NCBI GenBank assembly: GCA_028281665.1 | Contig: JANQJK010000027.1 | Location: 62,001-126,000, forward strand | DNA length: 64,000 bases | Reading direction: 5' to 3' | Source: Hyphococcus sp. | Lineage (GTDB): Bacteria > Pseudomonadota > Alphaproteobacteria > Caulobacterales > Parvularculaceae | In this document: positions 1-64,000 of the stretch, piece after piece | How the letters are laid out: each line of letters starts with the position of its first letter | Position numbering within the stretch: position 1 is the first letter of the stretch | Notes under the pieces: model-generated | The model's database searches: none | What the model saw: only the letters and a program-made list of their open reading frames with translations | What the model was told of the DNA's origin: nothing | Program-made: the position numbers and the translations under genes

Positions 1-1569
1 CTCAGGCTTCAGACCGATTACTTCGGATACGCCGCCAGCGTCGCCGCACGCATCGGCTATACGGACAATATTCGTCTCGCCCCTGACGGCTTTGAAGAGG
101 ACGAGTTTATCGCCTCGACGGTTTTCTCCGGCGGCGCCATCACCAGCACCAACCGTTTTACCGGATTGATCCTTGGCGACCTTGATCTCTCCTACCTGAT
201 CGACGGCGAAGACTTTAACGTCAGTCAGAATGTGGCCGGCGTCGGCACGGCGACCGTCGCCGAGAACTGGCTTTACGTTGACATTTCCGGCCAGACGTCG
301 CGCCAGCTTGTCGGCGACAATGCGCGCTTCGCAAGCAACATCAATTCCGCCCGCTCGCAGCAGGCGAACGTGCACTCCTACGGGGTGAGCCCGTATCTTT
401 ACCGCCTGCGCGCTGACAATTCCTCGGTGACGTTGCGTTACCGGTTCTCGCAAGTCTTCATTGACGACTCAGACAGCGTTTTCGGCGCCATTGACGAAAA
501 CTTCCTGAACGATTCGCGCTCCCATGAAGTGCTCGCCAGCTATGACAGCGGCAACATGCTCGACAAGGTGCGTTTCACCCTGTCCGCATACGGCAACGAT
601 ACGACCGAAGACGGCTCCGGCGTTTTGCCGCGGTTCGGATATCAGCACGGCGCCGTGGAGGGCGAGGTAGAAGTGGCGCTGTCGCGCAAACTCGCCATCA
701 GCGGCGCGGTCGGCTATGACGACCTTGAAACCGATGACGCGGCGTCGCTCTTTTTTGACGACGAGGAGCTTTCCGGCGTCTTCTGGCGCGCGGGCTTCAC
801 CGCGCGGCCGAACCGGCGGACAAGCATGCGCGTCGAGTATGGCGAACGCTTTGACGATGAATTCATCGACGCGGCGATCGCATACCGCGTTTCGCCGCGC
901 CTCAACCTGACCGCGGGCGCGAACCGGTCGTTTACAAGCCGGGCCCGTTCGATTGATGCGCGGTTCCGTGAGACGCAACTGGCGACGCTGAAATACGCCG
1001 ACCTTCTGCGCGACGGCGAAGCGCTGTCGCCGCGTCAGGTTATCAACAACGCCAATCAGTACTCGACGCTGTTCAGCGGTATTAACGCCCAGACCATTGG
1101 CGTCGGCGTTGTCGATTCCGCCTATGCCACGCTGGACGGCGATTTCGGACGCACCCGCATGACGCTGGGCGGGTTCTATTCCGACAGCGATTTCGGCTTC
1201 CGTGAGATCGAGGCGTTTGCGGCGAGGGCCAATATCAGCCGCCAGCTTACGCGACGGCTGACCGGCTATACGGGTCTCAGCTTCCGCCATGCGGACACGA
1301 GCGTCGACCAGGCGACCTGCGAGGCGAACCCGACGGTGTTCGGCCTCGATGCATTTGATCCGATGTTCGATCCGGTTGCGAGCTGCGCCGCCTTCATCGC
1401 CGCGAATGGCGTCACCAACACGCTGTCCGCCACGGTTGGCGGCGACTATCGGTTCTATGAGAATGTCTCGCTCTTCGCGGAATATTCCCATACGGAGCGC
1501 TGGTCCGAAGTCCCGACGCTGGAATACAGCGAAAACATCGTCTTTACAGGAATCCGATTGGACTTCTAA
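1..1569 (+). CDS. XrtA/PEP-CTERM system-associated outer-membrane beta-barrel protein (5' truncated by window edge)
   Basis: The reading frame is open from base 1, so only the C-terminal 522 residues are present. The protein has alternating polar/hydrophobic beta-strand patterning, many Tyr/Phe/Arg residues, no membrane helix, and ends in ...RLDF. A C-terminal Phe is typical of proteins folded by the BAM complex. The family assignment (XrtA-system outer-membrane protein, TIGR03016-like) rests mainly on context: the next four genes are the canonical XrtA exopolysaccharide set, and the ATPase starts 2 nt after this stop. Its likely role is export or anchoring of the polysaccharide across the outer membrane. 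A TTG at 166 is internal and not a start. It could also be another barrel with no export role. Confidence 0.75.
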   Translation, partial: LRLQTDYFGYAASVAARIGYTDNIRLAPDGFEEDEFIASTVFSGGAITSTNRFTGLILGDLDLSYLIDGEDFNVSQNVAGVGTATVAENWLYVDISGQTSRQLVGDNARFASNINSARSQQANVHSYGVSPYLYRLRADNSSVTLRYRFSQVFIDDSDSVFGAIDENFLNDSRSHEVLASYDSGNMLDKVRFTLSAYGNDTTEDGSGVLPRFGYQHGAVEGEVEVALSRKLAISGAVGYDDLETDDAASLFFDDEELSGVFWRAGFTARPNRRTSMRVEYGERFDDEFIDAAIAYRVSPRLNLTAGANRSFTSRARSIDARFRETQLATLKYADLLRDGEALSPRQVINNANQYSTLFSGINAQTIGVGVVDSAYATLDGDFGRTRMTLGGFYSDSDFGFREIEAFAARANISRQLTRRLTGYTGLSFRHADTSVDQATCEANPTVFGLDAFDPMFDPVASCAAFIAANGVTNTLSATVGGDYRFYENVSLFAEYSHTERWSEVPTLEYSENIVFTGIRLDF

Positions 1570-1571
1570 AC

Positions 1572-3278
1572 ATGTATGAGGAGCATTTCAGCCTTTCCGG
1601 AGCGCCGTTCAAGCTCAATCCCGACCCGAGGTTCTTTTTCGGGAGCCGGAGCCATAACAAGGCGATGGCGTATCTCCACTACGGGTTGAAACAGGCGGAA
1701 GGGTTCATTGTCATTACCGGGCCAATCGGCTCCGGGAAGACGATGGTGATCAGCCAGTTGCTCGATCAGCTGAGTTCCTCAAACGTGATCGCCGCCCAAT
1801 TGCTGACATCGAACATCGCGCCGGAAGAGTTGCTCGACCACATTCTTTCCGCATTCCGGATTGAACCGGAGGGCGAGGGACGCACCGGGAAGCTCGAAGC
1901 GTTTGAGGACTATCTCTTCGATCAGCTCAATCGCGGGCGGCGCGTGCTGCTGATCATGGACGAGGCGCAGAACCTGCCTTTCCAGACGCTTGAAGAACTG
2001 CGCATGCTCTCCAATCTTGACTATGACGGGACGCCGCTGTTTCAGGTGTTCCTGGTCGGTCAGCCGGAATTTCGCGATGTGATGCAGTCGCAGCGTCTTG
2101 AGCAGCTGCGCCAGCGCGTCATCGCGTCCTATCATCTTGAAAATCTCAGTCTTGAAGAAACGCGGGAATATATTTTTCACCGCCTCGCCATTGCGGGCTG
2201 GAAGGAAGATCCGACATTTTCCGACGACGCCATGGAAGCGATTTTCGCGGAGACCGGCGGGCGTCCGCGCCGCATCAACACGGTCTGTAACCGGATCATG
2301 CTTTTCTGTTCGCTTGAAGACAAGCATGAGGTGACAGCGGAAATTGCACAATCCGTTATCGGCGAGTTGCACGCGGAAGAACTTGACGCGCGAGATGCGC
2401 CGCGCTCGGCCGACGATCTGAAGCCGGCGGAGGACCGCATGCCTGCGGTCAAGTCGATCGACGAAGAAGCGGAGGCGGAAGAACGCGCCGAGGCTATCGA
2501 GATGCGCCGTGTCTCCGGCGACGACGTGGTTGTCTCTCTCGATACAATGCGCGCCCGCAATAATGGCGACGATGCGCCGGAAGACGCCGTTCAAGCCGCG
2601 GCGGACGACGAGGCGGCTACGACGGCCGATGAGGCGGCCAATGAGGCGGAAGGGGACGAAGAGATGAGTGCTGACAACCCGGAAGACGCTTCGGAAGATA
2701 AACCGGAAGAAACGCCGCCTGCGGCCGAGGCCCATGCGGACGATGAGGCTGAGTCTGCCGAAGATCAGGACGGGCGCGATCAAGCGGCGGCGGGCGCGGA
2801 AGAGGAACCGGCGCCCGGCGCAGATGACAGCGAGGCGAAGGACGACGCGGCGTTTGTCGGTAAAGTAAAATCCGAAGGCGACGGCAGTGTTTTTGATCGC
2901 CTGCGCGCCAGGCGTTCGGTCGCCGCCGAAGACGCGCCGCCGGAGGCGACGCTGGAGGATGTGGCGACGGCGATCGCCAAGGCGAGCGCTGGCGAGACGG
3001 CGGAGGAGTTTGCGTCGGACGCGGCTGACGACGACGCAGCGGCCGCAATTGCGCCGCTGAAATCCGTGCAGTCGTCGGAATGGCGCAGACAGGTGCGCAA
3101 TTCCATCGACGAGACCCGGGGCGAGTTAAAAGAAGCCCATGCAAGCGTGCGCCGCTTGAAGAAATCGCTTTCGGACCTGCAACGCCGGCGCAAAGACCGT
3201 CGCGACAAAATCGTCGCCAGCCTTCAGCGCGCGGAGACGCTTCTGGACGAAGTCCGCAAGGACTGGCCGAAACCGTAA
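1572..3278 (+). CDS. XrtA-associated AAA ATPase with long acidic C-terminal extension
   Basis: 568 aa. The N-terminal region (about 1-265) is an ExeA/TniB-like AAA ATPase of the XrtA/PEP-CTERM type (TIGR03015-like). Walker A GPIGSGKT lies at residues 50-57 and Walker B LLIMDEAQ at about 126-133. The start MYEEHFSLSGAPFKLNPDPR matches the family's usual N-terminus. Relatives are usually about 270-350 aa. Here a further ~230 residues (about 265-495) are strongly Asp/Glu/Ala-rich and low in complexity. They are followed by a basic, probably coiled-coil tail (about 510-568). It sits 2 nt after the barrel gene and 17 nt before the deacetylase. The family is thought to assist exopolysaccharide assembly or export at the inner membrane; the job of the acidic extension is unknown. 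Confidence 0.9.
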   Translation: MYEEHFSLSGAPFKLNPDPRFFFGSRSHNKAMAYLHYGLKQAEGFIVITGPIGSGKTMVISQLLDQLSSSNVIAAQLLTSNIAPEELLDHILSAFRIEPEGEGRTGKLEAFEDYLFDQLNRGRRVLLIMDEAQNLPFQTLEELRMLSNLDYDGTPLFQVFLVGQPEFRDVMQSQRLEQLRQRVIASYHLENLSLEETREYIFHRLAIAGWKEDPTFSDDAMEAIFAETGGRPRRINTVCNRIMLFCSLEDKHEVTAEIAQSVIGELHAEELDARDAPRSADDLKPAEDRMPAVKSIDEEAEAEERAEAIEMRRVSGDDVVVSLDTMRARNNGDDAPEDAVQAAADDEAATTADEAANEAEGDEEMSADNPEDASEDKPEETPPAAEAHADDEAESAEDQDGRDQAAAGAEEEPAPGADDSEAKDDAAFVGKVKSEGDGSVFDRLRARRSVAAEDAPPEATLEDVATAIAKASAGETAEEFASDAADDDAAAAIAPLKSVQSSEWRRQVRNSIDETRGELKEAHASVRRLKKSLSDLQRRRKDRRDKIVASLQRAETLLDEVRKDWPKP

Positions 3279-3295
3279 CGAGGCGTTCCCGTCCC

Positions 3296-4177
3296 ATGGT
3301 CGCCGAACACATAGAAATCGAGAGCGCCGCCTCCGCCGCGCGGTTCGCCATGTCGGTCGACGTCGAAGACTATTTTCAGGTCTGGGCGTTTTCCGATGTT
3401 ATCGCGCGCGCCAGTTGGGACGGTTTTGCGCCGCGGGTTGGCGATGCGACCCGGGCCTGTCTTGATCTCTTCGACAAACGCGGCGCCAGCGCGACGTTTT
3501 TTGTGCTCGGATGGGTCGCCGAGCGCGACCCGGCGCTGGTGCGCGAGATTGTCAGTCGCGGGCATGAGCTTGCAAGCCATGGTTACGAACACGCCAAGCC
3601 GACAACGCAAACGCCTCAAGAGTTTCGCGAGGACGTGCGGCGCAGCAAGGACATCCTCGAAGATATTGCCGGCGTTCCCGTGAACGGATATCGCGCCGCC
3701 GGGTTTTCTATCGACGGGACGACCCCCTGGGCGCATGAGATACTTGCGGAAGCCGGACACAGATACTCCTCCAGTTCCCACCCCATTTCACACGATCACT
3801 ATGGCGACGCATCGGTGCCGCAGGCGCCCCACCGGCCCGTTCCCAATGGGGATTTCATCGAGGCGCCGGTGGCGACAACCGAATTATTCGGACGCCGCGT
3901 AAGCTGCGCCGGCGGCGGATGGTTTCGCGCATCGCCCTATGCGTTGTCTGAACGGTTGATTGCCCGTGCGGCGAGAACCCTCGACGGGCCGGTGATCTTC
4001 TACTTTCATCCCTGGGAGTTGGACGTCGATCAGCCGCGCATTGAATGCGCGTCGCGCAAATCGAAGCTGCGTCACTATCTCAATCTGAAATCCATGCCTG
4101 CAAAGCTCGATCGGTTGCTGGCGCGCTGGCCGTGGGGCCGGGTCGACGCCGCCCTTGGCATTGGCGGGGCGTCATGA
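3296..4177 (+). CDS. XrtA-associated polysaccharide deacetylase (NodB fold)
   Basis: 293 aa from the ATG at 3296. The open frame extends upstream, but that part overlaps the ATPase gene and has no family similarity. The NodB homology domain shows the expected metal set: Asp25 in VDVEDYF, and His95/His99 in the SHGYEH motif. Downstream FYFHPWELD is the usual C-terminal NodB histidine motif. It matches the XrtA-system deacetylase family (TIGR03006-like). Predicted reaction: de-N-acetylation of the exopolysaccharide or its lipid-linked intermediate. There is no evident signal peptide, so the site of action is uncertain. Its stop overlaps the start of the FemAB gene (ATGA, 4 nt), which suggests translational coupling. 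Confidence 0.9.
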   Translation: MVAEHIEIESAASAARFAMSVDVEDYFQVWAFSDVIARASWDGFAPRVGDATRACLDLFDKRGASATFFVLGWVAERDPALVREIVSRGHELASHGYEHAKPTTQTPQEFREDVRRSKDILEDIAGVPVNGYRAAGFSIDGTTPWAHEILAEAGHRYSSSSHPISHDHYGDASVPQAPHRPVPNGDFIEAPVATTELFGRRVSCAGGGWFRASPYALSERLIARAARTLDGPVIFYFHPWELDVDQPRIECASRKSKLRHYLNLKSMPAKLDRLLARWPWGRVDAALGIGGAS

Positions 4178-5250
4178 GTGTCGCGGTCGCCACAGCGGCG
4201 TATGATGCGCCCGTAACCGTATGCCTTGCCCGCGACGTTGAGGCGTCGGCGGTCGCCGCCTATGTGAACGGTCATCCGGAGGGCGCGCTGTTTCATCGAA
4301 ACGGATGGGCGTCGGCGGCGAAGGCTGCGTATGGATTTGAGGACGTTTCATTGGCGGCGTTTCGCGGCGAAAACATCGTCGGGCTGCTGCCGCTGATTGA
4401 CGTGCGTGCGCCGTTGCTTGGGCGGTCATTGGTCTCGACGGCGTTTTCCGTCGGCGGCGGACCCATCGCTGACGATCCTGTCGCCATTGCCGCACTATGC
4501 GATGAAGCGGCGGCAATCGGCGCGGACCGGCGCGTGAATTACGTGGAGCTTCGCAGCGATGCAGCGCCCGGCGAAGACTGGCTTGAAAAAACCGGCGTTC
4601 ACGCATCGTTCGAACTGCCCTTGCCGGCGGATGAGAATGAAAATCTCGCGATGATCCCGCGCAAAAGGCGCGCTGAAATTCGCAAGGCGATCAAAGCAGC
4701 CGACGCCGGCGACCTTGCCATTCGCATTGTGCGCGACACGGACGAATTTTACCGGCTTTACGCCACGTCTCTGCGCGATCACGGAACGCCGGTCTTTCCG
4801 AAAACGTATCTTGATACGCTGGTTCGCGCCTTTGCGGACTGCACGGAGATTTCAATCGCCGATTTCCGCAGTAAACCGGTGGCGGCGTTACTGAGTTTCT
4901 ATGACAAGGACACGGTGCGGCCCTACTACATCGGCGCCTTGAAAGAGGCCCGCAATGCGCGGGCCGCGGAGTATCTTTACTGGTCGCAGATGCGCCGCGC
5001 CGCCGCGAAAGGGTGCGTGCGGTTCGATTTCGGACGCAGCAAGATCGGCTCCGGCCCCTATCACTTCAAGAAGCTCTGGGGCGCCGAACCGAAACCGGTC
5101 GCGTACCGGTGCAAGCTGATCGGTGCCCGCGACCTGCCCGACGTCAATCCGAACAATCCGAAATTCGCCGCCTTCGTCGCCATGTGGCGGCGCCTGCCGG
5201 CGCCGGTCGCGAACAGGCTTGGGCCGGTCCTCGCCGTGAACTTCCCATGA
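4174..5250 (+). CDS. XrtA-associated FemAB-like acyltransferase
   Basis: 358 aa, with a GNAT-type double fold as in FemAB proteins (TIGR03019-like). The C-terminal half carries the conserved stretches RPYYIGAL and CVRFDFGRSKIGSGPYHFKK, typical of the XrtA-associated group. The chosen start is the ATG in the 4-nt overlap with the deacetylase gene. A longer frame beginning at 4045 would run through that gene. FemAB relatives transfer aminoacyl groups from aminoacyl-tRNA. In this cluster the acceptor is presumably the exopolysaccharide or a lipid-linked precursor, which is inference. The 3' end overlaps the next gene by 4 nt. Confidence 0.9.
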   Translation: MSVAVATAAYDAPVTVCLARDVEASAVAAYVNGHPEGALFHRNGWASAAKAAYGFEDVSLAAFRGENIVGLLPLIDVRAPLLGRSLVSTAFSVGGGPIADDPVAIAALCDEAAAIGADRRVNYVELRSDAAPGEDWLEKTGVHASFELPLPADENENLAMIPRKRRAEIRKAIKAADAGDLAIRIVRDTDEFYRLYATSLRDHGTPVFPKTYLDTLVRAFADCTEISIADFRSKPVAALLSFYDKDTVRPYYIGALKEARNARAAEYLYWSQMRRAAAKGCVRFDFGRSKIGSGPYHFKKLWGAEPKPVAYRCKLIGARDLPDVNPNNPKFAAFVAMWRRLPAPVANRLGPVLAVNFP

Positions 5251-6491
5251 GCGACAAACCCGAAATCTTGTTTCTCGCCCATCGGATTCCGTTCCCGCCG
5301 GACAAGGGGGACAAGATCCGGTCCTGGCGGCTGCTCGACTATCTTGCCGGGCGTTTTCGCGTGCATCTCGCCTGTTTCGTCGACGACCCGGCCGATTTCG
5401 CTCATGAGCCGCGCCTCCTGGAGGTCTGCGAGAGCGCGACGCTGATCCCGATCGAACGCCGCTCTGCGCTCGTGCGGAGCGCACGAGGGCTGGTGGATGG
5501 TGAGCCGCTGACCGTCGCCTATTTTCGCGATCCCGCCATGGCAAGCGCCGTTGACGCGTTGCGCGAGCGCCCGCTTGTCGCTGAAATCGTCTTTTCATCG
5601 ACGATGGTTCAGTATGTGGAAACACCGGTAGAGGGGCGCCCGCGCATTGTCGATTTCTGCGATGCGGACTCGGACAAATTCACCAGCTACGCCGCCGATG
5701 CGATTTTTCCCATGAACTGGATTTTTACGAGGGAAGGCGCGCTTCTCGGCAATGCAGAGAACACTGCCGCCAACTGGGCTGACGCGAGTTTCGCCATCAC
5801 GCCTGACGAGGCTGCGCTGTTCAACCGCCGTGAGGCAATCGTGCGCGAGGTCGGCTGCTGGTCCAATGGGGTGGATACGGATTATTTCGATCCGTCAGGG
5901 GATTTCCCGCTCGTCTCGGCGCCGGCGGATATCGTTTTCACCGGCGCCATGGACTATCGCGCCAACATTGACGCCGTTGAATTTTTCGTCCGGGAAATAT
6001 GGCCCTTTGTCCGCGCCAAGGCGCCGGCGGCGACCTTTGCGATCGTCGGCGCGCGTCCGACGCGGCGCGTGAAAGCCCTTGCCCGGACCGCCGGCGTGCG
6101 GGTGACGGGCCGCGTCGACGACATACGCCCGTGGATCGCCGGGGCGAAAATTGCGGTAGCGCCGCTGCGTGTCGCCCGCGGGCTTCAGAACAAGGTGCTT
6201 GAGGGGATGGCGATGGCCAAACCGGTGGTCGCGACGACCGCAGCGGCGACAGGGGTGCTCGCAAAGCCGGGGGTCGAAATCGTCCTTGCCGATGCGCCTG
6301 CGGCGTTTGCTGCGGCGACGGTCGATCTGCTGATCCACGCCTCGCGCCGCGAACGAACGGGGGCCGCCGCCCGCGCGCGCGTTGTCGCTGATTATCAGTG
6401 GGATCGTCAGCTGTCTCGCTTCGGCGCCGCGCTTGATTCCGAACTGGCGTCTGACGAGGTCTCGCCGGTTGCGACGTCTCCTGCGGCCTGA
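5247..6491 (+). CDS. XrtA/PEP-CTERM system glycosyltransferase (GT4-type)
   Basis: 414 aa. It begins MSDKPEILFLAHRIPFPPDK, the typical N-terminus of the XrtA-associated sugar transferase family (TIGR03087-like). The donor-binding half contains VFTGAMDYRANIDAVEFF and APLRVARGLQNKVLEGMAMA, as in GT4 enzymes with a GT-B fold. It probably adds a sugar to the lipid-linked exopolysaccharide repeat unit in the cytoplasm. The start ATG lies in a 4-nt overlap with the FemAB gene. The 3' end overlaps the convergent nitrilase gene by 85 nt. It is the last gene of the visible operon; the exosortase and polymerase genes must lie elsewhere. Confidence 0.9.
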   Translation: MSDKPEILFLAHRIPFPPDKGDKIRSWRLLDYLAGRFRVHLACFVDDPADFAHEPRLLEVCESATLIPIERRSALVRSARGLVDGEPLTVAYFRDPAMASAVDALRERPLVAEIVFSSTMVQYVETPVEGRPRIVDFCDADSDKFTSYAADAIFPMNWIFTREGALLGNAENTAANWADASFAITPDEAALFNRREAIVREVGCWSNGVDTDYFDPSGDFPLVSAPADIVFTGAMDYRANIDAVEFFVREIWPFVRAKAPAATFAIVGARPTRRVKALARTAGVRVTGRVDDIRPWIAGAKIAVAPLRVARGLQNKVLEGMAMAKPVVATTAAATGVLAKPGVEIVLADAPAAFAAATVDLLIHASRRERTGAAARARVVADYQWDRQLSRFGAALDSELASDEVSPVATSPAA

Positions 6492-7447
6492 GCGGTCTCG
6501 ACGTCGAAGAAGCCGGCCCGTCCCGGCGACGGCCGGCGATCCACCGTAAAGTCAAAAACATCCGGACGCGAATAATGCCCGGCGATGTCGCATGCGGCCT
6601 TTGCCGCGCGTACTATGTCCAGGGATCCTTCGGCGATCAGGATGGTTTCCTCGGTATCGGCGGTGGCGATGATTTCGCCGCGCGGGTCGATGATGGCGGA
6701 TTGCCCTGTATGTTCCCAGACGCCTAAGGGGCGCCAGCGTTCGGGGATGTCCTTTTCGAACCGCAAGCCCGCTGCGCAGATGACATAGCTTGCCGCCTGA
6801 CTGGCGAACGCACGAGACAACAGGTGCTGACGCGCCCAGCAATACTCTCCGGGCCCCGGCGTTTTCTCCCAGCCGGGCCAGAGCGCCGCGTGCACTTGCG
6901 TTCCCTGAGCGGCGAGCGCGTAACCGGGCAGCATCATCTGATGCTCCCAGCAATTGAGCGCGCTGATGCGTCCATAGGGGCGGGCAACAGTTCGCAATCC
7001 GGCGCCGTCGCCATCGCCCCAGATAATGCGTTCGGCATGGGTGGGTTTCAGTTTCCGGTGACGGTTGAGGATCTTTCCTTCGCGCCCGATCATAAGCGCC
7101 GTGCAGTATGCGCTGCCCTCCGTAAACGGATCTTTTTCCGCCACGCCGATAACAACGTCGACGCCGCCGGCTTTGGCGGCGGCGCACAGGGCGCCCGTTT
7201 CGGGGCCCGGAACGTCGATTGCGTTTTCGAGATAGGCGGCGCTCGCTTCCCAGGTGAGATCGGTAATGGTTCCCTCGACCCAGAACGGATAGCCCGGCAG
7301 CCACGTCTCGCCGAAGACGGCGATATCGGCGCCCTTCGCGCCGGCGTCGCGGATCAGGCTGACGGCCTTTTCGGTCGATGCGGTTTTGTCGAACAGAACG
7401 GGCGCGGCCTGCACCGCCGCCATCCGGAAAACATCGGGTTTCGTCAT
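6407..7447 (-). CDS. Nitrilase (carbon-nitrogen hydrolase superfamily)
   Basis: 346 aa. The catalytic Glu47 (FGETWLPGYPFW), Lys132 (HRKLKPTHAE) and Cys166 (LNCWEHQMM) form the Glu-Lys-Cys triad. The NCWEH and GDGDG segments fit true nitrilases better than amidases. Predicted reaction: hydrolysis of a nitrile to the carboxylate and ammonia, in the cytoplasm; the substrate cannot be read from sequence. The last ~25 residues are Ser/Ala/Asp-rich, and this is the part that overlaps the convergent glycosyltransferase gene. The gene stands alone and is divergent from the small membrane protein at 7607. Confidence 0.88.
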   Translation of the reverse strand: MTKPDVFRMAAVQAAPVLFDKTASTEKAVSLIRDAGAKGADIAVFGETWLPGYPFWVEGTITDLTWEASAAYLENAIDVPGPETGALCAAAKAGGVDVVIGVAEKDPFTEGSAYCTALMIGREGKILNRHRKLKPTHAERIIWGDGDGAGLRTVARPYGRISALNCWEHQMMLPGYALAAQGTQVHAALWPGWEKTPGPGEYCWARQHLLSRAFASQAASYVICAAGLRFEKDIPERWRPLGVWEHTGQSAIIDPRGEIIATADTEETILIAEGSLDIVRAAKAACDIAGHYSRPDVFDFTVDRRPSPGRAGFFDVETAQAAGDVATGETSSDASSESSAAPKRDS

Positions 7448-7606
7448 TGCGCCTGTCTCCCAAAATCGTCGGCCAGCCTAGCGCGGGAGCAGCCTGCCGT
7501 CACGAAAATGAAGCAATATCACGGGTTCGGGACGGTTGGCTTGTCGCACCACAATCGGTAAACTCACCCTTCTGTTGTGCAGACAAGGGGTGATCAGGGG
7601 TTTCCT

Positions 7607-8089
7607 ATGACAAGAATTCTGCTTCCGCTCGCGATTGTGGTCGTGATGTTTTACACGCCGCTCTTCGCGGTTGAGCAAAGCTCAAATGCGCTTGGCACCG
7701 ACGTGACCGATGTCAACGGCAATTACTTCATCGGCAACGCCATCGGCTGCCTTACCAAAATCCAGGTTCCGCTTGGAGAAGAGTGCGCCTTTGACGGCGA
7801 GTTTTATGGCAGTCCGCTGGTCGGTCATGTGATGACGTGGACGGCGCTGCTTGCTATCGGCGCCGGGGTTCTGGGCGTTATCGGCCTGCTGCCCGTGATC
7901 GGGCGCCTGACCAGCATCGTGACCGTCCTGGCGGGCCTTGGCGCGCTGGGCGCCATGGGGCTTATGTCCTTGACGATGATGGGCACTGACGATGGGCTCG
8001 GCGCCATTCGCTGGGGCACGTACCTCACTGCGGGCTTCGGGCTTCTCACCGTGATATCGGGACTGGGCGGCATGCGCGGCGCGCGCTGA
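7607..8089 (+). CDS. Small four-helix inner-membrane protein, unknown function
   Basis: 160 aa, not recognised as a named family. About four hydrophobic segments are visible: residues 4-22 (LPLAIVVVMFYTPLFAV), about 70-97, about 100-125 and about 133-155. They leave an extracytoplasmic loop after the first helix that contains two Cys residues (IGC and EECAF), which may pair. I chose the ATG at 7607 over an in-frame GTG at 7577 because the GGGG-type ribosome site (7587-7600) sits just upstream of it. A strong hairpin terminator follows 45 nt after the stop, so it appears to be a single-gene unit. Confidence 0.7.
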   Translation: MTRILLPLAIVVVMFYTPLFAVEQSSNALGTDVTDVNGNYFIGNAIGCLTKIQVPLGEECAFDGEFYGSPLVGHVMTWTALLAIGAGVLGVIGLLPVIGRLTSIVTVLAGLGALGAMGLMSLTMMGTDDGLGAIRWGTYLTAGFGLLTVISGLGGMRGAR

Positions 8090-8126
8090 CGCCAGGCCGG
8101 CGCAAAGTCCCGGACTGACAGACCAA

Positions 8127-8160
8127 AGAAAAAGGCCGCTCAATTGAGCGGCCTTTTTTT
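8127..8160. terminator. Bidirectional rho-independent terminator
   Basis: A perfect 20-nt palindrome (8134-8153, GGCCGCTC...GAGCGGCC) is preceded by an A-rich tract and followed by seven T. It ends the membrane-protein gene on + and, because of the A tract, probably also the bactofilin operon arriving on -. Confidence 0.92.
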
Positions 8161-8196
8161 GAACTGCCGCAGCAGCCCTTCCCAGCCCCCGAGAAA

Positions 8197-8805
8197 CTAT
8201 CGAAGCGGTGAGCGGCCCTGGCTTAGGAAGGCCGGCGCCGCGTTGGCGTTGCCGTTCGCAGATTTCTGAACGTCTTCGTCGCCGCCTGTGTTGACCGGCC
8301 GCGGCGATGGCGCCGGCGTTGCCGCAGACGGGCGCGCACGGCGGAAATCATTGGCGGACGAGTCCGAAAGCGGATCGTCGGAATGACGGCAATTGCCTTC
8401 AAAATGGGCGCCGGTCTCGACCGAAAGCGAGCTATGGAGAATGTCGCCCTGGATGCGCGCCGTTGAGGCGAGGGAGACGGATTTGGCGCGAATGGCGCCT
8501 TCGACGCTGCCGCGCACGACTACTGTTTCGCAGACGATCTCGCCTTTGACGCTGGCCTTGTCGCCGATGATCAGCGAGCCGGCCTTCACGTCGCCTTCAA
8601 GGGCGCCGTCGAATTGAATTTCGCCGGCTGAATTGATGTTGCCGCGCATGACGACGTCCTGGGAAATAATCGACGGGACGTTCGATGGGTTCCGCGTCGC
8701 GTTGGAGCGCTTCAACGGCGACGGCGCCGGGGCGGCGGCGTCTTGGCGCGCGGCCGGGGCGTCTTTGGCGTCGGCGTTTTTGCCGGTCTTAGCTTTCGAA
8801 AACAT
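8197..8805 (-). CDS. Bactofilin (polymer-forming cytoskeletal protein)
   Basis: 202 aa. The central ~100 residues are the bactofilin right-handed beta-helix, with short hydrophobic repeats such as IQFDGALEGDV, GSLIIGDKASVKGEI and VVVRGSVEGAIRAKSV. They are flanked by disordered Pro/Ala/Ser-rich tails, the typical layout. I chose the ATG at 8805 (MFSKAKTGKN), which has GGCAGG just upstream. An in-frame extension to 8904 lies inside the peptidase gene. The start overlaps the end of the M23 peptidase gene by 17 nt. Bactofilins form membrane-associated filaments that localise wall enzymes; the partner is probably the adjacent M23 protein, as in BacA-LmdC pairs of stalked alphaproteobacteria. Confidence 0.93.
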   Translation of the reverse strand: MFSKAKTGKNADAKDAPAARQDAAAPAPSPLKRSNATRNPSNVPSIISQDVVMRGNINSAGEIQFDGALEGDVKAGSLIIGDKASVKGEIVCETVVVRGSVEGAIRAKSVSLASTARIQGDILHSSLSVETGAHFEGNCRHSDDPLSDSSANDFRRARPSAATPAPSPRPVNTGGDEDVQKSANGNANAAPAFLSQGRSPLR

Positions 8806-10105
8806 ATCTACCTGCCTCGATAAAGCGGCGCGGATTGAGCGGACGCTTCTTGTAATGAACTTCGTAGTGAACGTGTGGTCCCGTGGAGCGCCCGCTATTG
8901 CCAAGCTCGCCGACCTGATCGTGCAACTCGACCGTCTGACCCCGGCGAACCTTGATCCTGTTCATATGCGCGTAACGCGTTACAAAACCGTTGCCGTGGT
9001 CGATTTCAACGACGCGCCCGAAGCCGGCGCGGGTGCCTGCGAATTTTACGGTTCCGGCCGCGGTTGCCGTAACGGGTGAGGCCCAGGACGCGGCGAAGTC
9101 GACGCCGTGATGGCTTGCATGTTTGCCGTTGATCGGGTCGCGGCGAACGCCAAAGCCGCTGGTCATGCGTCGTGTTACCGTCAGCGGCGACGAAAGCGGC
9201 AGGTGCTTCAGGGCGGCCTGCAAGGCTTCGAGTTCGTCGACGGCGGCGGCGGCGCGGTTCGCGTGGCGGTAATAGCGGGTCGGATAGCTCGCCGCTGTTC
9301 CGGGCTCAATAAACGGCCCGCCCTGGGCGAGGGTAATGTTCGAGATTTTTGCCGGCGTAATAATCGCGTCCGGGTCGATCCCCGTTGAGTTAATCACCTG
9401 CCGCAGTTCTTCGATCTTGCGCGACGTCTTCTCCTCGACGGTCGCCATCAGCAGCACCTGTTCGGAGAAGAGGTCAGCGGCCGCCTCCTCCATGGACTCG
9501 ATGGACTCCCCGGCGTTGCCGTTCTCCTGTGATCGTTCCCGGCGCAGTCTTGCTTCGTCAGCGGCTTCCTTGCGCAGGATCGAAACACGAGACTGCCGCG
9601 GCGTGGCTTCGCCCGGCGCAACGTCAATCATGACGCGATTACCGTTGACCGGCTTTTGCCCGTTTGGGCCCCCGGCGGCCGACAGACCTTCCGCCTGCAA
9701 ATCAAGTTTCTGGTTAATCGACGATTTGCGATCGACCATGTTCGTCAGAACCCTGTGGCGGGCCCAGATATCGTCCATGGTTTCATCGAATTGACGCTTA
9801 TAGGTGAAGTTCAGATAGGCGATGTCGTCGTAAGCGGCCTTCGCCTCATTGAGCCGTTTCGACAGATTCGTCTGCATAACGAGCCGTTCACGCTCTTTAG
9901 CGACAATAATCTGTTCTTTAAACACAACGTTTACGGATGCGTATGCTACCCAGAGCAGTGCACCGAGCGCGACCACCGCGAACGCGATCTGCGTCTGCGC
10001 CGACATCGAGATAAAGTGCACGACGCCGTCGCTGCGGTGATAGATCTGCCGTTCCTTAAAGAGACGGCTGAATACGCGTTTCATCCTGCCGGAACGACGG
10101 CTCAT
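8789..10105 (-). CDS. Membrane-anchored M23 (LytM) peptidase, LmdC-like
   Basis: 438 aa. A basic cytoplasmic N-terminus (1-33) is followed by a single transmembrane helix (about 37-60), a periplasmic coiled-coil region (about 65-290, including a GEST-type linker) and a C-terminal M23 domain (about 315-430). The zinc/catalytic residues are intact: HHGVD gives the first His and the Asp, and HVHYE gives the second His pair. Expected activity: endopeptidase cleavage of peptidoglycan crosslinks. Co-transcription with bactofilin (17-nt overlap) and the conserved-looking cytoplasmic stretch KERQIYHRSDGVVHF suggest that the tail docks on the bactofilin filament, which is inference. AGGGG precedes the ATG at 10105. 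Confidence 0.9.
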   Translation of the reverse strand: MSRRSGRMKRVFSRLFKERQIYHRSDGVVHFISMSAQTQIAFAVVALGALLWVAYASVNVVFKEQIIVAKERERLVMQTNLSKRLNEAKAAYDDIAYLNFTYKRQFDETMDDIWARHRVLTNMVDRKSSINQKLDLQAEGLSAAGGPNGQKPVNGNRVMIDVAPGEATPRQSRVSILRKEAADEARLRRERSQENGNAGESIESMEEAAADLFSEQVLLMATVEEKTSRKIEELRQVINSTGIDPDAIITPAKISNITLAQGGPFIEPGTAASYPTRYYRHANRAAAAVDELEALQAALKHLPLSSPLTVTRRMTSGFGVRRDPINGKHASHHGVDFAASWASPVTATAAGTVKFAGTRAGFGRVVEIDHGNGFVTRYAHMNRIKVRRGQTVELHDQVGELGNSGRSTGPHVHYEVHYKKRPLNPRRFIEAGRYVFES

Positions 10106-10276
10106 TCAACAAACGCCCCTTGGCCACATAACAATACTATTATGCGCTGCCACCCCTTAAGATATTGCAGCGCAAATCCGGACATTACGCAACAGTTATG
10201 TGATGGTGTAACGTAGATTTTCTAATTTCCTTAACGAATGTAAACCAAAATAGCCAGACTCTGCGACGGAATTGTT

Positions 10277-11110
10277 TCAAACCGGACCACTCGCGGCGTC
10301 TTCTTCATAGTAAGTCCGATCCATTCCCGCCGCGGCCCGCCCCGCATGATTGAACGGCGGCTTCAATCCGCCCGCGAAGTATTCCGCGCGAAGCGCCCGG
10401 AAGGTTGCCTTCGGTTCCCGCCCCGTCGCCATGCAAAAGGCGTGAAACCAGCGCTCGCCGCAGGCCACGTGGCCAATCTCGTCCTTGTAGATGATTTTGA
10501 GGATGTTTGCGCTTTTTTTGTCGCCCGCGCCGTTCAGCCGGTCGATCATGCCCGGCGTGACGTCCAGCCCGCGCGCCTCCAGCACCATCGGCGCTATGGC
10601 GAGGCGGGCGGCGGCGTCATGGGCCGTCGCCTCCGCCGCTTCCCACAGCCCGTCATGGGCGGGCAAATCGCCATAGGCGGCGCCGTAATCCCTAAGCCGC
10701 GCTTCGATGAGGCTGAAATGGCGGGCTTCCTCCTCGCCGATACGGAGCCAGTCTGCGAGGAAGACCTCCCCATCAAGGCCCGCCTCCGAAACGGTCTTGT
10801 AAAACCGAACCGCCATGTCGAAGGCGAGGTCGATGGCGTTGAACTCGATATGGGCGACCGCATGGAGGAGGGCGATCCGACCGTCGGCCGATCCAGGCCG
10901 GCGGCGCGGGACATTGCCCGGCGCCGTAAGGATCGGACGTTCAGGCCGCGCCGGACGGCGCGGCGGCTCGACGGCGGAAGGCGGTTGCGATGCGCTGTCG
11001 CCATCCAGCGCCGCAAGCGCAGCCCTGGCCGCCGCCACTTTGGCCGACGGCGCCGCCGCGTTGAGCACGGATATCGCGGCGTCTGCTGGATGGGGGGCCG
11101 GTGTCGTCAA
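10277..11110 (-). CDS. DUF455-family ferritin-like protein
   Basis: 277 aa. The four-helix ferritin-like core has carboxylate/His ligands in HAVAHIEFNAIDLAFD, GEEEARHFSLIEARL and KDEIGHVACGERWF, matching the DUF455 (COG2833) family. The first ~70 residues are Ala/Pro-rich and variable. Biochemistry of the family is poorly known; a di-metal site is likely. The start is a TTG 7 nt downstream of the peroxiredoxin stop, so the two genes form an operon. The pairing of a possible metal-binding ferritin fold with a peroxidase suggests a peroxide or iron-stress role, but that is inference. Confidence 0.85.
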   Translation of the reverse strand: MTTPAPHPADAAISVLNAAAPSAKVAAARAALAALDGDSASQPPSAVEPPRRPARPERPILTAPGNVPRRRPGSADGRIALLHAVAHIEFNAIDLAFDMAVRFYKTVSEAGLDGEVFLADWLRIGEEEARHFSLIEARLRDYGAAYGDLPAHDGLWEAAEATAHDAAARLAIAPMVLEARGLDVTPGMIDRLNGAGDKKSANILKIIYKDEIGHVACGERWFHAFCMATGREPKATFRALRAEYFAGGLKPPFNHAGRAAAGMDRTYYEEDAASGPV

Positions 11111-11117
11111 GGCGTCC

Positions 11118-11591
11118 CTACTTGCCGAGGGTCTTTACGGCGGCGAGCACCGCCTCGGCATGGTCTTTCACTTTCACCTTGCGCCAGATTTCAGCGATTT
11201 TGCCCTTTTCGTCGATCAGAAAGGTGGACCGCTCGATCCCCATATATTCGCGGCCATACATGCTCTTTTTCACCCAGACGCCGTAGGCCTCGGTGGTTTT
11301 GCCGTCTTCGTCCGCCCCCAGAACGACCTTCAGGTCGTGCTTGTCCTTGAACTTTTTGTGCTTGACGGCGGTGTCGCGGGAAACGCCCACAACCGCGGCC
11401 CCGGCCCGTTTGAACTTCGCGATATCGGCGGAAAAGGCGATCGCCTCCTTGGTGCAGCCCGGCGTATCGTCCTTCGGATAGAAATAGAGAACCAGCTTCT
11501 TTCCCTTGAAATCCTTGAGCGCGATATTGTCGCCGCTGTCGGTCGGCATGGAAAAAGCCGGCGCTTTGTCGCCGGGTTTCAGGCTTGGCAT
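11118..11591 (-). CDS. bcp: Peroxiredoxin, Bcp/PrxQ family
   Basis: 157 aa from the ATG at 11591, with GGGAG just upstream. An in-frame extension to 11642 has no family similarity. The thioredoxin-like fold has the peroxidatic Cys46 in DDTPGCTKEA. Bcp enzymes often have the resolving Cys five residues later; here that position is Ile and there is no other Cys in the protein. It must therefore work as a 1-Cys enzyme reduced by an external thiol. Function: reduction of hydrogen peroxide and organic hydroperoxides in the cytoplasm. It is the first gene of an operon with the DUF455 gene. Confidence 0.92.
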   Translation of the reverse strand: MPSLKPGDKAPAFSMPTDSGDNIALKDFKGKKLVLYFYPKDDTPGCTKEAIAFSADIAKFKRAGAAVVGVSRDTAVKHKKFKDKHDLKVVLGADEDGKTTEAYGVWVKKSMYGREYMGIERSTFLIDEKGKIAEIWRKVKVKDHAEAVLAAVKTLGK

Positions 11592-11771
11592 TGATGCTCC
11601 CTTCTGCGTTGCACACTGAAAACGAACGCTTTCTATAGGCAATATGCCTCTCGTCCCGCAACGGCTCTTGCTCAGTGGCGCGCCGGGCGATACGCGTGTA
11701 GGCTCACGAATACCCCGGGGCGGGGCGCGAGTTCAGTATTTCAGGGCGGCCCGTTAAGGGCCTGATCGGGC

Positions 11772-14700
11772 ATGACAAAGCGAGCGGCGAAAGCCGCAGT
11801 GCTGTTAGTTGAAATCTTCGCGATTGGCGTCGCCGTGTTTGCCGCGGGCGCGGCCTATCTGTTCATCCGCCTGCAACAGGGGCCCGTGGCGCTCGGCGCC
11901 TTCAAGCCCAGCGCTGCTTTTGCCATCGAGCAACGCCTGCCTAAGGGCTATGACGCCGCGATCGGCGATATGGACATCGTTAAAAACGAGGATCTCTTTC
12001 GTCTGCGGTTAAAAGACCTCGAAGTCTTCGATGCGGTTGGCGGGCGCGTCGGCGCGGCCGACCTCGTTGAGCTGGTTTTCGCCGCCGGGGACGTCTCCAC
12101 CCGCAGTATCGGTCCGCGCACCGTCGAAGCGACGGGTGCGCGCTTTCGGATTGTGCGCAACACGGAGCAAACGTTGAAAGTCCCCGCGGCGCGCGGTCGC
12201 GGCGGCCAGTCGCTTTTTCCGTCCTCGGACAAGATGATTGGCGACGGCTTTTTACGCAGCGCCTTTCAGAAAGCTGAAATGCGGGACGCGGTGATAACCT
12301 TCGTCGACGAAGCGTCCGGGCGGACCTGGACGTCCGATAATGCCGGCGGCGTCATTGAACGCAACGAGGATGGACTCGCCGCGGCGGTCGCCGGCGATAT
12401 CGACCTCGATGGCGATGCGCGCGCGCATCTGAAGGCGGATGCCCAGTTTGCAGAGGCGGACGGCGTTATCGCGCTCGACATTGCCGGTCATAACTTTCCC
12501 ATCGGCGATATTTTGACGATGTTTTACGGCGACGCCGCCGCCGTTATCGACGCGCCGGCGTCGGGCGACGGCGCAATCGAGCTGACCCGCGACGGCAAGG
12601 TGCGCGCCTCAAATTTCAGGGCGAAAATCGGGGCGGGCGCTCTCAGGCTCGGCGGCGCCGACGCCCCCATCCGTTTCATCGAATGGCAGACCGGGTTCGA
12701 CCCGGCCGCCAACCGGTTCACAGTCGATCGCTTCGCCTATGACGTCGCGGGCAATCAGGGCGAAGCGAAGGGAACGGTGGCGCTTGAGTTTGGCGATGAC
12801 GTGCGAGACCCCCAGCGCGTCCTGTTCGATCTGGACGCAACCGATATGGTGGTCGCGCTGCCGGGCCGGCTGGCGGCGCCGATCCCGGTGACGGCGGCGC
12901 AGTTTGTCGGCGAGTATGACGTGGAAACGCGGCGGCTCGGTCTGTCGGACTTCTCAGTAAGCCTGCTCGATGTCGTGATTGGCGGCGGTTTCAGTTATGC
13001 GGCGCCGCGCGAGGAGAACGGCGTCCGTTCATCGCCCGGCGTTACCGCGGACATCGCCGTCGATGGCGCGCTTGACCCGCAGCGGCTGTTGCGCATCTGG
13101 CCTCTTGGCGTCGCCATGGGGGCCCGGGACTGGATTGAAGACCGCATGGAAACGGCGCGCATTGAGAACATCAAGGCGCTCATGGATCTTGCGCCGGGCG
13201 CCGTGGGAGACGACAGCCTGATGCCCGACGAGGCGCTCGCGGTTACCTTCGACGTTGCCGGCGGGAAGGCGTTCTATTCAAAGCAGATGACGCCGCTGAC
13301 GGAGGCGTCGGGGTTGGGCGTCCTACGCGGCAACAGCTTTTCGATGAAGGTTGATTCAGCGCGCGTCGGCGACGTGCAGGTCTCTGAGGGGTCACTCGAA
13401 ATTCCGGTGTTCATCCCGAAATGGGAGCCCACCTACTATCGCTTCCTGGCGGCCGGCAGGTCCGAGGATATTCTCGGTGTTCTCGACGAAGCGCCGCTTA
13501 ATCTCCTTTCCAAAACCAATCTGTCTCCGGATCAATTTTCAGGCGACGCCGAGACGCGCATCGAAATCATGCGGCCGAACAAGCGAGAGGTCGCGCCGGA
13601 CGAGTATGAGTATCGCGGCGAAGCAACCTTTGAAAACATGACGATTGCCGGCTTTGGCGCCGATGAGAGCGAGCTGACCGGCGGCAAGGGGACGGTGTCG
13701 CTGAAGCCGCGCTCGCTCACTGTGAAAGGCGATGCGTTTTTCGGGCAAACGCCGCTCAATCTGGTCTGGAAGAAAAACTTTTTTGCGCAGGACGGTCCTT
13801 CCGAGCTGACGCTCGCCGGGAATGTCGATCCGTCTGTCGGGGACTTTTTTGGATTGTCGTTGCGCAATCTTTTTGGCGGGACGGTCGACGCGACGGCGCG
13901 CATTGTCGGCGAGATCGGCAACTTCCGCAGCATGACAATCACGGGCGATTTCGCAAATGCGTGGGTCCGGCTTGGGTTGTTTGACTGGGAGAAACCGGTC
14001 GGTGCGCCGGCGACGGCTGAAATCGCCATGCAGCTTGGCGAAGACGGCGTTGCGTTCGAGCGTGTATTGGCTGAAGGCGAGGGCGTTTCCGTTTCCGGCG
14101 TCGCGACCTTTGCCGATGGCGTCCTGAACGAGGCGTCTTTTCCGAGGTTCTATCTGGACGGCGCGGCGGATCTGTCCCTGGCGGCGCGGCGCAACGCGCG
14201 GGGCGCGCTGGATGTGACGGCCACCGGCGCCTACGTCAACGCGGGGCCTGCCGTGTTGCAGTTCACGAAAGGCCAGGGCCGTTCGGAAGAAAGCGCGGAG
14301 ACGTCAGATCCGTGGGGCGCCGGGATCGCGGCGACGGCGCGGGTCGATCAACTCGAACTCAGAAAGAAGGTTGTTTATCAGGACGCGTCCTTCGATCTTC
14401 GGCGCGGCGCCGACGCCCTTGAAGCGCTCAATTTTTCGGCCCTTAGCGCCAACGGTGCGCCGCTGCGCGTCGCCATGGCAGAGACCGGGAGCGAAACCGG
14501 CCCGGCGCAGCGGATTGACGTTCGATCGAGCGATCTTGGCGGTTTTTTGAAAGGGGTTTTCGGATTGACGTCGATGCAGGGCGGACAGGGCTCCATGGCG
14601 GTTTACTATGGCGGCGGCGCGCCGGGTTTCGTCGGCGAAATCGAGGCGCGCAACATGCATGTAGTCAACGCGCCGCTGCTGGCGCGGCTGTTCTCGGCGG

Positions 14701-15176
14701 GCTCGCTGGACGGGCTCGCTAACTTGATGCAGGGCGAGGGGATCGATCTTACATACGCATACGGAGAATTTGACTATGGCGCCGGCGCGCTTTCCTTGCG
14801 CGACTTCCGCGCGACGGGCCCCTCTGTGGGCATGACGGCGGAAGGCGAGGTGTCATTCGCACAGGACGGCGCGATTGCGCTTAACGGGGCCCTGGCGCCG
14901 CTCTATCAGTTGAACTCCGCGCTCGGCGCCGCTCCGATTATCGGCGATATTCTTGTCGGCAAAAAAGGCGAGGGCATTCTCGCGCTTTCCTATTCGGTCA
15001 GCGGCGAGCGGTCTGCTCCGAACGTAATCGTCAATCCATTGTCAGCGCTGACGCCCGGCATTTTCCGGCAGCTCTTTGAGCCGGCGAACGCCCTGCCGGA
15101 AACCGCCCCTGAGCCTAATCCAATTGTGCCAAATCCGATTGAGTCCGATTTAGTCGAACCTAGTCAATCCGAATAA
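11772..15176 (+). CDS. AsmA/YhdP-like inner-membrane-anchored giant protein (DUF3971/AsmA2)
   Basis: 1134 aa. One N-terminal transmembrane helix (about 8-32) is followed by more than 1000 residues of beta-rich periplasmic sequence made of repeated VxGxxxF-type strands. Toward the C-terminus the stretch [19 protein letters not shown] and the Gly-rich ending [16 protein letters not shown] match AsmA-like C-terminal domains of the YhdP group. YhdP, TamB and AsmA proteins form bridge-like hydrophobic grooves that carry phospholipids between the inner and outer membranes. The last ~25 residues are Pro/Glu-rich. The stop lies inside the convergent tyrS gene (17-nt overlap). It is monocistronic. Confidence 0.85.
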
Positions 15177-16404
15177 TCGCGTGCTTTTTCTTGCCGATGG
15201 AGATCTTCACGGCGCCGTCGATAATGTCGTTGGCGGCAATGTTTCGTTCCTCGCCCACCGGTTCGCCGTTCACCTTAAGCGCGCCGGCCTTGATGTGACG
15301 GCGCGCTTCGCTCTTTGAGGCGCACAGCCCCGCGGCGATGAACTGATCGATGAGCGGCGCCCCGGCGTCTATGTCTGCGCCGCCCAACGCAACCGTCGGC
15401 AGATCGCCGCCGAGCCCGCCCTGCTCGAAGGTCTTTTGCGCCGTTGCGGCGGCGCTCTTGGCCGCTTCCTCGCCATGCAGCAGCGTTGTTGCTTCGTTTG
15501 CGAGAATTTTCTTCGCTTCGTTGATTTCCGCGCCTTCAAGCGCGCCGAGACGGCGCACTTCATCCATGGGCAGCGTCGTGAAACGCGACAGCAACAGCGC
15601 CACGTCAGCGTCCTCGGCGTTGCGCCAATATTGCCAGTAGTCGTAGGGCGAAAACAGATCGGCGTTTAGCCAGACAGCGCCGTCCTCGGTCTTGCCCATC
15701 TTTTTGCCCGACGCGGTGGTCAGCAGCGGCGTCGTCAGTCCAAAGACTTCCGTTGCGTCCTTCCGGCGACACAGCTCGACGCCATTGACGATATTGCCCC
15801 ATTGGTCGGTGCCGCCGAGCTGCAGCGTACAGCCGTAACGGCCGAGCAGCTCGTGAAAGTCGTAGGCCTGCATCAGCATGTAGTTGAATTCGAGAAACGT
15901 CATCGGGCTTTCGCGATCAAGGCGCAGTTTAACGCTGTCGAAGGTCAGCATGCGGTTGATCGTGAAATGAACGCCGTAGTCGCGCAGGAATTCGACATAG
16001 CCGAGTTCGGAGAGCCAGTCGTCATTGTTCACCATGACGGCGTCTGTCGGCCCGTCGCCGAAGCGCAGAAACTTCGCAAAGACGCCTTTGATGCTGTCGA
16101 TATTCGCCTGGATATCCGCGTCGGTCAGGAGCTTTCTTTGCTCGTCCTTGCCGGTGGGGTCGCCGACCTTTGTCGTGCCCCCGCCCATCAGCGGCAGCGG
16201 CTTGTGGCCGGTCTGCTGCAACCAGTAGAGCAGCATGATCTGAATGAGGCTGCCGGCGTGGAGCGAGCGCGCCGTGGCGTCAAACCCGATATAGCCCGTG
16301 ACGACGCCCTTGGCGCAGGCCGCATCAAGGCCCTCGATATTTGTGCCTTGCGCGATAAAGCCGCGCTCGTTGAGGACGTTCAGAAAGTCGGATTTGTAGG
16401 TCAT
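15160..16404 (-). CDS. tyrS: Tyrosyl-tRNA synthetase
   Basis: 414 aa from MTYKSDF at 16404. A GTG at 16440 would add 12 residues and cannot be excluded. The class Ic signature SLHAGS (HIGH-type, His49-Ser52) and KMGKT (KMSKS-type) are present, with the TyrRS pockets in GYIGFDATA and [12 protein letters not shown]-terminal S4 RNA-binding domain begins around residue 350 ([20 protein letters not shown]). It charges tRNA-Tyr in the cytoplasm. The gene is convergent with the AsmA-like gene and divergent from the AnmK homologue, an arrangement seen in many alphaproteobacteria. Confidence 0.96.
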
Positions 16405-16529
16405 CGGTCTAACATCTGGCTGAAGGGCGCGCGTTAGCACGAGCCGTTCAACAATCCAATCTCCGCCGTTGTAATTGACGGTCGTTAAGAACCGGCGGAG
16501 TTTGTCCGCCCAGCAGAGGTCGCCCCCCC

Positions 16530-17645
16530 TTGTCCGAAGCCCTTACCGCACTTGGCGTCGTCAGCCGGCCTTCCCTGGACGGGATCGACCTGGCGGTCGT
16601 CGATACTGACGGTGATGCGTTCATCAAGGACGGCCCCTGTCTGCATGTTCCCTACAGCCGCGACATGAAGATTTTTCTCCGTCGCGCCGTCAGGGCGGCG
16701 CAGGAGGGCCGGGATGGCGCGGCGGATATCGGCAAGGCGGCGGGCGAGGTCACGAGCGCCATCGTTGTCGCGGTGGAGCGGTTGCTGGAGTGCGAAAACA
16801 TCAAGCGCAAGGATATCGATGTGATCGGCGTCGGGGGACACACATTGCTGCACCGTGTACCCGCCGGCGCCGATGCGCCGGGCCGAAGCTGGCAGATAGG
16901 CGACGGCAAAACCGTTGCAGAGGAAACCCGCATCGATGCGGTGAGCGATTTTCGCACAGCCGATATTGCCGCCGGCGGTTTTGGGGCGCCGCTTGATCCC
17001 GTCTATTTTCGTGCGCGGATCGCCGCCATGGCGGACCGGCCGGAATGCGCGGTTGGCGTGATCAACCTCAACGAGACCGTGCGCGTCGCTTATGTGCCTG
17101 AAACCGCCGATGCGGGCGATCTTCTGTCCTATGATAGCGGGCCGGGTCTCAGTCTCCTCGACGAATGGGCGTCCTTGCGCAACCTCGACGAAAAGGCGCA
17201 GCCGGGTGCGGTCAATGACGAAGCGCTGCGTATGATGGGCTTGCACTCCTATTTCCGTGCACCGCCGCCGAAATCGATGGAGCGCTACGCCTTCAGTCTC
17301 GATCACGTTCTGAAGCTGACGCCGGAAGATGGCGCGGCGACGCTGGCCGCCTTTATTGCCAACGGAATTGCGCGCGCTGAAAAATTTCTGCCGGAACCGC
17401 CGGGCGGGTACATTGTTGTCGGCGAAGGTGCGCGCCGCCCCGCGCTGATGACGAGCCTGCGCGACCGGCTCGAAGCCGAAATCGCGACCGCCGACGATGC
17501 GGGCTGGCGGACCGATGCTCTCGATGCGGAATGTTTCGCTTTCCTGGCGGTCAGAAGCCTGAAGAAACTGCCTCTGACATATCCGAAGACGACGCGCGTC
17601 GCCGTCCCCGTGTGCGGCGGCGTTTACTGGCGCGCGCCGGTTTGA
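16530..17645 (+). CDS. anmK: Anhydro-N-acetylmuramic acid kinase homologue with degenerate motifs
   Basis: 371 aa, full length for AnmK, which phosphorylates and opens 1,6-anhydro-MurNAc during peptidoglycan recycling. Clear homology is seen in [27 protein letters not shown] and [16 protein letters not shown], the last containing the probable catalytic Asp. Several motifs that are nearly invariant in the family are altered. SGTS is SRPS, HGQT is shortened to HTLLH, NIGGIAN is NLNETVR, the TGRE segment is lost (PKSMERYAF), and the CGGGxxN loop is VGEGARRP. It may be a diverged or inactive kinase, or may use a different substrate. Start: TTG at 16530; no better start is visible. It is divergent from tyrS. 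Confidence 0.82.
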
Positions 17646-17704
17646 GGGAACGCCGCCGCGCCATTGAACGCCGGCGCGACGGGTTCCCCCAAAACCGGTT
17701 ATCG

Positions 17705-19933
17705 CTAGAGCCGCCCGCTGATCGAAAAGCGCGCGTTAATCGGCGCGGCCACCGTCGCCTGATGAGTGCTGTGCGCGTTCGGGAAGTAGAGTTCGTCGGT
17801 CAGGTTCTCGATATTGACCTGAAGACGGAGATTGTCAGACACGTCGTAATAGGCCGCCGCATCAAGTCGAACATAGCTCGGCAGGATCGCCGTGTTGCCG
17901 TTATTGATGAAACTCTCGTCCTGATAGGTGAGGCCGATCCCCAAACCCAATTTGTCCGTCGCCTGAAAGCTGTTCCAGATAGAGAACATATTTTCAGGAA
18001 GCTCTCGGACGCGATTGCCTTCGCTGCCGTCGGCGTTGACCTGATTGCCGTCAAGATAGCTGTAACCGGCGGAGACGTACCAGCGCTCCATCAGGTGCCC
18101 CTGAAGCTGCACTTCGAAGCCCTGGATTTTGGAGTCGATGATATCGAGCGTTGCCGGATCATTGTCTTCAGGTTGCGGCGAGCTTTGTTCAATCTCAAAA
18201 ACGGCCGCAGTCAGGCTCAGCCCTTCATTGATGTCCCACTTGACCCCCGCCTCAAGGTTGGTGAATTCGTTGGGGTCAAGGGCGCGCGTCGTGTCGTTGA
18301 TGCTTGCGAACTGCTCGCCGCTGCGCGGCAGGAACGATTCGCTATAGCTGCCGTAAATAGAAATGTTTTCCTGCGGCTTCAAAATAACGCCAAAGCGAGG
18401 CGAAATTTCTTCGTCCGTGCGTTCCCGGAAAACGGGGTTCATGGGATCGACAAGATCGGTTACGCTGATTTTAAACCTGTCAAAGCGAACGCCGGCGACG
18501 ACATCAAGCCAGTCTGTAATTTCGATCTGGTCCTGAATATACGCGGAGAAGACGGTGATATCGGCTTCCGTGTCGTCGTTGATAATATCAGGGTTTGCAA
18601 ACTCTGCGTTTGGAACGGTTAAGTCGCCATATATGTTCGTGGCGGTTCGGCCGTCAGCTAATACGCCAACGCCGCCGCGTATGTTGAGCGGGCGAGTTAT
18701 ATCAAAGTTGGCGATGTCAGTCCTTATGCTCGAAGTTCCATTCAAGTTGATATCAGCAGCGCGATCAGCGCCAAGTACGTCCCAGAAGGGGTTGAACCGG
18801 TCATTATTGTTGACGGTGTCGATATATTCGACGCCGGTCACGATCGTGTGGTTGAGCCGGCCGGTGGCGAACTCTCCGATCAGGTCGCCGGTGAGAGACA
18901 GATTCCGGCGCTGTGTCGTGTCAATATATCCGTCAAGCGTTACGATGTCGGGCGTCGCGGCCTGGTCGTAACCGGAAGCATAGAGGTTGACATACAGCTT
19001 GTCGTAATCGCCATAGAAGGCGCTGAAACGAGCCTTCAGGTTATCGTTAAGCCGATGTTGCAGTATGGCGCGAACCAGATGCGCTTCAAGCTCGTGAAAA
19101 TTCTCCTCCGGATCGCCGAAAACAATATCTTTGAAGTCCTCAACCGGGCGGCCGTCCGAACCCGTTGGAATTCCGCGGTCAATAAAGCGCTCGTGATTTA
19201 AATACTCATAGGAAACGTCGAGCGTTGTCGCCGGGCTCAGTTCTACGTGGGCGGTCGGGTTAACGCTAAAACGATCACCATCATAGAAATCCCGGTGATT
19301 GTTCAGGTTTTCATACATGGCGTTAATACGGAACGCCGCGTTGTCGCTTGCCGAGAAGTTACTGTCGATCTCAAAACCAAACGCGCCAAACGTATCGGCG
19401 CTCGCCCGGAACCCGTTGAAGTTCTCGCCAATCACGCCTTTCTTCGCCACGCGATTGAGGATGCCGCCGGTGCCGCCGCGTCCGAACAAAAGAGCGTTCG
19501 GACCGCGCAGGATTTCCACCTGCTCCAGATTGTATAGGGGACGGTAATACTGAACATCGTCGCGAACGCCATCGATGAAGAAGTCTGCCGTCGAACGCAC
19601 GCCTCGGAAAACAATGGCGTCGCGGTGGCCTTCCCCCTGTGACGTGTTTACGCCGGGCGTGTAGTTGATGATGTCGCCGATGCTTGTGAAACCACGTTGA
19701 TTGATTTCGTCGGCTGTAACGATTGAAAGGCTTTGCGGAACGTCAATAATCGGCGTCGGCGTTTTGAGGGCGTTTACCTGGTCCGAGTAAAGAACCCTGC
19801 CGACGACGACGATTTCATCGGCTGCCGCGTATGCGAGTTCGATGTTTTCCACTGCGCTTTCGGCGCGAGCGTAAGAAGTGGCGGCCAATAACGCGGCGAG
19901 CGAGGCCGCGCTGGCGAGGTGTATACGTAACAA
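17705..19933 (-). CDS. TonB-dependent siderophore receptor
   Basis: 742 aa from the TTG at 19933. A GTG 13 codons upstream is possible, but the TTG has AGGGGA 8 nt upstream and begins a clean signal peptide (about 1-24, cut near SYARA). The plug domain (about 50-165) has PQSLSIVT, GDIINYTPGVN and LRGPNALLFGRGGTGG. A 22-stranded barrel follows, ending ...RFSISGRL. This is the FhuA/Fiu-like siderophore receptor class (TIGR01783-like). It imports ferric siderophore across the outer membrane with energy from TonB-ExbBD, which are not in this window. Fur-like repeats sit 50-100 nt upstream. The ligand is not identifiable. Confidence 0.92.
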   Translation of the reverse strand: MLRIHLASAASLAALLAATSYARAESAVENIELAYAAADEIVVVGRVLYSDQVNALKTPTPIIDVPQSLSIVTADEINQRGFTSIGDIINYTPGVNTSQGEGHRDAIVFRGVRSTADFFIDGVRDDVQYYRPLYNLEQVEILRGPNALLFGRGGTGGILNRVAKKGVIGENFNGFRASADTFGAFGFEIDSNFSASDNAAFRINAMYENLNNHRDFYDGDRFSVNPTAHVELSPATTLDVSYEYLNHERFIDRGIPTGSDGRPVEDFKDIVFGDPEENFHELEAHLVRAILQHRLNDNLKARFSAFYGDYDKLYVNLYASGYDQAATPDIVTLDGYIDTTQRRNLSLTGDLIGEFATGRLNHTIVTGVEYIDTVNNNDRFNPFWDVLGADRAADINLNGTSSIRTDIANFDITRPLNIRGGVGVLADGRTATNIYGDLTVPNAEFANPDIINDDTEADITVFSAYIQDQIEITDWLDVVAGVRFDRFKISVTDLVDPMNPVFRERTDEEISPRFGVILKPQENISIYGSYSESFLPRSGEQFASINDTTRALDPNEFTNLEAGVKWDINEGLSLTAAVFEIEQSSPQPEDNDPATLDIIDSKIQGFEVQLQGHLMERWYVSAGYSYLDGNQVNADGSEGNRVRELPENMFSIWNSFQATDKLGLGIGLTYQDESFINNGNTAILPSYVRLDAAAYYDVSDNLRLQVNIENLTDELYFPNAHSTHQATVAAPINARFSISGRL

Positions 19934-19984
19934 CGAAAGATCCCCTTTTCCGTGCCCCTGACGTGTCAGCACGACGCCAGTTGC

Positions 19985-20034
19985 GAATGATTGTCAATAA
20001 CGACTGGCTACGCTTCATAAGAATGATTGTCAAT
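19985..20034 (-). promoter_or_regulatory. Two direct-repeat Fur-like sites / -35 elements upstream of the siderophore receptor
   Basis: The 14-mer ATTGACAATCATTC (read on -) occurs twice, at 19985-19998 and 20021-20034, 36 bp apart. Each copy extends to a 15-mer that matches the 7-1-7 Fur consensus TGATAATNATTATCA at 11 of 14 defined positions. Each also contains a perfect TTGACA, so one copy could additionally be the -35 box. The position 52-101 nt upstream of a siderophore receptor supports iron repression. Confidence 0.6.
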
Positions 20035-20135
20035 TGCAATTTGGTGCGGGCTGGCGCGACCTTTCGTCAAGCGATGACAGATGCGGCGGGAGGGCCTACA
20101 TCCCGTTTCGCGTGGATTTGAAGAAAGGCGTTCGG

Positions 20136-20429
20136 ATGGCGGCGAAACTCACACAGGCGGAGCGCGAGTTCTTCCTGAGCGAACACCCGGCCTGGCGCCC
20201 GGTCGAAGGGCGCGACGCGGTGAAGCGCAGCTTCCAGTTCGACGATTTCAACGAGGCGTTCGGGTTTATGACGCGGGTGGCGCTGGCTGCGGAAAAGGCC
20301 GACCACCATCCGGAGTGGTTTAACGTTTATAATAAGGTCGAAATCACGCTAACGACCCATGACGCAGACGGTCTGTCAAAGCGGGACGTGGCGCTGGCCG
20401 CCTTTATCGACGAAGCGGCGGACGGGTAA
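20136..20429 (+). CDS. 4a-hydroxytetrahydrobiopterin dehydratase (pterin-4-alpha-carbinolamine dehydratase)
   Basis: 97 aa, the usual family length. The family signature [20 protein letters not shown] contains the His57-His58 pair, and the downstream [17 protein letters not shown] supplies the third His and the conserved Asp. It dehydrates 4a-hydroxy-tetrahydropterin made by aromatic amino-acid hydroxylases, or serves as a pterin-binding (DCoH-like) factor. The start is the ATG at 20136 with AAAGGCG upstream; the open frame back to 20034 lacks similarity. No hydroxylase gene is nearby. It is divergent from the siderophore receptor. Confidence 0.93.
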
Positions 20430-20518
20430 CGCCGCGCCACGAAAACGCCACGGGCCGGCCTTCTCCGCGCCCGTCGCGCGGTCTACTAAAGGTTTGAAAT
20501 TAAACGGGACAGAGAATA

Positions 20519-21214
20519 ATGGCGATGATAGCCCTTGTTGATGACGATGAAAACATTCTGACGTCCGTATCCATCGCGCTGGAGGCGGAGGGCCACACGG
20601 TCAAGACCTTTGAGGACGGCGCCGCCGCGCTTGAATTCATTTCGGCGACGCCCCCGGACATGGTCGTTTCCGACATAAAGATGCCGACGATGGACGGTAT
20701 GGAGCTGCTCCGCCGAATTCGCCAGAAATCCAGCCTGCCGCTGATTTTCCTGACCTCGAAGGACGAGGAAATCGACGAAGTGCTCGGGCTCACCATGGGC
20801 GCGGACGATTACGTCAAGAAACCGTTCTCGCAGCGCCTCCTGATGGAGCGGGTCAAAGCGGTGTTGCGGCGCGGACAGGCCGACGCCTCGCCGGACCCGG
20901 AAGACGAAAAGAAAATCCTGCGCCGGGAAAACCTGACGCTCGACCCTTTGCGTCACTCCTGTCTCTGGAAAGAAAAGCCGGTGGTGCTCACCGTTACGGA
21001 GTTTCTGATCCTCCACTCGCTGGCGCAGCGCCCCGGTTTCGTCAAAAGCCGCGATCAACTGATGGATGCGGCGTATGATGATCAGGTCTATGTGGATGAT
21101 CGCACCATCGACAGCCACATCAAACGCATACGGAAGAAATTCCGACAGGTGGACGGAGAATTTGACTCAATCGAAACGCTTTACGGCGTCGGTTACAAAT
21201 ACAAGGAAGACTGA
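20519..21214 (+). CDS. chvI: Response regulator ChvI (OmpR family)
   Basis: 231 aa. The receiver domain has the acidic pocket (VDDDE), the phospho-acceptor Asp52 (VVSDIKMP), Thr/Ser in FLTSKDEE, and Lys in DDYVKKPF. The C-terminal OmpR-type winged helix (about 130-231) carries [16 protein letters not shown] and [14 protein letters not shown], the ChvI-type recognition helix. It is the partner of ChvG, six nt downstream. In Rhizobiales and relatives ChvG-ChvI responds to acid or envelope stress and controls polysaccharide, motility and envelope genes. Confidence 0.93.
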
Positions 21215-21220
21215 CAGCCC

Positions 21221-22960
21221 ATGACGGGAGAGGGGCCGGCGCCCCAAAGCGGGGAACTGGGGCGGCGCCGCCGAGCGCGCGTGGCGCTGTCGCGCCTGAC
21301 GGTGACGATCGTCCTCGCCAATCTTATTGGCCTCGTTATCCTTCTGCTGGGTTCGTTCGCGCTCACCAACTACCGGGACGGGCTTATCGCGGCAAAGCTC
21401 GAAGGCGTGCGCGCCCAGGCGCAGATCATCGCCGACGTCCTCGCCCAGGTTGCGATTGACGAAACGTCCTGTCAGCCGGTCGAAGAGGCCGATGTGGAGC
21501 GCCTCGGGCAGGAAGTGGCGCTTTGTTCGCTGGCGCTCAACCAGACCGACGTGCGCGAGGTTTTCAACCGCGTCTGGGACAGTTTCGAAGGACGCGTACG
21601 CATTTTCAACGCGCCGCAGACTTTTCAGGTTCCACCCGTTTCCGACGCAAGCATCCTCCTCATCGAAGACATTGTTCTGCGAGAGGACAAAATCGAGGCG
21701 GAAAACCTGCCGCCCATCGACGACGAGGATGCGCGCGAGCCGTTCTCCCTCGACCGGGTGTGGAAAGGCGTCGTCGATTTCCTGTCCACTGATTATCATG
21801 CGGCGGCGGCGCGCCGATCACTGGAAGCGGAGCTGAACGAAGCGCTCGATTCGTCGCCCTTCGCGGAGGAGCGCGGCGCCGCGTCCGTGCGCCTTGATGA
21901 AGAGGGCGACCTCGTCGTTTCGGTGACGGTGCCGATCCGGCGCGTGCAGGCGATTTACGGCCTAGTGACGGCGGAATCCGGCGGCATTGACGATCTGGTC
22001 GAACGCGCGCGGCTCTCCATCCTTCCGTTTTTCGGGCTCGCCATGGCCGCCGCGATTTTGTCGTCACTATTGCTGACCGCCATGATCGCCCAGCCGATCC
22101 GGCAGCTTGCCATTGCCGCCGACAAGGTGCGCGAAGGCATTGCGGCGGCCGGGCGTGCACGGATCCCGGACTTTACGAACCGCAAGGACGAAATTGGCGA
22201 GCTCTCCGGATCGCTGAAATCCATGACGCAAGCGATCTATGCGCGCATCGACGCCATTGAGAGTTTTGCAGCGGATGTTTCCCACGAATTGAAAAATCCG
22301 CTGACGTCGATCCGAAGCGCGGCGGAAACCTTGCAGATCGCCAAGACGCCGGAGCAGCAGGAGAAACTGCTCGGCGTCATTCAGAAAGACGTCGCGCGCA
22401 TGGACCGTCTGATCACGGACATATCCAACGCGTCGCGCCTTGACGCGGAACTTGCCCGGGAAAGCCGGGAGGCGGTCGACCTCGCCCAGCTCATCAAGGA
22501 CATCGCGTCCATGTACGAACAGACGGCGAAGGACGGCGAGCCCAGGGTTGACTTCTCCGACCCGCTGCAAGGCGTCTACATTCTCGGCAATGCGGCGGCC
22601 CTTGGACAGGTCGTCCGCAACCTCATCGACAATGCGCGCTCCTTCAGCCCGCCTGGCGGGTCGGTGCGCGTCTATCTCGAAGCGCCGACCCAGCGGGCCG
22701 CCATTGCGCGCCTGGTCATTGAGGATGACGGGCCGGGCGTCCCGCCGGATAATCTCGAATCGATTTTCAACCGCTTCTATACGAAGCGCCCGGCGGGAAC
22801 GTCGTTCGGGAACAACTCAGGTCTCGGGCTGGCGATATCCCGGCAGATTGTCGAGGCCCACGGGGGACGCGTTTATGCGGAGAACCGGCTCGAAAATCCG
22901 TCCGATCCCTCGGGCCCGCGGCGCGGCGCGCGATTTATTGTTGAACTGCCCGCCGATTAA
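21221..22960 (+). CDS. chvG: Sensor histidine kinase ChvG
   Basis: 579 aa. First transmembrane helix about 27-50; a periplasmic sensor domain of ~210 residues; second helix about 265-290 (LPFFGLAMAAAILSSLLLTA); HAMP; then a HisKA domain with the phospho-acceptor His355 in DVSHELKNPLTSIRSA, and a HATPase domain with N (VRNLIDNARSF), DDGPGVP and GLGLAISRQIVEAHGGR boxes. This is the ChvG/ExoS layout. It phosphorylates ChvI. Its acidic N-terminal periplasmic loop contains two Cys (ETSCQPV and ALCSLAL). In many alphaproteobacteria hprK follows directly; here the next gene is EIIA, 88 nt downstream. Confidence 0.93.
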   Translation: MTGEGPAPQSGELGRRRRARVALSRLTVTIVLANLIGLVILLLGSFALTNYRDGLIAAKLEGVRAQAQIIADVLAQVAIDETSCQPVEEADVERLGQEVALCSLALNQTDVREVFNRVWDSFEGRVRIFNAPQTFQVPPVSDASILLIEDIVLREDKIEAENLPPIDDEDAREPFSLDRVWKGVVDFLSTDYHAAAARRSLEAELNEALDSSPFAEERGAASVRLDEEGDLVVSVTVPIRRVQAIYGLVTAESGGIDDLVERARLSILPFFGLAMAAAILSSLLLTAMIAQPIRQLAIAADKVREGIAAAGRARIPDFTNRKDEIGELSGSLKSMTQAIYARIDAIESFAADVSHELKNPLTSIRSAAETLQIAKTPEQQEKLLGVIQKDVARMDRLITDISNASRLDAELARESREAVDLAQLIKDIASMYEQTAKDGEPRVDFSDPLQGVYILGNAAALGQVVRNLIDNARSFSPPGGSVRVYLEAPTQRAAIARLVIEDDGPGVPPDNLESIFNRFYTKRPAGTSFGNNSGLGLAISRQIVEAHGGRVYAENRLENPSDPSGPRRGARFIVELPAD

Positions 22961-22986
22961 GGCGACGATTCTGGTGGACTTTTGGA

Positions 22987-23001
22987 TGTTGCGACGCAAC
23001 A
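22987..23001. repeat. Perfect 15-bp palindrome in the chvG-EIIA gap
   Basis: TGTTGCG-A-CGCAACA is a perfect 7-1-7 inverted repeat, alone in the 88-nt gap between chvG and the EIIA gene and 48 nt ahead of the EIIA start. No T-run follows, so it is not a standard terminator. It has the shape of an operator for a dimeric regulator, or a short mRNA hairpin. Confidence 0.5.
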
Positions 23002-23048
23002 TTGATCCACTGGGCCGGATTGCGGTCCGGTGGTACTGGAGCCTTTTG

Positions 23049-23459
23049 ATGATCGGTCTTGTTGTCGTCACCCATGGCCGGCTTGCCGAGGAGTTTCTCT
23101 CTGCGGCTGAACATGTCGTCGGGCCGCAGGAGCAGATCCGTGCGGTTTCGATCGGGCCCGATGACGATATGGAAAAGCGCCGCGAAGACATTCTCGCAGC
23201 GGCGAAGGACGTGGACTCAGGCGACGGCGTCGTCATCCTGACCGACATGTTCGGCGGCACGCCGTCTAACCTCGCCATCGCGGTCATGGAGAAGGCCAAT
23301 GCCGAGGTGGTTGCCGGGGTGAACCTGCCCATGCTGATCAAGCTGGCGACGGTGCGCGCCGACGGCGACTTGCCGGAGGCGGTAAAGGCCGCCCATGAGG
23401 CGGGCCGGAAATACATCAACGTCGCATCGTGGGTGCTGTCCGGCGAGGCGCCCGAATAG
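23049..23459 (+). CDS. PTS EIIA component, mannose (Man) family
   Basis: 136 aa. The fold motif IGLVVVTHGRLAEEF contains the phospho-acceptor His9, and VVILTDMFGGTPSNLA is the second family signature. The start is the ATG at 23049 with TGGAG seven nt upstream; the longer open frame runs backwards through chvG. In alphaproteobacteria a single EIIA-Man with HPr usually forms a regulatory phosphorelay without a sugar permease (PTS-Ntr type). It is 13 nt from the HPr gene and therefore co-transcribed. No EIIB, EIIC or EIID gene is present. Confidence 0.92.
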   Translation: MIGLVVVTHGRLAEEFLSAAEHVVGPQEQIRAVSIGPDDDMEKRREDILAAAKDVDSGDGVVILTDMFGGTPSNLAIAVMEKANAEVVAGVNLPMLIKLATVRADGDLPEAVKAAHEAGRKYINVASWVLSGEAPE

Positions 23460-23472
23460 GGCTGCGCGGGCG

Positions 23473-23748
23473 ATGACCGAAGTCCAACGCAAGGTCAGGA
23501 TCGCCAACAAACTTGGCTTTCATATTCGCCCGTCGCGGCACTTCTCCGCGCTCGCGCGATCCTGGGATGCGGAAGTTACCGTACGAAACGAAGATCGCGC
23601 AGCGCTTGCAGATTCACAGCTCGACTTGCTGATGTTGTGCGCCGTTCAGGGCTCGGAACTGGAGATTATCGCAAAAGGTCCGCAGGCGGAAGAAGCTGTG
23701 GATGCTCTCGTCAAGCTTGTCGAGGACATGTTCGGAGAGAAGGAATAG
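23473..23748 (+). CDS. HPr phosphocarrier protein (Npr-like)
   Basis: 91 aa. The active-site segment NKLGFHIRPSRHFS has His17 and the partner Arg19. The position equivalent to regulatory Ser46 is kept (ADSQLDLLML, Ser48), so the protein looks phosphorylatable by HPr kinase although no hprK gene is at this locus. It accepts phosphate from EI (PtsP or PtsI, elsewhere) and passes it to EIIA-Man. The start ATG is 13 nt after the EIIA stop. The site deviates from the usual LHARPA (FHIRPS). Confidence 0.93.
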   Translation: MTEVQRKVRIANKLGFHIRPSRHFSALARSWDAEVTVRNEDRAALADSQLDLLMLCAVQGSELEIIAKGPQAEEAVDALVKLVEDMFGEKE

Positions 23749-23876
23749 GCGCCGGCTGCATCCGCGAAAACCGGATGAACATCGTGTTGCCGAACGACTT
23801 AAACGCGCCGCCGGCGCCTTGGGCCCGCCAGCGTCTCGGCGCCGACGGCCTTCGCTGAATACGAGCGGTTATCGCC

Positions 23877-24995
23877 CTAAGCAGACGGCTCCTCGGGCAG
23901 CGCGGACAGCGTCACGCTCTGGCCGTCGCGCAAGCGTTCGCCGCCGCGGATGACGACTTTGTCTCCGGGTTTGATGTCTCCGATCACTTCAATGTACTCG
24001 CCCTCCGCCGCACCAAGATCTACATCCACCTGACGGGCCGTACGGTCCTTGCCGACAACGAATACGCTGATCCGGTCGGCGCGCAGGACCAGTGCGTCGC
24101 GCGGCGCCGCGACGACACGGCGCGCTGTTTCAGCCGGTAATGCGACGCGCACGGCCGAGCCGATATACCAGTCCGCATCGGCAAGTTCGAGACGCAGCTC
24201 CAGCATGCGTGACAGGGAATCGCCGACCGGCACGATTGCGCGCACGATTGCTTCCTTCGTCTCCGCGCCGTTGGCGACGCGGATCGTGTCGCCGGCGCTG
24301 ATATTGCGGGCGAGGCTTGCCGGCGCCCGCGCCGTCACCTCAAGCCGGTGGATGTCGACCAGACGAACGAGGCCAATGCCGGGGGTCGCATATTCGCCGA
24401 CTTGCGCTTCCTGACTGACGACGCGGCCGGCAAAAGGCGCAAGCACTTCCGTGCGTTGAAGGTTGATCGCCGTGCGCTCATGAGCGACCTCGGCTTGTCG
24501 CAGCGCCTGTCGCGCCTCATCGCGATCGGCGCGCATCTGGTCCATCGCCGATTCCGATTCGCCGGCCTCGACGCCAAGTCCTTTGAAGCGGTCGTAAAGC
24601 CGCGCAAGGTATTCAGCGCGCGATTTCAGGCGCGCGACTTCCGCGCCGCTGTCCGAATAGGCCAGTTCCGCATCGCTTTTCTCGATCCGCGCGATGACGT
24701 CGCCTTCATCGACCTCGGCGCCGATCTCGGCCACCCACTCGATTTTCCCGGATGTCGCGGCGGCGACCAGACTGTCGCGGGTGGAGACCACGGATCCCGG
24801 CGTTTCGGCGTGGGGCGCCAACTCGCGTTCTTCTGCTTTAGCCACGGCGACAACCGCCGGCGGCGGACCGCTTTGTTGCTCCGTCGCGCCGGCGTCTGCA
24901 TCGACGCCGGTCGCGTCGGCATAAAAATATGCTGTCGACCCTGCTGCAACGAGAATGACAGCGGCGGACGTTGCAAAGATAATGTTTCGGTTCAT
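23877..24995 (-). CDS. RND efflux periplasmic adaptor (HlyD/AcrA-like)
   Basis: 372 aa. An N-terminal membrane anchor (about 5-26, no lipobox Cys) is followed by a split biotinyl-lipoyl domain (SGKIEWVAEIGAEVDEGDVI and EVLAPFAGRVVSQEAQVGEY). A helical hairpin of ~75 residues separates the halves (about 110-190), then the beta-barrel and membrane-proximal domains. It links the inner-membrane RND pump to an outer-membrane channel, and no TolC-like gene is adjacent. It is downstream of the permease gene (14-nt gap), the reverse of the usual adaptor-permease order. Confidence 0.92.
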   Translation of the reverse strand: MNRNIIFATSAAVILVAAGSTAYFYADATGVDADAGATEQQSGPPPAVVAVAKAEERELAPHAETPGSVVSTRDSLVAAATSGKIEWVAEIGAEVDEGDVIARIEKSDAELAYSDSGAEVARLKSRAEYLARLYDRFKGLGVEAGESESAMDQMRADRDEARQALRQAEVAHERTAINLQRTEVLAPFAGRVVSQEAQVGEYATPGIGLVRLVDIHRLEVTARAPASLARNISAGDTIRVANGAETKEAIVRAIVPVGDSLSRMLELRLELADADWYIGSAVRVALPAETARRVVAAPRDALVLRADRISVFVVGKDRTARQVDVDLGAAEGEYIEVIGDIKPGDKVVIRGGERLRDGQSVTLSALPEEPSA

Positions 24996-25009
24996 GCCCC
25001 GTATGATCC

Positions 25010-28000
25010 TTATTCAGCAGGCTGAGGAACGCTATCGCCGCGCGCCAGCGCCGGCATGGATTGCGCGCCGAGTTGCAAAAGCGCCGGCAAAAGCAGAAGC
25101 GTGAACAGCGTGGATACCGCCATGCCGCCGACGATGATGGTGGCGAGGCCGCGATAGATCACGCTGCCGGCGCCGGGGGAGAGAACAAGCGGCAGCATTC
25201 CCATGAGCGAGGTGGACGTCGACATGAAGATGGGACGAATGCGCAGGTTCAACGCATCGCGCACGGCGTCCGGCCGCGATTTGCCGGCGGCTTCGGAAGC
25301 GCGGGTCTGAGAGACCAGCAGAATTGCGTTGTTAACGACGAGCCCCAGGAGAATGATGAAGCCGATCATGCCGAGAAGATCCAGCGGCAACGGATTGATG
25401 AGGTCGAGCCCGCGGATGGCGAGAACGCCGCCGACCGTCGCCATGGGCAGCGTGACAATCACAAAGGCTGCATCTTTTACCGACTTAAAGAGCGCGGCCA
25501 TGATCAGAAAGAGGATCGCGATGGCGAGGAAGAAATTCCCGCCAAGGTTTTTCACGGCGCGGGCGAGCGCATCCGCATCGCCTCCCCATTTCAACGATGC
25601 GCCGGCAGGCAGCGTTTCATAAAGGCGGGGCACGGCGTTCGACTGCAAGGCGTCAACCGCCGGCCCGAGCGCCATGCCTTCGGGCGGGGAAATGCCGAGC
25701 GTGATCGTTCTGCGTCCGTCGACCCGGCTTATCTGCTGTGGTCCGACGCTGCGGTCTGTGGTCACGAGTTCGCCCAGGGGAACCACGGCGCCGGTTGGCG
25801 TCGCGATCGGCGCGGAGTCGAGATATTCCGGCTCCGTCCATTCCTTCGCCTTCAAGATGATGTCGATGCGGCCGTCTTCATGGAAGAACTCTCCAAGCCA
25901 GGCGCCGTCGCCGAGGGCGCGCACGGCGCGGGCGACGCTTTCGCGGGTCATGCCGACTTCCGCGATGCGACGATCGTTCGGAATGAGCCGCAACTCCGGC
26001 GTCACGACTTGCGGGTCCGGGTTCGGCCAGACCTGTGCGCCGGGCAGCGCCTCCTGAATAATCTGCGTTGTTGCAGGGATCGATGCGGTCAGCGCTTCAT
26101 AGTCGGCGGCCTGCACTTTGAGGCGAACCGATCCCTGACCGCCCCAGTTCCCGAAAAGATCCCCTTGCGCCGCGAAAACACGCGTATCGGGAAAACCCGA
26201 AAGGATTTCTTCGTTGACGAGGGCGACCATTTCGTCGATGCGCGACTGGTCCAGAACGCGGATGCCGACATTGCCGCCCCACGCCGCACTGAACAGATAG
26301 TAGTTCTTCAATGCCGGCTCTTTTTCGCCGTCCATATAGGGTTGCAGTCTTTCAACGACGACCTCGGCGAATTCTTCGCGGATCATATCGGCGCTGGCGC
26401 CAGACGGAAAATTGACAAACGCGTCCACGGCGTCGCGCTTCACCGGCGGCAGGTAATTCAATTGCGGCCAGAGCAGAAAGCCGACAATAATCGGCGCGCC
26501 CGTTAAGGCGGCGATAATGGCGATGCGGCGCGAATTGGTCGCCGTCGCGCGCATAATGAAATCAGCAATAGGTCCGGCGAAGTTCGCGCGCTTTGACGTA
26601 GCGGCGCTGTCGTCGTCTTTCAGCAGCAGTCGCGCGCCCGTCGGCAACAATGTCACGGCGACCACGAGGCTGAATGAGACCGCGATGGCGATTGTCAGCG
26701 CCAGGTCGGCGAAGAGCTGACCTTCCACGTCTTCAAAGAACATGATCGGAATAAAGATTGCGATGGTCGTCACCGTCGACGCAAAGAGCGCGCCGAATAC
26801 CTGGCCGACGGCGGTCTCCGCGGCCTTCATCGGCGACCGGCCTTCCTCGCGCTGCCGCACAAAATTCTCAAGGACAACGATTGCGGCGTCCAGCACCATG
26901 CCGGTGGCGAAGGCAAGGCCGGCAAGAGAGATGACGTTGATCGACCGGCCGAAGAGATTGAGGATAATAATCGTCGCCATCAGCGAAATCGGGATCCCCG
27001 CGGCGATAATCAGGGTTGCCTTGGCGCGCCGCAGGAACAGCCAGAGGGAGCCGACGGCGAGGATGACGCCAAGCAGAAGATTATTTGTCAGCAGGCTGAT
27101 GGCGCGTTTAATGAAGACCGACGGGTCGAAACTCTTTTGAATGGAGTAACCCATTTCGGCGAGCGGCCCGGCGTTCATTTCGTCGAGCACCGCGGTCAGC
27201 GCGTCGATTGACTCAAGGACATTGGCGCCGGGTTCTCGCATAACCCGCATGCCGATTGCCGGATTTCCGTTCTGGTAGACAACGCCGCCCTGCCAGTCCG
27301 GCGTCACGGTAACGTCGGCGACGTCCCCGAGCGTCACCGGCGCGCCATCGCGCCAGGCAAGGATGGTCTGTTCAAGTTGGTCGGCCTCGAAGCGTCCCTC
27401 AAACCGCATTGTGTAATTGCGCCGCCCGACCTCGACGCGCCCGCCGGTAACATCCGTTGAGCGGTTTACCGTCTGCGAAATCTCATCGAGCGTGACGCCG
27501 AGTTGCGCGGCGAGAAACGGATCGAATTCGACGCGGACAATTTCTTCGCCTTCGTCGGAGTTAATGTTGACCCCGCCGACCCCGGGAACGGCTTCGAGCG
27601 CCGGCAGGATCCGTTGTTCTGCGAAATCCCGGAGCCGCACGCCCTCCTGTGCGTTGCCGGGCAAGCGCTGCAAAAAGAGGAAGATGAGCGTCTCGCCGGC
27701 CTCCTGTCCGCCGCCCAGATTGATGCGCGGGCGTTCGGCTTCGGCGGGCAGGCCGCGAACGCGCTGCAAGCGCGCATTCACTTCCGTGAACGCCTGATCC
27801 ATGTCTGCGCCGAGGTTGAATTCGAGCGAAATCCATCCGCCGCCGGTGTTTGACCAGGACTGCATGCTCCTCAGCCCGGGGATGCCGCGCAGTTCGCGCT
27901 CGATCGGCTCGACGATCTCGCTCTCGATTTCCCGGGGGGAAGCGGCGCGCCATCGGGTCTCAATGCCGATCTGCGGGCGCTCGATCTGGGGAAAAAGCTG

Positions 28001-28102
28001 CACCGGCAGTTGCGAAACGGAAAGCAGTCCGAGCAGCGTAATAACCGCCAGAACGACGCCGGCGGCGGCCGGATTCTGAAGGCAAATCCTTGTAAGGCCC
28101 AT
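25010..28102 (-). CDS. RND efflux permease (AcrB/HAE superfamily)
   Basis: 1030 aa with the classical 12-helix, two-large-loop RND layout: TM1 at about 13-32, first porter loop about 33-330, TM2-6, helix VII near 515-540, second loop, TM8-12. At the TM4 proton-relay position the AcrB Asp-Asp pair is Asp-Ala (GMVLDAAIVVLEN). At TM10 the AcrB Lys940 equivalent is Asn (GLVVNNAILLV). This pattern marks a divergent RND subfamily seen in environmental proteobacteria rather than a drug pump of the AcrB type. Substrate unknown. GGGAG precedes the ATG. It is the first gene of a two-gene operon with the adaptor. Confidence 0.92.
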   Translation of the reverse strand: MGLTRICLQNPAAAGVVLAVITLLGLLSVSQLPVQLFPQIERPQIGIETRWRAASPREIESEIVEPIERELRGIPGLRSMQSWSNTGGGWISLEFNLGADMDQAFTEVNARLQRVRGLPAEAERPRINLGGGQEAGETLIFLFLQRLPGNAQEGVRLRDFAEQRILPALEAVPGVGGVNINSDEGEEIVRVEFDPFLAAQLGVTLDEISQTVNRSTDVTGGRVEVGRRNYTMRFEGRFEADQLEQTILAWRDGAPVTLGDVADVTVTPDWQGGVVYQNGNPAIGMRVMREPGANVLESIDALTAVLDEMNAGPLAEMGYSIQKSFDPSVFIKRAISLLTNNLLLGVILAVGSLWLFLRRAKATLIIAAGIPISLMATIIILNLFGRSINVISLAGLAFATGMVLDAAIVVLENFVRQREEGRSPMKAAETAVGQVFGALFASTVTTIAIFIPIMFFEDVEGQLFADLALTIAIAVSFSLVVAVTLLPTGARLLLKDDDSAATSKRANFAGPIADFIMRATATNSRRIAIIAALTGAPIIVGFLLWPQLNYLPPVKRDAVDAFVNFPSGASADMIREEFAEVVVERLQPYMDGEKEPALKNYYLFSAAWGGNVGIRVLDQSRIDEMVALVNEEILSGFPDTRVFAAQGDLFGNWGGQGSVRLKVQAADYEALTASIPATTQIIQEALPGAQVWPNPDPQVVTPELRLIPNDRRIAEVGMTRESVARAVRALGDGAWLGEFFHEDGRIDIILKAKEWTEPEYLDSAPIATPTGAVVPLGELVTTDRSVGPQQISRVDGRRTITLGISPPEGMALGPAVDALQSNAVPRLYETLPAGASLKWGGDADALARAVKNLGGNFFLAIAILFLIMAALFKSVKDAAFVIVTLPMATVGGVLAIRGLDLINPLPLDLLGMIGFIILLGLVVNNAILLVSQTRASEAAGKSRPDAVRDALNLRIRPIFMSTSTSLMGMLPLVLSPGAGSVIYRGLATIIVGGMAVSTLFTLLLLPALLQLGAQSMPALARGDSVPQPAE

Positions 28103-28252
28103 CGCGCGATGCTCCCAGCAACCTGGCGGATTTGTTGATGAGTCCCTTATGCGCCTTTCACCGACGCACGCATCCGCTAATCGATCAAACGCAGGGATGG
28201 TGCGGCGAACCGGGTTTACGGTCCGCTCTGTTTAGAGCTTTGAAGGAAGCTG

Positions 28253-30628
28253 TTAATCTTTCTTGCGTTTTTCCGCTTCGAGCTCGGCGCGCATCTGCTC
28301 AAGTTCCGCTCGTTCCCGGGCAATCCGGTCGGCGGCTTCGCGGAGCGCCTCTTCGCGCAATTTCAGCATTTCTTCCATGTGTTCGGCGCGGCTTTCCCGT
28401 TCGTCGTGGCGGCGCTCGCTTTCGCGATGCATCCGTTGAAAGGCCCGTTCGCGCGCGCGCTCGGCGCGCTCGATTTCGCGCATCATCCGTTCACGGTCTA
28501 TTTCCGTCCGTTCCATTGCGCGTTGCGCCCGCTCCATCTGGCGTTCAGCGTCGCGGCGAGCCTTTTCCGCTGTCCGCTTCATTTTTTCGCGCGCGCGTTC
28601 GATGGCTTCGCGCTGTTCGTCGGACAGGTCGTCGCCATCGATCACGAATGCAAATTGCGAGAAGTTCTCTGCGAGATCCTCCCAGTTATCAAATTCAACG
28701 CCATAGTCATGCAGCGCTTGTTCGATGTCCTCGCTGTACTCCGCAATGTCGAATTCCATATCGCCGAAATGCGCCACCATGCCTTCGAGATCGTCGAGCA
28801 TCGCAAAGCCTTCAAAGTTCTCAAAGCTCTCAAACCCCTCGAAGGTCTCGTCGAGATTGGCGCGCCATTCCCCGAAACGGCCGGCAAGGCGCATTTCGAG
28901 GCGCTCTCCGAGAGAAAGGCCGTCCGCAACCGGCGGCGCCGGAGCGACAGGCGCCGGGTCGGGCATGACGGAGACATCCGGCGCCGGCATGGGCGCGGGC
29001 GCCGGATCGATCGTGATGTCGATATCGGGCGCGGGCGCTGGCGCAGGAACGATGTCGATATCGACGTCAGGCGCAGGCGGTGCAGCAGGCGCAGGCGAGG
29101 CGGCCACGACGGCAGCCGGCGCGATCGGCGTCAGTTCGACCTTCCGCATCATGCGCGGTTGCGGCGGCATGGGCGTGTCGGGGTCCACAATGGGCGCCGG
29201 ATCGATGTGCTCGCCATCGGCAAGAACTTCGAAGTGAAGGTGCGGGCCTGTCGCGCGACCTGTTGCGCCAACGGCGCCGATGGTGTCGCCGGCTTTGACG
29301 CTGTCGCCCCTGCGCACGATGTAGCTGTCGAGCTGGGCATAGCGGGTCACCAAGCCATGACCGTGATCGATTACGACGACATTGCCCCAGGCTTCCGAGC
29401 CGTTGTAGCGCGGCGTCGCGGCAACAACCTTGCCGTCCCCTGCGGCGCGCACCGGCGTGCCCGTGGCCGCCGCAATATCCATCCCTTTATGGAACTTCTT
29501 TTCCTTGCTGATCGGATCGAACCGCTCGCCGAATGTGGACGTGATCCGCCCCTCCACAGGAACAACCGTAAGCGCGTCTTTTGCCGGCGGCGGTGCAACC
29601 GCGAGAGCGGCCTGACCGAAGGCGAGGACGAGCGCCAGCAAGCCGCTGGCAATCAGTACGATCTTGCCCCCGAGGGTTATGAAGGGCGCCGCGGCCCGGC
29701 CGGAGAGAATCGCGTCAAGGCGTTCGCGGCGCGAGCGTTTGTCGAAGGGTGTGAACGACGGGACAAGCGCATGCTGAGGCGAAGAAAGGCCCGCCGTGAT
29801 TTTGAGACTCTCTACGAAACAGCGCGCGTAGGATTTTCGATTGACGCCGCTGCGAATGACGAGAGCGTCCGCCGCCTGCTCGGCCGCAAGCTGCGCATGA
29901 GCGATAATGCGGCGCATGAAAGGATTGAACCAGAACAGCGCTTTTGCAAGGCCGCAAAATGCAAACAGCCAGGTGTCGCCGCGTTTGACATGGGCAAGCT
30001 CATGGGCGCCCATCAGGATGGCGTCGTCTGTTGAGACACGCTCCAGAAGGCTGGGCGGCATGAGCACGACGGGCCGGACAAATCCGTGTACGCACACAGA
30101 CGTCACCGCATCGGAGTAGGCGAAGCGCACAGGGCCGCGCACGCCGATCAGCCGGCGCCAGTCGCGCAACCCGTCCATGAGACGCACATCGTCGATCGGG
30201 TAGCTGTATCGGACGCGATAAGAGAATCCGACAAGGCGTAGAATGCCAAGGGCGGCGAACAGGACGAAACCGTAAAAATACAAATCCGCAACGGCGTTCA
30301 GGACGGTCGCCATTTCAATAGCGGGCCCTTGCGGCGCGGCGGTGATCATTGATGCAGGCACGGCGATCATTGCCGTTTCAGGCGCCGCCATAGGCGGCAA
30401 CGGTTTGGCGGCGCGAAGGGTAAGACCGAAGGCGGCGGCAAACGGCGCTGCAATCACGGGCAGGGCGGCGATGAGCAGTGCGGACGGCCAGACCGTCGCC
30501 TCCGCACCGCCGCCGGACCGGCGGTTCAGAAACGCTGCGCCAAGAAAAACAAGCGGCGCCCAGACAACGGACGCGGCGAGGCACAGATAGAATGCGTCGA
30601 TGATTTCTGTTGTCGGGATCGCGCTCAT
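28253..30628 (-). CDS. BlaR1-like M56 metallopeptidase fused to an M23 (LytM) peptidase and a coiled-coil tail
   Basis: 791 aa. The M56 part (about 1-345) has transmembrane helices near 10-34, 47-70, 114-135 and 321-343, and the zinc motif HELAH at 209-213 with a downstream Glu (AEQAAD, about 250). Beyond the last helix lies a complete M23 domain (about 355-480) with His380, Asp384, His463 and His465. Then come a Pro/Ala/Asp repeat linker (about 486-556), an acidic Phe/Glu/Asp segment (about 575-650) and a long Glu/Arg coiled coil (about 660-791). Like BlaR1/MecR1 it follows a BlaI repressor gene (4-nt overlap), but the usual penicillin-binding sensor domain is replaced by M23. It probably senses wall damage and cleaves BlaI, which is inference. 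Confidence 0.88.
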   Translation of the reverse strand: MSAIPTTEIIDAFYLCLAASVVWAPLVFLGAAFLNRRSGGGAEATVWPSALLIAALPVIAAPFAAAFGLTLRAAKPLPPMAAPETAMIAVPASMITAAPQGPAIEMATVLNAVADLYFYGFVLFAALGILRLVGFSYRVRYSYPIDDVRLMDGLRDWRRLIGVRGPVRFAYSDAVTSVCVHGFVRPVVLMPPSLLERVSTDDAILMGAHELAHVKRGDTWLFAFCGLAKALFWFNPFMRRIIAHAQLAAEQAADALVIRSGVNRKSYARCFVESLKITAGLSSPQHALVPSFTPFDKRSRRERLDAILSGRAAAPFITLGGKIVLIASGLLALVLAFGQAALAVAPPPAKDALTVVPVEGRITSTFGERFDPISKEKKFHKGMDIAAATGTPVRAAGDGKVVAATPRYNGSEAWGNVVVIDHGHGLVTRYAQLDSYIVRRGDSVKAGDTIGAVGATGRATGPHLHFEVLADGEHIDPAPIVDPDTPMPPQPRMMRKVELTPIAPAAVVAASPAPAAPPAPDVDIDIVPAPAPAPDIDITIDPAPAPMPAPDVSVMPDPAPVAPAPPVADGLSLGERLEMRLAGRFGEWRANLDETFEGFESFENFEGFAMLDDLEGMVAHFGDMEFDIAEYSEDIEQALHDYGVEFDNWEDLAENFSQFAFVIDGDDLSDEQREAIERAREKMKRTAEKARRDAERQMERAQRAMERTEIDRERMMREIERAERARERAFQRMHRESERRHDERESRAEHMEEMLKLREEALREAADRIARERAELEQMRAELEAEKRKKD

Positions 30629-31011
30629 GACTGATCCTCCGCTTTGCGCAACATGGTTTCAAGTTCGTCGAGTTCTGCCTCTGAAAGCAGCTTTGAGTCG
30701 GAGAAGAACGCCGCGGCCGGCGCCCGGTCGAGTTCCAGGACGCGGGTGGAAAAGTCAGAGATCATCCGGCCGAGAACCGACACCTTGGTGACTTTCGCTT
30801 CGTAATAATTGACCCCGTCCCGGCCGTGCTTCGAAATCAGTCCCTTTTCGCTCATCCGTTCGAGCACGGTGCGCACCGTCGAATAGGACCAGCCGAATTC
30901 ATCGGCGATCTCGTCGTGAATGGTCCGGGCCGTGAGGTCGTCGCCGCGCCACAACAGTTTCAGGATCGCCAGTTCCGGCTTCGTGGGATTGTCGAAGGGT
31001 TTGCCGCTCAT
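30625..31011 (-). CDS. BlaI/MecI/CopY-family transcriptional repressor
   Basis: 128 aa from the ATG at 31011. The frame extends 14 codons upstream without similarity. The N-terminal winged helix has the family core PTKPELAILKLLW, WSYSTVRTVLERMSEKGLI and the wing HGRDGVNYYEA. The C-terminal dimerisation region (about 75-128) carries the segment usually cut on induction. Its stop overlaps the M56 gene start (ATGA), as in blaI-blaR pairs. A palindromic TACAATTGT site 50 nt upstream is a good candidate autoregulatory operator. No beta-lactamase gene is adjacent. Confidence 0.92.
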   Translation of the reverse strand: MSGKPFDNPTKPELAILKLLWRGDDLTARTIHDEIADEFGWSYSTVRTVLERMSEKGLISKHGRDGVNYYEAKVTKVSVLGRMISDFSTRVLELDRAPAAAFFSDSKLLSEAELDELETMLRKAEDQS

Positions 31012-31060
31012 ATCGTCCCGGCGAACGGGATTGCCCCCGCGCCGTTCCCTCAAATGGTGT

Positions 31061-31070
31061 TACAATTGTC
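31061..31070 (-). promoter_or_regulatory. Candidate BlaI operator
   Basis: TACAATTGTC contains the perfect palindrome ACAATTGT (31062-31069) and resembles the TACA/TGTA half-sites bound by BlaI and MecI. It lies about 50 nt upstream of the repressor start, where a promoter is expected. Confidence 0.45.
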
Positions 31071-31181
31071 GCGAGGCTAGCGGATTGCCACAGATGTCGC
31101 AACATGGAGCCCCCGTCCGGCGGGCGCTTTTGCGACGAACCGTTGAAATGATGCGCCGAGGCGGGCGGGCGGGGCCCTTGA

Positions 31182-31931
31182 TCAGCCCCACAGGGCGTCG
31201 AGCGTTGCCTGAAGCCGCGCCAGATCGTCGGGCTCCGAAAGGCGGTGATCGCCGGATTTTTTCAGCGTGATCTCGACATCGTCGCTTTCAATGACATCGG
31301 CGAAATCGAGGGCGTGGCGCCAGGGCACGGCGTCGTCCCGCATGCCCTGAAGGATGCGCACGGGCCCCGTGATCGGCACGGCGTCAGTCATGACGAGGTG
31401 ATTGCGCCCGTCCTCGATCAGCTTCAGCGTGATGATCTCCGGCTCCTCCGAATAGTCGGAAGGCTGTTCGAGACGTTCTGCGCGCATGATCGTTTTGCGC
31501 TGTTCGTCGGTAAAGGCCGGCCACATCAGGCGCTCGGTAAAGTCCGGCGCCGGCGCGATAAAAATGGCCCCGGCGACGCGATCCGGCCGCGCTTTGGCAA
31601 GGAGCGTCGCAATCCACCCGCCCATGGACGAGCCGATGAGAATCTGCGGGCCGTCCGTCAACGTGTCGAAGGCGGCCGTCGCGTCGGCCAGCCATTCGCC
31701 AATCGAACCGTCCTCGAAAACGCCGTCAGAGTCCCCGTGCCCGGAATAATCGAAGCGTAAGAACGCTGCGCCTCGGTGTTTCGCCCATTCGTCAAGAAAG
31801 GTCGCCTTCGTGCCGATCATGTCCGACCGGAAGCCGCCCAGCCAGACAACGCCGGGGCCTTTCCCGGCGCGCTGGCGATAGGCGATACGCCCGTGCGGGC
31901 CGTCGATGAAATCAGGCGGCGGATTTTCCAT
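31182..31931 (-). CDS. Alpha/beta hydrolase
   Basis: 249 aa. The nucleophile elbow is GSSMGG (about residues 98-103), the acid is probably Asp in GMRDDAVPW, and the His is in SGDHRLSEPDD. The oxyanion segment is WLGGFRSDMIGTKA. The sequence resembles the ABHD10-like small esterase/thioesterase group. The natural substrate cannot be deduced. It is monocistronic and ends about 170 nt from the BlaI gene's start region; it is divergent from the glycosyltransferase at 32015, with an 83-nt shared upstream region. Confidence 0.87.
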   Translation of the reverse strand: MENPPPDFIDGPHGRIAYRQRAGKGPGVVWLGGFRSDMIGTKATFLDEWAKHRGAAFLRFDYSGHGDSDGVFEDGSIGEWLADATAAFDTLTDGPQILIGSSMGGWIATLLAKARPDRVAGAIFIAPAPDFTERLMWPAFTDEQRKTIMRAERLEQPSDYSEEPEIITLKLIEDGRNHLVMTDAVPITGPVRILQGMRDDAVPWRHALDFADVIESDDVEITLKKSGDHRLSEPDDLARLQATLDALWG

Positions 31932-32014
31932 AAGAATTCATGTAGCATGGGCCGGACGCGCCGCCATTATCATTGTTACCGGGAATTCGGCCGAATGCGC
32001 GTATATGAAACAAT

Positions 32015-33184
32015 GTGACCAGCTTTCCTTATACGATCCTACAGGTTGTCCCGCGGCTCGGTTCCGGCGGCGCGGAGCGCACGACCGCTGAAATGGCGGC
32101 GGCGATTGTCGAAGCCGGCGGTCGTGCGCTGGTGGCAAGCTATGGCGGACGGCTGGAGGCGGACATAACGAGGGCCGGCGGCGAATTCATCGAGGCGCCG
32201 GTGCACCGGAAAGATCCGGCCTCCATCCTGGCCAACGGTCGAATGCTGGCGCGCATTATTCGCAAGCGCGGCGTCGACCTTATTCATGCGCGCTCGCGCG
32301 GGCCGGCCTGGAGCGCGGCGGCGGCGGCGCGACGGACAGGGTTGCCCCTCGTGACCACGTTTCACGGGGCCCACTCGGCGGATAACGCCTTCAAGCGCTG
32401 GTACAATTCATCGCTCGTCAAAGGCGACGCCGTCATCGCCAATTCCCGCTTTACGGGCGAGCGGATTGCCGCCGACTACGGCGTCGGGCCCGATAGATTA
32501 AAAGTTATCCCCAGGGGTGCGGACCTGAAGGTCTTTAATCCACAGGCCGTCAGCGCGGACAGAGTCAAGGACATAGACGCGGCTTGGGGCGGCGATTCTA
32601 AAGGCGCGGCGCTCCGGTTCGTTCTGCCCGCGCGGCTGACGCCGTGGAAAGGCCAGTCCCTCGCGATTGAAGCGGCAGGGCTGTTGCAAGGGCAAGTAAG
32701 CGCTGGAAAAACGCCGTCTTTGCGGTTAGTTTTGTGTGGGGGCGCGCAAGGCGAGCAACGATACGAGGCCCGCTTGCGCGCGCAGATTGATGAGCGTGGG
32801 GTGCGCGACATGATTCAACTGGTCGGCGAATGCGCCGACATGCCGGCGGCGTTCGCCTGGTCGGACGCAGTGATTGCGCCGTCCTTGCGGCCGGAGCCGT
32901 TCGGCCGCGTGGCTGTCGAGGCCGGCGCCATGGGCAAGCCCGTCATCGCCGCCGCCCATGGCGGCTTCGCTGAGACCGTGGTCGACGACGAAACGGGCAT
33001 CCTGTTTGAGCCGGGTTCGGCGACGGCGCTTGCCGGCGCAATCGCGAGGCTCGCCGGGGACGGCGCCCTTAGGGACAGGCTGGGCGACGCCGCGGCGGCG
33101 CGCGTCCGCGCCGTCTATTCAACGCAGGCTATGTGCGACGCGACCATAAACGTGTATAGAAGCCTTCTGGGGCGCGGGGCGTAA
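32015..33184 (+). CDS. Glycosyltransferase family 4
   Basis: 389 aa, GT-B fold. The N-terminal acceptor domain starts LQVVPRLGSGGAERTTAEMA, the usual GT4 entry with a Gly-rich loop. The donor domain has the EX7E motif (EPFGRVAVEAGAMGKPVIA). GT4 enzymes transfer sugars from nucleotide donors, here probably to a lipopolysaccharide or other envelope glycan in the cytoplasm. The start is GTG at 32015. It is followed 7 nt later by a GT9-like gene, so the pair is an operon. Donor and acceptor are unknown. Confidence 0.92.
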   Translation: MTSFPYTILQVVPRLGSGGAERTTAEMAAAIVEAGGRALVASYGGRLEADITRAGGEFIEAPVHRKDPASILANGRMLARIIRKRGVDLIHARSRGPAWSAAAAARRTGLPLVTTFHGAHSADNAFKRWYNSSLVKGDAVIANSRFTGERIAADYGVGPDRLKVIPRGADLKVFNPQAVSADRVKDIDAAWGGDSKGAALRFVLPARLTPWKGQSLAIEAAGLLQGQVSAGKTPSLRLVLCGGAQGEQRYEARLRAQIDERGVRDMIQLVGECADMPAAFAWSDAVIAPSLRPEPFGRVAVEAGAMGKPVIAAAHGGFAETVVDDETGILFEPGSATALAGAIARLAGDGALRDRLGDAAAARVRAVYSTQAMCDATINVYRSLLGRGA

Positions 33185-33191
33185 TCGGGCG

Positions 33192-34178
33192 ATGTTCGGG
33201 CGTAAAAAGTCAAATATCCTTGTTATCAAGACTGACAGTCTGGTCGGTTTCGTGTCGGCGGAGCCGGCCTTCGAGGCCATTCGCCAGGCTCACCCCGATG
33301 CGACCATCAGCCTGCTGACGATACCCTCGTTACAGCGCGTCGCGCGCGCCGCGCCATATTTTGATCAGGTTGCGGGCATGCCGAATTTCCGCGACACCGA
33401 AGCGCGCAAGGAATTCATCCGGCAATTGAAGAATGCGAAGTTCGAGCGGGTCTATGACCTGGCGGCGGACGATGTTTCGAGAAAGCTTCATTCGGCGCTT
33501 GGGCCGTTCCGGCCGAAATGGTTCGGCGCGGCGCCGGCTCCGAAGAAACGACGGGGGCGGGCGGACTGCGCTGCGGCGACGCCGGACGTGTCCCGCCTGA
33601 TGTCGGATGCCGGCATTGAGGCCGGCGAACGCTTGCCTGATTTCCACTGGGCGCTCGACGCGCGCAAGGACTCGGCGAACATGAAACCGTCCTGGTACGG
33701 CATATCGGGTGCCTATGGGCTTTTGCTGCCGGGCGCGGCCGCCGACGGCCGGTGGACGGTGAGCGGATATGCAGGCCTCGCATCCATCATGGCGACGTCC
33801 GGCTTCATGCCGGTGTTGGCGGGGCCGAAGGGGCTGCATTCCTTTGGCGACGAAATCGCCGACGCGGCGCCGCAGCTTGTCGATCTCGCAGGCAAAACCG
33901 ACCACCTCCAGCTGGCGGCGCTCGCCAGTGAGGCGGCGTTTTTTGTCTCCGATCATGCCGAGGAAATGCACCTCGCGGTCAGCGTCGGGTGCGAGGGCGT
34001 GCTGATCGCGTCCGGCGCCGCAGCAAACGCAGCCGCGCCCCATGGGCGTCACGTGGTTACCCTGACGTCGGCGACGGGGCCGGGATCCGTTGATTCCGCC
34101 TTTGTCTGGCGCACGCTTTCAAATATGGGTCTGATCAATGCCGGGAACGAGCCGCAGCGCGCGGCTCAGGCCGGTTGA
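33192..34178 (+). CDS. GT9-like (heptosyltransferase-superfamily) protein
   Basis: 328 aa. The N-terminus MFGRKKSNILVIKTDSLVGFV and the internal RQLKNAKFERVYDLAADDVS fit GT9 heptosyltransferase-like proteins. The usual GDTGPMH donor site is replaced by SDHAEEMHLAVSVG, and the first domain is interrupted by a basic stretch (KKRRGRAD). It may use a different donor from ADP-heptose, or may have lost activity. Co-transcribed with the GT4 gene. A promoter for infC follows just beyond its stop. Confidence 0.78.
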   Translation: MFGRKKSNILVIKTDSLVGFVSAEPAFEAIRQAHPDATISLLTIPSLQRVARAAPYFDQVAGMPNFRDTEARKEFIRQLKNAKFERVYDLAADDVSRKLHSALGPFRPKWFGAAPAPKKRRGRADCAAATPDVSRLMSDAGIEAGERLPDFHWALDARKDSANMKPSWYGISGAYGLLLPGAAADGRWTVSGYAGLASIMATSGFMPVLAGPKGLHSFGDEIADAAPQLVDLAGKTDHLQLAALASEAAFFVSDHAEEMHLAVSVGCEGVLIASGAAANAAAPHGRHVVTLTSATGPGSVDSAFVWRTLSNMGLINAGNEPQRAAQAG

Positions 34179-34188
34179 TCATGACCCG

Positions 34189-34216
34189 TTGATCCGTGAA
34201 AAGAATTCCCTATATA
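34189..34216 (+). promoter_or_regulatory. Candidate sigma-70 promoter of infC
   Basis: TTGATC (34189-34194), a 16-nt spacer and TATATA (34211-34216) lie about 95 nt upstream of the infC start, just after the GT9 stop. This leaves an untranslated leader of roughly 80-90 nt. Confidence 0.55.
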
Positions 34217-34308
34217 TCCGTTCCCCCGGCGAGTTTTACGGCGTTTCTTAATCAGTTCGCCAGAAAATCGCCGGGTTTTGTTTGCCAGCAACCGAAGGAG
34301 AGAAGTTC

Positions 34309-34848
34309 ATAGCACGCAAACCATTCGCCAACGTGGCGCCGAAGAATGAAGGCCCACGCATCAACGAGGAGATCAGCGTTCCGCAGATTCTGCTTATCGA
34401 TCATCATGGTGACAAAAAAGGCGTCGTAAAGCTGGAAGATGCGCTTGCCATCGCCGCTGACGCCGGCCTTGACGTTGTCGAGGTGTCCCCAAACACACAG
34501 CCGCCTGTCTGTAAGATCATGGACTACGGCAAGTACAAATACCAACAGCAGAAGAAAAAAGCCGAGGCCAAGAAGAAGCAGAAGGTCGTCGAGATCAAAG
34601 AGATCAAGATGCGCCCGAACATCGACGACCATGATTATGATGTGAAGGTCAAAGCGATGAAGCGCTTTTTCGAGGAGGGCGACAAGGTGAAGGTGACGCT
34701 GCGCTTTCGCGGTCGCGAAATGGCGCACCAGGATCGCGGCGCGGATCTGTTAAGGCGCGTGCAGGATGACTTCGAAGAAATTGCCAAGGTTGAGCAGTAT
34801 CCGAAGATGGAAGGCCGTCAGATCATGATGGTCATGGCGCCCCGATAG
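34309..34848 (+). CDS. infC: Translation initiation factor IF-3, ATA start
   Basis: 179 aa. N-terminal domain with [17 protein letters not shown], linker helix rich in Lys ([17 protein letters not shown]) and C-terminal domain with [15 protein letters not shown] and [14 protein letters not shown]-3 binds the 30S subunit, blocks premature 50S joining and checks the start codon. The best ribosome site, AAGGAG at 34295-34300, is exactly 8 nt before an ATA, followed by GCACGCAAACCATTC. No ATG is in frame nearby, and the TTG at 34282 lacks a ribosome site. A non-canonical start on infC lets IF-3 repress its own translation, as known for the E. coli AUU start. There is no rpmI-rplT downstream. Confidence 0.95.
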
Positions 34849-34869
34849 ACGCGGCGCGCCCGCTCGATG

Positions 34870-34905
34870 AAAGCCGCCGCGACGAGGGTCGCCGGCGGCT
34901 TTTTC
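34870..34905 (+). terminator. Rho-independent terminator of infC
   Basis: AAGCCGCC...GGCGGCTT arms (13-14 bp with one bulge) enclose a GAG loop and are followed by TTTTC, starting about 22 nt after the infC stop. Confidence 0.88.
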
Positions 34906-35050
34906 ATTTTGGGACGGTCGCGGTCCGGTCTGGCCCGGCGATTGCTTCGAAAGCGCCAACGGGCGGGGCCCGTGTGCGCGCCGGCATATGATATGTGCCG
35001 TTTTGGCGCGCGCGCGATGCCGGCGCCGGGTGGAATAATGCGAGGGCGCA

Positions 35051-35401
35051 TTGGCGGAAATATTTGAAAGCCCCTGGTTGGTTGCCGGCGTTGCATTCGT
35101 GCTTGGCCTTTTTGTCGGGTGGCTGGCATGGGGCGGGCCGTGGCGCGACAAGTCCGGGCGCGATGACCGCGGCGTTGACGCCGCCCGCAAAGTCTCGTTA
35201 GGCGCGCCGGCCGGTTCCGAGGGCGATCTTGGCGCGGTCCTCACGGAGATCGAAAAGGCGAAGGCGCTGCTCGACGGCGCCGACGATGTCGACGCGGCCA
35301 TGGGCGAGGAACTCGACAGGCTTGATCAGGCGGTCAAGCGGGCCAATGGCCGTTTGAAGCTGATTCTGAAATCTGCCGATCGCGCAAAAGACGCCGACTG
35401 A
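35051..35401 (+). CDS. Small single-span membrane protein with cytoplasmic helical domain
   Basis: 116 aa, family not recognised. The N-terminal transmembrane helix (about 9-28, WLVAGVAFVLGLFVGWLAWG) is followed by a charged Gly/Asp/Arg linker and a predicted helical segment (about 58-112) with heptad-like Leu/Ala spacing, which may form a coiled coil. The start is TTG at 35051 with GAGGG 7 nt upstream. It is monocistronic and convergent with the MFS gene (9-nt gap). No function is assigned. Confidence 0.65.
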   Translation: MAEIFESPWLVAGVAFVLGLFVGWLAWGGPWRDKSGRDDRGVDAARKVSLGAPAGSEGDLGAVLTEIEKAKALLDGADDVDAAMGEELDRLDQAVKRANGRLKLILKSADRAKDAD

Positions 35402-35410
35402 ACGCTTGCT

Positions 35411-36736
35411 TCAACGCGCAGCCGGATCGCCGCGCGGCCGGCTTATGCGGGCGAAGGCGACAAACAAAACCGCGATCGCAATGACTTCAATGAAAGCCGA
35501 CACGACAAACGGCGCGCCCGGAAAGTAAAACGGGGCGCCGTTCGCAATCAGCGTGACGCCAAACGCCGTCACGGGTTCGCCGGGATCGGAGAAGGCTGCG
35601 AAAATCTGGGTCATGACCCATGGGCTGATGACCATGGAAATGCTCATGATCGCCGCAACGGCGCCTTGCAACTCGCCTTGCGCGTTTGCCGGCATGGTGC
35701 GGGACATGATGCCTTGCAGCGCGGGTTGAGCCAGGCCGCCGAGTGCTGAAAACGCAATGATTGCGTAAACCGCCCACCCTTTATCGGCGAAGGCGAAACC
35801 AAGGTAGGAAATGCACGTCACGCTCATGGCGATGAGCGCCGCCCGTTTTTCTCCAAGCTTCGGGATCGCGATGCGCGTCAGCCCCCCTTGAACGATCGCG
35901 GCCATCAATCCGACGAACATCAAGGATGCGCCGATCATCGCCGGCGACCACGCGAATTTCTCCTCCGCGTAGAACGACCAGACTGAGGGAAACGCCCAGT
36001 GTGCGAGCTGCGCGAGGAGCAACACCCCGGCGATCGGCACCATGACGGGATATTTTGCAAACTGTTTGAAGTTGCCGAAGGCGTTGGCGCGCGCCCACTC
36101 GAATTTGCGACGGTCTTCGGCGGCCAGGGTTTCGGGGAGGACAATGAGCCCGAACAGGAAATTCACGGCGCCAATTGCGGCGACAAAAAAGAACGGCGCC
36201 CGCGGCCCGTAATAGTCGCCGAGAATGCCGCCGATGCCCGGGCCGATAATGAAGCCGAGCCCGAACGCCGCGCCCATCAGGCCAAAGTTCGCCGCGCGTT
36301 TTTCCGGCGGCGATATGTCGGCGATGTAGGCGTTTGCGGTTGAAAACGTCGCTGCGAACATGCCGGCGAACATGCGGGCGATGGCGATAATGGCGATCGT
36401 CGGCGCCAGCGCCATGACAAGAAAATCGATCGAATAAGCGAGCAGCGAAACAAGCAACACCGGACGCCTGCCAAATCGGTCAGACAGGCCGCCCAGAATT
36501 GGCATCATGATGAACTGCATCAAGGCGTAGACGAAAGTGAGCAGCCCGCCCCATTTTGCGGCATGGGCGAGATCTTCGCCCGTCACTTCCATGATAAGCT
36601 GAGGCATGACCGGCATGATCACTCCGAAGCCGATCATGTTCAGCAGCACGGTGATGAAGATGAAAATCAGCGAACTCGCGCCGGCCCGTTGAGTCATGAA
36701 AGCAGAAACGTCCTGTTCAAGGCGTGCGGCGCTCAA
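35411..36736 (-). CDS. MFS transporter, TetA/TCR-like
   Basis: 441 aa with 12 hydrophobic segments. The motif A loop [14 protein letters not shown] between TM2 and TM3 and the TM5 motif [12 protein letters not shown] are typical of TetA(TCR)-type drug:H+ antiporters (DHA1). The family exports small molecules, but the substrate is unknown and tetracycline should not be assumed. Start: the TTG at 36736 overlaps the CorC-like stop (TTGA), suggesting coupling. An ATG at 36697 (MTQRAGASS) would shorten it by 13 residues and is also plausible, since neither has a clear ribosome site. Confidence 0.9.
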
Positions 36737-38028
36737 TCGGCGGCGGCAGGCGAGATTTCAGAGATTTTGATGGCGGTGATCTGATTGCGGCGGCGACGCA
36801 GGATCTGAAAGCGAAAGCCGTGAAAGGAAAATGTCTGTCCGACTTCCGGAATGGATTGCGATTCATGGATGACAAGACCGGCGACCGTCACTGCCTCGCC
36901 GTCCGGCAGGCTCCAGTCCATGGCGCGGTTGAGGTCGCGGATGGTGACGTCGCCGTCTACATTGAGCGATCCGTCTGCCTGCGGACGAACCCCCTGAACG
37001 GGGCTGTCATATTCATCCTCGATCTCGCCGACGATCTCCTCAAGAATGTCTTCCATCGTCACCAGGCCCTGAATGGCGCCGTATTCGTCGACGACCAGCG
37101 CGAAATGCTCCTGCTTGATCTTGAAGGCGTCAAGCTGTTCCTGCAGCGTTGTGGTCTCAGGCACAAAATAGGGCGTGCGTGCAATGGCGGTGAGATCGAC
37201 GGCGTTCGCATCGGCTTCAACGTCCCAGAGGGCGCGTAACAGATCCTTTGCGTGCAATACGCCGACGATGTTGTCGGTGCTGTCCTGAAACACCGGCAGC
37301 CGCGTATGGGGGCTTTTCAGCGCCTTGCGGATGATTTCTTCGTTCGACTGGTCGAGGTCGAGCAGTTCGATGGATTTGCGGTGGATCATGATTTCCTCGA
37401 CGCGTATTTCGTCGAGTTCAAGCGCGCCGCGAATGAAGTCGCGGGAATCCTTGTCGATGCCGCCTTCGGAATGATGAAGATCGACCGCGCCGCGAATTTC
37501 CTCGGTTGCGGAAAAAACGGCGCTGTCTTTTGAGATATCGAGGCCGAAGCCTTTCAAAAACCCACGCACGATAAGCTGCACGATCCGCGTGATTGGCGCG
37601 AAGAGAAAAACGACCCAGCGCATTATCGGCGCCACAAGCATGGCGAAGCCGTCAGGGCGCGCAATGGCAGCGGATTTTGGCGTGACTTCGGCGAACACCA
37701 GCACCAGGACGGTCATGGTTGCGGTTGCAACGACATTGGCGAGGCCCGTCGCGCCGAAAAGCGCGATGAAAACGCTGGTGGCGAGAGACGTGGCGAGGAT
37801 ATTGACGAGATTGTTGCCAAGAAGGATCGCGCCGATGAGACGCTCGCGGTCGCGGATAAGGAAGTTGACGCGGCGCGCGCGCAGGTCGCCTTCGGATTCC
37901 AGCCGGTGCATGCGGGCTTTGGAAACGGCTGTCAGCGCCGTTTCCGACCCCGAAAAAAACGCCGACAAGACGAGAAGCAGCGCGATAAAGCCGATCGGCG
38001 CGAGCAGCGCGGTGTCAAATTCGTTCAT
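36733..38028 (-). CDS. CorC/HlyC-family CNNM-type membrane protein with CBS pair
   Basis: 431 aa. The DUF21/CNNM transmembrane domain (about 1-190, with SAFFSGSETALTAVSKAR) is followed by two CBS domains (about 205-330, for example TRLPVFQDSTDNIVGVLHAKD and VDEYGAIQGLVTMEDILEEI) and a C-terminal CorC_HlyC domain (about 345-425). Members take part in Mg2+/Co2+ efflux or membrane stress resistance; the old name hemolysin is misleading. It lies between aroB and the MFS gene on the same strand, 6 nt downstream of aroB. Confidence 0.93.
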   Translation of the reverse strand: MNEFDTALLAPIGFIALLLVLSAFFSGSETALTAVSKARMHRLESEGDLRARRVNFLIRDRERLIGAILLGNNLVNILATSLATSVFIALFGATGLANVVATATMTVLVLVFAEVTPKSAAIARPDGFAMLVAPIMRWVVFLFAPITRIVQLIVRGFLKGFGLDISKDSAVFSATEEIRGAVDLHHSEGGIDKDSRDFIRGALELDEIRVEEIMIHRKSIELLDLDQSNEEIIRKALKSPHTRLPVFQDSTDNIVGVLHAKDLLRALWDVEADANAVDLTAIARTPYFVPETTTLQEQLDAFKIKQEHFALVVDEYGAIQGLVTMEDILEEIVGEIEDEYDSPVQGVRPQADGSLNVDGDVTIRDLNRAMDWSLPDGEAVTVAGLVIHESQSIPEVGQTFSFHGFRFQILRRRRNQITAIKISEISPAAAD

Positions 38029-38034
38029 GGGTTT

Positions 38035-39174
38035 TTACGATCGCCTTGCCGCGGCGATTTTCTCCTTCAGGAAGGTTTCGATATCGGCGAGATCAGCATC
38101 TTTTACAATGCGGGAAGCGCCGATGGCGTCCGCGAGAATGAGCGTCAGTTTGCCGCCGACGACTTTCTTGTCCTGCATCATCAGTGCGGCGAGTTCGGCG
38201 GCGTCAATCTTCGGGTCCGCCGGCAGGTCCGCGATGTCGGCCGGGAGGGACGCCGCGCGCAAATGCGTCTTGAGGCGTTCTGCGTCCGCCGCCGGACACA
38301 TCCCTTTTCGGGCGGAGTAGTCAAAGGCGAGAGCCATGCCGAGGGCGACCGCCTCGCCGTGCAGCAGGTCCGATGAGTAGCCATAGGCTGCTTCAAAGGC
38401 GTGCCCGAATGTGTGCCCCAGATTGAGCAGCGCGCGTTCGCCCGCTTCGCGTTCGTCGGCGGCGACGATGGCGGCTTTGGCTTCGCACGATTTTTTGACG
38501 GCGTAAGCCCGCGCGTCGGCGTTCCCTTGCAGCAGGGCGCCGGCGTTCTCTTCAAGCCACGCAAAGAAGGGTTCGTCGTTGATCGCGCCGTATTTGACCA
38601 CCTCCGCATAGCCCGCGCGCATCTCGCGCGCCGGCAAACTGTCGAGGGCGTCGATATCGGCAATGACCATGACAGGCTGGTGAAAAGCGCCGATGAGGTT
38701 TTTGCCTTCCGGCACGTTGATTGCGGTCTTGCCGCCGACGGAGGAGTCCACCTGGGCAAGAAGCGTGGTCGGGATTTGCGCAAAACGGCACCCGCGCCGC
38801 AGGATCGCCGCAGCAAAGCCCGTAAGATCGCCGATAACGCCGCCGCCGAAGGCGATGATCGTGTCGCCGCGTTCGACGCCGTGATCGATCAGCCGGCGCG
38901 TCAGAAATTCAAGTTGCGCAAAGTTTTTCGTGGCTTCGCCAGCCGGCAGGACGACGGTTTCAAATTCGATGTTGCTACGCTCCAGTCCTGTCGCGAGCCG
39001 CGTTAGCTGGGCTTTGGCGACATTTTCATCGGTGACAATGACGACATTCGGGCGCGTCAATATCGGCGCCAGCGCCTCGCCGGCGCTTTCCAGCAACTGC
39101 GTGCCGATTTGGATCGGATAGCTGCGGGCGCCGAGATCGACGCATACGGATTGTTTCGTTTGGTTTTTGGTCAT
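38035..39174 (-). CDS. aroB: 3-dehydroquinate synthase
   Basis: 379 aa from the ATG at 39174; the extension to 39246 lies inside aroK. NAD-binding and catalytic segments are intact: FGGGVIGDLTGFAAA, PTTLLAQVDSSVGGKTAIN and NLGHTFGHAFEAA (zinc His). It converts DAHP to 3-dehydroquinate, step 2 of the shikimate pathway, in the cytoplasm. It follows aroK after 13 nt and precedes the CorC-like gene by 6 nt, giving an aroK-aroB-corC-MFS operon. Confidence 0.96.
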   Translation of the reverse strand: MTKNQTKQSVCVDLGARSYPIQIGTQLLESAGEALAPILTRPNVVIVTDENVAKAQLTRLATGLERSNIEFETVVLPAGEATKNFAQLEFLTRRLIDHGVERGDTIIAFGGGVIGDLTGFAAAILRRGCRFAQIPTTLLAQVDSSVGGKTAINVPEGKNLIGAFHQPVMVIADIDALDSLPAREMRAGYAEVVKYGAINDEPFFAWLEENAGALLQGNADARAYAVKKSCEAKAAIVAADEREAGERALLNLGHTFGHAFEAAYGYSSDLLHGEAVALGMALAFDYSARKGMCPAADAERLKTHLRAASLPADIADLPADPKIDAAELAALMMQDKKVVGGKLTLILADAIGASRIVKDADLADIETFLKEKIAAARRS

Positions 39175-39187
39175 GGAGAGTCTGTCA

Positions 39188-39766
39188 TCAGGCGTCTGCG
39201 TCCGATGCGCTTTGTGTTCCGCTGAGAAGATTCGCGATCTGCTCATAGATCAGCGACACGGTCTGATCGTGCGGCCCGGGCTGCGAATTGATGTGAATGT
39301 CCGCTTGTTCGTAAAACGCTGTGCGTTCCTCGGCGAGCTTCTTCAACGTCGCGACCGGGTCGCTTGAACGCAGCAGAGGGCGTGTGTCGCGGCGGGTCGC
39401 GCGTCTGGCGAGCATTTCGGTATCGGCGCGCAGCCAGACGGACAGAGCGCGCTCTTTAATGAGCGCGCGCGTATCGGGATGAATGACGGCGCCGCCGCCG
39501 GTCGCCAGCACATGCGGCGGCCCGGCGAGCAGGCGATTAATGACCCGCGCTTCGCCCTCGCGGAAACTCTTCTCGCCATGGGCCTCGAAAAGCTCCGAGA
39601 CGGACATGCCCGCCGCCCGCTCGATCTCCGTATCGGAGTCGAAAAACGGCAGCCCCAGACGGGGCGCGAGACGCCGCCCAATGGTGGTTTTGCCGGCGCC
39701 CATCATGCCGACCAGAACCACGGGCTTCGGGCAGTAAAAATCAGGATGTTTGCCGGATCGGCTCAT
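39188..39766 (-). CDS. aroK: Shikimate kinase
   Basis: 192 aa from the ATG at 39766 (MSRSGKHPDF). An open frame extends 85 codons upstream, over the region that carries other genes on +, and has no similarity. The P-loop GMMGAGKTTIG is at 20-30, shikimate-binding Asp in FFDSDTEIE, Arg in EKSFREGEARV, and Gly-rich ATGGGAV. It phosphorylates shikimate at the 3-hydroxyl. It is the first gene of the aroK-aroB group. Confidence 0.95.
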   Translation of the reverse strand: MSRSGKHPDFYCPKPVVLVGMMGAGKTTIGRRLAPRLGLPFFDSDTEIERAAGMSVSELFEAHGEKSFREGEARVINRLLAGPPHVLATGGGAVIHPDTRALIKERALSVWLRADTEMLARRATRRDTRPLLRSSDPVATLKKLAEERTAFYEQADIHINSQPGPHDQTVSLIYEQIANLLSGTQSASDADA

Positions 39767-39923
39767 GACCGCTAGATGTAGGCGAGTGCGGCGTGCGGCG
39801 CCAGAGATGGTTTGCCGCGCACGCCCTGACGGGGATTTATGGCGCGGATCGCCGGTTGAGGTTGACGGCGGGAATTGCGGGGGCCAATCCGAAACTGGAC
39901 GGGCGAAACAGCGGAGCGACACA

Positions 39924-40046
39924 TTGCGATTCGTCATTATTCTCATTCTGGTCGCGCTGGCGGCGCTTGTGGGCCTTTTTGTGTATGGCCAGATGCTTGA
40001 GCCGGAGACCCGGACAATCACCCAGGAGGCCGAAAATGCGGATTAG
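39924..40046 (+). CDS. 40-aa single-span membrane protein
   Basis: A small gene of 40 codons, starting TTG at 39924 with GGAG 7 nt upstream. A hydrophobic helix (about 3-24, VIILILVALAALVGLFVYG) is followed by the polar tail QMLEPETRTITQEAENAD. The last 11 nt overlap the start of the next gene, whose AGGAGG ribosome site lies inside this frame, so the pair is translationally coupled. Function unknown; a similar short protein occurs, as far as I recall, beside aroK in other alphaproteobacteria. Confidence 0.6.
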   Translation: MRFVIILILVALAALVGLFVYGQMLEPETRTITQEAENAD

Positions 40047-41712
40047 GCGCATGGCGGGAAAGCTGAGCGCGTGCGCAGCAGCGCTTTTCGGCGTTGCGGT
40101 CGCGCAGGTCGCCCCGCCGGAAATCATTGAATCGGCGCCGCTGGCTCGGGATGCCTTTTCCACGGGCACGCTGACGCCGGCGACCGGCGCATTGCCGCCC
40201 GATTTGTGGCGCGGGGCGAAGCCAAGCACGCTCGAATTCCTGCTGGAAAACCTTCCCGCGCGCCCGGCGACGCCGGCGATCGGCGAAGCGATGCGGCGCA
40301 CCCTTCTGTCTCCGGGTTCCGCGCCGGATGGCGCCGGCGCCGCGCTGGGCGGCAAGAAACTGCTCGCGCTCGCACGGGCCGGCTTTGTTGAAGAGGCGGC
40401 GACCATTGCGAGCATTTCAAGCGCCGGGCGCGGGGATCCATGGATCGGGCGCGCCGAAGCGGTTCGCGATCTTCTCAGCGGCAATGTTCAAAATGCCTGT
40501 CGGCGCGGCGAACGTCTGACCGACGGCCGCGAAGACCCCTTCTGGGTGAGGCTGCGCGTTCTTTGCTACGCCGCCGCCGATGAACGGGATGCTGCGGATT
40601 TGTCGCTTGGCATCCTGCGCGACCAGTACGGGCTTTCTTCGGTGGACGATGTTTTTCTGACCGCCGCTGCAACCGGCGCTGCGCCGAAATCGCCGCCTGC
40701 CGCTGAAACGCCGTTGCAATACGCGATTGCCCGTTGGCTTGAGCTGCCGGTGGCGCCGGGACTGCTGGCGTCGGCGGATGGCGGCGTTCTCGCCGCTGTT
40801 GCAGGCGACGCCACGGTTGATTCGTCGACGCGGGTCGCCGCGGGCCAGCGGGCCGTCGCCATGGGCGTTATGGCGCCGGCGCAATTCACCGCGATGATGG
40901 ACAGCTTTGCCTTTGACGTGGTCGACGTGGGAACGGCGGGGGACGCCGCTCGGGACCGGCCGGACGACCCGTTGACGGACGCGCTTTTATATCAGTCCGT
41001 CAAGGAAATGAGCGCGCCGGAGTTTCTGCGCGACAAGGCGCAGCGCATCGCGCTCGCCCTTTCGCTGGCCGACACGTTTTATCGGTCCTATGCGCTTTCT
41101 GTTCTTTATGCGGATGAAATAGCGGCTCTTGAAGGAGTCATCCTTGCCCCTGGCGAAGCCTCGCGCTTTGCGCAGGCGCGCATGGCGGTCGGCGACAGCG
41201 TCGGCGCCGGGCAGTGGCTGGCGGCGATGACCGGGCCGGGCGCCAGTGTCGGCGCGTTGCCGGAAGGCGAGGCGATGGCGTTTATCGAACTCGTCAATCT
41301 TCTTTCCCTGCTCGATCCGCAGACCGCATCGCTGATTGCGCGCGCGGCTGACGTATCGTTGCTGAGCGGCGTTGACGTTCACGGGGCGTTGTCGCGGCCG
41401 GCGCGCGATCCGGTGGTCGCGGCGCACATTCTTGAGGCGGCTTTTGACGCGGCGCTTGATGAAAAAATCGGCCAGGCGGGGCTCGCCGCGCTTGCCGCGT
41501 CCGGCCCCGGCCGGGGCCCCGGCGAGGCGGTCATTGTCAGCCAGTCGTTGAAAGCGGCCGGCATGACGGATCTCCAACGACGCTATGTCTTCGAGCAAGC
41601 CTGGGCCGCGCGGTTTCCCGCGGCGGAGGGCGACGAGGCCGCACCGGTCGAGGCGGACGACGCCGGCGATCAGAGCTTCGCGCCGAGGGTAAAGCCGTCA
41701 CCGGGGAATTGA
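40036..41712 (+). CDS. Secreted or periplasmic alpha-helical protein, unknown function
   Basis: 558 aa, not recognised as a characterised family. The N-terminus MRIRRMAGKLSACAAALFGVAVAQ looks like a signal peptide with a cut after VAVAQ or nearby. The rest is Ala-rich helical sequence in repeated pairs, such as KLLALARAGFVEEAATIASI and RAEAVRDLLSGNVQNACRRG, suggesting a TPR/Sel1-like solenoid. The start is the ATG at 40036 with a strong AGGAGG (40024-40029) 6 nt upstream; an earlier open frame is not used. It forms an operon with the 40-aa membrane protein and lies 72 nt before accA. Confidence 0.72.
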   Translation: MRIRRMAGKLSACAAALFGVAVAQVAPPEIIESAPLARDAFSTGTLTPATGALPPDLWRGAKPSTLEFLLENLPARPATPAIGEAMRRTLLSPGSAPDGAGAALGGKKLLALARAGFVEEAATIASISSAGRGDPWIGRAEAVRDLLSGNVQNACRRGERLTDGREDPFWVRLRVLCYAAADERDAADLSLGILRDQYGLSSVDDVFLTAAATGAAPKSPPAAETPLQYAIARWLELPVAPGLLASADGGVLAAVAGDATVDSSTRVAAGQRAVAMGVMAPAQFTAMMDSFAFDVVDVGTAGDAARDRPDDPLTDALLYQSVKEMSAPEFLRDKAQRIALALSLADTFYRSYALSVLYADEIAALEGVILAPGEASRFAQARMAVGDSVGAGQWLAAMTGPGASVGALPEGEAMAFIELVNLLSLLDPQTASLIARAADVSLLSGVDVHGALSRPARDPVVAAHILEAAFDAALDEKIGQAGLAALAASGPGRGPGEAVIVSQSLKAAGMTDLQRRYVFEQAWAARFPAAEGDEAAPVEADDAGDQSFAPRVKPSPGN

Positions 41713-41784
41713 GCCTTCCGCCTTAGGAAATCGACAGGAGAATCTGTCTACCCTCATGGGCGACTGACAAGAAAGCAGTGGAAT

Positions 41785-42756
41785 ATGCGAGCCTATCTCG
41801 ATTTTGAAAAACCGATCGCCGAGCTGGAAGGGCGTATCGAGGATCTGCGCCGGGTCGATCAGGAAAACGGCGTCAATGTGGATGAAGAGGTCAGCCGTCT
41901 CCAGGCTAAGGCCGACGCGTTGCTGGCCGACGCATACGGGAAGTTGACCCGCTGGCAGAAAACGCAGGTCGCGCGCCACGCTGCGCGCCCGCATCTGTCG
42001 GATTATATCAATCACCTGTTCGACGATTTCACGCCGCTGGCTGGCGATCGCGCTTTCGGTGAAGACCACGCCATTGTCGGCGGGCCTGCGCGGTTTCGCG
42101 GGCGCTCTGTTGTGCTGATCGGCCATGAAAAAGGGTCGGACACGGCCGGCCGCGTCAAGCACAATTTCGGCATGGCCCGTCCGGAAGGCTATCGCAAGGC
42201 GATCCGCCTGATGGAACTGGCCGAGCGGTTTTCGCTGCCGGTGGTGACGCTGGTCGATACGCCGGGCGCCTATCCGGGGCGCGGCGCGGAGGAGCGGGGC
42301 CAGGCCGAAGCGATTGCAACGTGTACGGATAAATGCCTGACGCTCGAAACGCCGTTGATTTCGGTGATTGTCGGCGAGGGCGGGTCAGGGGGGGCCGTGG
42401 CGCTTGCGACGGCAAACAAGATTTTGATGCTTGAGCATTCCGTCTATTCGGTGATCTCGCCGGAAGGCTGCGCGTCGATCCTCTGGAAGGATGCGGCCGG
42501 CGCCGGTGAAACAAAAGCGCCGGACGCCGCCGAAGCGATGAAGATTTCCGCCCAGGACCTTCTGAAGTTCGGCGTCATCGACGCCATTATCGACGAGCCG
42601 ATCGGGGGCGCCCATCGCGACCCGACGCGGACCATTGAACGGCTCGGCGATGCAGTGGAAAGCGCGATCCAGCAGTTTGAAGGCATGATGCCTGAAGAAC
42701 TGAAGTTGCAGCGGCGCCGGAAGTTCCTCGCGATCGGGCGAACGGGACTCGCTTAG
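41785..42756 (+). CDS. accA: Acetyl-CoA carboxylase carboxyltransferase, alpha subunit
   Basis: 323 aa. It has the crotonase-fold carboxyltransferase core with [34 protein letters not shown] and [19 protein letters not shown], and the usual N-terminal coiled-coil (about 1-60) that pairs with AccD. It transfers the carboxyl group from carboxybiotin to acetyl-CoA, the first step of fatty-acid synthesis. Length is standard for AccA. The stop overlaps the convergent small gene at 42753 by 4 nt. Confidence 0.96.
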
Positions 42757-42890
42757 TAAGCGAGCGATATGAGGAAAATCAGAAGAACGAGGCCCGCGCC
42801 AAGGGCGGCGAGCGGCGCAATTTTCCTCAAGACGCCGCTGCTGCGATACTCAGCCGCCTCTTCTGACGGGTCGGGCTGTTCAAACGCCAC
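42753..42890 (-). CDS. 45-aa tail-anchored-like membrane protein
   Basis: A small gene starting GTG at 42890 with an AGGAG ribosome site (42900-42904) 9 nt upstream. The polar N-terminus ([19 protein letters not shown]) is followed by a C-terminal hydrophobic helix (about 25-44, [19 protein letters not shown]). It ends in a TAA overlapping the accA stop. It sits 75 nt downstream of the 119-aa gene at 43325 and could be co-transcribed with it. No family recognised; coding is supported by the ribosome site and by a clear membrane helix. Confidence 0.55.
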
Positions 42891-42965
42891 GATGCGCGAC
42901 TCCTGTTGATCGAACCCATCGTCGCAACAAAATTCCGAAAGCGCAAATCGCGAGGGCGCTGCGGC

Positions 42966-43325
42966 TCAATCGGGCTCAAGCACGCCGCCCAGGACGGGAC
43001 TGCCGTTCTGGCGCACCTCGACCGATGCGCCGACCACGAGGTCGGGTACGGCGTCGCCCTTGCGCGTGTCCATGAAATCGTCGATGCGGCCATTGTCGAG
43101 GGTCACCGTTTTGACGCGCTCGCCATTGATATAGACGTCCGCCGTTGCGCCGGAGACGCCGCGCAGTTCGATCTCAAGTTGCTTCGAGCCGTCGCGCCAG
43201 GACGAAAACTCAATCTCTCCGCGACCAGAGCCGCCATTGACGGGCGCAAGACGCGCTTCGAGGTCCGATATCTTGCGGCCGATGGCGACGCGGTTTTCCC
43301 CGCCGCCGAACAGAAACTTAAACAT
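42966..43325 (-). CDS. Small beta-rich cytoplasmic protein, unknown
   Basis: 119 aa from the ATG at 43325 (MFKFLFGGGENRVAIGRKIS), with TGGAG 8 nt upstream; 7 further codons upstream lack support. A short N-terminal helix is followed by a beta-strand-rich remainder with a VEVRQNGSPVLGGVLEPD ending. There is no signal peptide or membrane helix. No family recognised. It is separated by about 105 nt from the hydrolase gene upstream, which is on the same strand. Confidence 0.6.
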   Translation of the reverse strand: MFKFLFGGGENRVAIGRKISDLEARLAPVNGGSGRGEIEFSSWRDGSKQLEIELRGVSGATADVYINGERVKTVTLDNGRIDDFMDTRKGDAVPDLVVGASVEVRQNGSPVLGGVLEPD

Positions 43326-43430
43326 CCGAGACTCCAGCCCCTTCACTGATGAGAAGCCGGCATAGTCGGGCGGATTCCTTAAGCGAACCTTTTTGAATTA
43401 GGTCCGATGCAATCGAAAATGTGCGGTGGG

Positions 43431-44108
43431 TTACGGCGCTTCGCCGTGATACTCGCCTTCGGGGCGGTCATGGGCGAGGCGACGGTCGAGATATTTCTCC
43501 GCATGGGCGATGAATTCTTCCATATGCGTTTCGAAGAAATGGTCGGCGCCGGGCACAACGTCGAATTCAACTTTTCGGCCCTTCTGCGTGCGCGTGCGCT
43601 CCACCATGCCTTTCGTCTCTTCGGGGGCGCAGATCTTGTCGAGTTCGCCGTGAATGACGACGCCCGATGACGGGCAGGGCGCCAGAAACGAAAAGTCGTA
43701 GAGATTGGCCGGTGTCGAGCCCGCGATAAAGCCGACGATTTCCGGACGGCGCATCAACAGCTGCATGGCGATCCATGATCCGAAAGAGAAACCGGCGACC
43801 CATGCGAAAGGTGAGTTCGGATTGATCTGCTGCATGTAATCAAGGGCGGTTGCGGCGTCGGCGAGTTCGCCCTGGCCTTGTTCGTATTCGCCCTGGCTCC
43901 GGCCGACGCCGCGAAAGTTAAAACGCATGGTCGAGAAACCGCGGCGAACGAACATCTGATAAAGTTCATATGTCGCGCGGTTGTTCATGGTGCCGCCGAA
44001 CAGCGGGTGAGGATGAAGGACGAGCGCGACGGGCGGATTGTCGCCTTTCCCCTTTTGATAGCGCGCTTCCAGCCGGCCCTCGGGTCCCGTAAAAATGATC
44101 TCTGGCAT
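43431..44108 (-). CDS. Alpha/beta hydrolase, CocE/YtmA-like small dienelactone-type
   Basis: 225 aa from the ATG at 44108, with AAAGGAC upstream; the frame extends 14 codons further without similarity. The LHPHPLFGGTMNN oxyanion segment, the GFSFGSW nucleophile elbow, HGELDKICAPEE acid and PGADHFF His match a widespread small hydrolase family related to YpfH-like esterases. The substrate is not known. It is divergent from the IscR-SUF operon with a 243-nt shared upstream region. Confidence 0.88.
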   Translation of the reverse strand: MPEIIFTGPEGRLEARYQKGKGDNPPVALVLHPHPLFGGTMNNRATYELYQMFVRRGFSTMRFNFRGVGRSQGEYEQGQGELADAATALDYMQQINPNSPFAWVAGFSFGSWIAMQLLMRRPEIVGFIAGSTPANLYDFSFLAPCPSSGVVIHGELDKICAPEETKGMVERTRTQKGRKVEFDVVPGADHFFETHMEEFIAHAEKYLDRRLAHDRPEGEYHGEAP

Positions 44109-44235
44109 TGTTGTCCTTTGTTCTCGTTGCCGCGCCCGGCGCCGACCCAACTAAATCCGTCAGCTTTTTGCGCGGATGGCGGCAAAAAGGCGCATCAAAT
44201 TGCGGGTTTTTCCTGCGAATACCGCACAGATATTG

Positions 44236-44264
44236 TTGACTAAATTAGTCGGATTTCCTATTTC
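44236..44264 (+). promoter_or_regulatory. IscR-operon promoter with overlapping IscR palindrome
   Basis: TTGACT (44236-44241), a 17-nt spacer and TATTTC (44259-44264) form a good promoter. The perfect palindrome GACTAAATTAGTC (44238-44250) overlaps the -35 box and fits the core of the type 1 IscR site (GACTRNNNYAGTC). This position predicts autorepression by IscR holding a cluster. The first gene starts about 88 nt downstream of the -10. Confidence 0.75.
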
Positions 44265-44351
44265 CCACCCGAACCCGGCGAACCGGCGGGCGGCTATAGC
44301 ATGTTTTTGCGTCATGGCCAGCCGGTGCGCCGCTTTCGGAGCGCATAAGAC

Positions 44352-44870
44352 GTGAAGCTGACGACAAAAGGCCGATATGCGGTGACGGCGATGGCGGACC
44401 TTGCTGCCCATGGGGGCGCTGGCCCTATTGCGCTGTCTGACATCGCGCTGCGTCAGGGTATATCGATTTCCTATCTTGAGCAGCTCTTCGCGAAGCTGCG
44501 CCGGGCGGGCCTCGTCGCCAGCGCACGGGGCGCGGGCGGCGGATACGCATTGGAAAATGCGCCGGGCGAAACGCGTATTGCCGACATTGTCGCGGCGGTG
44601 GACGAACAGATCCAAACGACGGCGTGCAATCCGGGTGCAATGGTCGGGTGCCAGGGGACGACCGCCCGTTGTCTCACCCACGACCTTTGGGACGAACTCG
44701 GCAGGCAGATCGACATCTTTTTGAACGCGGTAACGCTTGAGGACGTGCTGGCGAAACGCGTCGCCGGCATGGCGGCGGTGAACCCGCCCCACGCGCGCGA
44801 AGGCGCGCAAACCGAAACTATGCGCGAAGGCGCGCCGACTGCAACGCGGCGCGTTGAGGCGGCCGAGTAA
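44352..44870 (+). CDS. iscR: Rrf2-family Fe-S regulator IscR
   Basis: 172 aa. The Rrf2 winged helix (about 1-70, with MKLTTKGRYAVTAMADLAAH, ISISYLEQLFAKLR and GAGGGYAL) is followed by the cluster-binding segment with Cys92, Cys100, Cys107 and His110. This is the IscR layout, with spacing slightly longer than in E. coli. A loosely conserved, polar C-terminal tail (about 140-172) follows. With a [2Fe-2S] cluster it represses its own operon; the apo form activates suf-type genes in enterobacteria. Start is GTG at 44352. The stop overlaps the desulfurase start (TAATG). Confidence 0.93.
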   Translation: MKLTTKGRYAVTAMADLAAHGGAGPIALSDIALRQGISISYLEQLFAKLRRAGLVASARGAGGGYALENAPGETRIADIVAAVDEQIQTTACNPGAMVGCQGTTARCLTHDLWDELGRQIDIFLNAVTLEDVLAKRVAGMAAVNPPHAREGAQTETMREGAPTATRRVEAAE

Positions 44871-46006
44871 TGCGTCACTATCTCGACCATAACGCCACAG
44901 CGCCGGTTCGCCCGGAAGTCATTGAGGCCGTCGCCGAGGCGATGGCGCTCGACGGCAATTCAATGTCCGTACACGAAGAAGGGCGCAAGGCGCGCAAACT
45001 TGTGGAGGACGCGCGCGAGGCGGTGCGCGCGCTTGTTAACGCGCCGGTCAATGGCGTGGTCTTTACAAGCGGAGGCACGGAGTCGCTCCATTACGCCGTG
45101 CACGGCGCGATGGCGCCGCACAAGATCGAGCGCATTTTCGTCAGCGCCATCGAGCACTCCGCCGTTCTCGCGAATGCGGAAACAACGGGCGCCGAAATCG
45201 AGATCATTCCGGCATTGCCGTCCGGCGTTGTCGATATTGGCTGGTTGCAGGATCGTCTTGCCGCCTGTGATGCAGCGCGCGACGGCGCGTTTCTCGTCTG
45301 CGTCATGTACGCCAATAATGAGACCGGCGTTATTCAGCCCGTTCGCGAAATTTCGGACATCACGCACGATGCGGGCGGCCTTTATGTTTGCGACGCCGCG
45401 CAGGCCGTCGGCAAAATTCCCGTTAACTTTGTCATGTCCGGCGCCGATATGATGATTCTCACCGGTCATAAATTCGGCGGACCGCTGGGCGTCGGCGCGC
45501 TGGTGGCCGGGCCGAACCTGCCCCTTGAGCCGGTGATGCGCGGCGGCGGCCATGAAGAAAATCGCCGCGCGGGCACGCACAATGTTCCCGGTATCGCCGG
45601 CCTTGGCGTCGCCGCCCGCCTTGCGGAAGACAGCCCTGCGCGGGCGAATGAAATCGCAGCGTTGCGCGACCGGATGCAAACAGCGGCGGAAGCGGCGGGC
45701 GCCAAAATTTGGGGCGCTGATGCGGAGCGTTTGCCGGGGACTTTGTGTTTGTCAGCATCGGGCTTTCCCGGCGCGACTCAACTGATGACGATGGATCTCG
45801 CCGGCATTGCTATTTCCGCGGGCTCAGCCTGTTCATCGGGCAAAACAAAACCGAGCCATGTGTTGAAAGCCATGGGCGCCGGCGATGAGGATTCGCTTTG
45901 CGCCATCCGCGTTTCTGTCGGCTGGAATTCGACGGACGAAGACGCCGAGGCGTTCATTCGCGAGTGGCCGGCGGCCTATGAACGGATCAAGGCGAGGGCC
46001 GCATGA
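44870..46006 (+). CDS. Cysteine desulfurase, group I (IscS/NifS-like)
   Basis: 378 aa. PLP-binding Lys201 in TGHKFGGP, His95 in SAIEHSAVL and Cys321 in SAGSACSSGKTKPSHVL place it in group I, where the catalytic Cys lies on a flexible loop. It releases sulfur from cysteine as a persulfide for cluster assembly or tRNA thiolation. It overlaps iscR by 1 nt and the small DUF1330 gene by 4 nt (ATGA). A second, group II desulfurase is encoded later in the same operon, so the operon carries both classes. Confidence 0.94.
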   Translation: MRHYLDHNATAPVRPEVIEAVAEAMALDGNSMSVHEEGRKARKLVEDAREAVRALVNAPVNGVVFTSGGTESLHYAVHGAMAPHKIERIFVSAIEHSAVLANAETTGAEIEIIPALPSGVVDIGWLQDRLAACDAARDGAFLVCVMYANNETGVIQPVREISDITHDAGGLYVCDAAQAVGKIPVNFVMSGADMMILTGHKFGGPLGVGALVAGPNLPLEPVMRGGGHEENRRAGTHNVPGIAGLGVAARLAEDSPARANEIAALRDRMQTAAEAAGAKIWGADAERLPGTLCLSASGFPGATQLMTMDLAGIAISAGSACSSGKTKPSHVLKAMGAGDEDSLCAIRVSVGWNSTDEDAEAFIREWPAAYERIKARAA

Positions 46007-46173
46007 CCGTATATGCCATTGCACTCATCAAAATAAAGGATCGCGATGAATACGAAAAATATTCGGCGCGATTCATGGAGTGGGCCACGTCGCCTGAATA
46101 TCTTGAAATAGCGAAACACCGGGTGGCTGGCGCAGACGTTACCACGGTTCTTGCCGAAGCGATTGCAGGTTAG
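46003..46173 (+). CDS. DUF1330-family remnant with internal in-frame deletion
   Basis: 56 aa. The first ~25 residues ([20 protein letters not shown]) match the N-terminal strand/helix of DUF1330 proteins. Residues about 26-56 ([20 protein letters not shown], then [11 protein letters not shown]) match their C-terminal end. Relatives are about 95 aa, so roughly 40 central residues are missing in frame and the ferredoxin-like fold cannot be complete. The start overlaps the desulfurase stop (ATGA) and sufB begins 6 nt later. It is probably a decaying gene held in frame by the operon, or a small protein with a new role. Confidence 0.7.
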
Positions 46174-46178
46174 GTGTA

Positions 46179-47710
<1,532 letters not shown>

Positions 47711-47711
<1 letters not shown>

Positions 47712-48253
47712 TGCGCCTAATCCTGTTACTATGTGCTTGTTTGGCGACGCCGGCGCTCGCCCAACCGCCGCAGGAAACGGATGATCGCTCGATTCCCAAT
47801 TGGGGCGGCGCCATCAAGTTCGAGGGCGCCGATGCGCCAGTTTCGCCCGAACTGGCGGGCGCTCGCGTCTACTATCGTAATCCAGGTTTGCCGGAAACGT
47901 TTCCGTTCTCGTCCGCCGTCGTTGTGGGCGACACAATCTACCTGTCTGGCGAATTAGGCATTGATTATGAGACTTTCTCGCTCGTGGATGGCGGCGTCGC
48001 AGCCGAAACGCGTCAGATCTTTAAAAACTATGAGGCGACACTGGCGGCGCTCGGCGCCGATTTGTCGGATCTTGTGAAATGTACGGTCTTCCTCGGCGAC
48101 ATGGAAAACTATGCGGCGATGAACGCTGCCTATTCAGAATCTCTGCCGAACCCGAAACCGGCGCGCTCGACCTTCGGCGTTAATGGCCTCGCCCTTGGCG
48201 CGGCGCTTGAAATTGAATGTATTGCAGTCAGGAAAAACGATGCTGAAAATTGA
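47711..48253 (+). CDS. Exported RidA (YjgF/UK114)-like protein within the suf operon
   Basis: 180 aa. An N-terminal signal peptide (MRLILLLCACLATPALAQ, cut near residue 17-18) is followed by ~45 linker residues and a RidA domain (about 58-175). Conserved features include FPFSSAVVVGDTIYLSG, the ADLSDLVKCTVFLGDM helix, and the catalytic-type Arg in PARSTFGV. RidA proteins deaminate reactive enamines/imines from PLP enzymes in the cytoplasm; this copy is predicted to be exported. Start: ATG at 47711 (TGATG overlap with sufB); a GTG at 47708 is possible. It lies between sufB and sufC, overlapping sufC by 14 nt. Confidence 0.87.
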
Positions 48254-48986
48254 CGATCTTCACGTCGCCGTTGGCGATGCGGAAATCATTAAAGGGCTGA
48301 CGCTGGAGGTTCCGGCGGGCGAAGTGCACGCGATCATGGGGCCCAACGGCTCCGGCAAATCGACGCTGTCTTACACGGTCGCCGGTCGCGACGGCTATGA
48401 GGCGACGGCGGGCGCGGTAACTCTTGAAGGCGACAATATAATCGATCTCGATCCCGATGAGCGTGCGGCGAAAGGGCTGTTCCTATCCTTTCAGCATCCA
48501 ATGGAAATTCCCGGCGTGCAGACCATGAATTTCATCCGTACGGCAATGAATGCCCAGCGAAAGGCGCGCGATGAGGAGGAAATCTCCGCGGCGGACTTCA
48601 TCAAGCTGGTGCGCGAAAAGGCGAAGCTTGTCGGCCTTGACGATGCGAAGCTGAAGCGTCCGTTTAATGTCGGTTTTTCCGGCGGCGAGAAGAAACGCAT
48701 GGAAATGCTTCAGCTCGCCATGTTCGAGCCGCGCTTTGCGATTATGGATGAAACGGATTCCGGGCTCGACATCGACGCGCTGAAAATGGTCGGCGACGTC
48801 GTCAATGCACTGCGCGGGCCGGACCGGGGCTTTCTTGTCATCACGCACTATCAGCGCCTTCTGGAATATATCAGGCCGGATCGGGTGCACGTGCTTGCGG
48901 GCGGACGCATTGTGAAATCCGGCGGCCCCAGCCTCGCTGCTGAGCTTGAAAAGTCCGGATACGAACAGTTTATCGAGGCGGCATGA
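48240..48986 (+). CDS. sufC: Fe-S assembly ATPase SufC
   Basis: 248 aa ABC-type ATPase. Walker A GPNGSGKST at 34-42, signature GFSGGEKKRMEML, Walker B with FAIMDETDSGLDIDALK, H-loop in VITHYQRLL. The unusual SufC features match the family, and there is no membrane partner. It drives conformational change of SufB-SufD during cluster assembly. Start: ATG at 48240, with GGA upstream and the preceding gene ending 14 nt inside it. A longer open frame from 48183 overlaps the RidA-like gene. Confidence 0.96.
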   Translation: MLKIDDLHVAVGDAEIIKGLTLEVPAGEVHAIMGPNGSGKSTLSYTVAGRDGYEATAGAVTLEGDNIIDLDPDERAAKGLFLSFQHPMEIPGVQTMNFIRTAMNAQRKARDEEEISAADFIKLVREKAKLVGLDDAKLKRPFNVGFSGGEKKRMEMLQLAMFEPRFAIMDETDSGLDIDALKMVGDVVNALRGPDRGFLVITHYQRLLEYIRPDRVHVLAGGRIVKSGGPSLAAELEKSGYEQFIEAA

Positions 48987-50218
48987 CAAACGCGACCGGC
49001 GATACCAGCGCTTTTGCGAATGCGATTGAGACCGATTACCGGAACCGGTCGGCGACGAACGCCATGCAGTCGGCGGCGTTCGTCCGTTATGCGCGGCTTG
49101 GCCTGCCAAATCGCCGGGTCGAGGGCTGGAAATGGTCTGACTTTAATGCGGCCTTGCGCGGGCCTGCCGCGGCGAATGACGCGGCGGCGCCGGAAACCAT
49201 ACCGCCCTCGCCATTTGCCGCGCTTGAGCCGCTGGAGATTCAAATCGTCGATGGCCGCGTCCTGTCGCCGGACGCCGCAAAGCTCGATGGATTTGAGTTT
49301 GGCGTTATCGAGCCGGGCGGTTCCGATCCCGACTTTGACGGTCACAGTCTTGTAGCCCTCAACATTGCCTTAACCCGCCGGGCCTTCGGGTATCGTGTCG
49401 AGAAAGGCGCCAATATCGAGCGGCCAATTCTCATTCGGCATATCAACACGAAGCCAGGGCACGTCTTCTCGCAAGTCCTGGGGCGCGGTGATGAAGGCAG
49501 TCGCTCGACAATTATCGAGACGTTTGAAGGGCGCGCGGTGTTCCACTCAGCGGTGCATCATCTCAGCGTGTACAGGAACGCGGAGTTAAGCCGCTACGTT
49601 CTGAACGACACAGACGCCGGCGCCGTCACCCACGGTTTTTTCGGCGCTATGGTCGGCGAGGGCGCGCGCTTTCGTCAAACGAGCCTGTCGACCGGCGGAC
49701 GCCTGTGCCGCCACGAAACGCACCTGCTTTATCCCGCTGCGGGTGGTTTCAGCGATGTCGCCAGCGCTGCCCTTGTCGCCGGCGATCGGCATAGCGATTT
49801 CACAACGCAGGTCCGCTTCCGTGCGCCCGGGGGCGAGGCGCGCCAGCTCCACAAAGGCGTCGCCAGCGGCAAGGCGCGCAATGTTTTTCAGGGCAAGTTC
49901 CATGTGGAGCGAGCGGCGCAGAAAACAGACGCAAAAATGACCGCCAATGCGCTGCTTCTCTCCGAAGGCGCCGAGGCCAATCACAAGCCGGAGCTGGAAA
50001 TTTACGCCGACGACGTGGAATGCGCCCATGGCAGCACTGTTGGGGCGCTTGATGACGATGCGCTCTTTTACTTACGACAGCGCGGACTTTCGGCGAGCGC
50101 GGCGAGGGCGCTTCTCATAGAGGCGTTCGCCGGCGAGGTGGTCGACAGCATTGACAATGAAGGCGTGCGCAATGTGTTCGCAACCCGTGTGGCCGCATGG
50201 CTGGAGGATCAGCAATGA
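48983..50218 (+). CDS. sufD: Fe-S assembly protein SufD
   Basis: 411 aa. The N-terminal helical region has RRVEGWKWSDFNAAL, then the beta-helix domain shared with SufB (RYVLNDTDAGAVTHGFFGAM, RQLHKGVASGKARNVFQGKF) and the C-terminal helix with LFYLRQRGLSASAARALLIE. It partners with SufB and SufC in the SufBC2D complex. The 4-nt overlap with sufC and the 4-nt overlap with sufS support coupled translation. Confidence 0.94.
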   Translation: MTNATGDTSAFANAIETDYRNRSATNAMQSAAFVRYARLGLPNRRVEGWKWSDFNAALRGPAAANDAAAPETIPPSPFAALEPLEIQIVDGRVLSPDAAKLDGFEFGVIEPGGSDPDFDGHSLVALNIALTRRAFGYRVEKGANIERPILIRHINTKPGHVFSQVLGRGDEGSRSTIIETFEGRAVFHSAVHHLSVYRNAELSRYVLNDTDAGAVTHGFFGAMVGEGARFRQTSLSTGGRLCRHETHLLYPAAGGFSDVASAALVAGDRHSDFTTQVRFRAPGGEARQLHKGVASGKARNVFQGKFHVERAAQKTDAKMTANALLLSEGAEANHKPELEIYADDVECAHGSTVGALDDDALFYLRQRGLSASAARALLIEAFAGEVVDSIDNEGVRNVFATRVAAWLEDQQ

Positions 50219-51459
50219 GCGCGGATGGCGCACAGGTTCCAACGCTTGACGTTGCGTCATTGCGCGCGGAGTTTCCCATTCTCTCGCGCGACGCTTACGG
50301 AAAGCCGCTCGTTTATCTCGACAATGCGGCGTCGTCGCAGAAGCCGCGGGCCGTCATTGATGCGATGAAAAATGCAATGGAACACTCCTATGCGAATGTT
50401 CATCGGGGCCTGCATCTTCTCTCGAACGAGGCGACGACCGCATTTGAAGAGGCGCGAAAGACAACGGCTGAGTTTTTAAACGCGCCAAGCGTCGACGATA
50501 TCGTTTTCACGTCCGGCGGCACCGACGCGATCAATCTTGTTGCTTATGCGCTGGGCGAATCGGAAATCGGCGAGAGCGATGAAATTATCCTGTCGCTTGC
50601 CGAACACCATTCTAACATTGTGCCTTGGCATCTCCTGCGTGAGCGCAAGGGCGCGGTCCTGAAGTGGCTGGATCTCTCCGACGACGGCGAAATCGATCTC
50701 GATGCGTTCCGGGCGATGTTCACGCCGCGCGCGAAACTCGCGGCGGTCTCCCATATGTCGAACGTTCTTGGGGCGCTGACGCCGGCCAAGGAAATGGCGA
50801 AGATCGCCCATGACCACGGCGCGAAAATTCTGTTCGACGGTTGTCAGGCGAGTGTCCATGGCGCGGTCGATGTCGCGGACATTGACTGCGACTTTTATGC
50901 GATGACCGGTCACAAGCTGTACGGGCCGACGGGGATCGGCGTGCTCTACGGCCGGCGCGACGCGCTTTACGACCTGCCGCCGTTCAAGGGCGGTGGCGAA
51001 ATGATCGATACGGTGACGACGGACGCCGTCACCTATAACGACCCGCCCCATCGGTTTGAGGCGGGAACGCCGCCGATCCTTGAGGCGATCGGTCTCGGCG
51101 CCGCGCTTCAGTGGATGAAGGGCAAGGGCCTCGACGCCATTGCGTCCCACGAAGCGGCGTTAACGACCCACGCGCTTGAGGAACTTTCCAAACTTAACTT
51201 TGTGCGCGTTTACGGCCGCGCGCCCGGCAAGGCGCCGATTATCGCGTTCTCCGTCGAGGGCGCGCACCCCCATGATGTGTCCGCCATACTCGACCGCACC
51301 GGCGTCGCCGTTCGCGCCGGGCATCACTGTGCGCAGCCTTTGATGAAACGGCTCGGCGTCGCCGCGACGGCGCGGGCGAGTTTCGCCGCCTACAACACGC
51401 ACGAAGACGTGGAGGCGCTTATCCGGGGCCTTCAAAAAACCCATGAAATGCTTAGCTAG
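50215..51459 (+). CDS. sufS: Cysteine desulfurase, group II (SufS)
   Basis: 414 aa from the ATG at 50215, with GGAGG upstream; a longer frame from 50197 is not favoured. Conserved residues: PLP Lys234 (TGHKLYGP), His131-His132 (LAEHHSNIVPWHLL) and Cys372 (GHHCAQPLM) on the short loop typical of SufS. It supplies sulfur to SufB, usually through SufE or SufU, neither of which is seen in this window. It is the second desulfurase in the operon. Confidence 0.95.
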   Translation: MSADGAQVPTLDVASLRAEFPILSRDAYGKPLVYLDNAASSQKPRAVIDAMKNAMEHSYANVHRGLHLLSNEATTAFEEARKTTAEFLNAPSVDDIVFTSGGTDAINLVAYALGESEIGESDEIILSLAEHHSNIVPWHLLRERKGAVLKWLDLSDDGEIDLDAFRAMFTPRAKLAAVSHMSNVLGALTPAKEMAKIAHDHGAKILFDGCQASVHGAVDVADIDCDFYAMTGHKLYGPTGIGVLYGRRDALYDLPPFKGGGEMIDTVTTDAVTYNDPPHRFEAGTPPILEAIGLGAALQWMKGKGLDAIASHEAALTTHALEELSKLNFVRVYGRAPGKAPIIAFSVEGAHPHDVSAILDRTGVAVRAGHHCAQPLMKRLGVAATARASFAAYNTHEDVEALIRGLQKTHEMLS

Positions 51460-51465
51460 AGAGCC

Positions 51466-51873
51466 ATGATGGATCAGCAACGCGACATCATTGACGTTAA
51501 TCCCGCCGAAGAGGCGCCGACGCCCCAGGCCGAAACCACGGGCTCGTCGGCGATTCCGGAAGAGGAACTGACGCGGATTACCCAGGACGTCATCCGTTCC
51601 CTGAAGACTGTCTACGATCCGGAGATCCCGGTCGACATTTATGAGCTCGGTCTCATTTACAAGGTCGACCTTTCCGACGAGCGCCTCCTCACCGTCGACA
51701 TGACCCTCACGGCGCCCGGTTGCCCGGTGGCGGGGGAAATGCCCGGCTGGGTCGAGGGCGCGGTGCGCGGCATCGATGGGGTTGAAGACGTGAAAGTGAA
51801 CATGACGTTCGATCCGCCCTGGACGCCGGAGAAAATGTCCGACGAGGCGAAGCTGGAACTGGGGTGGTTGTGA
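51466..51873 (+). CDS. sufT: SUF assembly/maturation factor SufT (DUF59/MIP18-like)
   Basis: 135 aa. A disordered N-terminus (about 1-33) is followed by a DUF59 domain with LKTVYDPEIPVDIYELGLIY and the Cys motif in LTAPGCPVAGEMPGWVEGA. The family takes part in Fe-S protein maturation; loss in other bacteria gives Fe-S defects when clusters are in high demand. It starts 6 nt after sufS; ATG at 51466 or 51469 is possible. An inverted-repeat element follows its stop within 20 nt. Confidence 0.92.
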   Translation: MMDQQRDIIDVNPAEEAPTPQAETTGSSAIPEEELTRITQDVIRSLKTVYDPEIPVDIYELGLIYKVDLSDERLLTVDMTLTAPGCPVAGEMPGWVEGAVRGIDGVEDVKVNMTFDPPWTPEKMSDEAKLELGWL

Positions 51874-51889
51874 GATGGATTTTGTCTTC

Positions 51890-51985
51890 GCCCTTCGAGA
51901 CGCGTCTTCGGCGCTCCTCAGGGTGAAGACAAAGAGGAACCTTCATCCTGAGGAGATCGTGAAGCGATCGTCTCGAAGGATGGGC
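51890..51985. repeat. Inverted-repeat element A between sufT and sufA
   Basis: Left arm 51890-51930 (starts GCCCTTCGAGACG and contains CTCCTCAGGGTGAAG) and right arm 51940-51984 (contains CTTCATCCTGAGGAG and GTCTCGAAGGATGGGC) form an imperfect ~40-bp hairpin around a short loop. Elements with this CTTCGAGACG...CCTGAGGAG signature recur between genes in many alphaproteobacterial genomes, and this looks like one copy. It may fold in RNA and modulate sufA expression or act as a processing signal; there is no T-run. Confidence 0.72.
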
Positions 51986-51999
51986 GATAGGAAAGAACA

Positions 52000-52368
52000 A
52001 TGACCAACCGACCAAGACCTAAAGTCGTATCCCTCACCGACGCCGCTGCGGCGCGGATGGATGAGATCATGTCCGCGGCCGATGAGGATTTCATTGGGGT
52101 TCGGATCGGCGTCAAAAACGGCGGCTGCGCCGGCATGGAATACACGATGGATTATGCGACGGAAGTCGGCCCGCTCGACGAAGTTGCAGAAGAAAACGGC
52201 ATCAAGGTGATCATCGATCCGAAAGCGATTCTGTTTCTCCTCGGTACGGAAATCGATTTCGTAACGGAAAAACTCTCCCAGCGTTTCGTCTTCAACAATC
52301 CCAACCAGACCGACGCCTGCGGCTGCGGCGAGAGCGTGACCATCGTGCCGCAGAAGATGGATGCATAG
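52000..52368 (+). CDS. sufA: A-type Fe-S carrier SufA/IscA (HesB family)
   Basis: 122 aa. The three carrier Cys are present: Cys43 (NGGCAGMEY), Cys107 and Cys109 (TDACGCGES). HesB-type beta domain with VRIGVKNGGCAG and DFVTEKLSQRFVFNNPN. It accepts clusters from SufBCD and delivers them to target apoproteins. It starts 126 nt after sufT, across repeat A, so it probably belongs to the same operon with a longer spacer. It is the last recognised suf gene. Confidence 0.94.
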   Translation: MTNRPRPKVVSLTDAAAARMDEIMSAADEDFIGVRIGVKNGGCAGMEYTMDYATEVGPLDEVAEENGIKVIIDPKAILFLLGTEIDFVTEKLSQRFVFNNPNQTDACGCGESVTIVPQKMDA

Positions 52369-52390
52369 GCGAGTTTGCCGCCTATCCGGT

Positions 52391-52463
52391 CTCCCCGGCG
52401 AAAGCCGGGGTCCAGTCGGCAGGGACCGTATGTTGCTTTTCTGGGTTCCGGCTTTCGCCGGGA
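52391..52463. repeat. Inverted-repeat element B between sufA and the TfoX-like gene
   Basis: Left arm 52391-52415 (CTCCCCGGCGAAAGCCGGGG, then TCCAG) and right arm 52441-52463 (CTGGGTTCCGGCTTTCGCCG, then GGA) pair around a 25-nt loop, and each arm is itself palindromic around GGCGAAAGCCGG. This is the widely distributed proteobacterial GGCGAAAGCCGGGGTCCAG-type repeat. It differs from element A, and both lie within 600 bp. Confidence 0.75.
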
Positions 52464-52479
52464 AAGGCGGAATATAGTA

Positions 52480-52890
52480 GTGGCGCCTTCCGCATCTCAT
52501 CTCGATCACCTGAAAGACCTGTTCTCGCCCTTCGGCGTCATCACGATCCGCAAGATGTTCGGCGGCGCGGGGGTTTATTGCGACGGTAAGATCTTCGCCA
52601 TCGCCGACGACGATGACGTCTGGCTGAAGGTCGATGACGTAAGCCGTGCGGAGTTCGAAGGGGCCGGTCTTAAACCCTTTGAAGTCGAAATGCAGGGCAA
52701 GAAGGGGACGATGTCCTACTACAAGCCGCCCGACGACATATATGACGATGAGGATGCGCTGCGCCACTGGGCCGGTCTTGCACTGGCTGCGGCGGCGCGC
52801 TCGAAGACGCCGGCGAAGAAGAGATCTTCTAAAAAGCCCACGAAAAAATCGACTGCAAAAAAGAAAGCGAAGGGCGCAAAGGCGCGCTAA
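52480..52890 (+). CDS. TfoX/Sxy N-terminal-domain protein with histone-like basic tail
   Basis: 136 aa from GTG at 52480, with AGGCGG 9 nt upstream. The open frame extends to 52375, but that part is translated repeat B and is not believed. The TfoX_N domain (about 5-100) contains LFSPFGVITIRKMFGGAGVY, the GKIFAIADDDDVWLKVD strand and YYKPPDDIYDDEDALRHWA. The final 28 residues are 14 Lys/Arg with Ala, Ser, Thr and Pro, like H1-type tails, suggesting nucleic-acid binding. TfoX regulates competence genes in gammaproteobacteria; here the role is unknown. It overlaps no other gene. Confidence 0.85.
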   Translation: MAPSASHLDHLKDLFSPFGVITIRKMFGGAGVYCDGKIFAIADDDDVWLKVDDVSRAEFEGAGLKPFEVEMQGKKGTMSYYKPPDDIYDDEDALRHWAGLALAAAARSKTPAKKRSSKKPTKKSTAKKKAKGAKAR

Positions 52891-52949
52891 GCTGAATTCC
52901 GTTCTCACGGGCGGACTTATTGCCGCCGAGTCTCTTTCGAGGAACAGAA

Positions 52950-53147
52950 TTGTCGAAAATCCGCGTCTATCATTCCTTTCGCAGTCCGTATTCGCGCCTC
53001 GGCCTTCACAAGGTTTCGCGCGCCGGGCTGGACGTTGAACTCATTGCGTTTACCGGGCCGCCGGAAGGAACGCCGTTCGCGATGGCGAAAAGCGCAAAGT
53101 ACTGGGGGCATGACCGGTTCGATCTGCTGATCGAGGACGTGACGTAG
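52950..53147 (+). CDS. DsbA-like / HCCA isomerase-family remnant with internal deletion
   Basis: 65 aa from TTG at 52950 with AGGA 8 nt upstream (GAGGAACAGAA). The N-terminal half (IRVYHSFRSPYSRLGLHKVS and RAGLDVELIAFTGPPEGTPF) matches the first strands of thioredoxin-fold 2-hydroxychromene-2-carboxylate isomerase-like proteins. The ending YWGHDRFDLLIEDV matches their C-terminus. Relatives are about 200 aa, so the helical insertion domain of ~130 residues is absent in frame. The join lies near the shared PFA segment that occurs on both sides of the insertion in relatives. It is either a relic or a shortened protein without enzyme activity. Confidence 0.68.
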   Translation: MSKIRVYHSFRSPYSRLGLHKVSRAGLDVELIAFTGPPEGTPFAMAKSAKYWGHDRFDLLIEDVT

Positions 53148-53152
53148 AGCTG

Positions 53153-54211
53153 TTACGCTGCGCCCGAGGACGTGGCCGGCGCGCCCAGGCTTTGTTCGTC
53201 CACAACCTGATTTCGCCCGGCGCCTTTCGCCGCATACAGGCATTCGTCCGCGCGTGCGATCAAGCTGTCGGCGCTATCGACATCGCGCATTTCGGCGACC
53301 CCGATCGACATGGTGATGGCGCCAAGATCCTGATCGGTCGTCCGCTTTTTCAGGCGCCGGCCCTCGACTGCGCTGCGTATGCGTTCGGCGAGTTCAACCG
53401 CGTTCTCAAGCTTGGCGCCTGGCAAAAGGATTGCGAATTCCTCGCCGCCATAGCGCGCCAGCGTATCGCTGTTGCGGACGTTGCCGGCCATGACTTCCGC
53501 AACGAGGCGCAACACCTGGTCGCCGGTTTGATGTCCCCATTGATCGTTAAAGCCTTTGAAATGATCGATGTCCGCAAGCAGGAGCGACAGTGGATTGTCG
53601 GCCGCCTTGGCGTCTGCCATACAAAGATAGATCGCTCGGTCGAATCGCGCACGATTCGCAACGCCCGTCAGCGGATCCTTCATCGCCTCCGCTTCAATAA
53701 ATTCAACGCTTCGTTGCAGCGTTGTAATTTCGTCGGCCGATTCCGCGAGGCGGCTTTCCAGCTTTTCGTTCTGCGTATGCATGTTTTTCGCGACTTTGAC
53801 GACGCTTTCGAGCAGCGCGCCGACGGCCGGATAGTCTTCCGTGGACTGACGCAGTTGCTCCGATAAGCCGCCCAGCGTCTTGCTGTTGCCGGTCGCGTTT
53901 TCGCCGGCGCTTTCGACAAGTTCGGAAAGGTCGGCGACTTCCGCGTTCATGCGCGTAATTACGTCGACGACATTGCTTGTGAGGTCGGCCCGCTGCAAGT
54001 GAGCGCGATAAAGCGCATCGGCATTGGCTTGCGTTACCTTGCCGAATGCGTCGGTGGCGATTTCGATGTCACGGGTAAGGGAGGGGTGCCGGCCGTCGAG
54101 ATGGGCGAACCACAATTCGTAGTTGCGCGGCGTCGCCGGCAAGCCGGCGCGCTTCAAGCTTTCCAGCACGATGATGGCGAGCTTATGGGTAGATTCACCA
54201 CCGCCAAACAT
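53153..54211 (-). CDS. Diguanylate cyclase (GGDEF domain)
   Basis: 352 aa from the ATG at 54211 (MFGGGESTHK); TTG at 54226 adds five residues. The N-terminal ~170 residues form a helical region with a coiled coil (about 125-175), without a membrane helix or recognised sensor. The GGDEF domain (about 180-335) has DPLTGVANR, ADIDHFKGFNDQWGH and the active-site GGEEF. The inhibition-site RxxD (RNSD) lies exactly five residues before GGEEF. It makes cyclic di-GMP and should show product inhibition. It ends 6 nt beyond the DsbA-like remnant's stop, convergent. Confidence 0.94.
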   Translation of the reverse strand: MFGGGESTHKLAIIVLESLKRAGLPATPRNYELWFAHLDGRHPSLTRDIEIATDAFGKVTQANADALYRAHLQRADLTSNVVDVITRMNAEVADLSELVESAGENATGNSKTLGGLSEQLRQSTEDYPAVGALLESVVKVAKNMHTQNEKLESRLAESADEITTLQRSVEFIEAEAMKDPLTGVANRARFDRAIYLCMADAKAADNPLSLLLADIDHFKGFNDQWGHQTGDQVLRLVAEVMAGNVRNSDTLARYGGEEFAILLPGAKLENAVELAERIRSAVEGRRLKKRTTDQDLGAITMSIGVAEMRDVDSADSLIARADECLYAAKGAGRNQVVDEQSLGAPATSSGAA

Positions 54212-54369
54212 ATCAGGCGCTCTCAACTGGGCGCGCCGCGTATCACAGCGCGAGTTCTCTCTCGCGACACGCTATTCGGCGCCCCGTAAAGGAATGCCTA
54301 AGTGCGCGGGCAAATGCGCAGGCAATGCGCTGAATCTCAACGCATTCTTGCTTTCCCGTTAAGGCTGTC

Positions 54370-55752
54370 TTAACCGGCGACGGCGCGCGTCAGAAAATCG
54401 GGCACGTGATCTCCGAGACCGACGACCGGTTCCGCGCTCGTCTCGCGACGTTTTGATTTTGCGCCGCGCCGGCGGTCCTTCGCTTCGCTGGCGGGCTCGG
54501 CGCGGGATTCTTCGTCGGCTTTGCGGGCGCTTCGGCGGACCTTCTCGGCCGGGGCCTTCTTCCCGCGGCCTTTTTCGGCCTCTTCCTTGCCACGTCCTTT
54601 CCGTGGCGAGTAGGTCTTGAAGAATTCCGAAAAATCGAGCGCTTCGATTTCTTCCTTGCCGATTGTCTTCAGGATTGCGTCATATGCTTTGCCGTCCGCC
54701 GGCGTGATCAGCATCAGCGCCGCGCCCTTCTTGCCGGCGCGGCCGGTGCGGCCGATGCGGTGCACATAGTCGTCGGCGTGAATGGGCGCGTCGTAGTTGA
54801 AGACATGGCTTACATCGGGAATATCAAGCCCGCGCGCGGCGACATCGGAGGCGATCAGGAACTGGATCTCATCGGTACGGAACTTGTCGAGCGTCTCCAT
54901 GCGAAAAGCCTGCGCCAGGTCGCCGTGAATCGGGCGCGCATTGAAGCCATGCTTTTGAAGCGACTTCGCCACGATATCGACTGTCGACTTGCGGTTGCAG
55001 AAGACGATCCCGTTTTTGACGTCTTTATGAGACATGACTTCGCGAAGCACGGCGCGCTTTGTCTTGTCGTCTTTTGTCGGGATGCGGACAATGCGCTGGG
55101 CGATCGTGTCAGCCGTCGTCGCGGGTTTGGCGACTTCGACGCGCACGGGCGCATGCAGGAACTGGTCGGTAATGCGCTGGATTTCCGGCGGCATGGTCGC
55201 GGAGAAAAACAGCGTCTGGCGGGTCATCGGCGTCAGCTTGAAGATGCGCTCAATGTCGGGAATGAAGCCCATATCGAGCATGCGGTCGGCTTCGTCCACA
55301 ACCATCACTTCGATGCCGGTCAGCAAGAGGCGCCCGCGTTCGAAATGGTCGAGGAGCCGGCCCGGCGTTGCAATGAGAACATCGACCCCGCGGGTCAGCT
55401 TCGCGTCCTGATCGCCAAAGGAAACGCCGCCAATGAGAAGCGCCATGGTGAGCTTGTGATTGGCGCCGTATTTCTCGAAATTTTCCGAGACCTGCGCGGC
55501 GAGTTCCCGCGTTGGCGCCAGAACGAGGGAGCGCGGCATGCGCGCCCGCGCGCGGCCCTTCGCCAGGCGCTGGATCATGGGCAGGGTGAAGGATGCTGTT
55601 TTGCCCGTGCCCGTCTGGGCGATGCCCAGGACGTCCTTTCCGGCGAGCGCCGGCGGGATCGCCTCGGTCTGGATCGGTGTCGGGTTTTCGTATCCTGACG
55701 CCTTGATGGCGTCCAGAAGCTTCGGCTCAAGGCCGAGATCGTCAAACGACAA
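54370..55752 (-). CDS. DEAD-box RNA helicase, RhlE-like
   Basis: 460 aa. Motifs in order: Q-motif PTPIQTEAIP, I AQTGTGKT, Ia PTREL, II VDEADRMLD (DEAD), III FFSATMP, IV-VI with GIVFCNRKS, ARGLDIP and HRIGRTGRAG. The last ~80 residues are Lys/Arg/Glu/Ala-rich, a typical flexible RNA-binding tail. RhlE-like enzymes unwind short RNA duplexes in ribosome assembly, RNA decay or cold adaptation. Start: TTG at 55752 with GGAGAC upstream. It is monocistronic; no ATG gives a better fit. Confidence 0.93.
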   Translation of the reverse strand: MSFDDLGLEPKLLDAIKASGYENPTPIQTEAIPPALAGKDVLGIAQTGTGKTASFTLPMIQRLAKGRARARMPRSLVLAPTRELAAQVSENFEKYGANHKLTMALLIGGVSFGDQDAKLTRGVDVLIATPGRLLDHFERGRLLLTGIEVMVVDEADRMLDMGFIPDIERIFKLTPMTRQTLFFSATMPPEIQRITDQFLHAPVRVEVAKPATTADTIAQRIVRIPTKDDKTKRAVLREVMSHKDVKNGIVFCNRKSTVDIVAKSLQKHGFNARPIHGDLAQAFRMETLDKFRTDEIQFLIASDVAARGLDIPDVSHVFNYDAPIHADDYVHRIGRTGRAGKKGAALMLITPADGKAYDAILKTIGKEEIEALDFSEFFKTYSPRKGRGKEEAEKGRGKKAPAEKVRRSARKADEESRAEPASEAKDRRRGAKSKRRETSAEPVVGLGDHVPDFLTRAVAG

Positions 55753-56100
55753 TGCTAGGTCTCCGTATGTACTGGCCGGATATGTGTCCGGCGATGCGCA
55801 AGCGGCGGGTTGTTTCTTTCAACGCCCCGCCTATCCGCCGCCCTCTGACCGAGGGGTTCCAAGCGATGCGTCATCTTCGGCAATGGGCTTTGTGTTTTTC
55901 ATCCGACTGGGCGGACGGCGCTGGCGACTTATGGTGGGGCGGCCCGGAAGGCGGGACGCCGATGGCGCGCGCTGCACTGCAACATTGCTGCGGGCCAAGT
56001 AGGCGTCTTCGGGCCGGAAGTCAACGTTTTGGCGCGGTTTTGTTGAAAGGCGTCCCGGCGCGCCCCATTTAACGAAAGCGTTAACTTTGAGGACCAGCCC
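55753..56100. other. 348-nt intergenic region
   Basis: Divergent promoter region between the DEAD-box gene (-) and a small membrane protein (+). The only clear structure is the perfect palindrome TTAACG-AAAG-CGTTAA at 56069-56084, just upstream of GAGGA and the start at 56101. Short open frames in both directions show no codon pattern or similarity I recognise. Confidence 0.5.
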
Positions 56101-56652
56101 ATGGACAATGCGCGAAAGACGAAAATCGCCATGCTCGCCGCAACGTCGCTGATGACGGCGGCGGCCGCGCTCGCGCCGGCGAAGGCCGGCGATCTCGACC
56201 CTGCGGCTTTCCCAATGACCGTTGAGGCGCCGGCGGTCACGCATGCCGCCGACACGCTGGTTCAGTCGGACCATGGAACGAAGCCGGCGCAACGGGCGGC
56301 GCTGATCGCCGTGGCGCTGGGCGCCCTTGGCTGGCTGGTGAAATTGCTGGGGCCGAAGAAGGTCTTGCGGGCCGTCGAAAAGACCGCGCAGGCGACCGTA
56401 AACGCGTCGGCCGCGGCGGCGAAAACCGCGGTTCGCGCGGTGCGTTCGCCCCTGCGTTTCCTCGCCTGGACCGCCGGCCTTGTTCTTTTCGCCCTGACCG
56501 GCGTCGGCCTTTATGACGTGGAGTGGATTGGCGGCCTGATTGCGGGCGCCGGCCTTGCGGGGCTTGCGGCGTTTGGATCAATGCGTGCGCGTTCCGCATT
56601 CGCGCGCCGTCCGGCGCGGATCAGGCCGGCGCAACATGGTGAACGCAATTAA
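56101..56652 (+). CDS. Exported/membrane-associated protein of unknown function
   Basis: 183 aa. An Ala-rich signal-like N-terminus (about 8-28, ending PAKAG) is followed by two pairs of hydrophobic stretches (about 68-84 and about 120-160) that are probably membrane helices, separated by a basic amphipathic helix (KTAQATVNASAAAAKTAVRA). The C-terminus is basic (ARRPARIRPAQHGERN). No family recognised. TTTGAGGA precedes the ATG. A hairpin terminator lies about 150 nt downstream. Confidence 0.6.
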   Translation: MDNARKTKIAMLAATSLMTAAAALAPAKAGDLDPAAFPMTVEAPAVTHAADTLVQSDHGTKPAQRAALIAVALGALGWLVKLLGPKKVLRAVEKTAQATVNASAAAAKTAVRAVRSPLRFLAWTAGLVLFALTGVGLYDVEWIGGLIAGAGLAGLAAFGSMRARSAFARRPARIRPAQHGERN

Positions 56653-56689
56653 CCAACAAAAACGACAGTTTACCAACTAACCTTGCATC

Positions 56690-56830
56690 GGCGTCTAAAT
56701 TACGCCCCATTTGGTTTTTATAAAAAACTCACCCCCGGTTGGCGCCGATTTCGAATTCATGATTTCCGAAATTGTCCTGCGGCAATCCCTTGCATCGATC
56801 AAAAGCCCCGCCAGAACAGCGGGGCTTTTT
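56690..56830 (+). ncRNA. Possible small RNA or long 3' UTR
   Basis: An ATGC-mixed, AT-richer stretch of ~140 nt with no open frame ends in a strong hairpin terminator. It contains a second inverted repeat (ATTTCG...CGAAAT around 56749-56774). It could be an independent sRNA transcribed from a promoter near 56680, or simply the 3' UTR of the preceding gene. No family recognised. Confidence 0.3.
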
Positions 56831-56832
56831 CG
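56801..56832 (+). terminator. Rho-independent terminator
   Basis: AAAAGCCCCGC (56801-56811) pairs with GCGGGGCTTTTT (56819-56830) around a CAGAACA loop, with a T-run. It serves the membrane-protein gene or the putative sRNA, and its A-tract may let it act from the opposite side. Confidence 0.92.
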
Positions 56833-56913
56833 TCGGGGCGATGCGGTTTTTTTAGAAGATTAGACCGGTAAATTTGTTGCGCAGGAGCGCCGCATCACGA
56901 TACCCCGAACCTT

Positions 56914-57576
56914 ATGGTTCGCGTACGCATTGCTCCGTCGATTCTGGCTTCCGATTTCGCCCGGCTGGGTGAGGAAATTGCGGCCGTCGCCGCCGCGGGC
57001 GCGGACTTCATCCACATTGACGTGATGGACGGTCATTTTGTGCCGAATTTGACCATCGGCGCGCCCGTCATAAAGTCGCTGCGCAAGACGACCGACCTTC
57101 CGTTCGACGTTCATCTGATGATCGCGCCCGTCGACCCGTTCATTGACGACTTCGCCGCCGCCGGCGCGAACATTCTGACCGTGCACCCGGAAGCGGGCCC
57201 GCATCTTCACAGAACCCTCCAGCGTATTCGCGCGGCCGGCATGAAGCCCGGCGTCGCGCTCAATCCGGCGACGCCGGCCAGCGTCGTCGAACCGGTTATC
57301 GACGATGTCGACCTGATACTCGTGATGTCGGTCAATCCCGGATTTGGCGGCCAGTCTTTTATTGGGTCGCAGCTTCGCAAGATTGAGCGCGTGCGGTCCA
57401 TGATCGACGCGGCGGGTCGCGATATCATGCTGGAGGTTGACGGCGGCGTGGACGCGAAGACCGCGCCTAAGGCAATCGCAGCGGGGGCGGATGTCCTCGT
57501 TGCGGGGTCCGCCGTGTTCCGCGGGGGCGCCGGCGCCTATGGCGACAACATTGCGGCGCTTCGCGCGGGCGGTTGA
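56914..57576 (+). CDS. rpe: Ribulose-phosphate 3-epimerase
   Basis: 220 aa TIM barrel. Family motifs: [36 protein letters not shown] (metal and base residues), [21 protein letters not shown] (catalytic Asp and Gly loop) and [12 protein letters not shown]. It interconverts ribulose-5-P and xylulose-5-P in the pentose phosphate pathway. Start: ATG at 56914. It overlaps the heparinase gene by 4 nt if that gene starts at TTG 57573. Confidence 0.95.
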
Positions 57577-59177
57577 ACGACATGCTGACACGCATGCAAC
57601 GGTTCTGGGGCGACAGCCCGTTTTACCAGGCGAAGCTAAGCGGTCCGGCGCCGGACCGGTTCTTTTTCAGGCCGGATGATCCGTTCACGCCTGATCGGGA
57701 CGTTGCCCAGGCAATTCTGTCCGGCCGGCTCGCGGTCGGCGATGAAACGGTCGATTGCGACAACGATCTGGAAACCATTTGGGATCATGCAGCGCCCGGC
57801 GGCGCGGCCTATGCGTTTCTACAGGAATTTGCCTGGCTGCGTCATCTGGAAGCGCTTGGAACGGACGCGGCGCCCGCGGCGCGTGCATTAATGGAGGGCT
57901 GGCTCGACCGCTTTGAAAAATGGTCGCCTGAGGCGTGGAACCCCCATTTCGTATCGGAGCGCCTCGTACAGCTCTGCGCCCGCCATCCGTTGATTCTAAA
58001 CGGCCGGGACGCGCTCTGGCGCAGCCGGGTTCTAAACTCCATGGCGCGCCAGACCCGTCATCTTGCCAACGCCGCCCATCGTGCTGAAATCGGCGTTGAC
58101 CGGCTTATGATGGCGCTTGGCCTTTGCATTTCCGGTCACTGCCTGCCGGGGTGCGAGGCGGCGGCGGCGCGCGGACTTGAAATGGCGCGTCGCGAATTGC
58201 GGCTCCAGCTTCGGGCTGACGGGGGGCATGTGAGCCGCAATCCGTCAAGGCAGCTAAAGCTCGCCGTCCGTATCCAGACGGCCTTGCAGGTTGTGGAGGC
58301 GCGCGGAAACCAGCCCCCCGGTTTTCTGAAACACGCCATGGTTCGCGCCGGCGCGATGGCGGCGTTTTTTCGATGTGCAGACGGCAAGCTCGCCGTGTTC
58401 AATGGCGGCTATGAAGACGACCCGAAGGCGGTGCTGGCGATTGAAAAGTCGATCGATCCGGACAGCGCGCTCACAGGGTTTGCGCGCCATTCGGGCTATC
58501 ACAAGCTGACGGCGGGGCGTGCGCTGCTGATCGCCGACACCGGTCCCGATCTCGGGCCTCAGCTGTTTCGCAGCGCCGGGTCGTTTCATTTCTCTTCCGG
58601 GCGAAGCCGCATCATCGGCAATTGCGGTAATGGCGGCCACCGCGCATCGGGGTGGCGCAGCGCGCTGATGCAGCGCGAAGCCCATTCGTCCTTTTCGTTT
58701 GACGACGGGCCGGGGCGGGCGCCGGCCTTCGGCGACATTTCCCATCGCCGCGCCGAAGATGCGCGCGGTTCGCTCGTGGAAATAGAGCGTGCGCTGCTGG
58801 CCGACACCGTCCCCGCCATGTGGACCCGGCGTCTGTTTCTGGCGCCGGGCGGCGCGGATCTGCGCGGGGAGGAGCGGCTCGACGATTTGCCTCCGGCGTT
58901 GTCGGTGCGGGGTGTCTGGCGCTTTCATCTTCACCCCAGCGTCAAGGCCTCCCTCGCCCGGGACAAACGCTCGGCGCTCCTGCTGTTGCCTAACAAGGAG
59001 GGCTGGCGCTTCAAGTCGAATGCGGCGGCGCTGGAACTTGAGAAATCCGTTTACTGCGGCAAGGGCGGCAGTCCGATTGCGGCTGAACAAATTGTCATGC
59101 GGGTGTCGGCGTTGCCGGCGGCCGAAGACGGCGCCGTGAACGCCCGGTGGGCCCTGAAACGGCTGGACGCGTCCTGA
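57573..59177 (+). CDS. Heparinase II/III family protein
   Basis: 534 aa. The N-terminal alpha/alpha-toroid (about 40-280, with [17 protein letters not shown] and [18 protein letters not shown]) is followed by a beta-sheet domain (about 290-530) typical of the family, including [13 protein letters not shown] and [15 protein letters not shown]. Relatives cleave acidic polysaccharides by elimination or assist envelope polysaccharide processing in alphaproteobacteria; no signal peptide is seen here, so the location is unclear. TTG at 57573 (overlapping the rpe stop) or ATG at 57582 is the start. It is in an operon with rpe, 85 nt before the dehydratase gene. Confidence 0.87.
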
Positions 59178-59262
59178 CGATTGCGATCCGACTTTCATTG
59201 CGCCGCGTGACTTGCCGTTTGCCGAATATCCGCTAGCTTGCGTTTTTCCGGGCTGACTGTTG

Positions 59263-60456
59263 ATGGCGTTTCAAACCAACATCTTTCGCAAACTCTTTGG
59301 CCGACGGCCGGCGCAGCCGGCGGTCGGCGACGACCTTTCGTTTCTGTTGCCGCGTGAGCCGCAAAAGATCGATCAGCGCGCGGCGCGCCGGCTGTTTCAG
59401 GGGCGCCGCGTCCTTGTCACCGGCGCCGGCGGCACCATCGGGGCGGAACTGTCGCGTCAGATTGCGGCGTTCGCGCCGACGCGGCTGACGCTGCTCGATA
59501 ACTCCGAATATGCGCTCTACAAGATTATGCTGGAACTCAGCGAAGCCGGACGCCAGTCGATTATCGCGTCATCGCTGACGGATGTTTGCCGCGAGGCGCA
59601 TTTGCGGCGCGTCTTCGAACGTGACCGGCCGGAAATTGTCGTGCATGCGGCCGCATTCAAACATGTGCCGATCGTAGAGGGCAATCGCTGCGCGGGCGCG
59701 ATGACGAATTGCTATGGCGCCAAGCTCGTTATCGATATCGCGATGGAATTCGGCGTTGAGTCGGTCGTCTTTATTTCATCCGACAAGGCGGTCAATCCGA
59801 CGAGTTTCATGGGTGCGACCAAGCGCATCGCGGAGCTTTACGCACAGGCCCAGGACGTCGCCCAGACCGAAACGCGTTTCGTCACCGTTCGGTTCGGCAA
59901 TGTGCTCGCGTCAAGCGGATCGGTTGTGCCGCTGTTCAAACGGCAGATCGAAAATGGCGGGCCGGTCACAGTTACGCACCCGGAAATTATGCGCTACTTT
60001 ATGACAACGCGCGAAGCGGTGCAGCTCGTCCTGCAGGCGGCCAGCCTCGACAATGCGGAGAATCCGATTGTCACCCATGACGGGCGCGTTTTCGTTCTTG
60101 ATATGGGAGACCCGGTAAAGATCCTCGATCTCGCAAAACGCATGATCGAAGCTTACGGCCTGAAACCGGGCGAAGATATCGAAATCAAATTCAGCGGTCT
60201 GCGCCCCGGCGAAAAACTGTTCGAGGAAGTTTTTCTCGATACGGACAAACTCGTCAAAACGGGCGCCGACGGCGTCCTGCTCGCCTCGCCGGCGATGATT
60301 GACCTGCCGCTTCTCAATCCGCGCCTTGAGGACGTCATTCGCTCGGCGCTGGCGGCGGACCAGACGGCCCTTGACGAAGCCGTCCACCATCTCGTGCCGG
60401 AATTCCGCGCAACGCCCGCGACGGAAACCCGCGCCGGGCACGGCTCGGCGCGGTGA
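59263..60456 (+). CDS. Soluble NAD-dependent nucleotide-sugar dehydratase/epimerase (CapD/FlaA1-like catalytic domain)
   Basis: 397 aa from the ATG at 59263 (TTG at 59260 is one codon upstream). Extended SDR fold: [16 protein letters not shown] cofactor loop, [20 protein letters not shown] with the catalytic Met/Lys pair, and [12 protein letters not shown]. This is the catalytic domain of WbpM/PglF/CapD-type UDP-GlcNAc 4,6-dehydratases. The family's usual N-terminal four-helix membrane part (~250 aa) is absent; only a short ~45-residue lead precedes the domain. It probably makes a UDP-4-keto-6-deoxy sugar for envelope polysaccharide. Follows the heparinase gene. Confidence 0.9.
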
Positions 60457-60517
60457 TGCGAATCAGCGTTCAAGGCGCTGTAAATTTCGACACTCGAACA
60501 ATCAGAGGACGCTAATA

Positions 60518-62095
60518 ATGACTACTGCCGCCATTCGCCGGGCCCTCCTGTCGGTTTCGGACAAGTCCGGCGTTGAAGATTTTGCGCGCCGCCTTGCCGG
60601 CGCCGGCGCCGAACTCGTCTCCACAGGCGGCACGGCAAAGGCGATGCGCAGCGCCGGTCTCGATGTGCGCGACGTCTCCGATCTCACCGGCTTTCCGGAA
60701 ATGATGGACGGTCGCATCAAGACGCTGCATCCGCGTGTCCACGGCGGGCTGCTCGCCCTGCGCGACAAGGACGATCATGTCGGGTCCATGAAGGAACACG
60801 ACATTTCCGCAATCGACCTCCTTGTGGTCAATCTCTATCCGTTTGAAGAAACCGTTCGCGCCGGCGGCGATTTTGCGGCGTGTATTGAGAATATCGACAT
60901 CGGCGGTCCGGCAATGATTCGCGCGGCGGCGAAAAATCACAAATTCGTCTGTGTGGTGACCGATCCGGCGGATTACGAACGGGTCGCGGCCGAGATAGAA
61001 GCAGGCGGCGTATCCGCTGAGACGCGGACGCAGCTTGCAGCGAAAGCGTTTGCGATGACCGCCGCATACGACACCGCGATTGCTGCATGGCTGCGCGCTG
61101 AAACCGGCGAGGGCGCGTCGCGACATTTTTCCGTCAGCGGGCGCCTGTCGCAGGAGCTTCGCTATGGCGAAAACCCTCACCAAAAGGCGTCGCTCTATCT
61201 TTCGGGCGCTGCGCGCCCGGGCGCGGCGACGGCGGAACTGGCGCAGGGGAAAGCCCTTTCCTACAATAACATCAACGACACCGACGCCGCCTATGAACTT
61301 GTTGGCGATTTGGGCGCCGCGCAGCCGGCCGTCGCCATCATCAAACACGCCAATCCGTGCGGCGTCGCGCTGGGGGACAGCCTCCTCGACGCATATGAAA
61401 AGGCCCTGCGCTGCGATCCCGTTTCCGCCTTCGGTGGAATCGTTGCGTTGAACGGACCGCTTGATGAGACGCTCGCCGCGAAAATCACGGAAGTCTTTAC
61501 CGAAGTCGTGATCGCGCCCGGGGCGGACGATGGCGCCCGCGCCGTTTTCGCCAGAAAGAAAAACTTGCGTCTCCTGCTCACGGACGGTCTGCCCTCGCCC
61601 GATGAAAAGGGCGCGCTGGTCCGGCCTGTCGCCGGCGGCCTGCTCGTTCAATCCCGCGACAACAAGCTGGTTACGGCGGACGATCTTACGATTGTCACGA
61701 AACGAAAGCCCGATGCGGACGAAATCGCCGATATGCTGTTCGCATTCCGCGTCGCCAAACACGTCAAGTCGAACGCCATCGTTTACGTGAAAGACGGCGC
61801 TACGGTCGGCGTCGGCGCCGGGCAAATGAGCCGCCTCGATTCAAGCCGCATCGCCGCGCGCAAAGCCGTCGACGCGGCGGAAGCCTGCGGCGCAAAGGCG
61901 TCGCTCGCCGAGGGTTCGGTCGTCGCGTCCGACGCTTTCTTTCCGTTTGCGGACGGATTGCTCGCCGCGGCGGATGCAGGCGCCCGCGCCGTCATTCAGC
62001 CGGGCGGGTCGATCCGCGACGAGGAAGTCATCGCTGCGGCGGATGAAGCAGGGCTCGCCATGGCCTTCACCGGCGTTCGTCATTTCCGGCACTAA
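60518..62095 (+). CDS. purH: Bifunctional AICAR formyltransferase / IMP cyclohydrolase
   Basis: 525 aa from the ATG at 60518, with AGAGGA upstream; the open frame back to 60299 overlaps the previous gene. The MGS-like cyclohydrolase domain (about 1-150, [41 protein letters not shown]) is followed by the formyltransferase domain (about 200-525, with [13 protein letters not shown], the catalytic Lys-His pair in KHANPCGVA, and [14 protein letters not shown]). It performs the last two steps of purine synthesis to IMP. It is convergent with the GDH gene, 8 nt apart. Confidence 0.96.
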
Positions 62096-62103
62096 GCAAG
62101 CCG

Positions 62104-64000
62104 TCAAACGCGGCGGTCGTCGATCAGCCCGCTAACGCGTTTGGAAAAGAGTGCAAATTTGCCGACGCTTGCAGGCCCCGCAAGATCCAGTTCGCCGACG
62201 GCGCCGTGGAAGGCGCTGACGATGCCGTCCGAGCATTCATCCCAGCGCGCGATGACCGCGCCGGACCAGCTGCCGGGGTTCCCCTTCGGTTCGTTGCCGG
62301 CGAACGCGATGATCTTTTTTGTCAATGCGCGCTGGAGGGCGCCGAGGTCCTCTGCAAACTGACGAACGGATATGCGGTCGAAATGATCGGCGGGCGGATC
62401 GCGCCGCGCTTTGGCCCGCAAGGCGTCGAAATAATATTCACGACCGACGGCGAAATAGATCCCGGCGACCCCGGGATTGGACCAGCCTTCTTCGCTGCCG
62501 AGGTCAACAATATTGAATGCATGCTCAAGGAGGGGCAGCGATGCAGCTTCCTTGGCGAGCGCCGCGGTTGCGCCCTCAGCGCGCCACTCCTTGACGCGGG
62601 CGGCAAGCGCTGCGCTGTCTTCGGCGCCCAGAACGTCAGGCAGGGCCTTTTTCAGTTCGGTCACCGGCGCCCGATATTTCTGGATGATCGATTTCACCCC
62701 GTGCTTTTCAACGGTCGCTTCGAATTCAGGATCGTTGAGCAGGTGAAACACCTGCTCTCGCAGAAGATAGGATGCTTCGAGATAAAGCTCGGTCTGTAGT
62801 TTTGCGGACGCCTTGTTGTCGAGACTGTCGATGGCGTCAGCAAACGCGGCCAGTTCGTAAACCCCGCGCGCCGTTTCGTAGGCAAGAGCCATCGACGGGA
62901 AATCCCCGCCGGTCATCTCAATGGTGCGCTGAAGGAAGGCGACGCCGCAGGTATCCATGATTTCGTTCGACACGCGGGTCGCGATAATTTCCCGCCGCAG
63001 CTGATGCGATACGATCGGCTTGGTGAACTTCTTCAAGGCTTCGGGGAAATAGGCGAAAAGCTCCCGCTCATAGGTGGGATCGTCGGGCGCATTGGATTCA
63101 ACAAGCGCGTCGAACACCCAGAGCTTGGCGTAGGCGAGGAGAACGGAAAGTTCCGGCCGGGTAAGGCCGAGGCCCTGCTGGCGCAGGGCGAACATTTCGT
63201 CGTTCGCCGGCAGGTTTTCGACCGCCCGGTCGAGCCGCCCGGCGCGCTCCATGGTCGACATCAGTCGCGTGTGAACATCGACGTCCCGCGCCGCCGTGCT
63301 CTCCATAAAGGTAATGGCGCGGGTCTGGTCGTAATTGTGGCGCAAGACATGATTTGCAACGTCGTTGGTCATCGATGCGAGAAGGTCGTTGCGCTCCTCC
63401 GGTTTCAGCTCGGCCTGCTCGATTGCCGAGGAGAGAAGGATCTTGATATTCACTTCGTGGTCGGAGGAATCGACGCCCGCGGAGTTGTCGATGGCGTCGG
63501 TATTGATGCGTCCGCCGGTGCGGGCGAATTCGATCCGCGCCAACTGCGTGAGGCCGAGATTGGCGCCTTCGCCGATGACTTTCGCTCCGGCCTCTTTCGC
63601 ATCAATGCGCAACGGGTCGTTGGTCCGGTCGCCGACGCGCCAGTTTTCTTCCGTCTCCGCCTTGAAGTACGTGCCGATGCCGCCCAGCCAGAACAACTCT
63701 ACCGGCGCTTTCAGGATCGCCTGGATAAGGTCGTTCGGCGCCAGTTTTTCATTCGTGATTTGCAGAAGTGCGCGCACCTCCGGCGTCGTCGAGATCGACT
63801 TCGAGGCGCGCGAAAAGACGCCGCCGCCCTTTGAAATCAGTTTTTTGTCGTAGTCGGCCCAGGAACTGCGCGGCATGTCGAAGAGGCGTTTGCGTTCCTT
63901 GTAGGATTTGGCCGGGTCCGGATCGGGGTCTATGAAAATATCGCGATGATCGAAGGCGGCGATCAGTTTGGTCTGCTCCGACAACAGCATGCCATTGCCG
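62104..64000 (-). CDS. gdhB: NAD-specific glutamate dehydrogenase, large type (5' part beyond the window)
   Basis: The C-terminal ~632 residues of a protein whose relatives are about 1600 aa. The frame is open through base 64000. The stretch GNGMLLSEQTKLIAAFDHRD and KGGGVFSRASKSI, EAGAKVIGEGANLGLTQLAR and RINTDAIDNSAGVDSSDHEV match the catalytic Rossmann region of the 180-kDa GDH family; the regulatory N-terminal half is outside. It oxidises glutamate to 2-oxoglutarate with NAD. Convergent with purH. The symbol gdhB follows common usage for this class. Confidence 0.93.
   Translation of the reverse strand, partial: GNGMLLSEQTKLIAAFDHRDIFIDPDPDPAKSYKERKRLFDMPRSSWADYDKKLISKGGGVFSRASKSISTTPEVRALLQITNEKLAPNDLIQAILKAPVELFWLGGIGTYFKAETEENWRVGDRTNDPLRIDAKEAGAKVIGEGANLGLTQLARIEFARTGGRINTDAIDNSAGVDSSDHEVNIKILLSSAIEQAELKPEERNDLLASMTNDVANHVLRHNYDQTRAITFMESTAARDVDVHTRLMSTMERAGRLDRAVENLPANDEMFALRQQGLGLTRPELSVLLAYAKLWVFDALVESNAPDDPTYERELFAYFPEALKKFTKPIVSHQLRREIIATRVSNEIMDTCGVAFLQRTIEMTGGDFPSMALAYETARGVYELAAFADAIDSLDNKASAKLQTELYLEASYLLREQVFHLLNDPEFEATVEKHGVKSIIQKYRAPVTELKKALPDVLGAEDSAALAARVKEWRAEGATAALAKEAASLPLLEHAFNIVDLGSEEGWSNPGVAGIYFAVGREYYFDALRAKARRDPPADHFDRISVRQFAEDLGALQRALTKKIIAFAGNEPKGNPGSWSGAVIARWDECSDGIVSAFHGAVGELDLAGPASVGKFALFSKRVSGLIDDRRV

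Follow-up and report, generated by a model that had tools for sequence, protein, structure and literature searches.

A BlaI-type repressor gene in Hyphococcus sp. overlaps the gene for a protein that joins a BlaR1-type M56 membrane protease to an M23 (LytM) domain, and the genes of an RND efflux pump follow on the same strand. BlaI-M56 systems are, of course, familiar mainly as switches that respond to beta-lactams. In this case, the analysis suggests a switch that links the state of the cell wall to efflux. In the reading that we prefer, to which we assign a probability of about 0.5, the fusion is the antirepressor receptor of a BlaI-M56 pair; its M23 domain is a wall-binding sensor, and the pair regulates its own operon and also, in relatives at any rate, the pump. 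It is a more tentative proposal that there is a class of regulated-proteolysis receptors in which the fold of a wall hydrolase now serves to sense peptidoglycan, cutting it weakly or not at all; this sensor would drive destruction of the repressor and so couple the state of the wall directly to an RND pump, with no beta-lactam bound.

The sensor would then be the fold of a wall enzyme. Its active site is degraded in several lineages, whereas every fusion examined still has an intact protease motif. If this reading is true, direct signalling from wall to efflux becomes testable, and an M56 module has been rewired by a swap of sensors. The features discussed below (Table 1) lie in "the window", the whole stretch of 64,000 nucleotides that was analysed.

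Table 1. Positions of the genes, domains and sites in the window
Feature	Position	Strand	Remarks
RND periplasmic adaptor (HlyD/MFP)	23877..24995	(-)	TIGR01730 above cut-off
RND pump permease (AcrB/AcrD/AcrF family)	25010..28102	(-)	PF00873; conserved neighbour
Same direct repeat as before blaI, upstream of acrB	28180..28209	(-)	
M56-M23 fusion receptor, 791 aa	28253..30628	(-)	Single ORF
Long Glu/Arg-rich amphipathic helix, residues 670-790	28259..28621	(-)	AlphaFold
Pro/Ala/Asp linker and acidic segment	28622..29182	(-)	Fast evolving by dN/dS
M23/LytM domain, residues 353-482	29183..29572	(-)	Predicted periplasmic
Gln432 codon	29333..29335	(-)	In place of second catalytic His of M23
Last transmembrane helix, residues 319-343	29600..29674	(-)	AlphaFold helix; membrane insertion predicted
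Ser291-Phe292, predicted autocleavage site	29753..29758	(-)	Putative equivalent of BlaR1 Ser283|Phe284
M56 (BlaR1-type) membrane protease domain, residues 22-289	29762..30565	(-)	HELAH 209-213, Glu250, Asp254
BlaI-type repressor, 128 aa from ATG	30625..31011	(-)	Alternative TTG start: 30625-31053
Predicted BlaI cleavage site Phe102|Phe103	30703..30708	(-)	MecI/BlaI Asn101|Phe102 equivalent by MecI alignment
Operator 2, ACAATTGT	31062..31069	(-)	Directly downstream of -10
Predicted promoter TTGCGA-N17-TAGCCT	31074..31102	(-)	Pattern and conservation
Operator 1, ACATCTGT	31090..31097	(-)	Overlaps -35
Direct repeat (9 bp, 12-bp spacer), candidate LytTR box upstream of blaI	31131..31160	(-)	

A protease and a wall-enzyme fold in one protein

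The initial annotation proposed that a BlaR1-type M56 protease is fused here to an M23/LytM domain. The reading frame and the Pfam matches bear this out: M56 scores 94.1 bits over residues 22-289 (cut-off 31), and M23 scores 114.6 bits over 378-477 (cut-off 28.7). Pfam finds only these two domains in the receptor, which leaves M23 in the position of the BlaR1 penicillin sensor, as had been claimed; the same search of the protein found no penicillin-binding (SxxK) C-terminal sensor. The NCBIfam model blaR1_generic aligns with residues 109-324 only, at 43.9 bits (cut-off 400).

The M56 module resembles BlaR1 in fold and in sequence. BlaR1 is absent from the best 50 Foldseek matches listed, and the match was recovered by VIA-align on Foldseek candidates. 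The HELAH motif read earlier in the window is present. HExxH...ExxxD is invariant in the 28 aligned sequences (window included), and HExxH is retained in 37/37 fusions, among them L120 and all nine that are short. BlaR1 cleaves itself at Ser283|Phe284 (PMC9834060). By its position in the loop, and by the arginine pair that follows, Ser291-Phe292 is the likely equivalent; across the same 28 sequences Phe292 and Arg300/301 never vary, and Ser291 is found in 26, with Thr in two. In four comparisons within the Gln432 clade, dN/dS for M56 is 0.043 to 0.092.

Related BlaI-M56-M23 loci, which the initial annotation had thought worth seeking, do exist: the fusion architecture is present in 26 of 28 loci of the Parvularculaceae group. 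Together with the double operator described below (22/28 genomes, no control hits), this means that the locus is not an accident. A single match across both domains occurs in at least two of 385 alphaproteobacterial genomes (G000 and G036), among the matches listed; this is a lower bound, since at most four candidates were scored per genome. On plasmids, none of 3881 matching records has a place that covers 80% of the M56-M23 query.

Cutting, binding and the helical tail

The M23 domain had been described as complete. The zinc and base residues of the H(x)nD and HxH motifs (His380, Asp384, His463 and His465) are indeed there in an M23 fold, but the second catalytic histidine, 31 residues before His463, is Gln432. 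The idea that derepression is tied to peptidoglycan cutting or binding therefore fares better for binding than for cutting, and an intact catalytic domain is not what the window encodes.

It is unlikely that the M23 domain works as an endopeptidase on the wall, either sensing by cutting or being simply a membrane-tethered wall hydrolase whose production BlaI controls. All 27 aligned long fusions, window included, have the zinc ligands and the HxH base, and 22 of these have the second histidine too; a review says only that this residue "might participate" in activating water (PMC9662197). Further, the full set of five M23 residues is present in 25 of the 37 fusions; catalysis may thus be relevant to the majority. 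A dipeptide from peptidoglycan reportedly inactivates the BlaI of B. licheniformis (PMC3305447), and wall fragments could therefore feed such a circuit, which again counts for an endopeptidase.

Against this stands the pattern of loss. Gln432 is fixed in the window's clade, that is, in the window and four relatives (5/27 long fusions), which form one branch with support of 99/100. Over all 37 fusions, ten have Gln and two have no zinc site. The nine short fusions have Gln in five cases and lack the zinc site in two, and those two retain HExxH. L111, a close relative, has lost M23 altogether and has kept HExxH. The initial annotation had also named loss of the HELAH and M23 residues in close relatives as something that would count against it; the M23 residues are partly lost, and HExxH is not.

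Stand-alone M23 domains, in contrast, have all five residues in 28/28. The site is thus eroded in 12/37 fusions versus 0/28 controls, in a comparison where the controls are the best profile matches, which lean canonical, and the fusions are related to one another. This difference favours a binding M23 domain over a cutting one. Despite the lost histidine, the domain is under purifying selection (dN/dS 0.044 to 0.167, four comparisons within the Gln432 clade); in three of the four its evolution is a little faster than that of M56. Relatives with His432 and with Gln432 can be paired to set binding against cutting.

After the M23 domain come the linker and acidic stretch, just as had been described; residues 483-664 have dN/dS of 0.23, versus 0.04 for M56 and M23 (window versus L088). 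The tail was said to be a coiled coil. A long helix is indeed predicted, of about 120 residues, and its hydrophobic moment is matched by none of 300 shuffles. Its best hydrophobic period is 3.59, which does not establish a coiled coil of the classical kind, and "amphipathic helix" is the safe wording.

That sensing or partner binding is done by this helix rather than by M23, with M23 only a wall anchor, we consider decidedly unlikely. The tail is kept without M23 in L111, and a distant gene in Pacificimonas (L118), adjoining hlyD-acrB, encodes an M56 domain with a helical tail and no M23; the tail alone could therefore be a sensor. Its final 30 residues or so look alike across relatives by eye, and the C-terminal end of a second M56 protein encoded by this genome is likewise charged. 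The tail is, however, the faster-evolving part, at dN/dS 0.20-0.34 (three unsaturated comparisons) versus 0.04-0.17 for M23, and the nine short fusions stop 5-57 residues after the M23 match.

Repressor, operators and the pump next door

The repressor matches PF03965 at 79.5 bits over positions 2-114 of 115 and aligns to MecI residues 10-122. Its gene overlaps the receptor gene by 4 nt (30625-30628), as the initial annotation had it, and an overlap of 1 or 4 nt recurs in 27/27 loci tested. Read by eye, the second Phe of the predicted cut is present in 29/29 aligned cognate BlaI sequences, window included, and not in the C20 paralogue.

The single candidate operator proposed earlier is real, but it is one of two. 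Paired ACANNTGT operators, 28 bp apart, flank the blaI promoter in 22 of 28 genus genomes, once in each, and the control gives none. From these sites, BlaI appears to have inverted-repeat operators at its own promoter. A genome-wide search for GCGACANNTGTCGC with up to two mismatches was abandoned; it gives 318 hits on each strand and its control 350, and the single-site search being uninformative, the paired pattern was used instead. With the two genes overlapping and the operator real, a signal linked to the wall rather than to beta-lactams is reasonable.

The RND pump operon directly downstream of the receptor, on the same strand, had been overlooked. An acrB-hlyD operon follows in 24/27 loci with downstream sequence (acrB was scored, and hlyD where the contig reaches). 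The permease matches NCBIfam multidrug RND permease models below their cut-offs.

BlaI and the receptor might, of course, regulate only themselves, with the pump a syntenic neighbour under a LytTR-type regulator. The wider neighbourhood is likewise syntenic, and a direct repeat stands at both promoters. Before acrB, 18 of 25 loci, the window among them, have no BlaI operator; in the window, the 150-bp gap there has a conserved element of its own, which may mean separate regulation of the pump. This account is nonetheless very doubtful, since ACANNTGT precedes acrB in seven of the 25 loci where 0.41 are expected, namely in 5/5 sister-clade loci with the pump and in two genus members. L103 and L109 are among the loci that have this acrB site; L102 (Marinicaulis/Hyphococcus flavus), a cultured, non-pathogenic member, does not have it. 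The distant L118 gene, too, sits beside hlyD-acrB. The same repressor probably controls the adjacent pump in some relatives. L111, the sole lineage without M23, also has no pump at that place, which counts for the preferred reading; the sister pair L093 and L097, which keeps M23 and has no pump alongside, counts against it.

Sites of LytTR regulators are likewise direct repeats, mostly 12 bp apart (PMC6193735), but the candidate repeat here lies upstream of a BlaI-type operon. By a motif taken from the alignments that also showed these repeats, a 12-bp-spaced repeat occurs, with two mismatches, close to the start of the one LytTR system that the genome was seen to encode. It lies near LytS-like/LytTR genes in G022, where the LytTR partner is seen, and in G025, where the kinase is seen. 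A ChvG-like kinase and its regulator are encoded at 20519-22960, and the Caulobacter ChvI motif is TTGC-N3-GCAA (PMC9731502). As reader of the repeat, ChvI was set aside in favour of LytTR: no repeat above 14/18 lies upstream of chvI in 15 sequences, three of them shorter than 220 bases.

That gene calling or assembly joined two genes is refuted by conservation and has next to no probability, for although one MAG (L108/G027) holds the halves in separate frames, the frame is open in the window and in 26/28 loci, with purifying selection across both domains.

A possible course of signalling, and known systems

Under the preferred reading, that of a wall-binding receptor, BlaI at rest would sit on the two operators of the blaI promoter, sites recognized by their conservation, and repress the blaI-m56m23 operon. 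The M23 fold would be the periplasmic sensor, mainly binding peptidoglycan or a wall-associated partner, with the long helix after it reaching into the periplasm. A change in the state of the wall would shift the contacts of M23 and tail. This, in turn, would relieve the cytoplasm-facing M56 protease, whose fold and catalytic residues are in place; by homology, it is predicted to cleave itself at Ser291|Phe292 and BlaI at Phe102|Phe103. Loss of BlaI would then derepress the operon and the adjacent pump. The pump would respond directly in the sister clade and in two genus members, through binding of BlaI to the acrB operator found there. In the window's clade, the remaining routes would be read-through and the LytTR-like element common to both promoters.

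The closest precedents are BlaR1/MecR1 and BlaI/MecI of S. aureus and B. licheniformis, which share the membrane M56 gluzincin, the adjacent BlaI repressor, the Ser-Phe autocleavage loop and a repressor cut before Phe (PMC9834060), the cleavages being predicted here. The difference lies in the M23 domain, linker and helix that stand in place of a penicillin-binding sensor, and in the RND pump genes alongside. PetR/PetP of Synechocystis likewise pairs a BlaI-type regulator with a BlaR1-family protease for a signal other than a beta-lactam; it is reported for copper, and controls plastocyanin and cytochrome c6, while the available part of the commentary mentions no M23 domain (PMC7896320).

The two domains in one protein have been recorded before. 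The M23 review places M56 among the rare (<1%) catalytic partners of M23, and says that M56 has yet to be shown to take part in cleaving peptidoglycan; in the part available, this is an architecture listing, with no repressor, operator or pump context (PMC9662197). Among the matches listed in a literature search that covers few subscription papers, no paper characterizes the function of an M23-M56 protein or describes control of an RND pump by BlaI-M56. Degenerate LytM proteins such as EnvC, NlpD and Csd2 also keep the M23 fold minus catalytic residues, for binding (PMC9662197). These, however, act on amidases or partner enzymes, whereas here the domain is fused to a membrane protease and, in the window, keeps its zinc ligands. 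The closest folds to the receptor's M23 domain include EnvC and DipM.

The fusion and its relatives

Judged by its sequence, the locus encodes a protease of BlaR1 type with an M23 fold where the sensor would sit; blaI overlaps the receptor gene, its operators are paired, and a pump is linked. BlaR1 and MecR1 have a penicillin sensor; in the receptor this sensor was looked for and is absent, and the M23 fold lies in its place, as the initial annotation proposed. Because the penicillin sensor is absent, the receptor is not classed as BlaR1/MecR1. It is a putative M56-family, BlaI-linked antirepressor, which may still work as they do. A passage in a review of M23 proteins names the M23-M56 architecture as rare and gives it no function there (PMC9662197).

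A scan of genome contigs confirmed 97 relatives, and 80 loci were retained. Relatives with names are Parvularculaceae, chiefly Marinicaulis (now Hyphococcus); the others are MAGs from Alphaproteobacteria. The search for BlaI-M56-M23 loci that had been suggested finds the architecture well represented: in 26 of the 28 closest of the 80 loci (L085-L112, the Parvularculaceae-group set), M56 and M23 share a single frame. One further locus, L108 (G027:C122), divides them between two overlapping frames, by frameshift, assembly error or true split; another, L111, has lost M23 and retains M56 and the tail. Among the remaining 52, the sole fusion by profile is L120, from Nitratireductor.

Within the genus, 24 of 28 genomes have a receptor orthologue (the window's counted, that of G027 split). 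Completeness is 84-86% in the four from which it is absent (G006, G007, G010, G015), of which G007 has a short form of the fusion only. Nine such shorter fusions, each near a blaI, occur in the same genus, family and order. These terminate 5-57 residues beyond the M23 match, and neither acrB nor hlyD was matched at E 1e-10 in the 14-19 kb retrieved around each.

Coordinates of features in the window and in related loci
Feature	Location	Strand	Remarks
Receptor gene	window 28253-30628	-	791 aa
Promoter-like TTGCGA-N17-TAGCCT (predicted)	window 31074-31102		paired ACANNTGT repeats around it, upstream of blaI
ChvI/ChvG-like two-component system	window 20519-22960	+	near pump genes, opposite strand; ChvG model 524 bits, under cut-off of 740
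HPr-type protein	window 23395-23748
Close relative	L111:5953-8142		M56, last helix, tail; no M23 domain; no adjoining RND match
Tandem M56 genes after a blaI (G033)	L060:7320-10483		first without M23, second with M23
M56 with Pro/Ala linker and charged tail (Pacificimonas pallii)	L118:5114-11696		no M23; then hlyD and acrB matches; possible separate M56-pump association

Probable binding and possible cutting by the M23 domain

The M23 domain had been described as intact, with its full catalytic set. It has the LytM fold, and one catalytic residue is missing. The second catalytic His of M23 enzymes lies about 30 residues before HxH (His260 in LytM, His329 in lysostaphin, in the part of PMC9662197 that treats them); the window has Gln432, under which the Ala of a solved enzyme described as an H216A mutant aligns. 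His380, Asp384, His463 and His465 are retained in all 27 aligned sequences having the domain (L111 is excluded, since the letters it shows here are aligned by accident). At position 432, 22 have His and five have Gln, and these five group on one side of a tree branch (support 99/100). In the short fusions the equivalent residue is Gln in five of nine and His in two. In the other two (L058 in G031, L065 in G007) the zinc site is wholly gone and HExxH is kept; their M23 domains are likely pure sensor domains. The set is complete in L120. Thus, all five residues are kept in 25 of 37 fusions (27 aligned, nine short, L120) versus 28/28 stand-alone M23 domains from other alphaproteobacteria, a control of best profile matches, biased towards the canonical, with related rows within both sets.

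Loss of key residues in relatives, a concern raised for both domains, applies to M23, eroded in some, and never to HExxH, which is retained in all 28 aligned sequences (window and 27 relatives) and in 9/9 short fusions. Across the 28, His209, Glu210, His213, Glu250, Asp254, Phe292, Arg300 and Arg301 are invariant, and Ser291 becomes Thr in two.

Compared with its nearest relative, the window gives a dN/dS (rough, because dS is high) of 0.044 for M23, 0.043 for M56, 0.23 for the linker and 0.20 for the tail; three further comparisons in the Gln clade gave 0.10-0.17 for M23 and 0.06-0.09 for M56. Slow change, in a domain whose catalytic set is not always kept, means that M23 is selected, though not strictly for that set. 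This, in turn, favours a binder over a cutter. Of the two roles first suggested, binding or cutting of peptidoglycan, binding would therefore be preferred, and the Gln432 clade speaks against cutting. A cutting domain is unlikely, and the vanished zinc site in G031 and G007 counts against it; the His432 majority may still cut. The tail as main sensor is less likely still.

Repressor, operators and pump

In 27/27 loci examined, the repressor and receptor genes share 1 or 4 nt, so the overlap noticed earlier is general among these. The candidate operator at blaI is likewise upheld, as a pair: the inverted repeat ACANNTGT occurs twice, at a distance of 28 bp, flanking promoter-like sequence 5' of the gene. 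Exactly one copy of the paired pattern is present in 22 of 28 genus genomes, and it occurs in 17/17 with completeness of 90% or more and contamination of 5% or less; a reversed control matched none of the 28. The six without the pair are the four lacking an orthologue, G019 (contig begins inside blaI) and G011 (single site). In the sister clade, blaI has two sites 19 bp apart in L106, L109 and L111, and one in L107, L110 and L112.

The BlaI cut reported at Asn101|Phe102 in an excerpt of PMC9834060 falls, with MecI residues 10-122 aligned, at Phe102|Phe103 of the window's BlaI, where cleavage is predicted. The second Phe is kept in 29/29 cognate BlaI rows, matches a Phe in the receptor's own loop, and is missing in the contig 20 paralogue. 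That contig of the window's genome holds a second BlaI-M56 pair (L001), with a 487-aa M56 that has a charged helix-like end and no M23, and a repressor without the predicted Phe cut site.

Downstream of the receptor gene, acrB follows on the same strand in 24 of 27 loci having downstream sequence (L085, at a contig edge, is left out); none follows in the sister pair L093 and L097 or in L111. Between the two genes lie 122-290 bp in the window and in 23 of the loci with acrB, the split L108 not being comparable. ACANNTGT precedes acrB in 7/25 loci, against 0.41 expected by chance; the loci not being independent, a binomial probability exaggerates this excess. All seven sites read GCGACANNTGT(C/A)GC, 36-65 bp ahead of the start codon, and are carried by all five sister-clade loci with the pump and by L103 and L108. 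For those lineages, then, a good prediction is that BlaI controls the pump directly. A circuit that leaves the pump untouched is the least probable alternative: it fits the window, whose acrB, among the 25 scanned, has no ACANNTGT upstream, but not the seven. For BlaI to affect the window's pump, read-through or the direct repeat common to both promoters would be needed.

In the preferred account, M23 and tail would sense wall state, their signal would release M56, and M56 would cut BlaI; the operon would then turn on, as would the pump where it has an operator. We give this whole account a probability of about 0.5. Wall fragments may also act inside the cell, by analogy with Bacillus, where part of one report has a peptidoglycan dipeptide loosening BlaI from DNA (PMC3305447).

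A direct repeat at both promoters

The direct repeat TTCRYCGCA-N12-TTCRYCGMW lies upstream of both blaI and acrB. Scored at 14 or more of 18 letters on the same alignments that yielded it, and so not independently, it occurs at 22/25 blaI and 22/23 acrB loci (shuffles, 3% and 1.5%); other spacers, 8 to 17, gave 2-11 and 2-7 loci. Two of the 22 blaI matches (L035, L037) are off the conserved place. The two best sites in the 64-kb window are these promoters, and genus genomes have 2-12 sites each versus 0-3 in the control. Spacing in LytTR repeats is mostly 12 bp, according to a portion of PMC6193735, and the repeat is read as a candidate LytTR box.

A LytS-like kinase gene begins close to sites in G022 and G025, with a LytTR regulator adjoining it in G022 (names from family models and by eye). 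In the window's genome, one LytTR system was found, and a repeat with two mismatches lies close to its start. The repeat also precedes genes in L205, L206, L207, L210, L211, L216, L217, L218 and L224. Genes so preceded, a candidate small LytTR regulon, are LytS-like/LytTR, MATE-like, TerC-like, methyltransferase-like and aldo/keto reductase-like (all but the LytTR regulator named by eye). At two loci, L205 and L226, the repeat overlaps the beginning of the longest open reading frame, ahead of a likelier start.
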